Below the pieces are notes generated by a model. It was not told the DNA's origin. It saw only the letters and a program-made list of their open reading frames with translations, and searched no databases. Shown piece after piece: positions 1 to 37,986 of a DNA stretch of 37,986 bases (its first letter is position 1; each line of letters begins with the position of its first letter). The stretch comes from a virus. The stretch lies in the IMG/VR virus record IMGVR_UViG_3300042343_000772, positions 1-37,986 of that record; one strand, written 5' to 3'. The position numbers were made by a program, and so were the translations under genes.

Positions 1-123
1 GTAAGGAAGCCATTATTTCCAATTTTAATAAAAGACCAGAACACATCAATGATACTATCATCACTACTACTAATACTTTCCATATATGCCCTATACAGAG
101 TAATGAAATATTATGGCCGATAA
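1..123 (+). CDS. C-terminal end of a small membrane protein (partial)
   Basis: The reading frame is open from the first base to a TAA at 121-123, so the start lies outside the window. The visible 40 residues end in a hydrophobic stretch (about residues 18-32, rich in Ser, Leu and Ile) followed by a basic tail, like a single C-terminal membrane segment. It overlaps the next small gene by 11 nt, and all four genes here encode small membrane proteins. Function not recognised. Confidence 0.5.
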   Translation, partial: VRKPLFPILIKDQNTSMILSSLLLILSIYALYRVMKYYGR

Positions 124-235
124 TGAATTAGGAATATTGCAGAATTATGGTTTGGTCATTTTATATTGTTCATTAATATTATATGGCCTATTTATTCACT
201 ATCTGCAACAAACTTATGGGTATCCTTGTGAGTAG
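113..235 (+). CDS. Small predicted membrane protein, 40 aa
   Basis: ATG at 113 starts a 40-codon frame (MADNELGIL...) inside the end of the preceding gene. Residues 13-29 form one hydrophobic segment. The stop overlaps the GTG of the next gene, which suggests translational coupling. No function recognised. Size and position in a run of tiny membrane proteins resemble phage lysis or host-membrane-modifying genes, but no holin or spanin signature is visible. Confidence 0.45.
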   Translation: MADNELGILQNYGLVILYCSLILYGLFIHYLQQTYGYPCE

Positions 236-323
236 TCAGGAATTAACAGTCTGGATTTTCATGGGAGTCCTTTACATATTTTGTACTATTCTCACCATTT
301 TTATCTCAAAGGGCGAAAAATGA
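228..323 (+). CDS. Tiny predicted membrane protein, 31 aa, GTG start
   Basis: GTG at 228 overlaps the previous stop, and the frame runs 31 codons to a TGA at 321-323 that shares bases with the next ATG (320). Residues 8-26 are strongly hydrophobic and the tail is Lys/Glu-rich (SKGEK). The overlapping arrangement on both sides is the main support. Function unknown. Confidence 0.4.
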   Translation: MSSQELTVWIFMGVLYIFCTILTIFISKGEK

Positions 324-496
324 AAAACGATCAATTTCATATTCCTTTCATCAAAAGTTTGTTCCTAATTGCATTTGTCACTATAGTTTCCATGGTTTCT
401 GCTCGCATCTTCCTACAAAATTCATTTTCAAACCATTCAAATAGTGCCGAATTTACATCTTTCAAATCGTATAACGAAGCCAAAGCGAGTGAATAA
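320..496 (+). CDS. Small membrane-anchored protein, 58 aa
   Basis: ATG at 320 overlaps the upstream TGA as ATGA. An upstream in-frame ATG at 281 lies inside the previous gene and was not used. Residues 12-31 form an N-terminal membrane anchor or uncleaved signal. The remainder is a short Ser/Asn-rich polar tail. It closes the left-edge run of membrane genes. Function not recognised. Confidence 0.55.
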   Translation: MKNDQFHIPFIKSLFLIAFVTIVSMVSARIFLQNSFSNHSNSAEFTSFKSYNEAKASE

Positions 497-550
497 TCTC
501 TAATAGCACACAGTTTGCTGTTAAAGTAATTAATTTCCACTTATTATCTT

Positions 551-631
551 ATGCCGTGGTGGAAAATGGTTAAAGGCCAGTATAGGAAATGGCCGATAAA
601 CCCTATTGACAAGCCATTGTTTCTGTGGTAA
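551..631 (+). CDS. Possible 26-residue basic Trp-rich peptide
   Basis: The frame begins MPWWKMVKGQYRKWPINP and ends inside the promoter at 606-634. The composition (four Trp, several Lys) is protein-like, but there is no clear Shine-Dalgarno sequence. It otherwise fills an empty stretch from 497 to 679. Treat as tentative. Confidence 0.25.
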   Translation: MPWWKMVKGQYRKWPINPIDKPLFLW

Positions 632-634
632 GAT
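606..634 (+). promoter_or_regulatory. Sigma70-type promoter
   Basis: TTGACA at 606-611, 17-nt spacer, then TAAGAT at 629-634. A GCCGATA copy lies just upstream at about 590-596 rather than in the spacer. It points to the gene at 680. Confidence 0.65.
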
Positions 635-679
635 GGCTCATTGTGGTAGTGGTATTTTTCTTAATAGGTATAGTGAAAA

Positions 680-856
680 ATGTATAGGAATGTATTGTTG
701 ACCGATAAAGAAATCGCCCTCCTTAAAAGAGTAGTTGGTGACTATCTTCACGAAAAAATCACTCCAGAAGCACGAAATTTGACCATTATTCATTCTCGTC
801 TTAGGAGTGTTAAGCCTCTTGTTTCTAATAATCAATTCTTTAATTATGGTAAATAG
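680..856 (+). CDS. Hypothetical protein, 58 aa
   Basis: ATG at 680 follows the promoter at 606-634. The frame encodes 58 residues, with a charged helical N-terminal part (MYRNVLLTDKEIALLKRVVG) and a basic C-terminus. The ribosome binding site is weak. It ends 20 nt before the 3' end of the convergent HNH gene. Not recognised. Confidence 0.55.
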   Translation: MYRNVLLTDKEIALLKRVVGDYLHEKITPEARNLTIIHSRLRSVKPLVSNNQFFNYGK

Positions 857-875
857 GGATGTAATGGGCGGGAAA

Positions 876-1496
876 TCAAAATAATATATCATCCTGCGGG
901 CCTTCATCCCACGAATCTGATTTTTTCAGATTTTCTATAGCCCATAATGGTTGCAAATTAGAGAAATGGAAACATTCTTTAACTTGAGCAGGATCAGATA
1001 AATCAAATGAAGATACAGGGCGAATATGGTCAATATGCCAACCATTTAATGACCAATTTTGCCAACACATTCCATCCTTAAATTGAGACTCTAAATATTC
1101 TATTAACTGTATTTTGGAACATCCGACTAACTCCATAGTTGAATCATTTTTCTTTAATCCTTGTTTTTTAAGAGAAATATATAACCTAGTTCTTAATGCG
1201 TTGCATAATTTATACTGCAAATTATTTTGATTATATTTTTTATTTCTTTCTCTTTTTTTCTTTAAATAATTATCTCTATTTTTACCATTTCTATATTTTT
1301 TACTATATTCTTTACGTTTATCTTTATTATTGTAATAAAATCTTTTTTGACGCCCTATATTTTGTTGTTTTCTTTTTGGGTTATTTTCTCTTGCTCTTAA
1401 ATATAGTTTTCTGTGTTCTTTATTACAAATATCACAACGTTTTTTTGGCCCTTTAGCATCAACTAATTCTTTGTCACAATCTAAACATTTTCTCAT
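876..1496 (-). CDS. HNH homing-type endonuclease with N-terminal zinc finger
   Basis: 206 residues. A zinc-binding unit of two CxxC pairs (C4/C7 and C21/C24) precedes a long Lys/Asn-rich linker. The HNH core is WHIDHIRPVS (153-162), followed by FSNLQPLWAIENLKK, a well-known phage/intron HNH pattern in which the DH pair carries the catalytic His. AGAGG lies about 8 nt before the ATG. It is transcribed against its neighbours, and its start is only 11 nt from a divergent promoter, as expected for a free-standing mobile endonuclease. Very A/T-rich codon use supports recent transfer. Confidence 0.9.
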   Translation of the reverse strand: MRKCLDCDKELVDAKGPKKRCDICNKEHRKLYLRARENNPKRKQQNIGRQKRFYYNNKDKRKEYSKKYRNGKNRDNYLKKKRERNKKYNQNNLQYKLCNALRTRLYISLKKQGLKKNDSTMELVGCSKIQLIEYLESQFKDGMCWQNWSLNGWHIDHIRPVSSFDLSDPAQVKECFHFSNLQPLWAIENLKKSDSWDEGPQDDILF

Positions 1497-1507
1497 GTTA
1501 GTGCCTC

Positions 1508-1536
1508 TTGACTACCGATAAGTTCTATGGTAGAAT
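1508..1536 (+). promoter_or_regulatory. Sigma70-type promoter with CCGATA spacer motif
   Basis: TTGACT at 1508-1513, 17-nt spacer, TAGAAT at 1531-1536 preceded by TGG (extended -10). CCGATA sits at 1515-1520. It drives the 1574 gene and probably the run to about 3.7 kb. Confidence 0.75.
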
Positions 1537-1542
1537 ACACCA

Positions 1543-1575
1543 AAACCCACAAAATCTGTATGAAACCCACAAAAT
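1543..1575 (+). repeat. 13-bp direct repeat in a 5' leader
   Basis: AAACCCACAAAAT occurs at 1543-1555 and 1563-1575, exactly 20 nt apart, between the promoter and the first gene. Between them begins a 5-codon frame (ATG at 1560, peptide MKPTK) whose stop overlaps the ATG at 1574. It could be a coupled leader peptide, a duplicated binding site or chance. Confidence 0.55.
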
Positions 1576-1750
1576 GATCGAACCTACCATTTATACTCTT
1601 GATGAGGGGAAAACTTATCAAATAGATTTTGAACGAACAAAAGATCATGTAAAGTTCCAAACTATTAAAAGGATCAAGTTCTTGACTATGGATGATCTAT
1701 TGAAACTAAGAGAGAATATTGATAAGATTACTATTAAGTTTAAAAAGTAA
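1574..1750 (+). CDS. Hypothetical protein, 58 aa
   Basis: The ATG at 1574 is chosen because the longer frame would start inside the -35 box. The protein is MIEPTIYTLDEGKTYQIDFE... with alternating hydrophobic residues (beta-rich N-terminal half) and a basic amphipathic C-terminal helix. There is no strong Shine-Dalgarno, but a 5-codon leader frame overlaps the start. First gene of its transcription unit. Not recognised. Confidence 0.6.
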   Translation: MIEPTIYTLDEGKTYQIDFERTKDHVKFQTIKRIKFLTMDDLLKLRENIDKITIKFKK

Positions 1751-1766
1751 AATTTGGAGAAAAATA

Positions 1767-1910
1767 ATGACTAACGAACTCAAGGATAGAATCAAAAACT
1801 TTATTGTTAGTTGGGATAATACTATTGATGATGAGACTATGGGATTGGCCGATTATGATTTATTTTTAGAAACGGCTATTAGTCTGTTAGAAGAAACTAT
1901 TGGAGAATAA
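1767..1910 (+). CDS. Small acidic helical protein, 47 aa
   Basis: Starts at 1767 after a good TTGGAGA site; the upstream in-frame ATG at 1719 lies inside the previous gene. The C-terminal pattern LETAISLLEE resembles LETAVNLLQK in the gene at 2897, so the two look like diverged paralogues. Function unknown. Confidence 0.65.
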   Translation: MTNELKDRIKNFIVSWDNTIDDETMGLADYDLFLETAISLLEETIGE

Positions 1911-1913
1911 CTA

Positions 1914-2108
1914 ATGGAACAAGATGAAATAGGTCGCATGGATATTTGTAGACATTTGCTTCCTCCTCCTGGTGATGAAGTTGTTGGACAATTAATTGCA
2001 GAGATTCGTAGACTAAAAGAACGAGAAGTGTTATGGGAACAATGTGCTGATAAAACAATGCTAGTATATGGCGGTTGTTATCGACCAACTGATTTGGAGA
2101 ATAAGTAA
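1914..2108 (+). CDS. Hypothetical protein, 64 aa
   Basis: Preceded by TTGGAGA 8-9 nt upstream. A Pro-rich turn (LLPPPGDEV) precedes a charged helix containing AEIRRLKEREVLWEQCA, suggesting a short coiled coil. Part of the 1574-3701 run of small genes. Not recognised beyond similarity of style to small phage early proteins. Confidence 0.65.
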   Translation: MEQDEIGRMDICRHLLPPPGDEVVGQLIAEIRRLKEREVLWEQCADKTMLVYGGCYRPTDLENK

Positions 2109-2110
2109 TT

Positions 2111-2281
2111 ATGGATTGGACTATAATACATAAAGTAGTAATAGTCTATTTTAGCACTGCTATTTTTATATGTTCTCTTTTAGTTTGGAGCGATCCTTTG
2201 ATTAATATGCTATCTGTTGGATTTTTGTTAGGATTTGTATGGAACGAAACTTTTTTTGCAGGGAAAAGAAATGATGATTGA
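2111..2281 (+). CDS. Small membrane protein with two predicted TM segments, 56 aa
   Basis: ATG at 2111 lies 2 nt after the previous stop. Two hydrophobic stretches (about residues 6-26 and 30-45) are separated by a short loop with WSDP, and the tail is charged (GKRNDD). It overlaps the next gene by 11 nt. Likely inner-membrane; role unknown. Confidence 0.6.
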   Translation: MDWTIIHKVVIVYFSTAIFICSLLVWSDPLINMLSVGFLLGFVWNETFFAGKRNDD

Positions 2282-2486
2282 ACGAGAGCCTATGGCATGG
2301 GCCGTTATGCAACCAGATTCTTATTCTGTTTTTGTATCATATCATCAAGCAGTTGCTCATCGAAATAACTGTTCTGATGGACATATTATTCCATTGTGGG
2401 CGAATCCTAAAGACAACCCTGTGATTTTAAGACCCACTAAAGAACAGAAAGAAAATTTTATGAAAGTCTTTGAGGAAAAGAAATGA
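2271..2486 (+). CDS. Hypothetical protein, 71 aa
   Basis: Tandem ATGs at 2271 and 2274 follow GGGAAAAG; the longer frame from 2235 overlaps a membrane gene and lacks a ribosome site. The sequence (REPMAWAVMQPDSYSVFVSY...IIPLWANP) reads like the common small phage family with an N-terminal AWA strand and a PLW turn, whose function is unknown. The stop overlaps the next ATG. Confidence 0.7.
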   Translation: MMIEREPMAWAVMQPDSYSVFVSYHQAVAHRNNCSDGHIIPLWANPKDNPVILRPTKEQKENFMKVFEEKK

Positions 2487-2605
2487 AACTAACTAAAGAG
2501 GATATTATAGTATACTCACTATTGATTTTGGGATTTTTGTTTTTTGTAGTAATTGTGCCAATAGGTTTGAGTAGTATGATTTGTGAATATTTGGAGAATA
2601 ACTAA
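2483..2605 (+). CDS. Single-TM small protein, 40 aa
   Basis: Starts by ATGA overlap after GAGGAAAAG. Short charged N-terminus (MKLTKED), then one long hydrophobic segment (about 9-31) and an acidic tail. The stop overlaps the following ATG by 1 nt. Function unknown. Confidence 0.6.
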   Translation: MKLTKEDIIVYSLLILGFLFFVVIVPIGLSSMICEYLENN

Positions 2606-2703
2606 TGATAACTATACCTCGTTGGGAATATTATCTTCTTTATTTTATTGCATTTATGCAATGTCTAAAATTTATAGATAGGATAGTTGAGTATAACAAA
2701 TGA
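2605..2703 (+). CDS. Tiny protein with hydrophobic centre, 32 aa
   Basis: ATG at 2605 follows TTGGAGA by about 8 nt and the stop overlaps the next ATG (ATGA). Aromatic-rich amphipathic segment (WEYYLLYFIAFMQC). Supported by the ribosome site and tight packing rather than recognised homology. Confidence 0.5.
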   Translation: MITIPRWEYYLLYFIAFMQCLKFIDRIVEYNK

Positions 2704-2900
2704 ATCGTCTACAACAAGCCACCAAAACTTGGATAGAATCTGTGCAGAAATATTATGAGAATACTCCTCGTAATGAATTGACCCAAATTTATATGAGGGG
2801 CTATTTTAGTGGGTGGAGCGAGAGAGAGATTCTAGGATTGGCCGAAAAACTACTAAAGAATGAACAAGACTATCCTTTGTATAGAGAGAATGAAGAATGA
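2700..2900 (+). CDS. Hypothetical protein with GYFSGW motif, 66 aa
   Basis: ATGA overlap at 2700. All-helical and charged. Contains IYMRGYFSGWSE, a pattern shared with YLEGFAAGWQY in the gene at 14982 and with the common phage family of ~60-residue proteins carrying a G-[YF]-x-x-G-W turn. The next gene overlaps by 4 nt. Function unknown. Confidence 0.7.
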   Translation: MNRLQQATKTWIESVQKYYENTPRNELTQIYMRGYFSGWSEREILGLAEKLLKNEQDYPLYRENEE

Positions 2901-3106
2901 ACGATAAACTCAGAAAAAATGTTCAAGAGTTCTTGCTTGACTATGAAGAAAGACTTTTTATGTTAGGACTTCTTAATGGTGGTAATATAGAACATACTCT
3001 TGCTGATGATTTGAAAACAACTAATTCCTTATTGGAAACTGCTGTTAATCTTTTGCAGAAGTGTGTGGTTGATGATTATAAGATAGTTCCTCAAGATGGA
3101 GAATAA
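2897..3106 (+). CDS. Small helical protein, 69 aa
   Basis: ATGA overlap start. Predominantly helical and acidic. LETAVNLLQK near the C-terminus matches the 1767 protein in position and pattern, suggesting a local gene duplication. No known domain recognised. Confidence 0.7.
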   Translation: MNDKLRKNVQEFLLDYEERLFMLGLLNGGNIEHTLADDLKTTNSLLETAVNLLQKCVVDDYKIVPQDGE

Positions 3107-3109
3107 CTA

Positions 3110-3298
3110 ATGAGTATTGTTACTAAAGATTGTTATAAGGCCGATGTTTTTAACTTTAATGTTGAGCATAATGGGAGCCTTATTGATCTTACTATTAATA
3201 ATGTTATCTCTTGGGAGTGGATGAAAATGAAGTTGACTAAAGAGGAAGCCAAGGGGTTAGCCGATTTTCTTTATGGTACTATTGGGGAAAATAAATGA
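3110..3298 (+). CDS. Hypothetical protein, 62 aa
   Basis: Preceded by TGGAGA at 8-9 nt. The first part alternates polar and hydrophobic residues (beta-like), followed by a C-terminal helix LTKEEAKGLADFLY. That layout recalls small phage proteins of unknown role in which a strand pair is capped by a helix. It overlaps the next ATG. Confidence 0.65.
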   Translation: MSIVTKDCYKADVFNFNVEHNGSLIDLTINNVISWEWMKMKLTKEEAKGLADFLYGTIGENK

Positions 3299-3495
3299 AT
3301 GGAGTAAATATCAAAAAAGAACTAGAGACTCTGGATCGTAATGATTTTGATCGAACAAATATTCTCGTTACCCAAATTATGGAAGATATTAAAGAAACTA
3401 TGGGGAATGATTATGAAATGGGAATGGGTTTAATTGAGGATTATTTGTTTGATCTAATTAATCCTGAGTTTTTAGATTTTGGAGAAAAGAAATGA
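3295..3495 (+). CDS. Acidic helical protein, 66 aa
   Basis: ATGA overlap at both ends. Strongly acidic with amphipathic helices (IMEDIKETMGNDYEMGMGLI). No motif recognised. Confidence 0.65.
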   Translation: MNGVNIKKELETLDRNDFDRTNILVTQIMEDIKETMGNDYEMGMGLIEDYLFDLINPEFLDFGEKK

Positions 3496-3701
3496 AAGTC
3501 TATGCTGTAATTTGTGAATATGGTGCTGCTAGTATTCGTGAGAGTATAGAGATAGTTTGTAAAACTCGTGAGATTGCAGAGTCATATTATTTAAATGAGG
3601 ACTTTATTGGGCGTCCAATTCGTATTGATGAAATGATTGTGTGGGATAAAAAGTGGGAACCTCCTAAGCCAAAAAAGAAAAAGGTTAAAGGCCGCTCTTG
3701 A
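3492..3701 (+). CDS. Small protein with basic C-terminal tail, 69 aa
   Basis: GGAGAAAAG precedes the ATG. Residues 1-50 have the pattern strand - S/E-rich turn - strand - helix containing TREIAESYY, recalling phage one-domain proteins in which a helix AExYY follows beta strands (the DUF7336-like style; tentative). The tail KPKKKKVKGR could bind nucleic acid. Its last codons overlap the promoter at 3698. Confidence 0.65.
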   Translation: MKVYAVICEYGAASIRESIEIVCKTREIAESYYLNEDFIGRPIRIDEMIVWDKKWEPPKPKKKKVKGRS

Positions 3702-3725
3702 CAACTGCCGATACTATGGTATGCT
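3698..3725 (+). promoter_or_regulatory. Sigma70-type promoter with CCGATA spacer motif
   Basis: TTGACA at 3698-3703, 16-nt spacer, TATGCT at 3720-3725 with a preceding TGG. CCGATA at 3708-3713, 4 nt after the -35. It drives the 3757 gene. Confidence 0.75.
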
Positions 3726-3756
3726 CAACGCATAACTCCAAGAGAAAGGTCTGAAT

Positions 3757-3987
3757 ATGAATCTTATTACATGTTTTAGTAATGTTATTGGTCACAAAGA
3801 GGCTCAAGAATTAGTGGTCGATTTGAACCAAATGAAATCAAATTTGTCTGAAGATTTTTATATTAAGTATGATGAATACCAAGATTATTCTAAGGATGAT
3901 AATTATATGGTAATTGGAAATGTTACGCAAGAAGATTGGGATGAACTAAATCTGGATATGGACTTTATGGAAACTGATATTACCTAA
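3757..3987 (+). CDS. Acidic hypothetical protein, 76 aa
   Basis: AGAAAGG lies about 8 nt before the ATG. Residues 10-30 form a helix (KEAQELVVDLNQMKSNL), then an Asp/Tyr-rich acidic region and a C-terminal VTQEDWDEL helix. First gene behind its own promoter. Not recognised. Confidence 0.65.
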   Translation: MNLITCFSNVIGHKEAQELVVDLNQMKSNLSEDFYIKYDEYQDYSKDDNYMVIGNVTQEDWDELNLDMDFMETDIT

Positions 3988-3988
3988 A

Positions 3989-4159
3989 ATGAGAGACATT
4001 AATACTGAATTAGATATTGTTAGTGTTTTTATTAGGGACGCCGATAAATATGGTCTTGTACCAGAGGTTGTTCTTTTTGCTCTAAAATATATGAAACAAC
4101 ATCCTGAGAGCAATATTGAAGATGCTATGAGTTATGGATTCGATGAATGGGTCAAGTAG
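3989..4159 (+). CDS. Hypothetical protein, 56 aa
   Basis: ATG at 3989 is 1 nt after the previous stop. Two helices around LVPEVVLFALKYMKQHP resemble the small phage/early helical proteins with a conserved ALxYMKxxP core. The acidic C-terminus ends DEWVK. The gene stops 3 nt before the next -35 box. Confidence 0.6.
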   Translation: MRDINTELDIVSVFIRDADKYGLVPEVVLFALKYMKQHPESNIEDAMSYGFDEWVK

Positions 4160-4162
4160 CAG

Positions 4163-4191
4163 TTGACAACTGCCGATAAGTAGTGTATACT
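4163..4191 (+). promoter_or_regulatory. Sigma70-type promoter with CCGATA spacer motif
   Basis: TTGACA 4163-4168, 17-nt spacer, TATACT 4186-4191. CCGATA at 4173-4178. It begins a new unit right after the 3989 gene. Confidence 0.8.
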
Positions 4192-4216
4192 GGCAGCACA
4201 ACGAAGGAAACAAACT

Positions 4217-4426
4217 ATGGCATACTCGTATAAAGGGCTAATGAGAGTTAATATGAATTACTATATTGAAAAGCATGATATGCAAATGATTTTGGATGCT
4301 CTTGAGTGTTTGAGCGAACATATCAAGCATTATGAAGATAACAGTCCTAATTATCCTTGGACTTTGGATGAAGTTGATGCTCTTTTTCAGAGTTTTGATA
4401 ATGGATATAAGGAGGATTGCAAATGA
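4217..4426 (+). CDS. Hypothetical protein, 69 aa
   Basis: GAAGGA is 8 nt before the ATG. The sequence is helical, with MILDALECLSEHI, then a WTLDEVDALFQSFDNG segment. The last part resembles an EF-hand-like acidic loop only superficially. The stop overlaps the next ATG. Function unknown. Confidence 0.65.
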   Translation: MAYSYKGLMRVNMNYYIEKHDMQMILDALECLSEHIKHYEDNSPNYPWTLDEVDALFQSFDNGYKEDCK

Positions 4427-4548
4427 TCTATCTTTATCTTAATGAAACACAAAAGTTGGCTGAGATTGTGACCGAACTTGTTAAATTGAATATGGGCGTT
4501 GTTGCTGAACTTCATGGTAATAAGTGGCATATTGAGGTAACACAATGA
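4423..4548 (+). CDS. Small protein, 41 aa
   Basis: ATGA overlap, with AAGGAGGA just upstream. The predicted beta-helix-beta layout (MIYLYLNETQ, helix, then VVAELHGNKWHIEV) looks like a real mini-domain. It overlaps the next gene by ATGA. Function unknown. Confidence 0.6.
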   Translation: MIYLYLNETQKLAEIVTELVKLNMGVVAELHGNKWHIEVTQ

Positions 4549-4694
4549 AAATCCATGTGGTGATTGATTATCCTAATATTGATCCTGACAGTGAAGAAGC
4601 AGACAATATTATTCAGTGTCTAGAAATGGACTTGGAAGATTTTGGTGAAGAATATGGTCATAATTGGTATATTGATGATACTACAGAGGATTAA
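4545..4694 (+). CDS. Acidic small protein, 49 aa
   Basis: ATGA overlap start and end abutting the ASCH gene. KIHVVIDYP strand followed by a very acidic helix. The charge (many Asp/Glu) recalls DNA-mimic or regulatory phage peptides, but that is only composition. Not recognised. Confidence 0.6.
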   Translation: MKIHVVIDYPNIDPDSEEADNIIQCLEMDLEDFGEEYGHNWYIDDTTED

Positions 4695-5096
4695 ATGACT
4701 GGTTTAAATATTCAAGCCCCGTGGTCAAGTCTTTTAATTAATGGGCTGAAAAGCGTAGAGACACGTTCATATCACTTACCATTAAAGTATGAAGGCGTTG
4801 AATTATATCTGGTTGAAACTCCGGGCAAACTTGGCAAATTTAAGGCCAGAGTTATTGGTACTGTTACCTTTAGTCATAGTTTTAAATATCCAACTAAGAC
4901 TGATTGGATTAATGACTATAATAGGCATCTGGTATCACAAAATGATCCGTTTTATAGTTGGAATGATAATCCGAAATATGGATGGGTAGTTTGCTCTGTC
5001 AAGAAATTTGACGAGCCTCTTGACATTAGTGGCAAACGCGGTATAATCTTTACTAACAACCTAACCCTTTTGGAGAATGTTTATGTCACCAGTTGA
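4695..5096 (+). CDS. ASCH-domain (PUA-like) protein
   Basis: 133 residues starting immediately after the previous stop. The N-terminal pattern IQAPWSSLLINGLKSVETRS (6-25) is the ASCH signature (PW..LI..G.K..E.R). Internal strands (FKARVIGTVTFS) and a closing KRGIIF strand complete a PUA-like barrel. ASCH proteins are thought to bind RNA or act on nucleic-acid substrates. It could modulate phage or host RNA, but its target is unknown. A promoter for the next gene lies in its 3' part. Confidence 0.8.
   Translation: MTGLNIQAPWSSLLINGLKSVETRSYHLPLKYEGVELYLVETPGKLGKFKARVIGTVTFSHSFKYPTKTDWINDYNRHLVSQNDPFYSWNDNPKYGWVVCSVKKFDEPLDISGKRGIIFTNNLTLLENVYVTS
5020..5047 (+). promoter_or_regulatory. Sigma70-type promoter inside the ASCH gene
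   Basis: TTGACA 5020-5025, 16-nt spacer, TATAAT 5042-5047. No CCGATA in the spacer. It drives the genes at 5083 and 5303. Confidence 0.7.
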
Positions 5097-5316
5097 TTAT
5101 AAGTCCGCTGCTGCTGAATGTGCTAGATATATTTATGATAGTGATTCTGAACAAATTAGTTATCAGGAATATATCGAGGATGGCAATGATCCACGCGATC
5201 ATATTTTGTATCATGCTGCTGTGGTTTTGGGTGAATACAAAGAAGAATTTGATAATGACATTAGACTTTATTTGAACGAAATTTCTACTGGAGAAGATAA
5301 TCATGGGAATGGGTAA
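5083..5316 (+). CDS. Acidic hypothetical protein, 77 aa
   Basis: The second ATG (5083) is chosen: TTGGAG ends 7 nt before it, but only 1 nt before the ATG at 5077. Helical and acidic with a DPRDHILYHAAVVLGEYKEEF segment. It overlaps the next gene by 14 nt. Function unknown. Confidence 0.65.
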   Translation: MSPVDYKSAAAECARYIYDSDSEQISYQEYIEDGNDPRDHILYHAAVVLGEYKEEFDNDIRLYLNEISTGEDNHGNG

Positions 5317-5785
5317 TTTTGCTGTTGGAAGTTTTGTTATCGAATATGATGATCTGAAAAAGATTTGTCCAGATGAAATCAAGGCTCTTGAAAAGGCTAA
5401 ATATTTCAAGGAAGTTGGTTGGCAAACTGTTGGTCAATGGTTGGCATGGGATGATCCTGACCAGATTAAAGACGCTTTTTATGATGCTATTCTTGAGGAT
5501 AAGTCTAAGCCTGTTATTAGACTTGAGTTGAGTGAGGATCAAATTGTAGAGGATATTTTCCAAGAGTATGAAAAACTTGTTATTGCTCTGAAAAATACCT
5601 TTAATAAAAAGACAGGACTCACTCTGTATTTTGATAGTTATGATGAAGATGGTGGTGGCAGATATGATAATCCTGGTGATAAGGACGGTTGTATTTTCTG
5701 TGTAGATGGAATGGTACAACTAACTCCTGCTGGTGAGAAGTTTAAGGATATTATCGGAGAAAGAAAGTGGACACAATTCGGATAA
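5303..5785 (+). CDS. Hypothetical protein, 160 aa
   Basis: TGGAGAAG precedes the ATG. Features seen: an N-terminal DDLKKICPDEIKALEKAKYF helix, a central helical region rich in Asp/Glu, and a Gly/Asp-rich C-terminal part (YDEDGGGRYDNPGDKDGC, then VDGMVQLTPAGEKFK). Acidic overall. The D/G-rich segment could bind a metal, but no family was recognised. Conserved gene size and codon pattern support it being real. Confidence 0.7.
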   Translation: MGMGNFAVGSFVIEYDDLKKICPDEIKALEKAKYFKEVGWQTVGQWLAWDDPDQIKDAFYDAILEDKSKPVIRLELSEDQIVEDIFQEYEKLVIALKNTFNKKTGLTLYFDSYDEDGGGRYDNPGDKDGCIFCVDGMVQLTPAGEKFKDIIGERKWTQFG

Positions 5786-5791
5786 AAACCT

Positions 5792-5819
5792 ATTGACTAG
5801 ACCGTTTGGCGTGATATAA
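5792..5819 (+). promoter_or_regulatory. Sigma70-type promoter
   Basis: TTGACT 5792-5797, 16-nt spacer, TATAAT 5814-5819. The spacer holds ACCGT but not the full CCGATA. It drives the 5868 gene. Confidence 0.7.
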
Positions 5820-5867
5820 TGATTACTGTTACTATTGTTTAGAGTTTGAAACCTTATGGAGACTAAG

Positions 5868-6056
5868 ATGAAAGTTAGTGATACTTTGTCAGTTGTTGAA
5901 AAAAATGGTAAATTTGTTGTTACTCTTGATAATAAACCCATTAATCTTCCCAAGACTGATGGGGCTACTATCGTTACTGAATTTGATAGTCGAGAGGATG
6001 CTGAAAAGTATATTAGTATTCTTTCCAGACTTAAAAAGCAAAAACAGTATCAGTGA
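5868..6056 (+). CDS. Hypothetical protein, 62 aa
   Basis: The start at 5868 is preferred over 5856 because TATGGAGA, the ribosome site, overlaps the earlier ATG. The pattern is strand - strand - strand - helix (SREDAEKYISILSRL) with a basic end, a compact fold common in small phage proteins. Not recognised. Confidence 0.65.
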   Translation: MKVSDTLSVVEKNGKFVVTLDNKPINLPKTDGATIVTEFDSREDAEKYISILSRLKKQKQYQ

Positions 6057-6084
6057 TTCTGGATTTTTAAAGATTCCCGCCCCA

Positions 6085-6112
6085 TTGACACGATACTAGG
6101 TTGTGGTATGAT
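6085..6112 (+). promoter_or_regulatory. Sigma70-type promoter
   Basis: TTGACA 6085-6090, 16-nt spacer, TATGAT 6107-6112 with TGG before it. CGATAC follows the -35 directly, a partial version of the spacer motif. It drives 6134-6848. Confidence 0.75.
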
Positions 6113-6133
6113 GCCACTACAAGGAGAAAAATT

Positions 6134-6367
6134 ATGAAGTGGAACCTTCAAGAATATACCAATCAGATTGCTGACTATATTGATGCTGAGTATGAAAATG
6201 GACAGTCATCTCTTGGTAAATTAACCGATGATGAAAAATATACTATTCGTAATATGATTCATCTTCATCACGAATGTGAAGATAGTGTGAATAATACTGC
6301 TAATTATATTATGAGTTATCTTGTGGAAAGTAGACAGTTTATGAAGGATATTAAGGAGAACGAATAA
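6134..6367 (+). CDS. Helical protein, 77 aa
   Basis: AAGGAGA lies 7 nt before the ATG at 6134; the ATG at 6101 lies within the promoter. The C-terminal NNTANYIMSYLVE resembles AEDTARYMVDYLKG in the 7771 gene, so the two are probably diverged paralogues. Function unknown. Confidence 0.7.
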   Translation: MKWNLQEYTNQIADYIDAEYENGQSSLGKLTDDEKYTIRNMIHLHHECEDSVNNTANYIMSYLVESRQFMKDIKENE

Positions 6368-6642
6368 TGACCGTTCAACAACTGCGTAATAATGGCTATA
6401 AGGTTAGGGTTCTACATTGTCGTTTGTATAATGGTTATCATACTTGGCAAAATGGTGGTCATGAATATATTCAACGAAATGCTCCTGTTGATCCAGATAG
6501 TAAGGGTGGTTCTACTCAGGTAATTATTGACAGTCCAGATGGAAAGCATTTTCGTGGTCTTGCTATGTGTAGTAAGAAGGACAATTATAATAAGAAGATG
6601 GGCGTTAAAATTGCTCTTGGGCGAAGTGGAGTAATTGTATGA
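6367..6642 (+). CDS. Basic hypothetical protein, 91 aa
   Basis: The ATG overlaps the previous TAA by one base, with AAGGAG upstream. The start TVQQLRNNGYKVRVLHCR, followed by basic loops and GKHFRGLAMCSKKDNYNKK, recalls a phage family of about 90 residues with an NGYKVRV strand. Basic charge suggests nucleic-acid contact. Tentative. Confidence 0.65.
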   Translation: MTVQQLRNNGYKVRVLHCRLYNGYHTWQNGGHEYIQRNAPVDPDSKGGSTQVIIDSPDGKHFRGLAMCSKKDNYNKKMGVKIALGRSGVIV

Positions 6643-6848
6643 ACTGGGTTTTTGTTGTTGCTAGAAATAATAGCGTAGAACAGGTTAAAGTGTTTAAAGA
6701 TTTTTGGGAAGGGGCAGAATTCACAGATAACTTTATTAAAAGAATTGAGCCGGGAGTTGGAAGTTTGCCAGAGTATAATCGTGGAGAGAACTATAGGAAT
6801 GGTGATCTGTCTGTAGGATTGTATCCAGAACACAAACTTTTATCATAA
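6639..6848 (+). CDS. Hypothetical protein, 69 aa
   Basis: ATGA overlap. A first strand NWVFVVARN, then a helix and a Gly-rich second half. Last gene before the terminator at 6864. Not recognised. Confidence 0.6.
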   Translation: MNWVFVVARNNSVEQVKVFKDFWEGAEFTDNFIKRIEPGVGSLPEYNRGENYRNGDLSVGLYPEHKLLS

Positions 6849-6863
6849 GACTAATTAATAAAA

Positions 6864-6889
6864 AAAGACCCGCATTTCTGCGGGTCTTT
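6864..6889 (+). terminator. Bidirectional intrinsic terminator
   Basis: A perfect 11-bp hairpin: AAAGACCCGCA (6864-6874), loop TTTC, TGCGGGTCTTT (6879-6889). The A-run before it and T-rich sequence after it allow use from both strands. It sits between the convergent genes at 6639 (+) and 6919 (-). Confidence 0.9.
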
Positions 6890-6918
6890 CTCTGCATTAA
6901 AAAATTAATGCGAAACAA

Positions 6919-7236
6919 TTATTCTTTGATAACATCAAGAATTTGTTCAACAGCATTGGAGTCAAAGTTAAGATTAACAGCAAAGTTATAGGTTTTTCTT
7001 AGAGTTGTGGTACTTGGTAATGACGAACCTTCTGATACTGTTATATTGGTTGGTAAACCAGAATTAACAGCAGCAGCAATAGTATCAATCATACCAAAAA
7101 CAAAATCATAAACACCAGTATTAGCAGCAGTTGGAATGAAACTACGAATCGCACCAGATGGAATAGTGAGAGTACCACTACTACTAACGCTTAAACCTGG
7201 GAAAATTTGAGTTAAAGATTCATTAGCAAATGGCAT
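6919..7236 (-). CDS. Lone minus-strand hypothetical protein, 105 aa, possible virion-associated
   Basis: The start is set at 7236 because ATGGAGA lies about 8 nt upstream on the minus strand; the ATG at 7269 has none. The sequence (TLTIPSGAIRSFIPTAA..., VYDFVFGMIDTIAAAVNSG, ITVSEGSSLPSTTTLRKTY) is Ser/Thr/Ala-rich and low in Lys and charge, unlike neighbouring early-type genes and closer to phage structural proteins. It has its own terminator. This suggests separate, possibly late expression, but that is inference. Confidence 0.75.
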   Translation of the reverse strand: MPFANESLTQIFPGLSVSSSGTLTIPSGAIRSFIPTAANTGVYDFVFGMIDTIAAAVNSGLPTNITVSEGSSLPSTTTLRKTYNFAVNLNFDSNAVEQILDVIKE

Positions 7237-7304
7237 AAGTAATTCTCCATAAGAAAGAAATGAAACCAATACCCTTTACACCAAAAGTTCTAAATTAAAT
7301 ACAA

Positions 7305-7580
7305 ATGACCAATATTTTACACTTTTATCTGAATGAACATTTAAGTTCTACTGTTATGATTTCATTATCTATCAACGGGAACGAATCGTTTCAATACAAT
7401 CATTGGAATTGGTTACATGAAATTAGCGAGTTGCGTTTGCTAAAAGATGATTTCTCTATTGGTCATATTATTCATACTGGCTCAATAGAAATTAGAGAAG
7501 ATGGATCACTACTTCATTCATCTAAATATCATCCTAAAACTTGTGTCATGAACTTTTATTTTGGTGGGGCAACTCCCTAA
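7305..7580 (+). CDS. Hypothetical protein, 91 aa
   Basis: Begins about 70 nt beyond the divergent start of the minus-strand gene. No strong ribosome site. A beta-rich pattern with an HNWN-like stretch (YNHWNWLHEISELRLL) and REDGSLLH. No recognised domain. Confidence 0.55.
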   Translation: MTNILHFYLNEHLSSTVMISLSINGNESFQYNHWNWLHEISELRLLKDDFSIGHIIHTGSIEIREDGSLLHSSKYHPKTCVMNFYFGGATP

Positions 7581-7585
7581 ACATT

Positions 7586-7774
7586 GTGACAAAACTACGA
7601 ACCATAATTTTAGAGTTTGATCTGATTGAGGTTCATTATAATAAAAAGTTAAAAAACAAACCTTATCTTGTGAGAGTTTTCAATTATAATAATAGTGATC
7701 CTCACGAATTAAGGCTAAATGAAGATGATTTGAAGAATTTGTATAATATTCTGAAAGAGTATAAATATCTATGA
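7586..7774 (+). CDS. Hypothetical protein, 62 aa, probable GTG start
   Basis: The frame upstream of 7586 lies inside the previous gene, so GTG at 7586 is preferred, though no good Shine-Dalgarno supports it. Alternating strands (TIILEFDLIEVHY, PYLVRVFNY) then a C-terminal helix LNEDDLKNLYNILKEY. The stop overlaps the next ATG. Confidence 0.5.
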   Translation: MTKLRTIILEFDLIEVHYNKKLKNKPYLVRVFNYNNSDPHELRLNEDDLKNLYNILKEYKYL

Positions 7775-8010
7775 ATCACAAAGTATCTAGTCAAGTAGTT
7801 CATTTCTGGAATTGTATTACATGGTATATAGATCATGAATATCCAGACTACTTTAAGTTTTTTGAAGGGTCTTACGTTAATAATAGAAAACACTTTGATA
7901 AATTGTGGGATATGATGTATGGTTATTATCTTGGAGGTAATAATGCTGAAGATACTGCAAGATATATGGTTGACTACTTGAAAGGACAACATAATGGCCG
8001 ACCGCTTTGA
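7771..8010 (+). CDS. Helical, aromatic-rich protein, 79 aa
   Basis: ATGA overlap start. Many Trp/Tyr/Phe, with C-terminal AEDTARYMVDYLKG similar to the 6134 protein. TATAAATA lies 10 nt upstream but is too close to act as a promoter. Overlaps the next gene by 17 nt. Function unknown. Confidence 0.6.
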   Translation: MNHKVSSQVVHFWNCITWYIDHEYPDYFKFFEGSYVNNRKHFDKLWDMMYGYYLGGNNAEDTARYMVDYLKGQHNGRPL

Positions 8011-8221
8011 TTTAGAAAGTAAAATTACAGACACTTATAACTTTGTCAATCATCTGAATGATTTGAGTTATGCTGTATTAGAGAATAATCTTACTGAGGA
8101 TGAAATTGCTAATGCTTTGCATGGACTTGCAGTATTGGTAAAGGTTCATTCTGATAAGTTGTTTCAAGTCTTTAGTGAAGCACTAAAACTGGATGAATAT
8201 CGTGACAGCACCATTATCTAG
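7994..8221 (+). CDS. Helical protein, 75 aa
   Basis: ATG after AAAGGACA. All-helical with LTEDEIANALHGLAVLVKVHSDKL, a pattern common in small phage early proteins of unknown role. The 3' end overlaps the GTG of the Cys-rich gene. Confidence 0.7.
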   Translation: MADRFDLESKITDTYNFVNHLNDLSYAVLENNLTEDEIANALHGLAVLVKVHSDKLFQVFSEALKLDEYRDSTII

Positions 8222-8339
8222 AGAATACTTAATTAGTAGGGGTAAATGTTGTTCACATAAATGTGTTAACTGTCCATATATTCCCAAATGGATTAAAGGA
8301 AGTAGTAAAATAGATGCTAGACGCAATAGTAATAAGTGA
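8202..8339 (+). CDS. DUF5522-like Cys-rich small protein, 45 aa
   Basis: GTG at 8202 overlaps the previous gene. LSREYLISRGKCCSHKCVNCPY matches my memory of the DUF5522 family (LS..YLL.RG.CCG.GC..CPY), with four Cys (16, 17, 21, 24) able to bind a metal. The family's role is unknown. The gene overlaps the downstream phosphoesterase by 26 nt. Short for the family but it carries the full motif. Confidence 0.6.
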   Translation: MTAPLSREYLISRGKCCSHKCVNCPYIPKWIKGSSKIDARRNSNK

Positions 8340-8982
8340 CACTCATTTAGGAAGCGATGTTTGCGAAAGCAAACAGTTGTATGCTTTTCTAGAACTAGTA
8401 TTTTCTAAAACAAATAGACTTATTATTAATGGGGACTTTTTTGACAATCTGGATTTTCGCAGACTAAAGAAGAATCATTGGAAGATACTATCTTTACTGC
8501 GACGAATGAGTAAATATGTAGAGATTATTTGGATTAGGGGCAACCATGATGGTGATGCTGAAACTATTTCTCATTTAATTGGTATAGATTTTAAGAACGA
8601 ATACGTTTTTTCTAGTGGAAATAAAAACTTTTTGTGCTTGCATGGCGACCAGTTCGATGATTTTATCTACAAATATCCTAATACTACAAAGATAGCAGAT
8701 TTTTTCTATAGAACTATTCAAAGATTTGATAAAAGATTTCTGCCACAATTTATCAAGCAGCGATCTAAAATATATCTTAGATGTAATGAGCATATGATGC
8801 AAAAGTCAAGGGAATATGCTATAGATAAAACTATTGGTTGTGTTTGTTTAGGACATACTCATTATCCAATCATTGACAAAGACCATGTTGTGTGGTATGC
8901 TAATAGTGGGTGTTGGACAGAAAAGAGTTGCACCTATTTAAGTGTTAAAGACGGCGAAATAAAACTAGAAACTTTCATATGA
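8314..8982 (+). CDS. Calcineurin-like metallophosphoesterase, UDP-diacylglucosamine pyrophosphatase (LpxH)-like
   Basis: 222 residues with the full metallophosphoesterase motif set: SDTHLG (8-13), NGDFFD (39-44), GNHD (76-79), LHGDQFD (109-115) and GHTHYP (180-185). The H-G-D-Q-F-D block and length are typical of the LpxH-like (COG2908) branch, which cleaves the pyrophosphate of UDP-2,3-diacylglucosamine in lipid A synthesis. Many family members have other substrates, so lipid or nucleotide phosphoester substrates are equally possible. Start by overlap with the DUF5522-like gene. The next phosphoesterase overlaps by 4 nt. Confidence 0.88.
   Translation: MLDAIVISDTHLGSDVCESKQLYAFLELVFSKTNRLIINGDFFDNLDFRRLKKNHWKILSLLRRMSKYVEIIWIRGNHDGDAETISHLIGIDFKNEYVFSSGNKNFLCLHGDQFDDFIYKYPNTTKIADFFYRTIQRFDKRFLPQFIKQRSKIYLRCNEHMMQKSREYAIDKTIGCVCLGHTHYPIIDKDHVVWYANSGCWTEKSCTYLSVKDGEIKLETFI
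8873..8901 (+). promoter_or_regulatory. Possible internal promoter
   Basis: TTGACA 8873-8878, 17-nt spacer ending TGTGTGG, TATGCT 8896-8901. The -10 half matches the UV-endonuclease promoter. It lies inside the LpxH-like gene and could drive the second phosphoesterase. CCATG replaces CCGATG. Confidence 0.45.
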
Positions 8983-9599
8983 GTATTACATTGATTGGTG
9001 ATGTTCATGGAAAGTATGAGCATTACCATAAAATTGTTCGACAAACTGAGCGTCATCCATATACTCTCCAAATTGGTGACTTTGGGTTTAAATATGATAC
9101 ATTGAAAAATGTAGATTCTACAAGACATCTTATATTGCCAGGTAATCATGACAATTATAATACTTGTTATAATTATCCTCATTTTTTGGGAGACTATGGA
9201 TATACAAGTCTGAACAGAATAGAGTTCTTTTATTATCGTGGTGCTTATAGTATTGACCGACAATATCGTACTATCGGTATTGATTGGTGGGAAAATGAGC
9301 AAGTAAGAATCGAAGATTTTATGAACGCGAGGGAACTATATCGTTTAAAAAAACCAGACCTTGTAATAACTCATGATTGTCCACAGGATGTCGCTGCTCA
9401 GATGTTACATATGGGTCAAAGAACATATGAGAATATAACCAGTTGGGCTTTGCAGGAGTTATACAATATTCACCAACCAAAGTTGTGGTTTTTTGGTCAT
9501 TGGCATAGGTCTAAGACTATTCAACATGGAAAGACTAAGTTTATGTGTTTAGATGAACTGGAAACTTACCAGTTGACCAAAGATGAACTGCTGGTATAA
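8979..9599 (+). CDS. Calcineurin-like metallophosphoesterase
   Basis: 206 residues. Motifs: GDVHG (7-11), GDFG (33-36), GNHDNY (55-60), THDCP and GHWHRS near the C-terminus, giving the usual two-metal ligands. The GDVHGKY start resembles the Ser/Thr-phosphatase/ApaH-type branch. It could act on phosphoproteins, cyclic or dinucleotides, or 3' phosphates; the sequence does not decide. ATGA overlap with the preceding phosphoesterase implies co-expression. Confidence 0.88.
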   Translation: MSITLIGDVHGKYEHYHKIVRQTERHPYTLQIGDFGFKYDTLKNVDSTRHLILPGNHDNYNTCYNYPHFLGDYGYTSLNRIEFFYYRGAYSIDRQYRTIGIDWWENEQVRIEDFMNARELYRLKKPDLVITHDCPQDVAAQMLHMGQRTYENITSWALQELYNIHQPKLWFFGHWHRSKTIQHGKTKFMCLDELETYQLTKDELLV

Positions 9600-9600
9600 T
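9573..9600 (+). promoter_or_regulatory. Sigma70-type promoter
   Basis: TTGACC 9573-9578, 16-nt spacer, TATAAT 9595-9600 preceded by CTGG (extended -10). It sits in the last codons of the phosphoesterase gene and would drive 9711 onward. Confidence 0.6.
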
Positions 9601-9621
9601 AACAATGTTGATGCCGAAAGG

Positions 9622-9714
9622 TTGGGATCGCGGGTATTCCCACAATCAACTTCCGTAGAGTTTTATGATCCTAATTTTCTGTATCGACTGAAAAAGAGAT
9701 TTATCATACAATGA
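9622..9714 (+). CDS. Possible 30-residue peptide, TTG start
   Basis: The frame from TTG at 9622 ends in a TGA overlapping the 9711 ATG, and its sequence (SVEFYDPNFLYRLKKRFII) looks protein-like. No ribosome site is visible. A competing 17-codon frame starts at ATG 9605. Tentative filler of an otherwise empty 110 nt. Confidence 0.25.
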   Translation: MGSRVFPQSTSVEFYDPNFLYRLKKRFIIQ

Positions 9715-9893
9715 ACCAAACTCAAAAAGACAAAATACTTGAAGTTATCAAGTTATGTAATCAAAAAATCAAAAAACAAAAGGATCATGAATCTTCTGCT
9801 GGATATGGAGAAGATTATACTGATGGAAGAATTGTCGGTGGTGCTGCGTTAGCCCGACGAATATTAGAGATATTAAAAGGATTTGAACTATGA
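9711..9893 (+). CDS. Basic helical protein, 60 aa
   Basis: N-terminal Lys/Gln-rich helix, then a Gly-rich loop (SAGYGEDYTDGRIVGGAALARR), a pattern seen in a common family of small phage proteins whose function is unknown. The stop overlaps the next ATG (ATGA). Confidence 0.65.
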   Translation: MNQTQKDKILEVIKLCNQKIKKQKDHESSAGYGEDYTDGRIVGGAALARRILEILKGFEL

Positions 9894-10462
9894 ATCCTCA
9901 TAGAAAATATAAGAGTTATATGCAAGCATCAGACCTTTTACTAATAACTTTGCCAATTATTCTGATACTATTTGCTGTATTTGGTCTGAATCCAATTCAT
10001 AAAAAGAATACGGAGAAACTACCCCAAAACAAACCAATTGATAGACAAAAGATAAGTACCGATAATATTACTGGCAATGTTGAAAGTATTCATCCTTGGG
10101 GACGAACAGAAGTTGTTCCCATGAAAAGCGTAGAGTTAGAATACTTTGAATATTGTGATGAATGGGTTATGTATGGAGAGGTAGTTCAACCAACTGGACG
10201 TAAAGGTTATTTTATGCCGGTAATGAATGGTAGACTTAATTTTAAGGCTAGTAAACATCTTACTCAAACTTGGGTTGAACATGAAATAATTGATACAATG
10301 TCTATAGAAAAACCAGAAACTTTTGAGGAATTTAGAGTAGCAGATATTAGAGCAGAAAAAGGAAAAATTATTAACATTCTATACAAACACTACAGACTTG
10401 ACAATAACAAAACTTGGAGTATAATAGCCGTTTGGGAGGCAAAGTTTAATGAAAACCTATAA
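9890..10462 (+). CDS. Membrane-anchored protein with periplasmic-type domain, 190 aa
   Basis: ATGA overlap start. A basic N-terminus followed by one hydrophobic segment (about residues 15-34), then a long hydrophilic domain with WGRTEVVPM, EYFEYCDEWVMYG and WSIIAVWEAKF. Topology suggests a type II anchored protein facing outward. No known domain recognised. An internal promoter for the next gene lies in its 3' end. Confidence 0.7.
   Translation: MNPHRKYKSYMQASDLLLITLPIILILFAVFGLNPIHKKNTEKLPQNKPIDRQKISTDNITGNVESIHPWGRTEVVPMKSVELEYFEYCDEWVMYGEVVQPTGRKGYFMPVMNGRLNFKASKHLTQTWVEHEIIDTMSIEKPETFEEFRVADIRAEKGKIINILYKHYRLDNNKTWSIIAVWEAKFNENL
10398..10425 (+). promoter_or_regulatory. Sigma70-type promoter inside the 9890 gene
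   Basis: TTGACA 10398-10403, 16-nt spacer, TATAAT 10420-10425. No CCGATA in the spacer. It would drive the zinc-finger gene at 10449. Confidence 0.6.
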
Positions 10463-10733
10463 GAAAAAAACAGTTAAAGTTCTTGACAAGATTCATTGTG
10501 ATTGTTGTGGAGAAAATTGCTCCAAAGATATAGACCATGAATATGCTGAACTAAGTGCTACTTGGGGATATTGTTCCAATCAAGATGGTACTCAATATGA
10601 TATTCAAATTTGTGAAAATTGTTTTGCTGAAGTATTAAATTACATTAAAGACAAACGACGAAAAGTTTTAGGCCCATTTAATTTTCCATATGAAAAAGAC
10701 CCATTAGAAGGGAAGTGTTATTTTCCATTATGA
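10449..10733 (+). CDS. Zinc-finger protein, 94 aa
   Basis: Two paired-Cys knuckles, CDCCGENC (17-24) and CENC (about 55-58), flank a segment ELSATWGYCSNQDGTQYDI. This is a widespread small phage/bacterial protein with a WGY-S-DG core and unknown function. GGGAGGC lies upstream. The next gene starts by ATGA overlap. Confidence 0.75.
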   Translation: MKTYKKKTVKVLDKIHCDCCGENCSKDIDHEYAELSATWGYCSNQDGTQYDIQICENCFAEVLNYIKDKRRKVLGPFNFPYEKDPLEGKCYFPL

Positions 10734-10957
10734 AAGCCACATTTAATTTTGATCTGGATATTCCAGAAGATAAGGTTCAGTATGACATAATGAACCAAGC
10801 ACAAAAATCTCAGCGTATGTTGTGGCAATTTAGTCAACAATTACGAGAGTGGGAAAAATATGGTCATCAGTTTAATAGTGCTGATAATGCTGTATATAGT
10901 ATAAGAGAAGAATTCTATAAGATGCTCAACAATTACGAAGTAAATATTGATCTATAA
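10730..10957 (+). CDS. Conserved small phage protein, 75 aa
   Basis: Starts at 10730 by ATGA overlap. Pattern: an N-terminal strand ATFNFDLDIPED, then helices LWQFSQQLREWEKYG and IREEFYKMLNNY. This matches a frequent phage family (strand, aromatic helix, KYG, C-terminal helix) of unknown role. Confidence 0.7.
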   Translation: MKATFNFDLDIPEDKVQYDIMNQAQKSQRMLWQFSQQLREWEKYGHQFNSADNAVYSIREEFYKMLNNYEVNIDL

Positions 10958-11688
10958 TGTTTAAACTACTTAAAAGAAGTCGAATCAATTACTGGAGTTG
11001 TTCAAACTTCGCTAATCTTATTAGAGGCGAAGAAAAACCTTGTGCTTTGCCTTGGGACGAATGGGAAACTTGGCGACAAGAATCAGCAAAGAAACATCCT
11101 TATCGTTATTGGTTAGCAGAAAAAGGACTGGATTTTTTGCAAGACATTGTGAATCTTCCAATGGATATTTATCATACTATAGAAGTTTATATTCGCAATA
11201 GATTCATTGATAAACTTCATTATCTTCGTACAGGATTAAAGCCTGGAGAGTATTATGATCCTGACTATCGTATTCTTCATGGATTGTTCAATGAGTTGGT
11301 TATTTTTGTTGAGAGTGAGCAGGCTCATTTGATGAAAGCATATCCAGAACGAAAATATAAGTTCGTTAAAGGACGATGTAAACAAGCGGGTTTGGATTAT
11401 CTAAACTGGGCAGGTCAATTAAAACTGAATGAAGATTATGGTTTCAATCCAGACGATGAAGATTATAATAAGCCAACAGCACAGGCTATAGACTCTCAGA
11501 AGATTTTACAACTTTACAATTGGTGGTTGGATAGAGATTATAGGGCTAGTCCATACGATTTGTTTACCAAAGAGAAAGACGGTAAATATTACTATCGTAA
11601 AATTGATGAGATGGAACATAAGTATGATGAAGAAGATACTGAAAAACTAATTGAACTAATTAAGATAAGGAGTTCGTTGTGGACTTAG
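10957..11688 (+). CDS. Conserved phage hypothetical protein, 243 aa
   Basis: Overlaps the previous stop by one base. Aromatic- and charge-rich with recognisable stretches: SCSNFANLIRGEEKPCALPWDEWETWR, a DIYHTIEVYIRNRF helix and LKPGEYYDPDYRILHGLF. I recall this architecture (SCS-FA--IRG, then LKPG-W-D-D--ILH--F) from many large phage genomes, always without assigned function. Complete length. Confidence 0.75.
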   Translation: MFKLLKRSRINYWSCSNFANLIRGEEKPCALPWDEWETWRQESAKKHPYRYWLAEKGLDFLQDIVNLPMDIYHTIEVYIRNRFIDKLHYLRTGLKPGEYYDPDYRILHGLFNELVIFVESEQAHLMKAYPERKYKFVKGRCKQAGLDYLNWAGQLKLNEDYGFNPDDEDYNKPTAQAIDSQKILQLYNWWLDRDYRASPYDLFTKEKDGKYYYRKIDEMEHKYDEEDTEKLIELIKIRSSLWT

Positions 11689-12050
11689 AACAACATCTGA
11701 TTAATAATGAACGCATTGTGACTAAATGTAAAACTAGCGACATTTACTCTCAAAATCTTTACGCTGCTCTTTGTAACAATCAATTCTTGTATGGAGATAA
11801 AGAATGGACTTGCTCATGGAGAATGAGTGGTGGAATAATTGCTGATATTAGAGATCGTGGAGAATCATATTTAGATTTTTATTGTTCTGGAATTGGTGGT
11901 GAAGAAGGAGATGTTGGAGAAGGTTTTGTTACTGACGAAATTAAACTTGATCTAATGATGATGGGCTGGACAGTAAGAGATCATGATGAATATATGAATG
12001 CAAGTCGTAAACTTTTAAAAGGATTAAATAATGAAGAAGAAAGTTTCTAA
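11679..12050 (+). CDS. Conserved phage hypothetical protein, 123 aa, GTG start
   Basis: GTG at 11679 preceded by AAGGAG. SQNLYAALCNNQF, WTCSWRMSGGIIADIRD and DFYCSGIGG form a widespread phage family core; its C-terminal EIKLDLMMMGW helix is also typical. Function unknown. The coding region overlaps both neighbours. Confidence 0.8.
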   Translation: MDLEQHLINNERIVTKCKTSDIYSQNLYAALCNNQFLYGDKEWTCSWRMSGGIIADIRDRGESYLDFYCSGIGGEEGDVGEGFVTDEIKLDLMMMGWTVRDHDEYMNASRKLLKGLNNEEESF

Positions 12051-12231
12051 AAAGAAAAAACCCGTCAAGCAAAAGATTGATGTTGTAATAGAGTCATTAG
12101 TTCATCTTGAAAAAAGAGTGAAGGAACTAATAGATGGAGTAAAAGATTTGCATACACAAAGGTATTATCATCCATACAACGCCGAACCCAAAAAATATTG
12201 GCCCAACTGGAATCCACCAGAGTATAACTAA
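12031..12231 (+). CDS. Very basic coiled-coil protein, 66 aa
   Basis: AAAGGATTAA precedes the ATG. MKKKVSKKKKPVKQK is a highly basic start, then a coiled coil (VIESLVHLEKRVKELIDGVK), then a Pro/Trp/Tyr-rich tail ending in NWNPPEYN. Likely nucleic-acid-binding by composition. Confidence 0.65.
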   Translation: MKKKVSKKKKPVKQKIDVVIESLVHLEKRVKELIDGVKDLHTQRYYHPYNAEPKKYWPNWNPPEYN

Positions 12232-12398
12232 TGACGAGTTTAACAACTGAACAAAAGTTTGCTATCTTTTGGTGTTTCAATAACGCTATGAAATATATGG
12301 AAATTGATGAATATGATTCTGACAAAAATATGGTTGTAAACGGAATCAATATTAATGAAACTATTGCAGAATTACTAAAGGACAGATTATTTGTATGA
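12231..12398 (+). CDS. Hypothetical protein, 55 aa
   Basis: ATG shares its first base with the previous stop. Helical start with FAIFWCFNNAM, an acidic middle and a helix IAELLKDRLFV. The stop overlaps the next ATG. Function unknown. Confidence 0.6.
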   Translation: MTSLTTEQKFAIFWCFNNAMKYMEIDEYDSDKNMVVNGININETIAELLKDRLFV

Positions 12399-12541
12399 GT
12401 ATTGATATTAATAAAAATGAAGCATGGAAGATACTGGATGCTCTAGCATCCTATAAAAAAGACTACGCATTAAGTGGGGCGGTTGTTAAAATAATCGACT
12501 CTGCTATTAAGAAAATGAAGGATTTTGTAAATGAAAATTAA
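12395..12541 (+). CDS. Helical protein, 48 aa
   Basis: ATGA overlap. Two amphipathic helices (NKNEAWKILDALASYKKD and VVKIIDSAIKKMKDFV) resemble a helical hairpin of the small phage early type. Overlaps the next gene by 11 nt. Confidence 0.6.
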   Translation: MSIDINKNEAWKILDALASYKKDYALSGAVVKIIDSAIKKMKDFVNEN

Positions 12542-12728
12542 TAACAATACCCATATAACTATGAGCGAGGAAGATGTTAAGGATGCTATTATAAAATATC
12601 TTTATCAAAACCAAGGAGTGAGCGGAATATTCAATGTACAATTTAAGTTAGGTTACGCAACAAATGGACTTGGTACAGAGTGTTCTTTTGATGGAGCAGA
12701 AATAATGGTGGATCTAAATGAAAAATGA
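12531..12728 (+). CDS. Hypothetical protein, 65 aa
   Basis: Begins with THITMSEEDVKDAIIKYL, a helix typical of small phage proteins with an MSEEEV-type start, followed by strands (IFNVQFKLGYA, ECSFDGAEIMV). Similar helix-plus-sheet proteins occur in many tailed phages, role unknown. Overlaps the next gene. Confidence 0.65.
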   Translation: MKINNNTHITMSEEDVKDAIIKYLYQNQGVSGIFNVQFKLGYATNGLGTECSFDGAEIMVDLNEK

Positions 12729-12948
12729 AACAATCAACTTTATCCTAATCTGTGTAGCATATTTCTCTATAGGATTAATACTGGCAGGGAATTATGTTCA
12801 AGATAAAACATTAAAAATCACACAGGATACTCTGGAAACTCTTATTAAAATTGAAATGGTAACTGAAAAACAGTTTAGTAATTTACAAGATAGAGTAAAG
12901 GAATTAGAAGATGATGGCTCAAGAAGAATCGCCAATATTAGGAAGTAG
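12718..12948 (+). CDS. TM-anchored coiled-coil protein, 76 aa
   Basis: A hydrophobic segment (about 7-24) is followed by a long coiled coil (LKITQDTLETLIKIEM..., NLQDRVKELED). Topology resembles the 21574 and 22094 proteins, so this phage encodes several small anchored coiled coils. Membrane location inferred. Confidence 0.65.
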   Translation: MKNETINFILICVAYFSIGLILAGNYVQDKTLKITQDTLETLIKIEMVTEKQFSNLQDRVKELEDDGSRRIANIRK

Positions 12949-13024
12949 TATAAATGATGGAGTTAATGCTCCTTTTGCTGATTTGTATTTATTAGATTTT
13001 CCGGAGTGGTATGATGTCGAATAA
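12911..13024 (+). CDS. Small acidic protein, 37 aa
   Basis: ATG ATG at 12911/12914, with AAAGGAATTAG just upstream. Acidic residues and an aromatic end (YLLDFPEWYDVE). It lies entirely between, and overlapping, its neighbours, which is usual here. Function unknown. Confidence 0.5.
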   Translation: MMAQEESPILGSSINDGVNAPFADLYLLDFPEWYDVE

Positions 13025-13232
13025 AATTTCATTTAAAGATTTTCTACAACTTGCTGACGATACTTATAATCATTACTCTTTTGAGTTAAGATATGGTCAA
13101 ACTATTATGAATACTCTATATAGTGTCTGGCCTGAAAAATACAAAGAATTAGTAGCAAGCAAAGAAGATTGTTTTTATGATGACAGTATGGTTAAGTTAA
13201 CGCTAGATAAGTTAGAAAAAGCATGGACATAG
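13014..13232 (+). CDS. Conserved small phage protein, 72 aa
   Basis: The second of tandem ATGs is preferred (CGGAG 7 nt upstream; 13011 is the alternative). KDFLQLADDTYN, ELRYGQTIMNTLYSVWPEKYKELVAS match a phage family with an R-[YF]-G-Q-x-x-x-N-x-L motif I recognise from many genomes, function unknown. Confidence 0.72.
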   Translation: MSNKISFKDFLQLADDTYNHYSFELRYGQTIMNTLYSVWPEKYKELVASKEDCFYDDSMVKLTLDKLEKAWT

Positions 13233-13414
13233 ACGATTATATTAATTCTCTGATAAAGGATAATGAGAACTTAAAAAATACTGTTGAGTCTCTTAAAAAT
13301 GAAATAAGAACTCAACGAAAAGAAATTGCTGTTCTTAGAGAAGAAAGGAGGCTTATTCTAGACAAAGATAAAGGACCGAATGTTATAACATGGAAAGAAA
13401 ATAATAACGATTAA
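13223..13414 (+). CDS. Coiled-coil protein, 63 aa
   Basis: Almost wholly heptad-like (LIKDNENLKNTVESLKNEI...). Starts inside the previous gene's end. Probably oligomerises. No other signature. Confidence 0.65.
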   Translation: MDIDDYINSLIKDNENLKNTVESLKNEIRTQRKEIAVLREERRLILDKDKGPNVITWKENNND

Positions 13415-13431
13415 TTTCAAGGAGGAAAAAT

Positions 13432-13776
13432 ATGAAAAAGCTTATTTTAGGACTAATGTTTGCAGGATTGATCGCTGGAGTTTGTGAGGCACGACCAAGA
13501 TACTATTCTAATAATGGTAATAAGGTTTATTCTTACACAAATAACTCATCTGGAAATAACTCAACAGCACAAGGTGTTGCGGAAATTATGGCATCAAGAG
13601 GAACTGTGGGTCATTTTGGTGGAAATTCTGGTTATGAAGGATGTGGTAGCGGATTTTCTCAGCAACAAGCATATGGGAATTGCTGTTTCGCTAATAGTGG
13701 CATGACAACAGTAGATGTTGGTTATGCTCAAGGCAAAGATGGAAGATGGTATTGTTGCCGACGATATTCTAGGTAA
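13432..13776 (+). CDS. Secreted Cys/Gly-rich protein with signal peptide, 114 aa
   Basis: AAGGAGGA is an ideal ribosome site. Residues 1-20 are a signal peptide (KK, hydrophobic core LILGLMFAGLIAG, VCEA cleavage region). The mature part has an Asn/Ser-rich linker, then AEIMASRGTVGHFGG, YEGCGSGFS and CCF/WYCCRRY. This pattern (ASRG-HFGG, EG-G-S, paired Cys, G--G-WYAC-RY) resembles an exported family I remember from planctomycete and phage genomes, function unknown. It ends before a GC-rich hairpin. Confidence 0.75.
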   Translation: MKKLILGLMFAGLIAGVCEARPRYYSNNGNKVYSYTNNSSGNNSTAQGVAEIMASRGTVGHFGGNSGYEGCGSGFSQQQAYGNCCFANSGMTTVDVGYAQGKDGRWYCCRRYSR

Positions 13777-13813
13777 TTTGTACTATCTAATCTATCAAGA
13801 TTGATTTGACTAA

Positions 13814-13846
13814 GGGGGGCTGCGGAGCATTTTTCCGTAGCCCCCT
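13814..13846 (+). terminator. GC-rich hairpin, probable terminator
   Basis: 13-bp stem: GGGGGGCTGCGGA (13814-13826) with TCCGTAGCCCCCT (13834-13846), two wobbles, 7-nt loop. It separates the secreted-protein gene from the next promoter. No U-run follows, so it may block read-through structurally, use Rho, or protect an RNA end. Confidence 0.65.
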
Positions 13847-13852
13847 AAAGTC

Positions 13853-13881
13853 TTGACAACGGATTGTCGATATGGTATACT
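13853..13881 (+). promoter_or_regulatory. Sigma70-type promoter
   Basis: TTGACA 13853-13858, 17-nt spacer, TATACT 13876-13881 preceded by TGG. TCGATA precedes the TGG, a displaced variant of the spacer motif. It drives 13906 onward. Confidence 0.75.
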
Positions 13882-13905
13882 AAAGAGAACCATTGGAGAT
13901 AATGT

Positions 13906-14181
13906 ATGAATACTATTGAGGCAATTTGGACGATTCAAAGTAGTTTGGTTGAAAAAGACAACACCATTAAGAATATGGAAGAAAGAAATTCTGCTCTAAC
14001 AAAAGTTGTGGCTGCTGTTAGATCAAATTTGGAACGTGCTATCAAGGGACATATTCCTCTTAATCAAGCAGTATACGACTCTGTTGACCTTTGCAGAGCA
14101 AACTTTAAATACATGGACTACAGTTCGGGTCAGATTAAACAAGACCCGCCACTGACCGAATCGGATAAGATTTTAAAATGA
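13906..14181 (+). CDS. Helical/coiled-coil protein, 91 aa
   Basis: TTGGAGA is about 9 nt upstream of the ATG. N-terminal coiled coil (EKDNTIKNMEERNSALTKVV), then VRSNLERAIKGHIPLNQAVYDS. First gene after the promoter. Function unknown. Confidence 0.65.
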   Translation: MNTIEAIWTIQSSLVEKDNTIKNMEERNSALTKVVAAVRSNLERAIKGHIPLNQAVYDSVDLCRANFKYMDYSSGQIKQDPPLTESDKILK

Positions 14182-14381
14182 AGAATAATGACCAATTAAA
14201 ACAATTTATCAGTGAAATAGGATTTGATAGAACACTTCAGTGTTTGATTGAAGTGCTTGATGATTCTATACATAATGAGAATATTATTCCTTTATGGAAA
14301 CTAAAGGTTGTCGAGTATCTGGAGCAGGCTTATGATGGGTACATGAACCCTGACAACGACCCATCATACGAAAATGCTTAA
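14178..14381 (+). CDS. Helical protein, 67 aa
   Basis: ATGA overlap. Pattern FDRTLQCLIEVLDD...WKLKVVEYLEQAYDGYM is all-helical. Similar helical proteins with an LxxAY end are common in phages, function unknown. Overlaps the zincin gene by 8 nt. Confidence 0.65.
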   Translation: MKNNDQLKQFISEIGFDRTLQCLIEVLDDSIHNENIIPLWKLKVVEYLEQAYDGYMNPDNDPSYENA

Positions 14382-14982
14382 AATAAAAAGTCAACCATAT
14401 AACAGCGTCTGGATAAGTGCCGATTCTCAAGAAGAATTGGGGCGAACTTTTATTCGTTTCCAAGAATATTATGAAAGTCCCAACCCGGATTTTAGAGGTA
14501 AAATATTCACATTAGGAATGGTACGACAGTGGTATTCTGTTCAATATGGTGCTGATACTTATCATCATGATTGGACAGGATTTAACTTTCCAAGTAGAAT
14601 ATTGCTTCCATTTAAGCAAGGACTATTTGATCCGTTAACTAGTGAAGAAATCGAGTTGTTAAATCTGTTTAAATATCGACATGATAACTTTTACATTATG
14701 GGCGCTCAAAATAACGCTACTTTAAGACATGAATTATCTCATGCTCTTTATGATTCTAATGAAAAATATAGGAACGAGATTGATTCTTACATTAAAAAGA
14801 ATAAAAGAGGACTAGCAAAAACAAGAAAGTATATTCTTGATAAAGGATACGCTGAAGAAGTCATAAATGATGAGTTGCAGGCTTATATTACAGATAATGA
14901 TGATCAAACTATTATAACCAATACTGATCCTAATATTATTTTAGGCATAAATAAAATATACAAGAAATATAGGAAGTCATAA
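14374..14982 (+). CDS. Putative zincin metallopeptidase-like protein, 202 aa
   Basis: RHELSHALYD contains a HExxH zinc motif (H119, E120, H123). E167 in INDELQAY is a good candidate for the third ligand, as in gluzincins. The N-terminal 110 residues (RTFIRFQEYYESPN, FTLGMVRQWYS, GFNFPSRILLPF) match no domain I know, and there is no signal peptide, so it should act in the cytosol or virion. Could also be a non-peptidase hydrolase. Upstream gene overlaps by 8 nt, downstream by one base. Confidence 0.7.
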   Translation: MLKIKSQPYNSVWISADSQEELGRTFIRFQEYYESPNPDFRGKIFTLGMVRQWYSVQYGADTYHHDWTGFNFPSRILLPFKQGLFDPLTSEEIELLNLFKYRHDNFYIMGAQNNATLRHELSHALYDSNEKYRNEIDSYIKKNKRGLAKTRKYILDKGYAEEVINDELQAYITDNDDQTIITNTDPNIILGINKIYKKYRKS

Positions 14983-15167
14983 TGATTGAAGATGAGGACT
15001 TTAGTGATGAAGAAAAAAGTTACCATGAATGGGTAAGTAAGAATCTCTCCTTTATCAGTCAAAATAAACAAAGTGTTAATGTTATGAAAAGATTATATTT
15101 GGAAGGTTTTGCTGCCGGATGGCAATACCGAAAAGAATATGACGCAAGAGAATGGCTACAAAAATGA
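14982..15167 (+). CDS. Hypothetical protein with GFAAGW motif, 61 aa
   Basis: Acidic N-terminus, then MKRLYLEGFAAGWQYRKEY, the same G-F/Y-x-x-G-W turn as the 2700 protein. Role unknown. Its 3' end overlaps the following gene. Confidence 0.65.
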   Translation: MIEDEDFSDEEKSYHEWVSKNLSFISQNKQSVNVMKRLYLEGFAAGWQYRKEYDAREWLQK

Positions 15168-15475
15168 GTCCAAATTATGATCCTGACTGGAATCCAGATG
15201 ACTATGATATGACTCTTAAATATGAGCCAATGGATCAATCTAAAATTTCTTTTATCCTAGCGATGTATCAAAAGGAACCAGTATTAGACTATATCAAACA
15301 GTTATGGAAACTTATTGATTATCAAAAACAAGAAATTTGGAAACAAAGAAAAGAAATTATCTCAGTCAAGCATAAAATAGCATGGAAACATTATGACAAA
15401 GAAATAGACTATGCTGATCCTGTAAATAGAGTCAATACTAATAAACCAAAACGTACAGATGAAATGGGTTGCTAA
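15152..15475 (+). CDS. Hypothetical protein, 107 aa
   Basis: ATG at 15152 follows AAGAGA; the ATG at 15164 (ATGA overlap) is equally plausible. The sequence begins with an Asp/Pro/Trp-rich segment (NYDPDWNPDDYDM), then a central helix with KQEIWKQRKEIISVKHKIAW. Not recognised. Confidence 0.62.
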   Translation: MATKMSPNYDPDWNPDDYDMTLKYEPMDQSKISFILAMYQKEPVLDYIKQLWKLIDYQKQEIWKQRKEIISVKHKIAWKHYDKEIDYADPVNRVNTNKPKRTDEMGC

Positions 15476-15730
15476 ATGTTTAAGATTACAGAAGTAAAAA
15501 GTTGGGCTAAAACTTGGGGTTATTCTATCATTAAAGAGAAAGATGATAGTGTTAATGGTGCTAGTTATTACTGGTGCAAAAACGACGATCCAAATGCTAC
15601 AGGAGTTGCTCTTAGTGTGAGTAAAGTTGCAACCGCTATTTATAATCATATGACTAATGATAAATATGTAGAACATCAAAAACAATATCAAGAGAAAAAA
15701 GATGATACAAAATTCTCAACAGCAGAATAA
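15476..15730 (+). CDS. Hypothetical protein, 84 aa
   Basis: Starts directly after the previous stop. KITEVKSWAKTWGYSIIKEKDDSVNGASYYW resembles phage proteins with a helix-WGY-strand pattern in which a residue set follows an HTH-like turn. The C-terminus is a Lys/Gln-rich helix. Overlaps the next gene by 29 nt. Function unknown. Confidence 0.65.
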   Translation: MFKITEVKSWAKTWGYSIIKEKDDSVNGASYYWCKNDDPNATGVALSVSKVATAIYNHMTNDKYVEHQKQYQEKKDDTKFSTAE

Positions 15731-15881
15731 TGATATTGAAAATCAATGTTTAGTACCAGTTGTTGTTACTGCTCCTATAATAAATGGTATAATTGGTGGA
15801 ATATCCAGTGTAATTACTGCTTATTTTTTTAAGCCAGTATGGGAAAAAATAACAAAATTATGGAAAAATAAGGATAAATAA
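15702..15881 (+). CDS. Small membrane protein, 59 aa
   Basis: AGAGAAAAAAG precedes the ATG. A polar N-terminus, a hydrophobic segment of about 25 residues (VPVVVTAPIINGIIGGISSV...) and a basic tail. It overlaps the previous gene, and thyX starts 1 nt after its stop. Holin-like in size, but no proof. Confidence 0.6.
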   Translation: MIQNSQQQNNDIENQCLVPVVVTAPIINGIIGGISSVITAYFFKPVWEKITKLWKNKDK

Positions 15882-16523
15882 ATGAGTCAAGTAAAATTAG
15901 TTAGTGTTACTCCAGATGCTGAAAAATTAATGGCCTATTGTGCGAGAGTAAGTAATCCGAATAATCAAAACAACGATAACTATGCTAAACTTTTAAAGTA
16001 TTGTATTGATCATAAGCATTTTTCCATATTCGAGCAAAGTTTTATGACTGTGGAAATTAATACAACTAGAGGTCTTGCTGCCCAAATTCTACGACATAGA
16101 TCGTTCACTTTTCAGGAGTTTAGTCAACGATATGCAGATGCGACATTATTGAGTGAAGAAATTCCATTATTTGAACTTCGTCGCCAAGACAATAAGAACA
16201 GACAGAATAGTATTGATGATATTGATCATGAAATAGTAGTTAAGTGGAATACTCAAATAAGAGAACATTTTTCAAAAGCAAAAGCGATATATGATAGCAT
16301 GATTAAAGACGGGGTGGCTAAAGAGTGTGCCAGATTTATACTGCCATTAGCAACTCCAACAAGACTTTATATGAGCGGAACAGTTCGTTCGTGGCTACAT
16401 TATATTGAATTACGTTCTGGTCATGGTACTCAAAAAGAACATATGATTATTGCTAATGAATGTAAGAAAATTTTTGTTGAACAATTTCCTACTATTGGAG
16501 AGGCATTAGGATGGACACTTTGA
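15882..16523 (+). CDS. thyX: Flavin-dependent thymidylate synthase ThyX
   Basis: 213 residues. The ThyX signature RHRx7S is present as RHRSFTFQEFS (71-81), with the preceding TTRGLAAQIL helix and the C-terminal SGTVRSWLHYIELR, which contains residues typically binding dUMP and FAD. ThyX makes dTMP from dUMP using methylene-tetrahydrofolate, NADPH and FAD. It is common in phages of hosts using ThyX, where it supplies thymidylate for replication. Length is normal. A nuclease-like gene overlaps its end by 13 nt. Confidence 0.97.
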   Translation: MSQVKLVSVTPDAEKLMAYCARVSNPNNQNNDNYAKLLKYCIDHKHFSIFEQSFMTVEINTTRGLAAQILRHRSFTFQEFSQRYADATLLSEEIPLFELRRQDNKNRQNSIDDIDHEIVVKWNTQIREHFSKAKAIYDSMIKDGVAKECARFILPLATPTRLYMSGTVRSWLHYIELRSGHGTQKEHMIIANECKKIFVEQFPTIGEALGWTL

Positions 16524-17041
16524 CCATTAATATTACTCCAGAGATTTATCAAGAAGCAGAACAACGTAATCTGTCTTATAAAAACAAATATGGAAATACT
16601 GGCACTCATAGATTAAACAAAGATCGTCAAAGAATGACGGGGTATCTAGCAGAAGCCAGTATTAGATCGTATTTTCCTCAACTAAATTATAGCGATAATG
16701 ATAATGTAGATTTCATAATTGATTCAATAACAATTGATTCAAAAGCACAAGGATGTAATACGAAACCATTAGATAATTATGTTGGAACACTTTATGAAGA
16801 ACAAAAAGCAAGAGATGTAGATTATTATGTTTTTAGTAGAATAAAAAATGATTTTACCATCGCATGGATATGTGGGGCTATTTCAAAAAAAGACTTTTTC
16901 GATCTTTCGACCTTAGTAAAGGCTGGAACGACCAATAATAATTTTACATACGATCAAAGTAGGTATGAGATACAATATAATAAATTAATAGATATCAAGT
17001 CATTTCTTAACCAGATTGGATCATATAATGAAACTGTTTAA
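16511..17041 (+). CDS. Putative PD-(D/E)XK-type nuclease, 176 aa
   Basis: The central part shows GYLAEASIRSYF (E48), then DNVDFIIDSITIDSKAQG with D67 and a D/S-K pair at 76-78. That is the E...D...(D/E)xK order of restriction-like nucleases. The N-terminal helix EIYQEAEQRN and R-rich stretch could contact DNA. A role in DNA degradation or recombination is inference. Start codon overlaps thyX. It could instead be a DNA-repair cofactor of this fold. Confidence 0.55.
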   Translation: MDTLTINITPEIYQEAEQRNLSYKNKYGNTGTHRLNKDRQRMTGYLAEASIRSYFPQLNYSDNDNVDFIIDSITIDSKAQGCNTKPLDNYVGTLYEEQKARDVDYYVFSRIKNDFTIAWICGAISKKDFFDLSTLVKAGTTNNNFTYDQSRYEIQYNKLIDIKSFLNQIGSYNETV

Positions 17042-17222
17042 TATTACTGCTCAGGTTTATAAGAATAATGATCTTTCAAAACAGAATCTATTAATAAATG
17101 AGGTTCACGATGGCTTGTCCTCTGAAGAAGCATTAAATAATTTTAAGCTTCATTTTCCTTCCATAGAATACTCTTTAGTAAAAATCCTATCTGTTGAACA
17201 AATTTCTAAAGTTTTTGCTTGA
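17028..17222 (+). CDS. Hypothetical protein, 64 aa
   Basis: Starts at 17028 inside the end of the nuclease-like gene. Pattern strand (FNITAQVY), loop, helix (SSEEALNNFKLHFP), strand, helix. Its stop overlaps the -35 box of the next promoter. Not recognised. Confidence 0.6.
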   Translation: MKLFNITAQVYKNNDLSKQNLLINEVHDGLSSEEALNNFKLHFPSIEYSLVKILSVEQISKVFA

Positions 17223-17247
17223 CTGTAGCCGATGCTTGTGGTATGCT
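17219..17247 (+). promoter_or_regulatory. Sigma70-type promoter with CCGATG spacer motif
   Basis: TTGACT 17219-17224, 17-nt spacer, TATGCT 17242-17247 with TGG before it. CCGATG at 17229-17234. It drives the UV-damage endonuclease gene. Confidence 0.78.
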
Positions 17248-17266
17248 GGTCAAAAACGAGGAAACT

Positions 17267-18178
17267 ATGCGTTACGGATTGTGTTGTATTTCGCTCAAAC
17301 TTAAAGAGCAGGGTATTGGTCATCAGACCATGACTTTTAAACGCTTCAATTCTCTGCCGCGAGAAGAAGCCATAGCAATACTTGGAGATAGGATTCTTAA
17401 TAATCTTATTACTACTCGTAAAACTATTGAGTTTTGCGGACAAAGTGACTATGTTTATCGTGTTAGTAGCGATATTTTTCCTCTCATTACTTATGATGAG
17501 GCTAATGTAAGTTTGGAAGATTTGCCAAACCATGATGAAATTCAAGATGAGTTTGATAATATTGCACAAAGCATTATTGATAGTAATGTAAGAGTTTCTG
17601 CACATCCTTCTGAATTTAACAGTTTGTCTAGTTTGACTCCTAGAGTTGTTGAAAAGACTATTACAGAATTGAATTTCTATAGTAGTTTTTTTGACAGAAT
17701 CGGACTGCCAGCAGATACTAATTCACCAATGAATCTTCATGTTCATAATAATAACGGAACCAGAGAAGAAATCTCTCGTCGTTTTTACGAAAACTTTAAG
17801 CGTCTTGATGAAAATTGTCAGACACGACTTACTATTGAAAATGATGATAAACTTAATTGCTGGAGCGTGAAAGAACTGGTTGATATTTTTCATCCTATTA
17901 CTCGCATCCCAATCTGTTTCGATTATCTGCATCATAAGTGTCATCCTAATAATTTGACAGAGTGTGAGGCTATTAATATGTGCTTTGACACTTGGCAAAC
18001 TCGTCCATTATTTCATTATAGTGAGAGTAGGCTTGGAAATAATCCAAGGGCTCATTCTGATTATTCAGAAAATGCTTTTAATACTTACGGACTAGAATTT
18101 GATGTGGACATGGAACTAAAAGCAAAAGACTTGGCTATAGAAAATCATATAGAAATTACTAAAGGGGTTGCAGTATGA
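17267..18178 (+). CDS. uvsE: UV damage endonuclease (UvsE/UVDE family)
   Basis: 303 residues; ATG 17267 is downstream of the promoter and follows CGAGGAA. The start RYGLCCISL matches the family's R-G-Y/L-C-x-S-L start. Internal motifs typical of this TIM-barrel repair nuclease include SAHPSEF, NLHVHNN, LTIENDDK, CFDYLHHKCH and HYSES. The His, Glu and Asp residues form the three-metal site. The enzyme nicks 5' to UV photoproducts (alternative excision repair), giving the phage genome protection from light damage. Length is normal. Confidence 0.93.
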   Translation: MRYGLCCISLKLKEQGIGHQTMTFKRFNSLPREEAIAILGDRILNNLITTRKTIEFCGQSDYVYRVSSDIFPLITYDEANVSLEDLPNHDEIQDEFDNIAQSIIDSNVRVSAHPSEFNSLSSLTPRVVEKTITELNFYSSFFDRIGLPADTNSPMNLHVHNNNGTREEISRRFYENFKRLDENCQTRLTIENDDKLNCWSVKELVDIFHPITRIPICFDYLHHKCHPNNLTECEAINMCFDTWQTRPLFHYSESRLGNNPRAHSDYSENAFNTYGLEFDVDMELKAKDLAIENHIEITKGVAV

Positions 18179-18324
18179 GTCATAATTTAATTTTAATCAC
18201 AGGACTAATTTATATCTGGGTGGCTTTTGAGCAAGGAATCTTGCACAAGAACTATGGTATGCTTATTACATATATTGGCTATGCTTTTGCAAATATCGGC
18301 TTATATATGTTAGCATCAAAATAA
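18175..18324 (+). CDS. Two-TM membrane protein, 49 aa
   Basis: ATGA overlap with uvsE. Hydrophobic segments at about 5-18 and 29-46. Not recognised; could be membrane-resident early protein. Confidence 0.6.
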   Translation: MSHNLILITGLIYIWVAFEQGILHKNYGMLITYIGYAFANIGLYMLASK

Positions 18325-18334
18325 GGACAAAACA

Positions 18335-18535
18335 ATGAAAGAACCAGTAAGAATAAAACTAACAGACTCCCCAGAAAATAAAAAAGTTAATCTAACTCCT
18401 TTACCTTCATTAGAAGATAAATATTTTGACAGAATGGATGATGATGTTTACATAAAACCATTGGAAATATATGAAGATAATCAACAAAACAATACGCAAA
18501 GCATATCAAAATTGGAATCCGAATCGTCTGATTAG
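18335..18535 (+). CDS. Hypothetical protein, 66 aa
   Basis: AAGGACA is 7 nt upstream. Acidic, Pro/Asn-rich and probably disordered. It overlaps the deaminase-like gene by 65 nt in another frame, unusually long for this genome, so either the start of the next gene or this gene's end may be mis-set. Confidence 0.5.
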   Translation: MKEPVRIKLTDSPENKKVNLTPLPSLEDKYFDRMDDDVYIKPLEIYEDNQQNNTQSISKLESESSD

Positions 18536-18929
18536 ATGCTACCACTATGCTGCCGCATTTGATGGAACCAAACTAATTTGTTTCACCCAAAACAACCCGA
18601 TTAAGACTCATACTGGTGCTTATAGAATCGGTGAAGATTTTAATCTGGAAAAATATAAGGAGTTCCCATATTATCATTCTGAATCTCGTCTTATTTCTAA
18701 ACTTTTGGATAAGTATAATACCATTGATTCTAATTGGTCAATTGTTGTATTGCGTATCAACCGAAAGGGACTTATTTTAGGAAGTAAACCTTGTAAAAAT
18801 TGTGATAAACTTCTTAATGCTGTAGGATTGAATAGTGTCTATTATAGTACCGACGATGGGAATTTTATTGACAGTGTTGGAAATTTGATTGAAGGCAACG
18901 AGTTGACAATGCCGATGGTTATGGTATAA
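18471..18929 (+). CDS. Cytidine-deaminase-fold protein
   Basis: 152 residues. Zinc-site motifs are YYHSESRL (H69, E71) and KPCKNC (C108, C111), the HxE...PCxxC pattern of the deaminase superfamily; the usual Ala is Ser. The strand order around YHYAAAFDGTKL and WSIVVLRINRKG supports the fold. Possible substrates are a free nucleotide/nucleoside (dCMP or pyrimidine salvage, fitting with thyX) or a nucleic-acid base. The start region overlaps 65 nt of another gene; no better ATG exists. A promoter lies in its 3' end. Confidence 0.72.
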   Translation: MKIINKTIRKAYQNWNPNRLIRCYHYAAAFDGTKLICFTQNNPIKTHTGAYRIGEDFNLEKYKEFPYYHSESRLISKLLDKYNTIDSNWSIVVLRINRKGLILGSKPCKNCDKLLNAVGLNSVYYSTDDGNFIDSVGNLIEGNELTMPMVMV

Positions 18930-18930
18930 T
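18903..18930 (+). promoter_or_regulatory. Sigma70-type promoter with CCGATG spacer motif
   Basis: TTGACA 18903-18908, 16-nt spacer, TATAAT 18925-18930 with ATGG before it. CCGATG at 18912-18917. It lies in the last codons of the deaminase-like gene and drives 18951. Confidence 0.8.
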
Positions 18931-18950
18931 CCGCTATACGGAGGCTACCT

Positions 18951-19169
18951 ATGAATTGTATTTATTGTCAAGAAAATGTTGGATTTGATCGCTACGAGTT
19001 TCTGGTTGAAACTGGTCGCAAAATGATTTGCAAGGATTGTAGTGTAGAAAATCGTGCTGTGGGATTTATGGATTGGGGACATAAAACTGCACCTAGTCTT
19101 GTTATGGTTCCCGCTAATGCTACACAAACTATTCGTAAACTTGATCGTGCCAACAGGAGAGCAAGATGA
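18951..19169 (+). CDS. Zinc-finger protein, 72 aa
   Basis: CGGAGG precedes the ATG. CIYC (3-6) and CKDC (26-29) form a treble-clef-type knuckle around RYEFLVETGRKM, and the C-terminus is Arg-rich (RKLDRANRRAR). Similar proteins with a GxMxxxHKxAPxLV middle occur in many phages without known role; probably DNA/RNA-binding. Confidence 0.75.
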   Translation: MNCIYCQENVGFDRYEFLVETGRKMICKDCSVENRAVGFMDWGHKTAPSLVMVPANATQTIRKLDRANRRAR

Positions 19170-19378
19170 AAAATAATATGACTTGGTTACAACTGTATAA
19201 CTTTCTTTATGAACGAGCAAACGATATTAATAATCCCGGCAGTTTTCCTTGGCAAGAAAATGTGCAAGTATTTGATTTTGAAACTCTAGAATATTATCCT
19301 ACTGATTTTATTCAAATGCCGGATAATAAAATTTCTTTGAGTATTGATACTTCTAACACAAATATGGAGACTGTTTAA
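19166..19378 (+). CDS. Hypothetical protein, 70 aa
   Basis: ATGA overlap. Sequence TWLQLYNFLYERANDINN then FPWQENVQVFDFETLEYY resembles a small phage family with a WQ-x-x-V-x-VFDxETxEYY core that precedes a -PxD-FI segment; unknown function. The 3' part is Ser/Thr/Asn-rich. Confidence 0.7.
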   Translation: MKNNMTWLQLYNFLYERANDINNPGSFPWQENVQVFDFETLEYYPTDFIQMPDNKISLSIDTSNTNMETV

Positions 19379-19379
19379 A

Positions 19380-19625
19380 ATGGATTTAGAAATTGAAAGC
19401 CTCTTGTTTAAGCAAGTTGAAAAGCCTAAAAATCATCTTATGACTAAGATTATTAATGTCTGGGAGAATCGCTATCGTATTAATGTTTATACTGAAATTT
19501 TTGATGAAACCATTCAACTAACCAAGCGTAAGATTAGTGCTAGTTATTTTTGTCATTATAGTTCCGGTAAACTAGAAATAAAGGATAGTCCAAATGGATC
19601 AGGAATTACAGCAACAACTATTTGA
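19380..19625 (+). CDS. Hypothetical protein, 81 aa
   Basis: Start at 19380, one nt after the previous stop, with TGGAGA upstream. Beta-rich with ENRYRINVYTEIFDETIQLTKRKISASYF. The overlap with the next gene is 32 nt. Role unknown. Confidence 0.62.
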   Translation: MDLEIESLLFKQVEKPKNHLMTKIINVWENRYRINVYTEIFDETIQLTKRKISASYFCHYSSGKLEIKDSPNGSGITATTI

Positions 19626-20007
19626 TAAATATCCAGACTTTTTCAGTAATAAAGATAAAAGTCCTATGGAAAGTTGTATGAGTATGGGTATAGAGTGCGG
19701 AAATGGATGGTATGATCTTATAAATTCAATTTGCCAGATAGTAGAGAGTCTTAATAAGAATATCAAAGATAGAAATAGACTTATTGCTGGTAACAATGAA
19801 ACAATTATTGATTTCAAATTTGATCAGATTAAAGAAAAGTTTGGCGGACTTAGGGCTTATTATTCTGGTGGAAATGATTACATTCGTGGTTTGGTTACTA
19901 TGGCTGAAACGATGAGTTATAAAATTTGTGAAGTTTGTGGGAATAAAGGAAAAGCAAATAAAAGTGGCTGGATTATCACACTTTGCGATGGCTGTAGAAA
20001 ATCTTAA
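19594..20007 (+). CDS. Conserved phage zinc-finger protein, 137 aa
   Basis: ECGNGWYDLINSIC, QIKEKFGGLRAYYS and the C-terminal CEVCGNKG...WIITLCDGC form a widespread phage family: a G-W-x-x-L-I helical part, the KEKFGGLR-Y motif, and a two-knuckle zinc ribbon. Function unknown, possibly DNA-associated. It is complete. Confidence 0.82.
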   Translation: MDQELQQQLFDKYPDFFSNKDKSPMESCMSMGIECGNGWYDLINSICQIVESLNKNIKDRNRLIAGNNETIIDFKFDQIKEKFGGLRAYYSGGNDYIRGLVTMAETMSYKICEVCGNKGKANKSGWIITLCDGCRKS

Positions 20008-20017
20008 AGAAACCGAC

Positions 20018-20045
20018 TTGACAACGCCGATAATCTTGTTATACT
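20018..20045 (+). promoter_or_regulatory. Sigma70-type promoter with CCGATA spacer motif
   Basis: TTGACA 20018-20023, 16-nt spacer, TATACT 20040-20045. CCGATA at 20027-20032. Drives the 20086 gene. Confidence 0.8.
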
Positions 20046-20085
20046 TGGAGCATAAGGCTTAACAAACGCACCGGAGATAAATAAA

Positions 20086-20493
20086 ATGGGTAAGGGACAA
20101 AAGGCTTGTGAGAATTGTGGTCAAACTACTGGCCCCCGTGCTTATGCGTGTAAGAAGTGTAATACTCCTTTCGTCTTTAAGGCAAAGAGTAAGGAACATA
20201 AAAATACAAGGGCTATCCAGAATGTTAATTGGCGTGAACTGGTAAAGGGAGATAGAATTAAGGTTGGTGGCGGGCCTTATTTTTTTAGCAAGGGGGAGTT
20301 TATCCCTATGGGCTATAGGGGTAAGTTTGTGGTTGAATCAGTAGATAAGAATGGTATTCTTGCTTGGGGCATTGACAAGAACGCTGGATTTGCACATATT
20401 TATATGGCTGGAGATATTCAGAATAAGGAAACTGGTGTTTGGAAAACCAAGCACAAGTTGATCAAATTGAAGCAGAGAGAGCAGGCCGTATGA
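20086..20493 (+). CDS. Zinc-ribbon protein with C-terminal domain, 135 aa
   Basis: CGGAGA lies about 8 nt upstream. CENCGQTTGPRAYACKKC (8-25) is a rubredoxin-like zinc ribbon, followed by a linker, then a beta domain (WRELVKGDRIKVGGGPYF, MGYRGKFVVESV, GFAHIYMAG). The KGDRIKV and GxYKV-type strands are typical of SH3-like barrels. The GC content and codon use (GGT, CGT, AAG) are higher than neighbours, suggesting strong expression. Role unknown; nucleic-acid binding likely. Confidence 0.75.
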   Translation: MGKGQKACENCGQTTGPRAYACKKCNTPFVFKAKSKEHKNTRAIQNVNWRELVKGDRIKVGGGPYFFSKGEFIPMGYRGKFVVESVDKNGILAWGIDKNAGFAHIYMAGDIQNKETGVWKTKHKLIKLKQREQAV

Positions 20494-20768
20494 GTTTAAG
20501 TCCTCAACAAAAAGAAGCACTAGAAAATCTATATTCTCATAGAGATCATATAGAAGATCATCTCAATAAAATTGACACTATTTTAAAGATGTCTTTTCCA
20601 AAAGAATATGCTCTAGCCTATCAGCATTGGTTGCCACAAATAAAAACTGGCCTAAGAGATAATACTAAATGGCTTCCTAGAGGACAATACTCAATGGACT
20701 ATACTCTAAATAGTTTAATTGACCATGTGATTAATGATTTGGATAAAGGTGTAAGTAAGTATATCTAA
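20490..20768 (+). CDS. Helical protein, 92 aa
   Basis: ATGA overlap at 20490 is preferred over the ATG at 20439 inside the previous gene. QQKEALENLYSHRDHIEDHLNKIDTIL is a coiled-coil-like helix; the rest is helical with KTGLRDNTKWLPRG. Function unknown. Confidence 0.65.
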   Translation: MSLSPQQKEALENLYSHRDHIEDHLNKIDTILKMSFPKEYALAYQHWLPQIKTGLRDNTKWLPRGQYSMDYTLNSLIDHVINDLDKGVSKYI

Positions 20769-20794
20769 TAAATTACTTTTTGGAGAGTATGAAC

Positions 20795-21199
20795 ATGAGC
20801 GACGTTTATGCGATTACTGATCTTGAAGGATACGCCACAGAAATGCGTGAGGCTGCGGCTAAAAGTCTATCACAGTCTTATGAAGAAAATCTTGATGATT
20901 TTATTAGCATCGGACAAATGATTAATCTTGTAAATAGCGAATGTGTTGGATTCGATAATAAAGATCGTCCGTTACTCAATGAAGATGCAAATGAAACAAT
21001 CTATGAGCGTACTGTAACATGGATTCATAATGTTGGATTGGCAAAACTCGCTGCTAAAGGATTGGTAGAATGTGCTTGGGATGAAAAAAGCAACGAGATG
21101 GTTTTTTGGGCTAATCCAGAAATCACAAAAACAACAAAGAAAAAGAGAAAATCAAATGACCAATCCATCAAACGAAGAAATAAGAAGAAAGATTCGTGA
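20795..21199 (+). CDS. Hypothetical protein with basic tail, 134 aa
   Basis: The ATG at 20795 lies 9 nt after TTGGAG; 20789 is too close. Sequence pattern has an acidic helical N-terminal part, WIHNVGLAKLAAKGLVECAWD that looks like a winged-helix end, and a very basic C-terminus (KKKRKSNDQSIKRRNKKK). Possibly DNA-binding. The next gene starts within its basic tail. Confidence 0.68.
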   Translation: MSDVYAITDLEGYATEMREAAAKSLSQSYEENLDDFISIGQMINLVNSECVGFDNKDRPLLNEDANETIYERTVTWIHNVGLAKLAAKGLVECAWDEKSNEMVFWANPEITKTTKKKRKSNDQSIKRRNKKKDS

Positions 21200-21335
21200 T
21201 CTAGAAGATAAGATTCATGATTGTAAAGCATATATCTCATCTGATTTTTGTGTGAGTTGTAATGAGATGTATGAAAATATTAAAAAGTATGAAGCAGATA
21301 TTAAATCTCTCAAGGAATTATACCACAACGACTAA
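21156..21335 (+). CDS. Coiled-coil protein with two Cys, 59 aa
   Basis: AAAGAGAAAA precedes the ATG. Heptad-like IRRKIRDLEDKIHDCKAY and a C-terminal helix. Cys residues CVSC could join a metal site or disulfide. Ends 17 nt before the tRNA promoter. Confidence 0.6.
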   Translation: MTNPSNEEIRRKIRDLEDKIHDCKAYISSDFCVSCNEMYENIKKYEADIKSLKELYHND

Positions 21336-21352
21336 AAAAATATTCTCAAGAG

Positions 21353-21380
21353 TTGACAAGCCGCTAGTCGATGATATAAT
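21353..21380 (+). promoter_or_regulatory. Promoter of the tRNA-Ile-like gene
   Basis: TTGACA 21353-21358, 16-nt spacer, TATAAT 21375-21380. CCGCTAG and TCGATG in the spacer look like a split form of the CCGATA motif. Transcription would start about 25 nt before the tRNA. Confidence 0.78.
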
Positions 21381-21413
21381 GGTGGCAGGACGGTGATTGA
21401 TCTTTAACAATAC

Positions 21414-21489
21414 GGGGCGGAAGGTAAGCCGGTTGCATCCGACACTCTTATAAGGTGTTCATAGGTTGGTTCGACTCCAACTCGCCCTA
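21414..21489 (+). tRNA. tRNA-Ile (UAU) candidate
   Basis: 76 nt. Acceptor GGGGCGG (21414-21420) pairs with TCGCCCT (21482-21488), with two G-U pairs, discriminator A. T arm: GTTGG, loop TTCGACT, CCAAC. Anticodon stem ACACT/GGTGT with loop CTTATAA, giving anticodon UAU, which reads the AUA codon. The D stem is imperfect (G-C, G-C, then mismatch). CCA is not encoded. It may help translate the AUA-rich island genes. Anticodon reading is inference; a tRNA scan would decide. Confidence 0.72.
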
Positions 21490-21573
21490 TTTTTATTTTA
21501 TAACTTGCTATAAAGAATAAATTATCTATTATTTGAATAGAGTAAAATTCATTATAACAAGCAAGGAAATTTT

Positions 21574-21831
21574 ATGACTCATCGTTCATTATGCTGTATG
21601 CCAATAGTAACTCTTTTATTTGGTCTATTAGTTTTATCGGTTGGTTTCAATTTTATATTCGTTGAAAAAATCAATCAACTACATCATATCGTTAATAGTA
21701 CAACTTCGCCAGTAGATGATGACGAACTGAAGAAATTGATGGAAGAAGTTAAAAGGCTATCAAAGCAAACATATACTTCAGGCACTAAATACGATATTAA
21801 AACTAGAGAACCGATACAAAATGATTTCTGA
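21574..21831 (+). CDS. TM-anchored coiled-coil protein, 85 aa
   Basis: AAGGAAA precedes the ATG. Hydrophobic segment about residues 9-31, then coiled coil EKINQLHHIVNS and DDELKKLMEEVKRLSKQ. Overlaps the next gene by 11 nt. Similar layout to 12718. Function unknown. Confidence 0.68.
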   Translation: MTHRSLCCMPIVTLLFGLLVLSVGFNFIFVEKINQLHHIVNSTTSPVDDDELKKLMEEVKRLSKQTYTSGTKYDIKTREPIQNDF

Positions 21832-22033
21832 AATTATATACGATAGAGAATGGACATTAAAATATTCTCTATTTAATAGAAAATGTTATTTTAGTGGACA
21901 ATCTTTAAGGTTTCAACCATGTTATGTTGGAAGAAAAAAGATTCGTTCATTATTGTCAAAAAGGTATCAGAATGATGATATTTGGATAAGTAAAGAACAC
22001 TATCTGGATATGATTAAGAATGGAATGGTGTAA
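21821..22033 (+). CDS. Hypothetical protein, 70 aa
   Basis: ATG inside the end of the previous gene. WTLKYSLFNRKCYFSGQSLRFQPCYVGRKK resembles a common small phage protein in which a conserved CxFSG turn is followed by a basic segment and W(I)SKEHYLD. Basic. Role unknown. Confidence 0.7.
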   Translation: MISEIIYDREWTLKYSLFNRKCYFSGQSLRFQPCYVGRKKIRSLLSKRYQNDDIWISKEHYLDMIKNGMV

Positions 22034-22055
22034 CTTATGATAACCTTCCTTCATA

Positions 22056-22071
22056 TTAGTTAAGTAACTAA
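22056..22071. repeat. Palindrome in a gene-free stretch
   Basis: TTAGTTA (22056-22062) AG TAACTAA (22065-22071) is a perfect 7-bp inverted repeat with a 2-nt centre, 23 nt before the 22094 gene and the tmRNA it precedes. Possible operator or hairpin; short enough to be chance. Confidence 0.35.
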
Positions 22072-22093
22072 CCCGCCTAAAAGAAAGATTATC

Positions 22094-22270
22094 ATGAAAT
22101 ACAGACTTCTGTTTATATGTCTATTATCAGTTTTATTTGCTTCTTTAACAATGAATGTTATTCATTCAGAATCTTTGGAGGCTGTTAAAGAAGTTAATAA
22201 GATCAATGATATGATACATACAAAAATGGTCAGTAATCTACACGATAGATTGATTGAACTGGAAAACTAA
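22094..22270 (+). CDS. Small exported or membrane-anchored protein, 58 aa
   Basis: AAGAAAG upstream. Basic MKYRL, hydrophobic core LLFICLLSVLFASLTMNV, then an amphipathic helix (AVKEVNKINDMI). A signal anchor is more likely than cleavage. Its TAA stop directly abuts the first nucleotide of the tmRNA, so both are probably co-transcribed. Function unknown. Confidence 0.65.
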   Translation: MKYRLLFICLLSVLFASLTMNVIHSESLEAVKEVNKINDMIHTKMVSNLHDRLIELEN

Positions 22271-22622
22271 GGGGGCGAAAGGTATCGACAGGTAAATAGA
22301 GATATGGATGGCATCGACTGGTTGAATAACAGGCCAGTATAAAAGTTATTCAAAAAATGTTAATTGGCGAAGTAAATCTCGCTCTCGCTGCCTAATTAAT
22401 TAGGTACGAGTGGGGCTATATGGGCCTTATTACCCAATCATATTGACTCAGATAATTCTGATAAGGAAGTCTAACCCGAAAACATAGGCAATGATCGTAA
22501 TCGATCTGATGAAGATAATTCTTCTAGGTTTGTCTAATGTCCAAATTACAATAGACTAACGATGTAGATGTTTATATTGAAATTACTCTGGACGCGATTT
22601 TCAAAGATCGCCGCCTCCACCA
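22271..22622 (+). ncRNA. ssrA: Transfer-messenger RNA (tmRNA)
   Basis: 352 nt. The 5' GGGGGCG pairs with CGCCTCC (22612-22618) to form the acceptor, followed by A and an encoded CCA; GGTATCGACAGG after the acceptor is the tRNA-like D region. The T arm uses GCGAT/ATCGC, with a longer-than-usual loop (TTTCAAAG). The tag frame is predicted at 22366-22395: GGC GAA GTA AAT CTC GCT CTC GCT GCC TAA, giving tag GEVNLALAA, where upstream TTAATT resembles the E. coli resume signal. The stop lies in a 14-nt palindrome. tmRNA with SmpB rescues stalled ribosomes and tags proteins for proteolysis. Confidence 0.95.
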
Positions 22623-22633
22623 TATTTTTATCG

Positions 22634-22670
22634 CCTCCATTGCTATTTTTGGTGTATATAGTAATGGAGG
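22634..22670 (+). promoter_or_regulatory. Hairpin sequestering the HNH ribosome binding site
   Basis: CCTCCATTGCTA (22634-22645) pairs with TAGTAATGGAGG (22659-22670): 12 bp with one wobble, 13-nt loop. GGAGG (22666-22670) is the Shine-Dalgarno of the HNH gene (ATG 22678), and all of it lies in the stem. Homing endonuclease genes of T4 are known to be controlled by this kind of hairpin. Confidence 0.8.
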
Positions 22671-22677
22671 TAATGCT

Positions 22678-23247
22678 ATGAAAACAATAAGTTTAATGTG
22701 CCATACTTGTGGAAAAACTATTTCCAAACCCAAAAATGAAATAAATAGACAGTTAAAAAATGGGAGAACAGAATTTTATTGTAATTTAAGTTGTTCTGGA
22801 AAAAATAAAAATAATATTGAACATTTAAAAAACTTCAAAGACAATTTCAAAAATATAAGATATATAAAACAGACAGATGAATATTCTAATTTTAGATGGT
22901 ACATGAAAGTTATAAGAAAAAGTTCTAAAAGAAAAAATCAAAAACATAATGTCAATTGTCAATATCTTAAAGATTTATGGGAAAAGCAAAATGGTATATG
23001 TCCATTTACACATAAAAAATTAGATTTAAGGACACATTCAAAAGATAGTCTTAAAAATCCATATTCTGCATCTATAGATAGAATTGATAATACTAAAGGA
23101 TATATAGAGGGAAATATTAGATTTGTCGCTTTAATATACAATTACGCAAGAAATACTTTCTCAGATGATGAGGTAATGGATTTTTGTAAAAACGTGTGGA
23201 ACAGACTTGACAATGGCTTCAATGCCAACGCCTCCACTTTATTATGA
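22678..23247 (+). CDS. HNH homing-type endonuclease, 189 aa
   Basis: An N-terminal zinc knuckle (CHTCGK and CNLSC, residues 8-39) precedes a basic region. The nuclease domain has WEKQNGICPFTHKKL (101-115), the SIDRIDNTKGYIEGNIRFV (132-150) catalytic/structural motif and a closing FSDDEVMDFC helix. This is a typical phage HNH of the free-standing homing class. It begins 55 nt after the tmRNA 3' end, so its recognition site might lie there. Translation is probably limited by the hairpin on its ribosome site. Very AT-rich codons support transfer. ATGA overlap with endonuclease VII gene. Confidence 0.9.
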   Translation: MKTISLMCHTCGKTISKPKNEINRQLKNGRTEFYCNLSCSGKNKNNIEHLKNFKDNFKNIRYIKQTDEYSNFRWYMKVIRKSSKRKNQKHNVNCQYLKDLWEKQNGICPFTHKKLDLRTHSKDSLKNPYSASIDRIDNTKGYIEGNIRFVALIYNYARNTFSDDEVMDFCKNVWNRLDNGFNANASTLL

Positions 23248-23609
23248 TTAGAAAAATTTGTTCATACTGTGGCAAAAGGAAAAACTGTAAAAGTTTCCCC
23301 AAGCATAGTATGTATAAAGATAATCTGGATAGTAGATGTAGAAGTTGTGTTAAGAAACAAACTAAAGTTCGTGGAAAACTTCACAAAAAAGCCCCTCCTC
23401 GCCCAGAGGTATGTGAGTGCTGTAAAAAAGCCCCATTAAAATGGTGCTTGGATCACGATCATTCTGATGATTCTTTTAGAGGATGGCTCTGTGATAGGTG
23501 TAATACTGGCATAGGTAAACTTGATGACAATTTAAACGGTGTAATTAAGGCTGTAAACTATTTAATTATGGCAAAAAATAGGAAACAGCAAAATGATAAC
23601 AATCCATAG
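23244..23609 (+). CDS. Recombination endonuclease VII-like Holliday-junction resolvase
   Basis: 121 residues. Endonuclease VII signature: zinc ligands C57/C60 and C83/C86 bracketing LDHDHSDDSFRGWLCDRCN (catalytic HDH at 71-73) and GIGKLDD. An additional N-terminal Cys set (C6, C9, C32, C35) is common in phage homologues. T4 gp49 resolves branched DNA before packaging; short forms like this one are widely distributed and some act as mobile endonucleases, so either role is possible. ATGA overlap start. Confidence 0.88.
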   Translation: MIRKICSYCGKRKNCKSFPKHSMYKDNLDSRCRSCVKKQTKVRGKLHKKAPPRPEVCECCKKAPLKWCLDHDHSDDSFRGWLCDRCNTGIGKLDDNLNGVIKAVNYLIMAKNRKQQNDNNP

Positions 23610-24411
23610 TTTTTTCCCTAATGATATTTCTAGCATCAGGGCTAATACTTTATCAGCAAGTAAACAAGCAGAATTGTCAAATAAATTCTTAAAAAAGCAT
23701 CAATATACTACAATATTATATACTGACGCAGAAAGCATATCTTATTTTAAACATATACCATATGATGATATAAGAATATTAGATTTAAAAGATTATCAAT
23801 TACCAAATACTTTTGACTTTTGGTCTGTTACTAAACTTGTTTCTTGTTTGTCTGTTAATGAGCCATTTTATCATGTAGATTTAGATTTATTTTTAGTAGA
23901 AGATATTATACAACAATATAAAAATGAACCCTTTATAGCTTTGCATTATGAACCATGGATCAAAGATTGTTTTTTTAGTAAGTTGCCTAAAGATAAAATA
24001 GACGAATGGTTTAATATAGATAATGACATTGCTCAATGTTATAATTTTGGTATTTTTGGCGGAATGGATCATACTACCATTAAAAACAGCATAGAACATC
24101 TAATAACGGGTGTTAATACTCATAATAATGAGATAACTGAATTTTTATCAACACTAGAAACAGACGGATATAATTGGAAGACATCAGTGTTTTTAGAGCA
24201 ATATATATTGCCATCAATTATTGCGAAAAAATTGAACGTACAGAATTTACCAGTTTTAGTACCAGAATCCATAACAGCAAAAGGTGAAATCGGAATCAGA
24301 CACAGACTTAAAAAACATAAAATATTACATTTGTGGGGATTAAAGAATACGTTTGAAGAATTTATGGGACTAAATTTATTTTTAGATATGATAAACAAAT
24401 ATTATTTATAA
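23593..24411 (+). CDS. DUF6734-like glycosyltransferase-fold protein, 272 aa
   Basis: A GT-A-like layout: first strand MITIHSFF, the acidic metal motif HVDLDLFLVED (around residues 93-103), then CYNFGIFGGMD, a characteristic N-x-G-I/V-x-G-G loop, and EQYILPSIIAKK. This matches my memory of DUF6734, related to sugar transferases. Probable transfer of an unknown nucleotide sugar. First gene of the AT-rich island. It overlaps the resolvase by 17 nt. Confidence 0.68.
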   Translation: MITIHSFFPNDISSIRANTLSASKQAELSNKFLKKHQYTTILYTDAESISYFKHIPYDDIRILDLKDYQLPNTFDFWSVTKLVSCLSVNEPFYHVDLDLFLVEDIIQQYKNEPFIALHYEPWIKDCFFSKLPKDKIDEWFNIDNDIAQCYNFGIFGGMDHTTIKNSIEHLITGVNTHNNEITEFLSTLETDGYNWKTSVFLEQYILPSIIAKKLNVQNLPVLVPESITAKGEIGIRHRLKKHKILHLWGLKNTFEEFMGLNLFLDMINKYYL

Positions 24412-24414
24412 CAT

Positions 24415-25101
24415 ATGAATATTCCAATATTTTGTATTAATCTTGAACGAGCAACAGAAAGAAAATCTTTAATACAGAAAGAATGGATAGATAAACTAAA
24501 TTTAGATATTGTTTTTTGGAAAGGTTATGATAGAAAAAATATAACAAATAATAAATTTATATATCCATATGATAAAAAATTAGCAATAAGTTTTATGGGC
24601 AGACAACTGAGCGAAGGAGAGATAGCATGTGCTACAAGTTTTTGCCTTCTCTATGAGCACTTATTAGAGAATAATTATGAAGAAGTAATTATTATGGAGG
24701 ATGATATAACTCCATTAATAAAAAACAAAGACGAATTATTTAATACAATATCTGAGGGAAAAAAAGAATTTCCTACAGCAGATATGATGCTTTTACACGA
24801 ATATCCACACGCAAATAAGAAAAAAGTCTATAGTATAAAAAAAGAGATATTTTCAATGTGTGATGAAAGTCCATGGGGGAATCAATTATTTTATACAAAA
24901 AAATTAGCAATATTAGAACTTTATTTATTATTAAGAACCATGTCTATGCCAGCAGACCATCCTCAGAGACAACTTTCTAGTCAACAAAGAGTGATTATAG
25001 TAAACAAAGCATTATGTCATCACGAATGGACTGGGCCAAAATCTACAACATATATTGGTAACGAATACAGAAATTCAAATAGAAAATTTATTGATAATTA
25101 A
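24415..25101 (+). CDS. Glycosyltransferase family 25 (LPS-type)
   Basis: 228 residues. FCINLERATERK (6-17) is the GT25 start, LSEGEIACATSF (65-76) the conserved GExGCxxSH-like block, and VIIMEDD (91-97) the acidic metal/nucleotide-sugar motif. GT25 enzymes add galactose or other sugars to lipooligosaccharide or collagen-like proteins. The gene fits a glycan-building module. Extremely A-rich codon use. Ends 2 nt before the epimerase. Confidence 0.88.
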   Translation: MNIPIFCINLERATERKSLIQKEWIDKLNLDIVFWKGYDRKNITNNKFIYPYDKKLAISFMGRQLSEGEIACATSFCLLYEHLLENNYEEVIIMEDDITPLIKNKDELFNTISEGKKEFPTADMMLLHEYPHANKKKVYSIKKEIFSMCDESPWGNQLFYTKKLAILELYLLLRTMSMPADHPQRQLSSQQRVIIVNKALCHHEWTGPKSTTYIGNEYRNSNRKFIDN

Positions 25102-25103
25102 AT

Positions 25104-25949
25104 ATGAATAAAAATATTCTTATCACAGGAGGTGCTGGATTTGTGGGGTCAAATCTTGGAAAAAGATTATATTCTTTAGGATGTTCTGTAGTGTCTATAG
25201 ATAATTATTCTACCGGATCAGAAAATAATCACACAGAAGGCATAGAATATATTAAGAATGACATTATATCAACCATAGATTACCATAGATATGGTAAGTT
25301 TGATGCTATAGTTCATTGTGCAGCAAAGGCCAGGATAAAACAATCTTTTATTGACGATAAAGAATATTTCCATACTAACATTCTTGGGACATATAATATT
25401 ACAAAGTATGCTGCTCAAAATAGTATTCCAATAGTTTATATTGGAACAAGTTCTCATCATAGCGGCAAATTTAGTAATCCATATACTTTTACGAAAGATG
25501 TTGGAGAAGACATAATAAGACTATATCAACAAAATTTTAGTTTATTAGCATCTATTGCTAGATTATATAATGTGTATGGACCGAATGAATTGATGGATGA
25601 TAATGGAACATTAATTGGTAAATGGAAATATAATTATAAAAATAATTTACCTTTTATCATTTATGGTGATGGATCTAAACGCCGTGACTTTACTCATGTT
25701 GATGATGTATGTGATGCAATAATTAAAATTATAATAAATCTCAAATACGGATTTGAATTTGAATTAGGCAGAGGTGAGAATTATAGCGTATCTGAAGTAG
25801 CAGATATGTTTCAATACAATAATATAATATACAAACCAGATTTGGTTGGAGAAGCACCAACTACTCTGGCAGAAAATAATGAAACAAAAACCATTTTAAA
25901 TTGGAATCCAAAAAATAATTTATCAGTATATATAAAAAGCATTAAATAA
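25104..25949 (+). CDS. NAD-dependent sugar-nucleotide epimerase/dehydratase (extended SDR)
   Basis: 281 residues. Rossmann motif GGAGFVG (9-15), acidic SIDN at the end of strand 2, catalytic YTFTK (Y127, K131), S116/S117, and the RLYNVYGP and RRDFTHVDDVCDAI segments typical of UDP-sugar 4-epimerases (GalE/WbpP-like). It interconverts hexose nucleotide sugars, presumably making the donor for neighbouring transferases. Slightly short for the family, but the C-terminal substrate part is present. Confidence 0.9.
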   Translation: MNKNILITGGAGFVGSNLGKRLYSLGCSVVSIDNYSTGSENNHTEGIEYIKNDIISTIDYHRYGKFDAIVHCAAKARIKQSFIDDKEYFHTNILGTYNITKYAAQNSIPIVYIGTSSHHSGKFSNPYTFTKDVGEDIIRLYQQNFSLLASIARLYNVYGPNELMDDNGTLIGKWKYNYKNNLPFIIYGDGSKRRDFTHVDDVCDAIIKIIINLKYGFEFELGRGENYSVSEVADMFQYNNIIYKPDLVGEAPTTLAENNETKTILNWNPKNNLSVYIKSIK

Positions 25950-25952
25950 TTT

Positions 25953-26630
25953 ATGAAACAATTTTGTAATCTAATCTATAATACAAATCCAACTATTTTT
26001 CATGCTCATGGAATACCACAAAAATCCCCTTTGTGGCAAAGAATTAAAGATTTATGTAACAACGATGTTTTTATACCTCATAATCTACAAATAGTCACAT
26101 TTAATAATGGATCATCACACTGCAATAAAGATGTCGGGAGTTTAGAGAACTCAATTCAAAATAGATGCACAGTTATGGGAGCCGATATAAAAAAATGGAA
26201 TAATATTCACAAAATATCACTAATAATAGATTACTTAAAGTCGAATCAGACCGATTATGTTCTCAGTATGGATTCCTCAGATGTTGTTGTTTTTTGTTTG
26301 GACGAAATTATAGAAAAGTTTTTATTGAAAAATTGTGATATTCTGTTTAATGCCGAAATAAATTGTTGGCCTAAAGATTATAGCGATGAAAAAAAATGGT
26401 TTCGTGAACCCTTTTGTTATTTAAATGCTGGAGCGTGTATCGGCAAAAAAGAATCAATGCTTAAATTTTATAGCCAGTGCCTATCTTTTGTAAAGGTCGA
26501 AGATTACTCTGAACAAAAAATTGTTAAACAAAATTTTTATAAATGGTACCCTAAAATTTTAATTGACGATAATTGTAGTATTTTTCAAACACTTAACGGA
26601 ACAACCGAAGACATATTACATATCCCATGA
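25953..26630 (+). CDS. PLOD-type glycosyltransferase-like protein, 225 aa
   Basis: Contains YVLSMDSSDVVVF (an acidic DxSD metal motif), FCYLNAGACIGKKES and a late IDDNCSIFQTL. These correspond to the donor- and acceptor-site blocks of GT-A transferases of the procollagen-lysine glucosyltransferase type. Sugar and acceptor unknown. It overlaps the next similar protein by 4 nt and shares the DS(S/T)D and LNAG patterns with it, suggesting an old duplication. Confidence 0.72.
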   Translation: MKQFCNLIYNTNPTIFHAHGIPQKSPLWQRIKDLCNNDVFIPHNLQIVTFNNGSSHCNKDVGSLENSIQNRCTVMGADIKKWNNIHKISLIIDYLKSNQTDYVLSMDSSDVVVFCLDEIIEKFLLKNCDILFNAEINCWPKDYSDEKKWFREPFCYLNAGACIGKKESMLKFYSQCLSFVKVEDYSEQKIVKQNFYKWYPKILIDDNCSIFQTLNGTTEDILHIP

Positions 26631-27355
26631 TAAATACAGTTTTAGCATCATATTTCTGTTCAACGCCTGATCCTTTATCCCTTAATGATTATAGAAAACA
26701 TGTTGTTAGAGATGATCAAAGGATAGATTTTTGGAAAAATGATTATACTCTAATACTTCCACTAATTGATAGTGTTCTAAAAAATGGATCTAATATTGTT
26801 GTATTCCATGATTGTTTTGATAATATTCCGAATATAGATGGTTGTTTATGGGTAAGAATTGAAAACAATGAAAAATATACTCCAACAACATATAGATGGT
26901 TTGTTTATTATGAGTATTTAAAAAAACATAAATTTTCAAATTTATTTATGGTTGATAGTACCGACGTGCTTATGTTAAAAAATTATGATATAAAAAATAA
27001 TACTTTATATTGTGGTAGTGAATATAAAGACAAACTTTTATCTACTTATATGAAAAAAAAATTTAAATATATAACCATATCAGATTTTGATGAAGTATTA
27101 AATCAATATAGAGATCATACTTTACTAAATGCAGGTGTAGTTGGTGGAGACTATAACATATGTATTAGATTATTAGAAAAATTAACACAATATCATTCTC
27201 AAGTTTCAAAAAATATAAAGATATCTTTAGATATGCCAATTTTTAATTATGTATTATTTAAATATTTTAAAGAGAACATTGATTATGGCATTCATATAAA
27301 TACTAGATTTTGGTGTAATGAATACAATAATATTTCTATTTGGAAACACAAGTGA
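26627..27355 (+). CDS. GT-A-fold glycosyltransferase-like protein, 242 aa
   Basis: Motifs: NLFMVDSTDVLMLKN (acidic DSTD) and LLNAGVVGGDY, then DMPIFNYVLFKYF. The same order as the preceding gene (acidic motif, LNAG, Asp-containing late helix) indicates a diverged relative. Similar proteins occur in large environmental phages. Donor and acceptor unknown. ATGA overlap. Confidence 0.68.
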   Translation: MINTVLASYFCSTPDPLSLNDYRKHVVRDDQRIDFWKNDYTLILPLIDSVLKNGSNIVVFHDCFDNIPNIDGCLWVRIENNEKYTPTTYRWFVYYEYLKKHKFSNLFMVDSTDVLMLKNYDIKNNTLYCGSEYKDKLLSTYMKKKFKYITISDFDEVLNQYRDHTLLNAGVVGGDYNICIRLLEKLTQYHSQVSKNIKISLDMPIFNYVLFKYFKENIDYGIHINTRFWCNEYNNISIWKHK

Positions 27356-27391
27356 TCTTATTAAAGAAAAAACTAATAGAAAGTTTATTGA

Positions 27392-28105
27392 ATGAAAATA
27401 AATATAGTAGTAACCTGTATAGATCATACAGATAATTATAAATACATAAATATGTTAAAATATTGGATATATAAATATAATAAATCTAATACAGATGCAA
27501 ACTTAATAGTTCTATCTGACACAAAAACTGACTTATCATTTTTAGACAAAAAAATTGATTGTATTAGATACGATCTAGATTATGATAAAGAGTATCAAGA
27601 AATTAAAAAAAAATATATATCATGTAACAATAAATGGTATGACCACAATATGGTAATATCAGATATTTTACGGTTTGGAAAAATGCCAGCAATGTTTCAA
27701 AATTTATTAATTATTGATTTAGACGCTATTGTGGAAAAAACAATAAATATTCCTGATGATATCGTATCAAAACCAATGGCAGGATGTGATCATGGGGAGT
27801 ACAGCAAAAAATTAAATGCTGGATTTACATATATTAATACTAATTTAGGGCCCGAACTTTTAAATAAAGTAATTAATACCAATTTAAATTATCCTTGGCT
27901 TTGTGAGGATCTTATATCTGAGATATGGATCGATAAATATTATCATAAACTACCCCCAGAATATAATTGGTTAGTAGGCTTATATGGATTTAACCCTAAA
28001 GCATATGTTAATCATTATTGGAACCATAGATATCCTAAATTTTTTGCAAAAAAAATGCTAGAATATAAAGTTAATAATTTCATAAAAGGAAGTCAAATTA
28101 TATGA
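27392..28105 (+). CDS. GT-A-fold glycosyltransferase-like protein, 237 aa
   Basis: KINIVVTCIDHTDNY start, acidic LLIIDLDAIVEK, LNAGFTYINTNLG and LPPEYNWLVGLY. The DLDAIV plus N-A-G-F combination is a GT8-type pattern. A basic C-terminus (FFAKKMLEYKVNNFIKG) could touch membrane. The 36 nt before it hold nothing recognisable. It overlaps the methyltransferase by 4 nt. Confidence 0.68.
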   Translation: MKINIVVTCIDHTDNYKYINMLKYWIYKYNKSNTDANLIVLSDTKTDLSFLDKKIDCIRYDLDYDKEYQEIKKKYISCNNKWYDHNMVISDILRFGKMPAMFQNLLIIDLDAIVEKTINIPDDIVSKPMAGCDHGEYSKKLNAGFTYINTNLGPELLNKVINTNLNYPWLCEDLISEIWIDKYYHKLPPEYNWLVGLYGFNPKAYVNHYWNHRYPKFFAKKMLEYKVNNFIKGSQII

Positions 28106-28635
28106 GCCGTCTTGAAGAACTTTTAAAATGTAAAAGAATGGATTACGGCTATCCTGTAGACGGTAATTTATTGCATGGATTATATGATTTGGTTTGTGAT
28201 AATATAACAAAAGACAGCACTATAGTAGAGATAGGTAGTTATTCTGGAATTTCGTCAGAATTATTTGCATTATTCTGTAACAAATTATACTGTGTTGATA
28301 TTTGGGAGGGTTTCTCCGCACCGGCAGAAAAAACATTTGATGAGCTAATTATTAAATACAACAATATTGTAAAAATAAAATTAAATAGTAGCAATGCTGC
28401 AAAAATTTTTCAGAATCATTTTATAGACCTAGTATATATTGATGCGGAACATAGTTATCATGCTACTAAAAATTATATTCTTTCATGGATGCCAAAGATT
28501 AAACCAAATGGAATAATTTCTGGCCATGATTATTATTGGCCAGGAGTAAACCAAGTAGTTAATGAAATATTTTCTAACAAACAGATTAAAATTTATAAAG
28601 ATGACTCTTGGCTTGTAAAACTTAATAGCGATTGA
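28102..28635 (+). CDS. SAM-dependent methyltransferase (Methyltransf_24 type)
   Basis: 177 residues. Motif I TIVEIGSYSGISSELFA, motif II-like YCVDIWEGF, then LVYIDAEHSYHATKNYILSWMPKIKPNGIISGHDYYWPGV, the hallmark of class I small-molecule/sugar O-methyltransferases of this family. Likely methylates the glycan being made by neighbouring transferases; inference from context. A promoter for the ligase follows 13 nt after its stop. Confidence 0.85.
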   Translation: MSRLEELLKCKRMDYGYPVDGNLLHGLYDLVCDNITKDSTIVEIGSYSGISSELFALFCNKLYCVDIWEGFSAPAEKTFDELIIKYNNIVKIKLNSSNAAKIFQNHFIDLVYIDAEHSYHATKNYILSWMPKIKPNGIISGHDYYWPGVNQVVNEIFSNKQIKIYKDDSWLVKLNSD

Positions 28636-28648
28636 GTCAAGTTTCTGC

Positions 28649-28677
28649 TTGACAACGACGATATTGTATGGTATCGT
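28649..28677 (+). promoter_or_regulatory. Sigma70-type promoter with ACGATA spacer motif
   Basis: TTGACA 28649-28654, 17-nt spacer, TATCGT 28672-28677 preceded by TGG. ACGATA at 28658-28663, one base from consensus. Drives the DNA ligase gene. Confidence 0.75.
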
Positions 28678-28705
28678 AGAAGGACACAACAAGGAGAAAT
28701 TGGGA

Positions 28706-30031
28706 ATGATTCACGATTTTAATTATGTTTGGGGAATGGTTCGTGATCTTAGGGCGACCAGTAGCACTATTGATAAGGTGGGTATTATTGAGGATTATTG
28801 TGCTGGTGGACGATCTGATCCATCTGCTGCTAATTTTACTAAAAAGATTCTACTCTATACTTATCATCCCGCTTGGCAGTATTTTGTTACGAGTGATAAT
28901 CTTAAAAAGAAAAGTTCTCTCAGGGGCAAATCTTACAAGAATTTCTTTGATCTTCTGAATGACCTAAAGAATCGTGTTATAACTGGTCACGATGCTATCG
29001 GAGCAATACATACTTTTATCGATTCTTGTTCTGATAAGTCGAACATAGAAGAACTAGTTTACTGCATTATCGACAAAGATTTAAAAACCCGTGCTGGGGA
29101 TAAGATTATTAATAAGGCTATTCCCGATCATATTCCAGAGTTTAGTGTTGCTCTTGCTGATAAGTATGAGCCTAAACTTGTAGACTGGAAAGACTCTTGG
29201 TTTGTCTCACGCAAACTAGACGGATTGAGATTGATTGCTGTTGTTGATGAGAATGGTAACTCCACTTTCTTTTCACGAACAGGCAAAGTATTTGATACTC
29301 TAGATATTATTTCTGGTGGTATTAAGGCTTTGGGTATTACTAATGTTGTATTTGATGGTGAACTATGTTTGGTAGATGATGATGGTAATGAAGATTTTCA
29401 GGGCATTATGAAAGAGATTAGAAAGAAAGACCATACTATTCCTAATCCATCATATAAGATGTTCGACATGATTAGCCATGACGAGTTTTATAGTAAGAAG
29501 GGAGAGAAGAATAAGACTTATAGCCACAGATACAATAATCTGAGAGAAGTTATGAAAGAAAATACTTGCGTTTGTCTTAGCGTATTAGGTCAAGAAAAAA
29601 TTAAAGATGATGAACATTTTCAAGAATGGGTTAAAAAAGCAGCAGATTATGGCTGGGAAGGAATTATGCTACGAGCAGATGAGCCATATAAAGGTAAGCG
29701 TAGCAAAGATTTGCTAAAAGTTAAGAAATTTTTTGATGACGAATATGAAGTAGTTGATACTGAGATGGGGCCATTTCGTTATGTTAAAGATGGTGCAGAA
29801 CATGAGGAGCCTATGCTTTCTTGCGTTATGATTCAGCATAAGGATCATACAGTTAGGGTTGGTAGTGGATTTAGTATTGAACAGCGTCAAGAATTCTACA
29901 AAAATCCTAAAAAGATTTTGGGTAAACAAATAACTGTACAATATTTTGAAGAGACCAATAACCAAGATGGAGGTATCTCTCTTAGATTCCCTACTTTCAA
30001 AATTCTGCATGGCAAACGCAGAGACACATAA
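28706..30031 (+). CDS. ATP-dependent DNA ligase
   Basis: 441 residues; ATG 28706 follows AAGGAG by 9-10 nt, and the earlier in-frame TTG is the -35 box. Adenylation motif I SRKLDGLR (catalytic K170), motif III-like FDGELCLVD, motif IV YGWEGIMLRA and motif V DLLKVKKFFDDEY are visible; the C-terminal OB domain follows. Seals nicks in DNA using ATP during replication and repair. It uses more balanced codons than the surrounding island and has its own promoter, so it interrupts or was flanked by inserted glycan genes. Confidence 0.95.
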   Translation: MIHDFNYVWGMVRDLRATSSTIDKVGIIEDYCAGGRSDPSAANFTKKILLYTYHPAWQYFVTSDNLKKKSSLRGKSYKNFFDLLNDLKNRVITGHDAIGAIHTFIDSCSDKSNIEELVYCIIDKDLKTRAGDKIINKAIPDHIPEFSVALADKYEPKLVDWKDSWFVSRKLDGLRLIAVVDENGNSTFFSRTGKVFDTLDIISGGIKALGITNVVFDGELCLVDDDGNEDFQGIMKEIRKKDHTIPNPSYKMFDMISHDEFYSKKGEKNKTYSHRYNNLREVMKENTCVCLSVLGQEKIKDDEHFQEWVKKAADYGWEGIMLRADEPYKGKRSKDLLKVKKFFDDEYEVVDTEMGPFRYVKDGAEHEEPMLSCVMIQHKDHTVRVGSGFSIEQRQEFYKNPKKILGKQITVQYFEETNNQDGGISLRFPTFKILHGKRRDT

Positions 30032-30048
30032 AATTTTAGGTAAAATGT

Positions 30049-32037
30049 ATGGTATTATCTATAGACAATTTTAATATCAACACACATTACGATGTTAAAG
30101 ATAATCAGATATATAATAATCCAATATTTAAGATCAGTTATTGTATAACTTGTCACAACAGAACATGGCAGTTAAAACAAACTCTTGCTCATAATATTCT
30201 AGGTCTTAAAGACGATGAACAAATTGTTTTAGTTAATTATAGCAGTAACGATGGGCTAGACGAGTTTATAAAAACTAATCATATACAAAATATTGTAAAC
30301 AACAAATTAAAATACATATATGTTTGTGATCAAAATTATTATAATTGCTCAATTGCTAAAAATATTGCTCATTATTTTGCAGATAGCGAATATGTAGTTA
30401 ATTTAGACGGCGATAATTTTATAGATGAATTTAGAGCAACTATTGATTACACTATTGGTAACTTCAAAAATAACTTTATTCTTCATCTAGCCGTTTTGGA
30501 AAAAGATTTTCACGATTCCCATAAACAACTAAAAGGATACGAAGGAAGTTTTGGTAGAATTTGCTGTCATAAAGAAGATTTTATTTCTCTTGGAGGTTAT
30601 AATGAAAGTTTTTTGCCAATAGCGTATCAAGATTCAGACTTGCTATTACGAGCAATAGCAAAAAAAATGAACTATATTAATATACCTATTAAAACCAAGT
30701 GTTTGAAAAATAATAAGAGCATAACCTATAAAACTAAAAACAACCATCAATATTCATGGATCGATTGTAAAAAAATTAACCAATTAATTTCAAATTATAA
30801 TATCTCTAATAATAAACTAATAGCACCAAACATTATAAAAAATTTTAAGTGCTACTTTAATTTGCATAGTACGCCCGAAAGAATTACTTATAATAATACC
30901 AAGGATATAGTATCTGACTGGCAAATAATAGAGCAAACAGAACATACAGAACCATTAGAAATGCAAAATATTATAGAATTTTATAAATACAATGTATTAG
31001 ACCAAGAATTTGATAGTAAATTTTATCAGACAAATTATCCTGAAACGATCAACTACTATCAGCCATTTTGTTTACAAAATAACGTACCTGAACAACAAAG
31101 ATTATTTCATCATTATGTCTTATATGGTAAAAAATCTGGCTATCTCAAAAATTTAAAAGACTTTATTCAACAAAATCTTTCTGTATTAGATATGACCAAA
31201 ATAGATACTGGGGATGTGGATCAAATTTATCCAGTATCCCCCGGTTATGTTGAGCAATATATGATACAAACACAAAATGGTAAGGACATTGCTGCTAAAA
31301 GTAAAATAGGCATAGTTTCCTTGGCGAGAAATTGTTCTAAAAATATTATTAAGTCTATAAAAAATATACAAAAAATAATATGTAAAGATTGGAGAATGAT
31401 AATTTATGAGAATGATTCTATAGATAATACAAAAAATCTTTTACAAAGCGTTGAGGATAATAGAATACATACTATTAGTATAGACGATAATAGCTCCTAT
31501 TTAATAGACAGATCGCAAACTAGAACAAACAATTTGGCAAGATATAGGAATTTCTGCATAGACTGGATTGATAAAAACTATTCAGATTGTGATTATGTTA
31601 TTGTTTTAGATTTGGATGCTGATCTTGGTTTTTCTATAGAAGGAATTTATAATAGTATTAGTTGGTTAAGTTCACTAGACGATGCTGGTGGCATAGGATC
31701 GTACTCGCCTCTTTTGTCTATAGAAAATAGTAAAATTGTATTTGTTCACTATGATTCGTTTGCTGTTAGAATGAATGATTGGGAACCCATAGTCAATAAC
31801 AAAGATATTCATAATCCTTGGTTTAAACACTGGCATCCTGTGGTTGGATCAAATCCTGTGCCTATTTATTCTTGTTTTGGGGGTTTGGCTGTTTATAAAA
31901 CAAAAGCATTTCTTAAAGGAAGATACGACGGTAATTTAGGATCAGAACATATTGCATTTCATAAAAGCCTCAGAGATGAAGGATATAATATGTACTTAAA
32001 TCCTAGTAGCCGATTTTTTCTATATACAAATCAATGA
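30049..32037 (+). CDS. Two-domain glycosyltransferase, 662 aa
   Basis: The N-terminal domain is GT2-like: ISYCITCHNRTWQLKQTL, VNYSSNDGLDEF, NLDGDNFID and GGYNESFLPIAYQDSDLLLRA. The C-terminal domain (from about residue 420) has a second GT-A pattern: GIVSLARNCSKNI, YENDSIDNTKNLL, IVLDLDADLGFSI and YSCFGGLAVYK, resembling CAP59/GT69-type mannosyltransferases. The linker (about 230-410) has no match, but KFYQTNYPE and YVLYGKKSGY are repeat-like in the style of glycan-binding phage regions. Probably adds two sugars in succession. Very AT-rich. Confidence 0.8.
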   Translation: MVLSIDNFNINTHYDVKDNQIYNNPIFKISYCITCHNRTWQLKQTLAHNILGLKDDEQIVLVNYSSNDGLDEFIKTNHIQNIVNNKLKYIYVCDQNYYNCSIAKNIAHYFADSEYVVNLDGDNFIDEFRATIDYTIGNFKNNFILHLAVLEKDFHDSHKQLKGYEGSFGRICCHKEDFISLGGYNESFLPIAYQDSDLLLRAIAKKMNYINIPIKTKCLKNNKSITYKTKNNHQYSWIDCKKINQLISNYNISNNKLIAPNIIKNFKCYFNLHSTPERITYNNTKDIVSDWQIIEQTEHTEPLEMQNIIEFYKYNVLDQEFDSKFYQTNYPETINYYQPFCLQNNVPEQQRLFHHYVLYGKKSGYLKNLKDFIQQNLSVLDMTKIDTGDVDQIYPVSPGYVEQYMIQTQNGKDIAAKSKIGIVSLARNCSKNIIKSIKNIQKIICKDWRMIIYENDSIDNTKNLLQSVEDNRIHTISIDDNSSYLIDRSQTRTNNLARYRNFCIDWIDKNYSDCDYVIVLDLDADLGFSIEGIYNSISWLSSLDDAGGIGSYSPLLSIENSKIVFVHYDSFAVRMNDWEPIVNNKDIHNPWFKHWHPVVGSNPVPIYSCFGGLAVYKTKAFLKGRYDGNLGSEHIAFHKSLRDEGYNMYLNPSSRFFLYTNQ

Positions 32038-32771
32038 TAAAAAAATATTTTGTAATATACGGAGAAAGAAACAGTGGAACTAATTATTTAGAAACCGTTC
32101 TGACTGGAAAATCTTATCATTTATCATATACGTCTTCTTGTTTTGAAACTATTGTAATTAATTCATCAATTGCAGAAATTTATAATGATAAATATGGACA
32201 CAAACATTTTTTTGGATTTTATGATAAAATAATTAAGAACACAAGCAGTAATATTGTATTCGTTGGAATAGTTAGAAATCCTTATGATTGGATTATGGCT
32301 TTAAATAAATCCAAACACCATATTCCTCCAGACAATCAAAATATTGAAAGTTTTGTAAAAAATGAGTGGTATTCTATACAACACAACACAAAACACGTTG
32401 ACTATGGTAGAGAATTCATGGATGACAGAGATTTTACAACTGGGCATCTTCTTGATAACTTATATGGTTATTCTAATCTACCAAAACGTTACAAAAATAT
32501 ATTTGATATGAGAAGTAAAAAACTTAGATATTTATTATATACAATGCCAACACTAGTAACTAATTATGAACTAATCAAGTATGAAGATTTTATAATGGAT
32601 CCTACGAGTATACTTACTGAATGGTCTAAAAAATATAATCTTGAATTAAATTCAACATTCATGCCACCAATTAAAAAAGAAGCCTATCCAATACCAGAAG
32701 AAATTAAAAAAAGTATCAATGAGGGAGTAGACTGGGAAATAGACAATAAATTAGGATACTATATTAAGTAG
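32034..32771 (+). CDS. Sulfotransferase-like protein, 245 aa
   Basis: The N-terminal GERNSGTNYLET (10-21) is a P-loop variant seen in sulfotransferases for PAPS 5'-phosphosulfate binding, and GIVRNPYDWIMALNK (78-92) is the 3'-phosphate motif (R-N-P-Y-D). The rest is helical as in the family. It would transfer sulfate from PAPS to a sugar hydroxyl, fitting the glycan island. Catalytic residues cannot be confirmed without a model. Overlaps the upstream gene by 4 nt. Confidence 0.78.
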   Translation: MIKKYFVIYGERNSGTNYLETVLTGKSYHLSYTSSCFETIVINSSIAEIYNDKYGHKHFFGFYDKIIKNTSSNIVFVGIVRNPYDWIMALNKSKHHIPPDNQNIESFVKNEWYSIQHNTKHVDYGREFMDDRDFTTGHLLDNLYGYSNLPKRYKNIFDMRSKKLRYLLYTMPTLVTNYELIKYEDFIMDPTSILTEWSKKYNLELNSTFMPPIKKEAYPIPEEIKKSINEGVDWEIDNKLGYYIK

Positions 32772-32783
32772 GCGAGAACCTTT

Positions 32784-32981
32784 ATGAGTGACGAAACTAC
32801 AAATTACCAATTCTATACTGACGGATATACTGATGGCTACGCAAATAAAGAATATAATCCATATCGTCTATTAACAAAGGTAACACAAGAAAACGATATA
32901 GATATTATGATAAAAGAATATGCTAAAGGATATGAAACTGGTAAATTTAATGCTGAAATAGATGAAAAAAATTATGAATAA
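32784..32981 (+). CDS. Hypothetical protein, 65 aa
   Basis: GGCGAGAA precedes the ATG. Tyr/Asp-rich with YTDGYTDGYANKEYNP, then IKEYAKGYETGKFNAE. The repeated Y-x-x-G-Y turns resemble the G-[YF]-x-x-G families nearby. Overlaps the methyltransferase start. Confidence 0.62.
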   Translation: MSDETTNYQFYTDGYTDGYANKEYNPYRLLTKVTQENDIDIMIKEYAKGYETGKFNAEIDEKNYE

Positions 32982-33657
32982 ACAAGAAAAAAAACAACTC
33001 GTTGATTCATATCGCCATTGGTGGCACTCTATAGATTTTGGTGATGGTATAATTTCTCAAGGAGAAAAAAGCACCATTGTTCACGAAAGAGAAAAAACTC
33101 AATGGTTTCCAAGTGATTTTTTTAAAGACAAAAGAGTTTTAGACGTAGGAACATGGGATGGATATTATGCGTTTTACGCAGAACAGGCTGGGGCATCAGA
33201 GGTTATAGCGGTGGATAAATTTGTATGGGAAGGAACTAGGGGCAGATGTAAACTAGGATTTGATATTGCTAAACAAATTTTGAACTCTAAAGTTAAAGAA
33301 CATGTCTTATATATTGAAGATATGACGCCTGAAATATTAGGAACATTTGATTCTATCATATTTACTGGAGTTTTTTATCATCTTCAAAATCCTTATTGTG
33401 CATTAGAAATATTGGATAAGCTATTAAATAATAATGGAAGAATAATTATAGAAACTACAATGCGAAATTTAGAAATTGATAAACCATTGATGGAATTTCA
33501 TCCAAAAAAAACATTAAATAATGATCCAACTAATTTTTGGTCACCTAATACATTATGTTTAAGATTAATGTTTGAAGAAATTGGTAATTATGTTGTTGAG
33601 AAAATACACGAAGGAAAGCGTGGCATTATGATAGTAAAAAAGGGGATCACGATTTAA
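32974..33657 (+). CDS. SAM methyltransferase, CmoB/DUF1698-like
   Basis: About 227 residues (ATG 32974 overlapping the previous stop; 32962 is an alternative). WWHSIDFGDGIISQGEKS followed by RVLDVGTWDGYYAFYAEQAGASEVIAVD matches the CmoB-related group (W-x-HSI-x-G--T-G, then VLDIG-WDG-YSFEAE). IFTGVFYHLQNPYCALEIL is motif post II. CmoB modifies tRNA U34, but related proteins methylate sugars or lipids; island context favours a glycan substrate. Promoter follows its stop. Confidence 0.85.
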   Translation: MNKQEKKQLVDSYRHWWHSIDFGDGIISQGEKSTIVHEREKTQWFPSDFFKDKRVLDVGTWDGYYAFYAEQAGASEVIAVDKFVWEGTRGRCKLGFDIAKQILNSKVKEHVLYIEDMTPEILGTFDSIIFTGVFYHLQNPYCALEILDKLLNNNGRIIIETTMRNLEIDKPLMEFHPKKTLNNDPTNFWSPNTLCLRLMFEEIGNYVVEKIHEGKRGIMIVKKGITI

Positions 33658-33689
33658 AAATCCCATCTATCAGATTCAAGTAGTGGCTC

Positions 33690-33718
33690 TTGACAAACCG
33701 ATACCTGTAGTGTAGAAT
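33690..33718 (+). promoter_or_regulatory. Sigma70-type promoter with CCGATA spacer motif
   Basis: TTGACA 33690-33695, 17-nt spacer, TAGAAT 33713-33718. CCGATA at 33698-33703, 2 nt after the -35. Drives the 33754 gene. Confidence 0.8.
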
Positions 33719-33753
33719 CGTAGCATCGTGCTATTAAACTTTTGGAGAAAGCC

Positions 33754-34455
33754 ATGATTGTTGAGAACTCTGTTATTCCTGTTCAGAATAATACTTTGGA
33801 TAAGACTAAGGCCGATATTTTCTTTGAGAATTTCCCTAAAGATAAGGTTGTTTCATACAAGGAATACTGGGAGAGTGTTCGTCCTCAGAATGCGGAGGAT
33901 ATTTTTCGTCGCTATCTCTTTGCCTATTGCTCTGTTCATACCACTTGGAAGGGTAATTGCTCAGGATATAATGCTATCAAGAATTTTAACGAGTGGATTG
34001 ACAATAAAGAGACTCTGCTAAATAAACTCCACAAGAGCGGCGTTGGACTTCACAATAATCGCACCAACTATATTTGGGATTTTAGTGAGAAGTTTTGGGC
34101 TAATCCTAAAGACTTTTACTTTACATCTAAGAAGGGTCATGTTAAGAAGCGTGACAGTATTCTGAATAAGATTAGTGGGATTGGTCTTGCTAAGATTAGT
34201 TTTGCTCTTGAAATGATTCATCCTAATGAGGCTAGGGTATTGTGTTTGGATGTTCATATGCTTCGTCTGTATGATATGGAACATTTGAAGTATAATAAGA
34301 GTAAAAATGGATCAACTACCTATAAAAAGGCTGAACGCCATTGGATGGTGAATTGTGGAAAAAATAAAATCCCATCTTATATTGCCAGATGTGCTTATTG
34401 GGATAAGTTGCAGGGTAAAGAAGATTCTCGTTATTGGTCATTTTGTCTTGAATAA
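33754..34455 (+). CDS. HhH-GPD-like DNA glycosylase-type protein, 233 aa
   Basis: ATG 33754 follows TTGGAGAAAG; the frame upstream begins in the ribosome site. The centre contains NKISGIGLAKISFALEMIHPN and CLDVHMLRLYDM, matching the helix-hairpin-helix (LPGVGxKTA) and the catalytic Asp loop (VDTHVxR) of endonuclease III/MutY enzymes. The Lys that makes EndoIII a lyase is displaced by one residue, so monofunctional glycosylase or binding-only activity is likely. The region outside the core is unfamiliar. The 3' end overlaps the convergent GIY-YIG gene by 18 nt. Confidence 0.7.
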   Translation: MIVENSVIPVQNNTLDKTKADIFFENFPKDKVVSYKEYWESVRPQNAEDIFRRYLFAYCSVHTTWKGNCSGYNAIKNFNEWIDNKETLLNKLHKSGVGLHNNRTNYIWDFSEKFWANPKDFYFTSKKGHVKKRDSILNKISGIGLAKISFALEMIHPNEARVLCLDVHMLRLYDMEHLKYNKSKNGSTTYKKAERHWMVNCGKNKIPSYIARCAYWDKLQGKEDSRYWSFCLE

Positions 34456-35100
34456 ATTATATGGAGAAAGACTCCAACCTTCTGTGGATTTGTATTTTCC
34501 GCTGATTAGACAACAAATACTACTATGTCTCATATTATATTTTTGTCTTAAATCATATGCTCTACCAACAAAAATAGTTCCATTTTTATGATAGAATGTA
34601 TGTATAGTAGGATTAATTAAATGAGTCTGTTCAGGTCTTTCTTTTATTTCATTTCGAATATCTACTAATAAGTATTGAATTAATAACAAACCAAAACCAT
34701 ATTTTTGTTTAGCATATTTGAAAGTAGCAGCAGTATTATTATTGAGCCAATAATTTTTTATATCTTGTTTTTGTTTTTTAGTTACATTTTTTGGTTCTTG
34801 TCCACCAGCATGATATGTAGAATTGTAGTATTGTTTTCGATTCAGTTTCGCCTTATCCAAAAATGATTGCTCAAGACTAATTAAATTATCCTTTGTACAT
34901 TTTGCTTCAATATGGAATACAAAATTATTTTTGCCATATTTATTCCACGCTCTTTGAAGATAAATACAGTGATGAATTCCTTTATTTAAATTTTGCTCGT
35001 GATGTCTCCATCTGCGAATTATATCACAACTAGAGCCGATATAACTTTTTCCATTAATTTTATTTGATATTGAATATATTCCATGAATCTTATTATTCAT
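34438..35100 (-). CDS. GIY-YIG homing-type endonuclease, 220 aa
   Basis: HGIYSISNKINGKSYIGSS holds GIY (7-9) and YIG (20-22), DIIRRWRHH the catalytic Arg, and NLISLEQSFLDK the catalytic Glu. The C-terminal half (NVTKKQKQDIKNYWL... and RAYDLRQKYNMRHSSICCLISGKYKS) looks like the NUMOD-type DNA-binding modules of free-standing homing endonucleases. AAGGAG lies 5 nt before the minus-strand ATG. Convergent with the HhH gene; A/T-rich codon use. A mobile element in its own right. Confidence 0.93.
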   Translation of the reverse strand: MNNKIHGIYSISNKINGKSYIGSSCDIIRRWRHHEQNLNKGIHHCIYLQRAWNKYGKNNFVFHIEAKCTKDNLISLEQSFLDKAKLNRKQYYNSTYHAGGQEPKNVTKKQKQDIKNYWLNNNTAATFKYAKQKYGFGLLLIQYLLVDIRNEIKERPEQTHLINPTIHTFYHKNGTIFVGRAYDLRQKYNMRHSSICCLISGKYKSTEGWSLSPYNLFKTK

Positions 35101-35109
35101 ATTGACTCC

Positions 35110-35138
35110 TTGCTAATCGTCTTTGAACATACTATAAT
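35110..35138 (+). promoter_or_regulatory. Possible promoter upstream of a methyltransferase gene
   Basis: TTGCTA 35110-35115, 17-nt spacer, TATAAT 35133-35138. The TTGACT at 35102 is 25 nt from the -10, too far. ATCGTC in the spacer is only loosely like CCGATA. Confidence 0.5.
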
Positions 35139-35177
35139 AGGTAGTACACCAAAAGACTATTGGAGTTTTGTTCTAGA

Positions 35178-35723
35178 ATGATAAATTATAAGTCTGTAAG
35201 ATTTTTTCCTAGTTGGCAAACAGAAAACTCTACCCAAGTAGTTGGTCTTCTCAATATGTTAAACTATATTGTATCTATTAATCCTAATATAGAACATTAT
35301 GTAGAAATAGGCTGCTATATTGGAGAATCCACAGCCTTGGTTTTGGGATTTCCTCAGATAAAAAATCTGCATTGTGTAGATGTATGGCCAGATTTAAATG
35401 TTAAAAATCTTTTTGATACTAGAATATCTACATCGGGTAAAAATCATGTTAAAATTCACCACACTTCTTCTAAAAAATTTGCAGAAACAGTCAACTACGA
35501 AATTGACGTTGTTTATATCGATGGAGATCATTCGTATAATTCTGTAAAACAAGACATATCTGTATGGTATCCAAAAATTAAAAAGGGTGGGTTTTTATGC
35601 GGTCATGATTATAATCAGGAATCTTGGCCCGACTGCAAAAGAGCAATAGACGAATTTATAAATAGCAATAATTTTCATTTACAAACTTTCTGTGATTGTA
35701 GTTGGTTAATTCAAAAGGTTTAA
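35178..35723 (+). CDS. SAM-dependent methyltransferase (Methyltransf_24 type), 181 aa
   Basis: The start at 35178 follows TTGGAG. HYVEIGCYIGESTALVL (motif I), HCVDVW and IDVVYIDGDHSYNSVKQDISVWYPKIKKGGFLCGHDYN mirror the 28102 gene, so the two are paralogues. Probable O-methyltransferase on a sugar. It lies outside the contiguous island, behind the GIY-YIG gene and its own promoter. Confidence 0.85.
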   Translation: MINYKSVRFFPSWQTENSTQVVGLLNMLNYIVSINPNIEHYVEIGCYIGESTALVLGFPQIKNLHCVDVWPDLNVKNLFDTRISTSGKNHVKIHHTSSKKFAETVNYEIDVVYIDGDHSYNSVKQDISVWYPKIKKGGFLCGHDYNQESWPDCKRAIDEFINSNNFHLQTFCDCSWLIQKV

Positions 35724-35729
35724 GATATT

Positions 35730-35858
35730 ATGAGCGAGAATGGTAAAGGTTCTAAAAAAAGACCGCGATCAGTAAGTCAAGAAACATGGGACAAAAACTA
35801 TGAAAGAATCTTCAGAAAAAGCAAAAATACTAAACATGGTAAAGTTCGAAAAAAATAA
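35730..35858 (+). CDS. Conserved small phage protein, 42 aa
   Basis: MSENGKGSKKRPRSVSQETWDKNYERIFRK matches a phage family remembered as NGKGxxxRPxxVS...F-xNWDRIF, function unknown, strongly basic. ATG at 35730, 4 nt after the methyltransferase stop. Overlaps the following gene by 23 nt. Confidence 0.72.
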   Translation: MSENGKGSKKRPRSVSQETWDKNYERIFRKSKNTKHGKVRKK

Positions 35859-36102
35859 AACCACATTCATATTGTGTGATTGTAGGAGTGAGGTTCTGGT
35901 ATTAGAACACGATATTGAATATGAAATAACAGAACTGTCAATATATGAGAATATGTCATCTTATGGTCATAAAATGTCATTTTGGCAGAAATTAAGGTAT
36001 ATTTATCAGGTTTTAATTCATAATCGCCCATACTCTGATCAAATTATTCTTAATAAAGACCAACTAAAAGATTTAGGTATGTTTATTAATGGGTGTATAT
36101 AA
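35836..36102 (+). CDS. Conserved phage hypothetical protein, 88 aa
   Basis: The start at 35836 is inferred; an upstream in-frame ATG at 35800 overlaps the basic protein. FILCDCRSEVLVLEHD, LSIYEN and MSFWQKLRYIYQVL...PYSDQIILNKDQLKDLGMFI match a common phage family (C-x-C--E-LVLE, SIYE, LRY-WQVL, D-I-L--E-L--L-) of unknown role, often next to the NGKG protein. Complete. Confidence 0.78.
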   Translation: MVKFEKNKTTFILCDCRSEVLVLEHDIEYEITELSIYENMSSYGHKMSFWQKLRYIYQVLIHNRPYSDQIILNKDQLKDLGMFINGCI

Positions 36103-36134
36103 TACTGTCTCTTAATACTATCAAGGAGGCTACT

Positions 36135-36320
36135 ATGATAATGAAAAATTATGTTGCTGATGAACTAGCAAATAAAGTATATCATCTAACTAAGGCTCTT
36201 AATCAGGCAGAGTCGATTATTAAAACTCTTGAAGTAGAGAATGATAATCTTAAAGAAACATTATCATTAATATATGATAGAGAAAATTCAGTAAACAACG
36301 ACTTTTTAGTAGAGGTATAA
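36135..36320 (+). CDS. Coiled-coil protein, 61 aa
   Basis: AAGGAGG 7-8 nt before the ATG decides the start. Continuous heptads (ANKVYHLTKALNQAESIIKTLEVENDNLKETL). One nt before the PspC-like gene. Role unknown. Confidence 0.68.
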   Translation: MIMKNYVADELANKVYHLTKALNQAESIIKTLEVENDNLKETLSLIYDRENSVNNDFLVEV

Positions 36321-36321
36321 T

Positions 36322-36507
36322 ATGGGTCGCCTAGCCAAAAATAGTCACGACAAAATGATATTCGGAGTTTGTGGAGGATTAGCCAAGGCCACGGGCATAG
36401 ATTCATCACTAATAAGATTAGGATTTGTATTTGGAGCAATTTTTACAGGAAGTATTTTATTTTGGATTTATCTTCTACTTGGAATAGTTCTACCTATTGA
36501 CGAATAA
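36322..36507 (+). CDS. PspC-domain small membrane protein, 61 aa
   Basis: FGVCGGLAKATGIDSSLIRLGFVF is the PspC domain signature (GVCGGLAEYFGxDPxLVR), with a following membrane segment GAIFTGSILFWIYLLLGIVLP. PspC senses or signals envelope stress in bacteria. A phage copy could blunt the host membrane-stress response or mimic host PspC; that is inference. It is only the PspC domain, without extra cytoplasmic parts. The last base overlaps the phosphoesterase start. Confidence 0.85.
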   Translation: MGRLAKNSHDKMIFGVCGGLAKATGIDSSLIRLGFVFGAIFTGSILFWIYLLLGIVLPIDE

Positions 36508-37070
36508 TGATTTATTTTATCTCCGATACCCACTTTGGACACAAGAATATTGTGGGTTATTGCAAAAGACCATTTACTGATACTCACGAAATGAATAAGA
36601 CCATTATTGATAATATCAATAGTGTTGTTAAGCCAAAGGATACTCTTTATTTTCTTGGAGATTTTTGTCATAGGGGTGGTGATCCTAAGAAATATAGAAA
36701 ACAAATAAATTGTGAAGATATTCATGTGATTCTTGGCAACCATGACAATGAGGATAAATTTAGTGAAAAAGATTTTTCTTCTATAGCACTAATGAAAGAA
36801 ATAACCTACTGTAATCAAAAGATAATTCTGTTTCACTATCCTATGAGAGCATGGAACAAAAGTTATCGTAAAAGTTGGATGCTTTATGGTCATGTTCACG
36901 GCAGACTTCACAATGAGGATGAATCACTAGGACGCTTTACGCTTGATGTGGGCGTGGATAATAAAAGGGAAGGTGTTGGGTTTGGCACTCCGTATAGTTT
37001 TAAAGAGATTCAGAAACTATTTGGCGACAGAGAGAAAAAATTCAAGGTCGCCCAGTTGACAAGCCGATAA
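36507..37070 (+). CDS. Calcineurin-like metallophosphoesterase, phage-type
   Basis: 187 residues. SDTHFGHKNI, LGDFCH, LGNHDN, LFHYPMRAWN and YGHVHGRLH form the full motif set of the COG4186-type phage phosphoesterases. Substrate unknown; likely a nucleotide or nucleic-acid phosphoester. The third enzyme of this fold in the window, but from a different subfamily than those at 8314 and 8979. The 3' end holds a promoter for the downstream RNA-rich region. Confidence 0.9.
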   Translation: MIYFISDTHFGHKNIVGYCKRPFTDTHEMNKTIIDNINSVVKPKDTLYFLGDFCHRGGDPKKYRKQINCEDIHVILGNHDNEDKFSEKDFSSIALMKEITYCNQKIILFHYPMRAWNKSYRKSWMLYGHVHGRLHNEDESLGRFTLDVGVDNKREGVGFGTPYSFKEIQKLFGDREKKFKVAQLTSR

Positions 37071-37083
37071 TGGATGTTAGAAT
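37056..37083 (+). promoter_or_regulatory. Sigma70-type promoter with CCGATA spacer motif
   Basis: TTGACA 37056-37061, 16-nt spacer, TAGAAT 37078-37083. CCGATA at 37064-37069, 2 nt after the -35. Drives 37159 and probably the downstream hairpin and split tRNA. Confidence 0.8.
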
Positions 37084-37094
37084 GAAGGAGTCAA

Positions 37095-37124
37095 GCGAGA
37101 GTATCAGTCATGCGACTGACTCGC
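37095..37124 (+). promoter_or_regulatory. 5' leader hairpin
   Basis: GCGAG (37095-37099) pairs with CTCGC (37120-37124), and TCAGTC (37104-37109) with GACTGA (37114-37119), with loop ATGC and a one-sided 4-nt bulge AGTA. It starts about 4-5 nt after the expected transcription start, as for 5' stabilising stems. It does not cover the ribosome site. Confidence 0.65.
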
Positions 37125-37158
37125 AAGACAAGACTTGGAAATGATTTGGAGGTTGATT

Positions 37159-37440
37159 ATGGCTGAAGTTACTACGGTTGATAAGCAGAGTCGTGTTCGT
37201 TGCAGTGACGAGCAGTTCCTTGAGGCGGTTTTCTCCAGCAAGACTTATGCTGAGATTGCCGTTAAGACTGGTCAGAAGGTTGCTAGTACGATGGCTCGTT
37301 ATGCTCGTACAAAGTCCGCTCTGACCAAGAAGGGTATTGAACTGCCCGCTATGGAACGTGCGAAGCCAACCAAGACGGTTGACAACGTAGAGGCTATGGC
37401 AGAGGTTGTTCGTCGCCTCAAGGCTCATGCGAACGGTTGA
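37159..37440 (+). CDS. Putative HTH-like small protein, 93 aa, strongly expressed
   Basis: TTTGGAGG lies 6-7 nt before ATG 37159. The sequence SDEQFLEAVFSSKTYAEIAVKTGQKVASTMARYARTKSAL reads like a helix-turn-helix: two helices, the TYAEIAxKTG turn, and a recognition helix with Arg. A basic C-terminal helix follows. Its GC content and G/C-ending codons are much higher than neighbours, suggesting strong expression. Possible phage regulator or DNA-binding protein. Confidence 0.72.
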   Translation: MAEVTTVDKQSRVRCSDEQFLEAVFSSKTYAEIAVKTGQKVASTMARYARTKSALTKKGIELPAMERAKPTKTVDNVEAMAEVVRRLKAHANG

Positions 37441-37453
37441 TTAAAACCAAAAG

Positions 37454-37534
37454 GGTGATCGGCTACAATAGTTTAAATGCTTGAGGCACACAAAAGATTC
37501 AACCTCAAATCATTGATTGTTGTAGTCGGTCACT
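37454..37534 (+). ncRNA. Long hairpin RNA just upstream of the split tRNA
   Basis: The outer arms GTGATCGGCTACAAT (37455-37469) and GTTGTAGTCGGTCAC (37519-37533) pair over 15 positions with three wobbles. The stem can extend inward through 37473/37515. After small bulges, an inner 6-bp stem TTGAGG (37481-37486) / CCTCAA (37503-37508) closes a 16-nt loop. The base lies 4 nt before the tRNA. No open frame. It could be a processing signal, antisense target, terminator-like block or independent small RNA. Confidence 0.7.
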
Positions 37535-37538
37535 ATAT

Positions 37539-37813
37539 GGGAGCGTAATCCAATGGCAGAGATAAAGGACTTGAACTAATGTAAATTTGAGTGCTTAAAG
37601 GGAAACCTTTAATGTAGAACCTGTCAAATTCGGTGAAGGCTTAACTGCTAATACCGAGCCAAGCATAGAGATATGAAGGTGTAGAGACTTGACGGCAGGA
37701 ACCTAAGCGAAAGTAATGGTTAAGATAAAGTCCAGACTACAAACAGAAATGGTAACGAAAGTTATAGTAGTAAGAAAATCCTTCAAGTGTGGGTTCGAGT
37801 CCCACCGCTCCTA
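37539..37813 (+). tRNA. tRNA-Leu (UAA), split by a group I intron
   Basis: Exons 37539-37572 and 37775-37813. Acceptor GGGAGCG pairs with CGCTCCT, discriminator A; T arm GTGGG-TTCGAGT-CCCAC; anticodon stem AAGGA/TCCTT. The joined loop CTT+AAAA gives anticodon UAA, reading the Leu codon UUA. The variable region is only CAAGT (5 nt), whereas bacterial tRNA-Leu normally has a long extra arm. D stem is a weak A-T/T-A/C-G. CCA is not encoded. It would serve UUA-rich genes of this phage. Confidence 0.85.
37573..37774 (+). other. Group I intron (IC3-like) in the anticodon loop
   Basis: 202 nt, beginning G after exon U and ending in G, as self-splicing requires. P1: exon ACTT (37569-37572) pairs with GAGT (37589-37592), with the splice-site U facing a G. 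P7: GACTT (37686-37690) with AAGTC (37728-37732). Core blocks AATTCGGTGAAGG, ACCGAGCCAAGC, TAGAGACTTGACGGCAGG and GATAAAGTCC follow the order of cyanobacterial and plastid tRNA-Leu(UAA) introns. No open reading frame. Boundaries inferred from tRNA folding and the U/G rule. Confidence 0.88.
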
Positions 37814-37846
37814 TTTGTAGAATGATAATTATCGAAAGGAAATATA

Positions 37847-37986
37847 ATGAGCAAAAATGTTTTAGAACTATATAAGATTGGCAGTAAAGTTAAGTTGACG
37901 GGAGAAGGTACTGAATCTATTTATGGAAGTATTATTGGTATTAATATAACTGGAGATAATACAGTTACCTATTCTTGTGGCTGGTG
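37847..37986 (+). CDS. Small hypothetical protein (partial, C-terminus missing)
   Basis: GAAAGGA lies 6-7 nt before the ATG. The visible 46 residues (VLELYKIGSKVKLTGEGTESIYGSIIGI...) look like an SH3-like beta-barrel start, as in small phage proteins with IGxxVKLTG. It runs off the window. First gene after the split tRNA. Confidence 0.6.
   Translation, partial: MSKNVLELYKIGSKVKLTGEGTESIYGSIIGINITGDNTVTYSCGW

Follow-up and report, generated by a model that had tools for sequence, protein, structure and literature searches.

The window, which is the whole 37,986-nt stretch of viral DNA analysed here, carries near its end a phage-encoded, short-armed (class I) tRNA-Leu(UAA) gene interrupted by a group I intron. 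We interpret the gene as one allele of a tRNA locus that is reshuffled by homing-type gene conversion and in which the intron is a mobile element, a reading to which we assign a probability of roughly 0.7. Across related contigs we observed all four allelic states at this locus, swapped alleles whose flanks are nearly identical, and HNH genes both within long introns and beside tRNAs. A 2014 review placed all phage introns then known in protein-coding genes, despite the many tRNA genes of phages (PMC3984707), a picture that contrasts with the at least 119 viral stretches found here to carry the tRNA-Leu intron junction. In the open-access literature that we searched, no group I intron was described in a tRNA gene of a phage. 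The locus also provides a natural allele series, in which the same flanks enclose a short or a long arm.

Anatomy of the tRNA-Leu(UAA) gene

ARAGORN in intron mode calls tRNA-Leu(taa) with a 202-nt intron, and run without introns it did not detect this tRNA-Leu gene in the window. The predicted joined exons read ...CUUAAAAUC... and form a complete 73-nt cloverleaf with a 5-nt variable region, as the original prediction had it. The features of the locus are as follows:

37135..37440 (+): upstream small protein gene, conserved, at most 101 aa, likely start inside; locus marker, 216 relatives confirmed in IMG/VR
37453..37535 (+): conserved hairpin immediately before the tRNA; in 35 sequences, 13 of its 18 pairs show compensatory change
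37539..37572 (+): 5′ exon of tRNA-Leu(UAA), with acceptor 5′ strand, D-arm, anticodon-stem 5′ half and C32 U33 U34; from ARAGORN intron mode and alignment with relatives
37573..37774 (+): group I intron, 202 nt, without ORF, with terminal G; from RF00028 (53.8 bits), precise absence in L308 and covariation
37589..37591 (+): P1 GAG (internal guide), pairing with exon CUU (37570-37572), U·G at the 5′ splice site; invariant in 39/39 introns
37684..37690 (+): P7 5′ strand (R element); paired at 100%, with an A-U/U-A compensatory exchange in 13 of 39 introns
37728..37733 (+): P7 3′ strand (S element); from the covariation alignment
37775..37813 (+): 3′ exon, with A35 A36, anticodon-stem 3′ half, variable region, T-arm, acceptor 3′ strand and A73
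37784..37788 (+): variable region CAAGU, 5 nt; read from the sequence
37847..37986 (+): downstream ORF (MSKNVLELYKIG...), starting 33 nt 3′ of the tRNA and leaving the window

P1 and the last intron base set the splice sites, with the 5′ cut after U34 (37572) and the terminal G at 37774. Because the junction falls within the anticodon, between U34 and A35 A36, the coordinates, the intron length of 202 nt and the position after U34 proposed earlier were right. The spliced tRNA would end in A73 at 37813, CCA not being encoded. Its D-stem has three pairs plus a C13·A22 opposition and its acceptor ends in G1·U72, both of which are also found among other short-armed phage tRNA-Leu.

The hairpin at 37453-37535, in the spacer that separates the tRNA from the small protein gene, has a conserved GAGGCACAC...CAACCUC interior, is present at the loci compared, and matched no Rfam family. 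Elsewhere in the window we found a phage-encoded tmRNA (22271-22622, +, 84.5 bits) and a tRNA-Ile (21414-21489, +) with anticodon UAU for AUA, which is the commonest of eight codons counted.

Structure and covariation of the intron

The group I covariance model (Rfam RF00028) matches positions 37563-37755 at 53.8 bits, above the gathering score of 50 (E = 4.4e-11), and the splice sites give the anticodon UAA. The group I hallmarks are present, namely U·G at the 5′ splice site, the P3-P8 core, the P7 pseudoknot and the terminal G; we presume the subgroup to be IC3, as for trnL introns. We aligned 39 introns of the same kind on a structure comprising P1 to P9, with the P7 pseudoknot and the exon stem (53 pairs). 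Across this alignment 97.9% of cells are paired, compared with 80.2% for shuffled partners (none of 500 shuffles reached the real value) and 31-41% for slid partners, and 29 of the 53 pairs show compensatory change on both sides. P1 (CUU/GAG) is invariant, and P2, P3, P5, P7, P8, P9 and the terminal hairpin covary, which bears out the P1 with its U-G splice pair, the P7 and the core blocks that had been read from the window sequence; folded singly, the sequence gives z = -2.4. Given pair conservation far above that of shuffled or slid partners, together with the double-sided changes, comparative evidence indicates that the intron is a conserved group I ribozyme and no chance resemblance.

The intron has no ORF and its margin above the Rfam gathering score is low, as might be expected of a decayed, non-splicing relic inside a tRNA pseudogene. 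However, all core helices are intact and covarying, the splice-site pairs are invariant, and the exons of a relative (L083) are identical to those of the window while its intron has diverged, so that we regard decay as highly improbable.

One locus in four states

We sampled the locus through the upstream small protein, without reference to intron or tRNA, and kept 80 relatives, giving 81 loci with the window. A tRNA-Leu(UAA) lies about 100 nt downstream of the small protein gene in 75 of the 80 kept relatives (76/81 including the window). These 76 loci comprise 36 with a short arm and no intron, 17 with a short arm and an intron, 18 with a long arm and an intron, and 5 with a long arm and no intron. 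A tree of the flank, built from 52 distinct rows of the kilobase upstream, implies no fewer than 13 switches between arm classes and 12 between presence and absence of the intron.

Close relatives illustrate the swaps. The window and its nearest relative, L308, are 99.1% identical upstream and the intron is precisely absent in L308; their tRNA exons (92.2% identical) are less alike than either flank, which is the pattern expected of co-conversion. L315 (short arm, no intron) and L316 (long arm, intron, HNH gene) are 100% identical over 1000 nt upstream and diverge from the 5′ end of the tRNA onwards, and L321, with 98% upstream identity to both, holds a third state, a short arm with an intron. 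L348 (long-armed) and L347 (short-armed) are both intronless and share 99.1% upstream identity. L312 and L314 have the opposite pattern, with a body (98.6%) more alike than the upstream region (92.6%), so that co-conversion is not shown in every case. All of these loci come from metagenome contigs, in which chimeric joins are possible; the recurrence of several states in independent contigs speaks against chimeras, although single cases may still be chimeric.

Intron-plus and precise intron-minus alleles thus both occur at the tRNA-Leu locus. The idea that the intron moved into a phage tRNA gains from this, since near-identical intronless alleles exist and the same intron at the same site is found in short- and long-armed bodies.

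HNH genes and a proposed mechanism

Within the phage tRNA-Leu intron family, the introns of 650-780 nt carry HNH-type ORFs. In addition, two types of free-standing HNH gene lie between the tRNA and the downstream gene, one resembling the intron ORFs and the other a zinc-ribbon type; Pfam HNH matches are weak, near or below the cut-off for several of these proteins. Free-standing HNH genes follow the tRNA at 13 of 23 long-armed and 3 of 53 short-armed loci (Fisher p = 0.002 after removal of near-copies, relatedness being ignored), and two of the three short-armed cases are remnants. Just downstream of short-armed intronless tRNAs, L341 and L351 retain 16 and 38 codons of genes of the two HNH types, and these stretches are likely left over from lost endonuclease genes. 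In the window allele, the intron lacks an ORF and no HNH gene lies beside the tRNA.

From these sequence relationships, homing-type conversion appears the most likely driver of the swaps. In the mechanism we propose, the tRNA body (short- or long-armed), the intron and the downstream free-standing HNH gene would be gained and lost within flanks that stay almost unchanged. An HNH endonuclease, encoded inside the intron in some relatives and by a separate gene in others, would cut alleles that lack the HNH gene, and repair would copy the donor tRNA together with the intron and nearby exon sequence. The phage would keep the locus occupied by a tRNA-Leu(UAA), from whose precursor the group I intron, which has no ORF and sits between U34 and A35, would remove itself; the short-armed product would read UUA and would probably be charged by the host LeuRS. 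We infer the direction of each swap, like splicing, leucylation and cleavage by these HNH proteins. Some swaps are between two intronless alleles, and not all long-armed alleles lie close to an HNH gene, so that HNH homing is not demonstrable for every change.

Two known systems resemble the HNH loci. T4 SegB, in the inheritance of the T4 tRNA region, is a free-standing nuclease beside tRNA genes that replaces alleles with conversion of the flanks, and in collaborative homing of the cyanophage psbA intron the free-standing F-CphI lies beside the intron site. Unlike these systems, the loci described here have putative nucleases of HNH type, a single tRNA-Leu locus, and exchange between two structural tRNA classes.

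Swaps among intronless alleles also fit an account in which body swapping is itself selected for defence evasion: alternation of arms and of anticodon-loop precursors would let the phage escape host tRNA-cutting nucleases, and homing would only supply the variation. We hold this to be possible but rather unlikely. More speculatively, and with about the same low likelihood, the locus could be an allele-switching cassette, in which homing nucleases and the intron exchange tRNA-Leu(UAA) bodies of different structure, with or without the long variable arm, and selection maintains the exchange because it evades host nucleases that cleave tRNAs in the variable arm or anticodon loop.

Relationships of the intron

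An IMG/VR scan for the intron 3′ part joined to AAAATC, exon bases beside the splice site that the pattern itself fixed, matched at least 119 viral stretches, nearly all resolvable as tRNA-Leu introns. Among the matches listed, tRNA-Leu(UAA) introns are mostly about 200 nt or 650-780 nt long; 22 of the bodies have a short arm and most have a long one. In a few cases ARAGORN misplaces the junction by one to three bases and so labels the intron-bearing tRNA-Leu as Tyr, Phe or Ser. Other phage tRNA-Leu introns match that of the window at about 93-94% identity. In a tree with 27 cyanobacterial trnL introns obtained from a class-wide RF00028 search, a 100/100 branch separates the cyanobacterial introns from the phage introns; the coherence of the phage set is favoured by the phage-like pattern used to gather it. 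Introns from short- and long-armed phage bodies are intermixed, with at least eight label changes forced by strong branches. An earlier DNA-pattern search of genome contigs for cyanobacterial comparators returned mostly chance matches and was replaced. Rooting with phage tRNA-Arg and tRNA-Lys introns failed on account of long branches, and the tree is unrooted.

The phage introns share with cyanobacterial and plastid tRNA-Leu(UAA) introns the host anticodon, insertion after U34 (GACTT/...G/AAAATC), P1 CUU/GAG and core motifs. This likeness of site and core would suit an intron that jumped from a cyanobacterial host trnL(UAA) gene into an unrelated phage tRNA. The closest introns are nevertheless those of phages, the cyanobacterial introns form a separate 100/100 group within which the window intron is not nested in the unrooted tree, and psbA is absent from 11 related phage contigs; a host jump therefore seems unlikely to us. 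Because the tree is unrooted, an ancient transfer in either direction is possible. By sequence, the window intron is a member of a group of phage tRNA-Leu introns that stands clearly apart from the cyanobacterial trnL introns sampled. The earlier description of the intron as cyanobacterial-looking stands for insertion site and core, which alignment with trnL(UAA) introns confirmed; a direct cyanobacterial origin is not supported, given the 93-94% phage matches and the 100/100 split. Cyanobacterial introns also differ in length (230-368 nt in our sample, whereas the phage introns are mostly 196-212 nt), and unlike them phage introns also occur in short-armed tRNAs and some contain HNH ORFs.

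The same intron type at the same site is present in the huge phages LR756501 (735 kb; 78.5% identical to the window over 230 nt) and LR756511 and in Agrobacterium phage Atu_ph07, in tRNA-Leu(UAA) genes that, unlike that of the window, are long-armed (class II); the LR756511 intron is 700 nt long, apparently with an HNH-like ORF. When window positions 13000-37986 were compared with isolate phages at near identity, the sole match was to the intron region, in LR756501 and LR756503. A related contig encodes a terminase that resembles those of Microcystis phage MaeS and Bacillus phages at the 26% level.

The tRNA body and leucine identity

The original prediction offered an unusual leucine tRNA identity as one explanation of the 5-nt variable region, and at the extreme the short-armed tRNA might not be a leucine tRNA at all, instead carrying another amino acid and recoding UUA, or acting as a regulator. 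A short variable arm is indeed unusual in bacterial tRNA-Leu, and the canonical long arm is absent from the window tRNA. However, the determinants of E. coli LeuRS are A73, A15-U48, G18G19, A20a and tertiary contacts, the long arm not being crucial (PMC9976931; 2023 review), and the window tRNA keeps U8, A14, A15-U48, G18G19, A20a and A73. The full set occurs in 13 of the 17 intron-bearing short-armed bodies, which were selected independently of their D-arm (the remaining four have G15). Among 487 other short-armed phage tRNAs it occurs in only 3. The A20a count for intronless short-armed tRNAs is circular, since that stretch of the D-arm was built into the search pattern. Of the 468 Leu codons counted in the phage, UUA is the most frequent (175), and in three phage enzymes 11 of its 18 positions align with Leu, a share no lower than the 15 of 36 for other Leu codons.

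Sister phages hold a long-armed tRNA-Leu(UAA) at the same locus, and related short-armed bodies are widespread. With the same anticodon and a short variable region, the tRNA-Leu(UAA) genes of Prochlorococcus phages P-SSM7 and P-RSM6 are 82% and 81% identical over the full length of the spliced tRNA, and those in hundreds of records, most of them T5-like, are about 77% identical; unlike the gene of the window, they are intronless. According to its GenBank note, the T5-like phage BF5 has a tRNA-Leu2 for UUA that works effectively as an amber suppressor once the anticodon is changed. Since intronless short-armed tRNA-Leu(UAA) genes are common in phages, the tRNA type exists independently of the intron; as judged from these genes in T5-like phages and cyanophages, it is an already established phage type. 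With the type known, the LeuRS determinants kept and UUA aligning with Leu, the leucine identity of the window tRNA is probably ordinary and ordinary Leu decoding is the simplest reading. The short arm thus does not call for an unusual identity, and a non-leucine function has in our view only a very slight chance of being correct. A bacterial LeuRS gene was found in none of 11 related contigs.

Other introns and a tRNA ligase gene in other phages

LR756508, a 484-kb phage, encodes tRNA-Lys(UUU) and tRNA-Arg(UCU) (1325-1593 and 1724-1975), each predicted to contain an intron of 175-193 nt with a group I-like core, and a HEARO element lies near the pair. In Microcoleus phage My-WqHQDG, an annotated tRNA-Arg (1313-1598) owes its length of 286 nt to a 213-nt intron, also with a group I-like core. 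A marine autographivirus contig has two group I introns around capsid ORFs (1448-1628 and 2157-2337). In P-SSM7 (602-1273), a gene annotated as tRNA ligase follows the short-armed intronless tRNA-Leu, a position that hints at tRNA repair.
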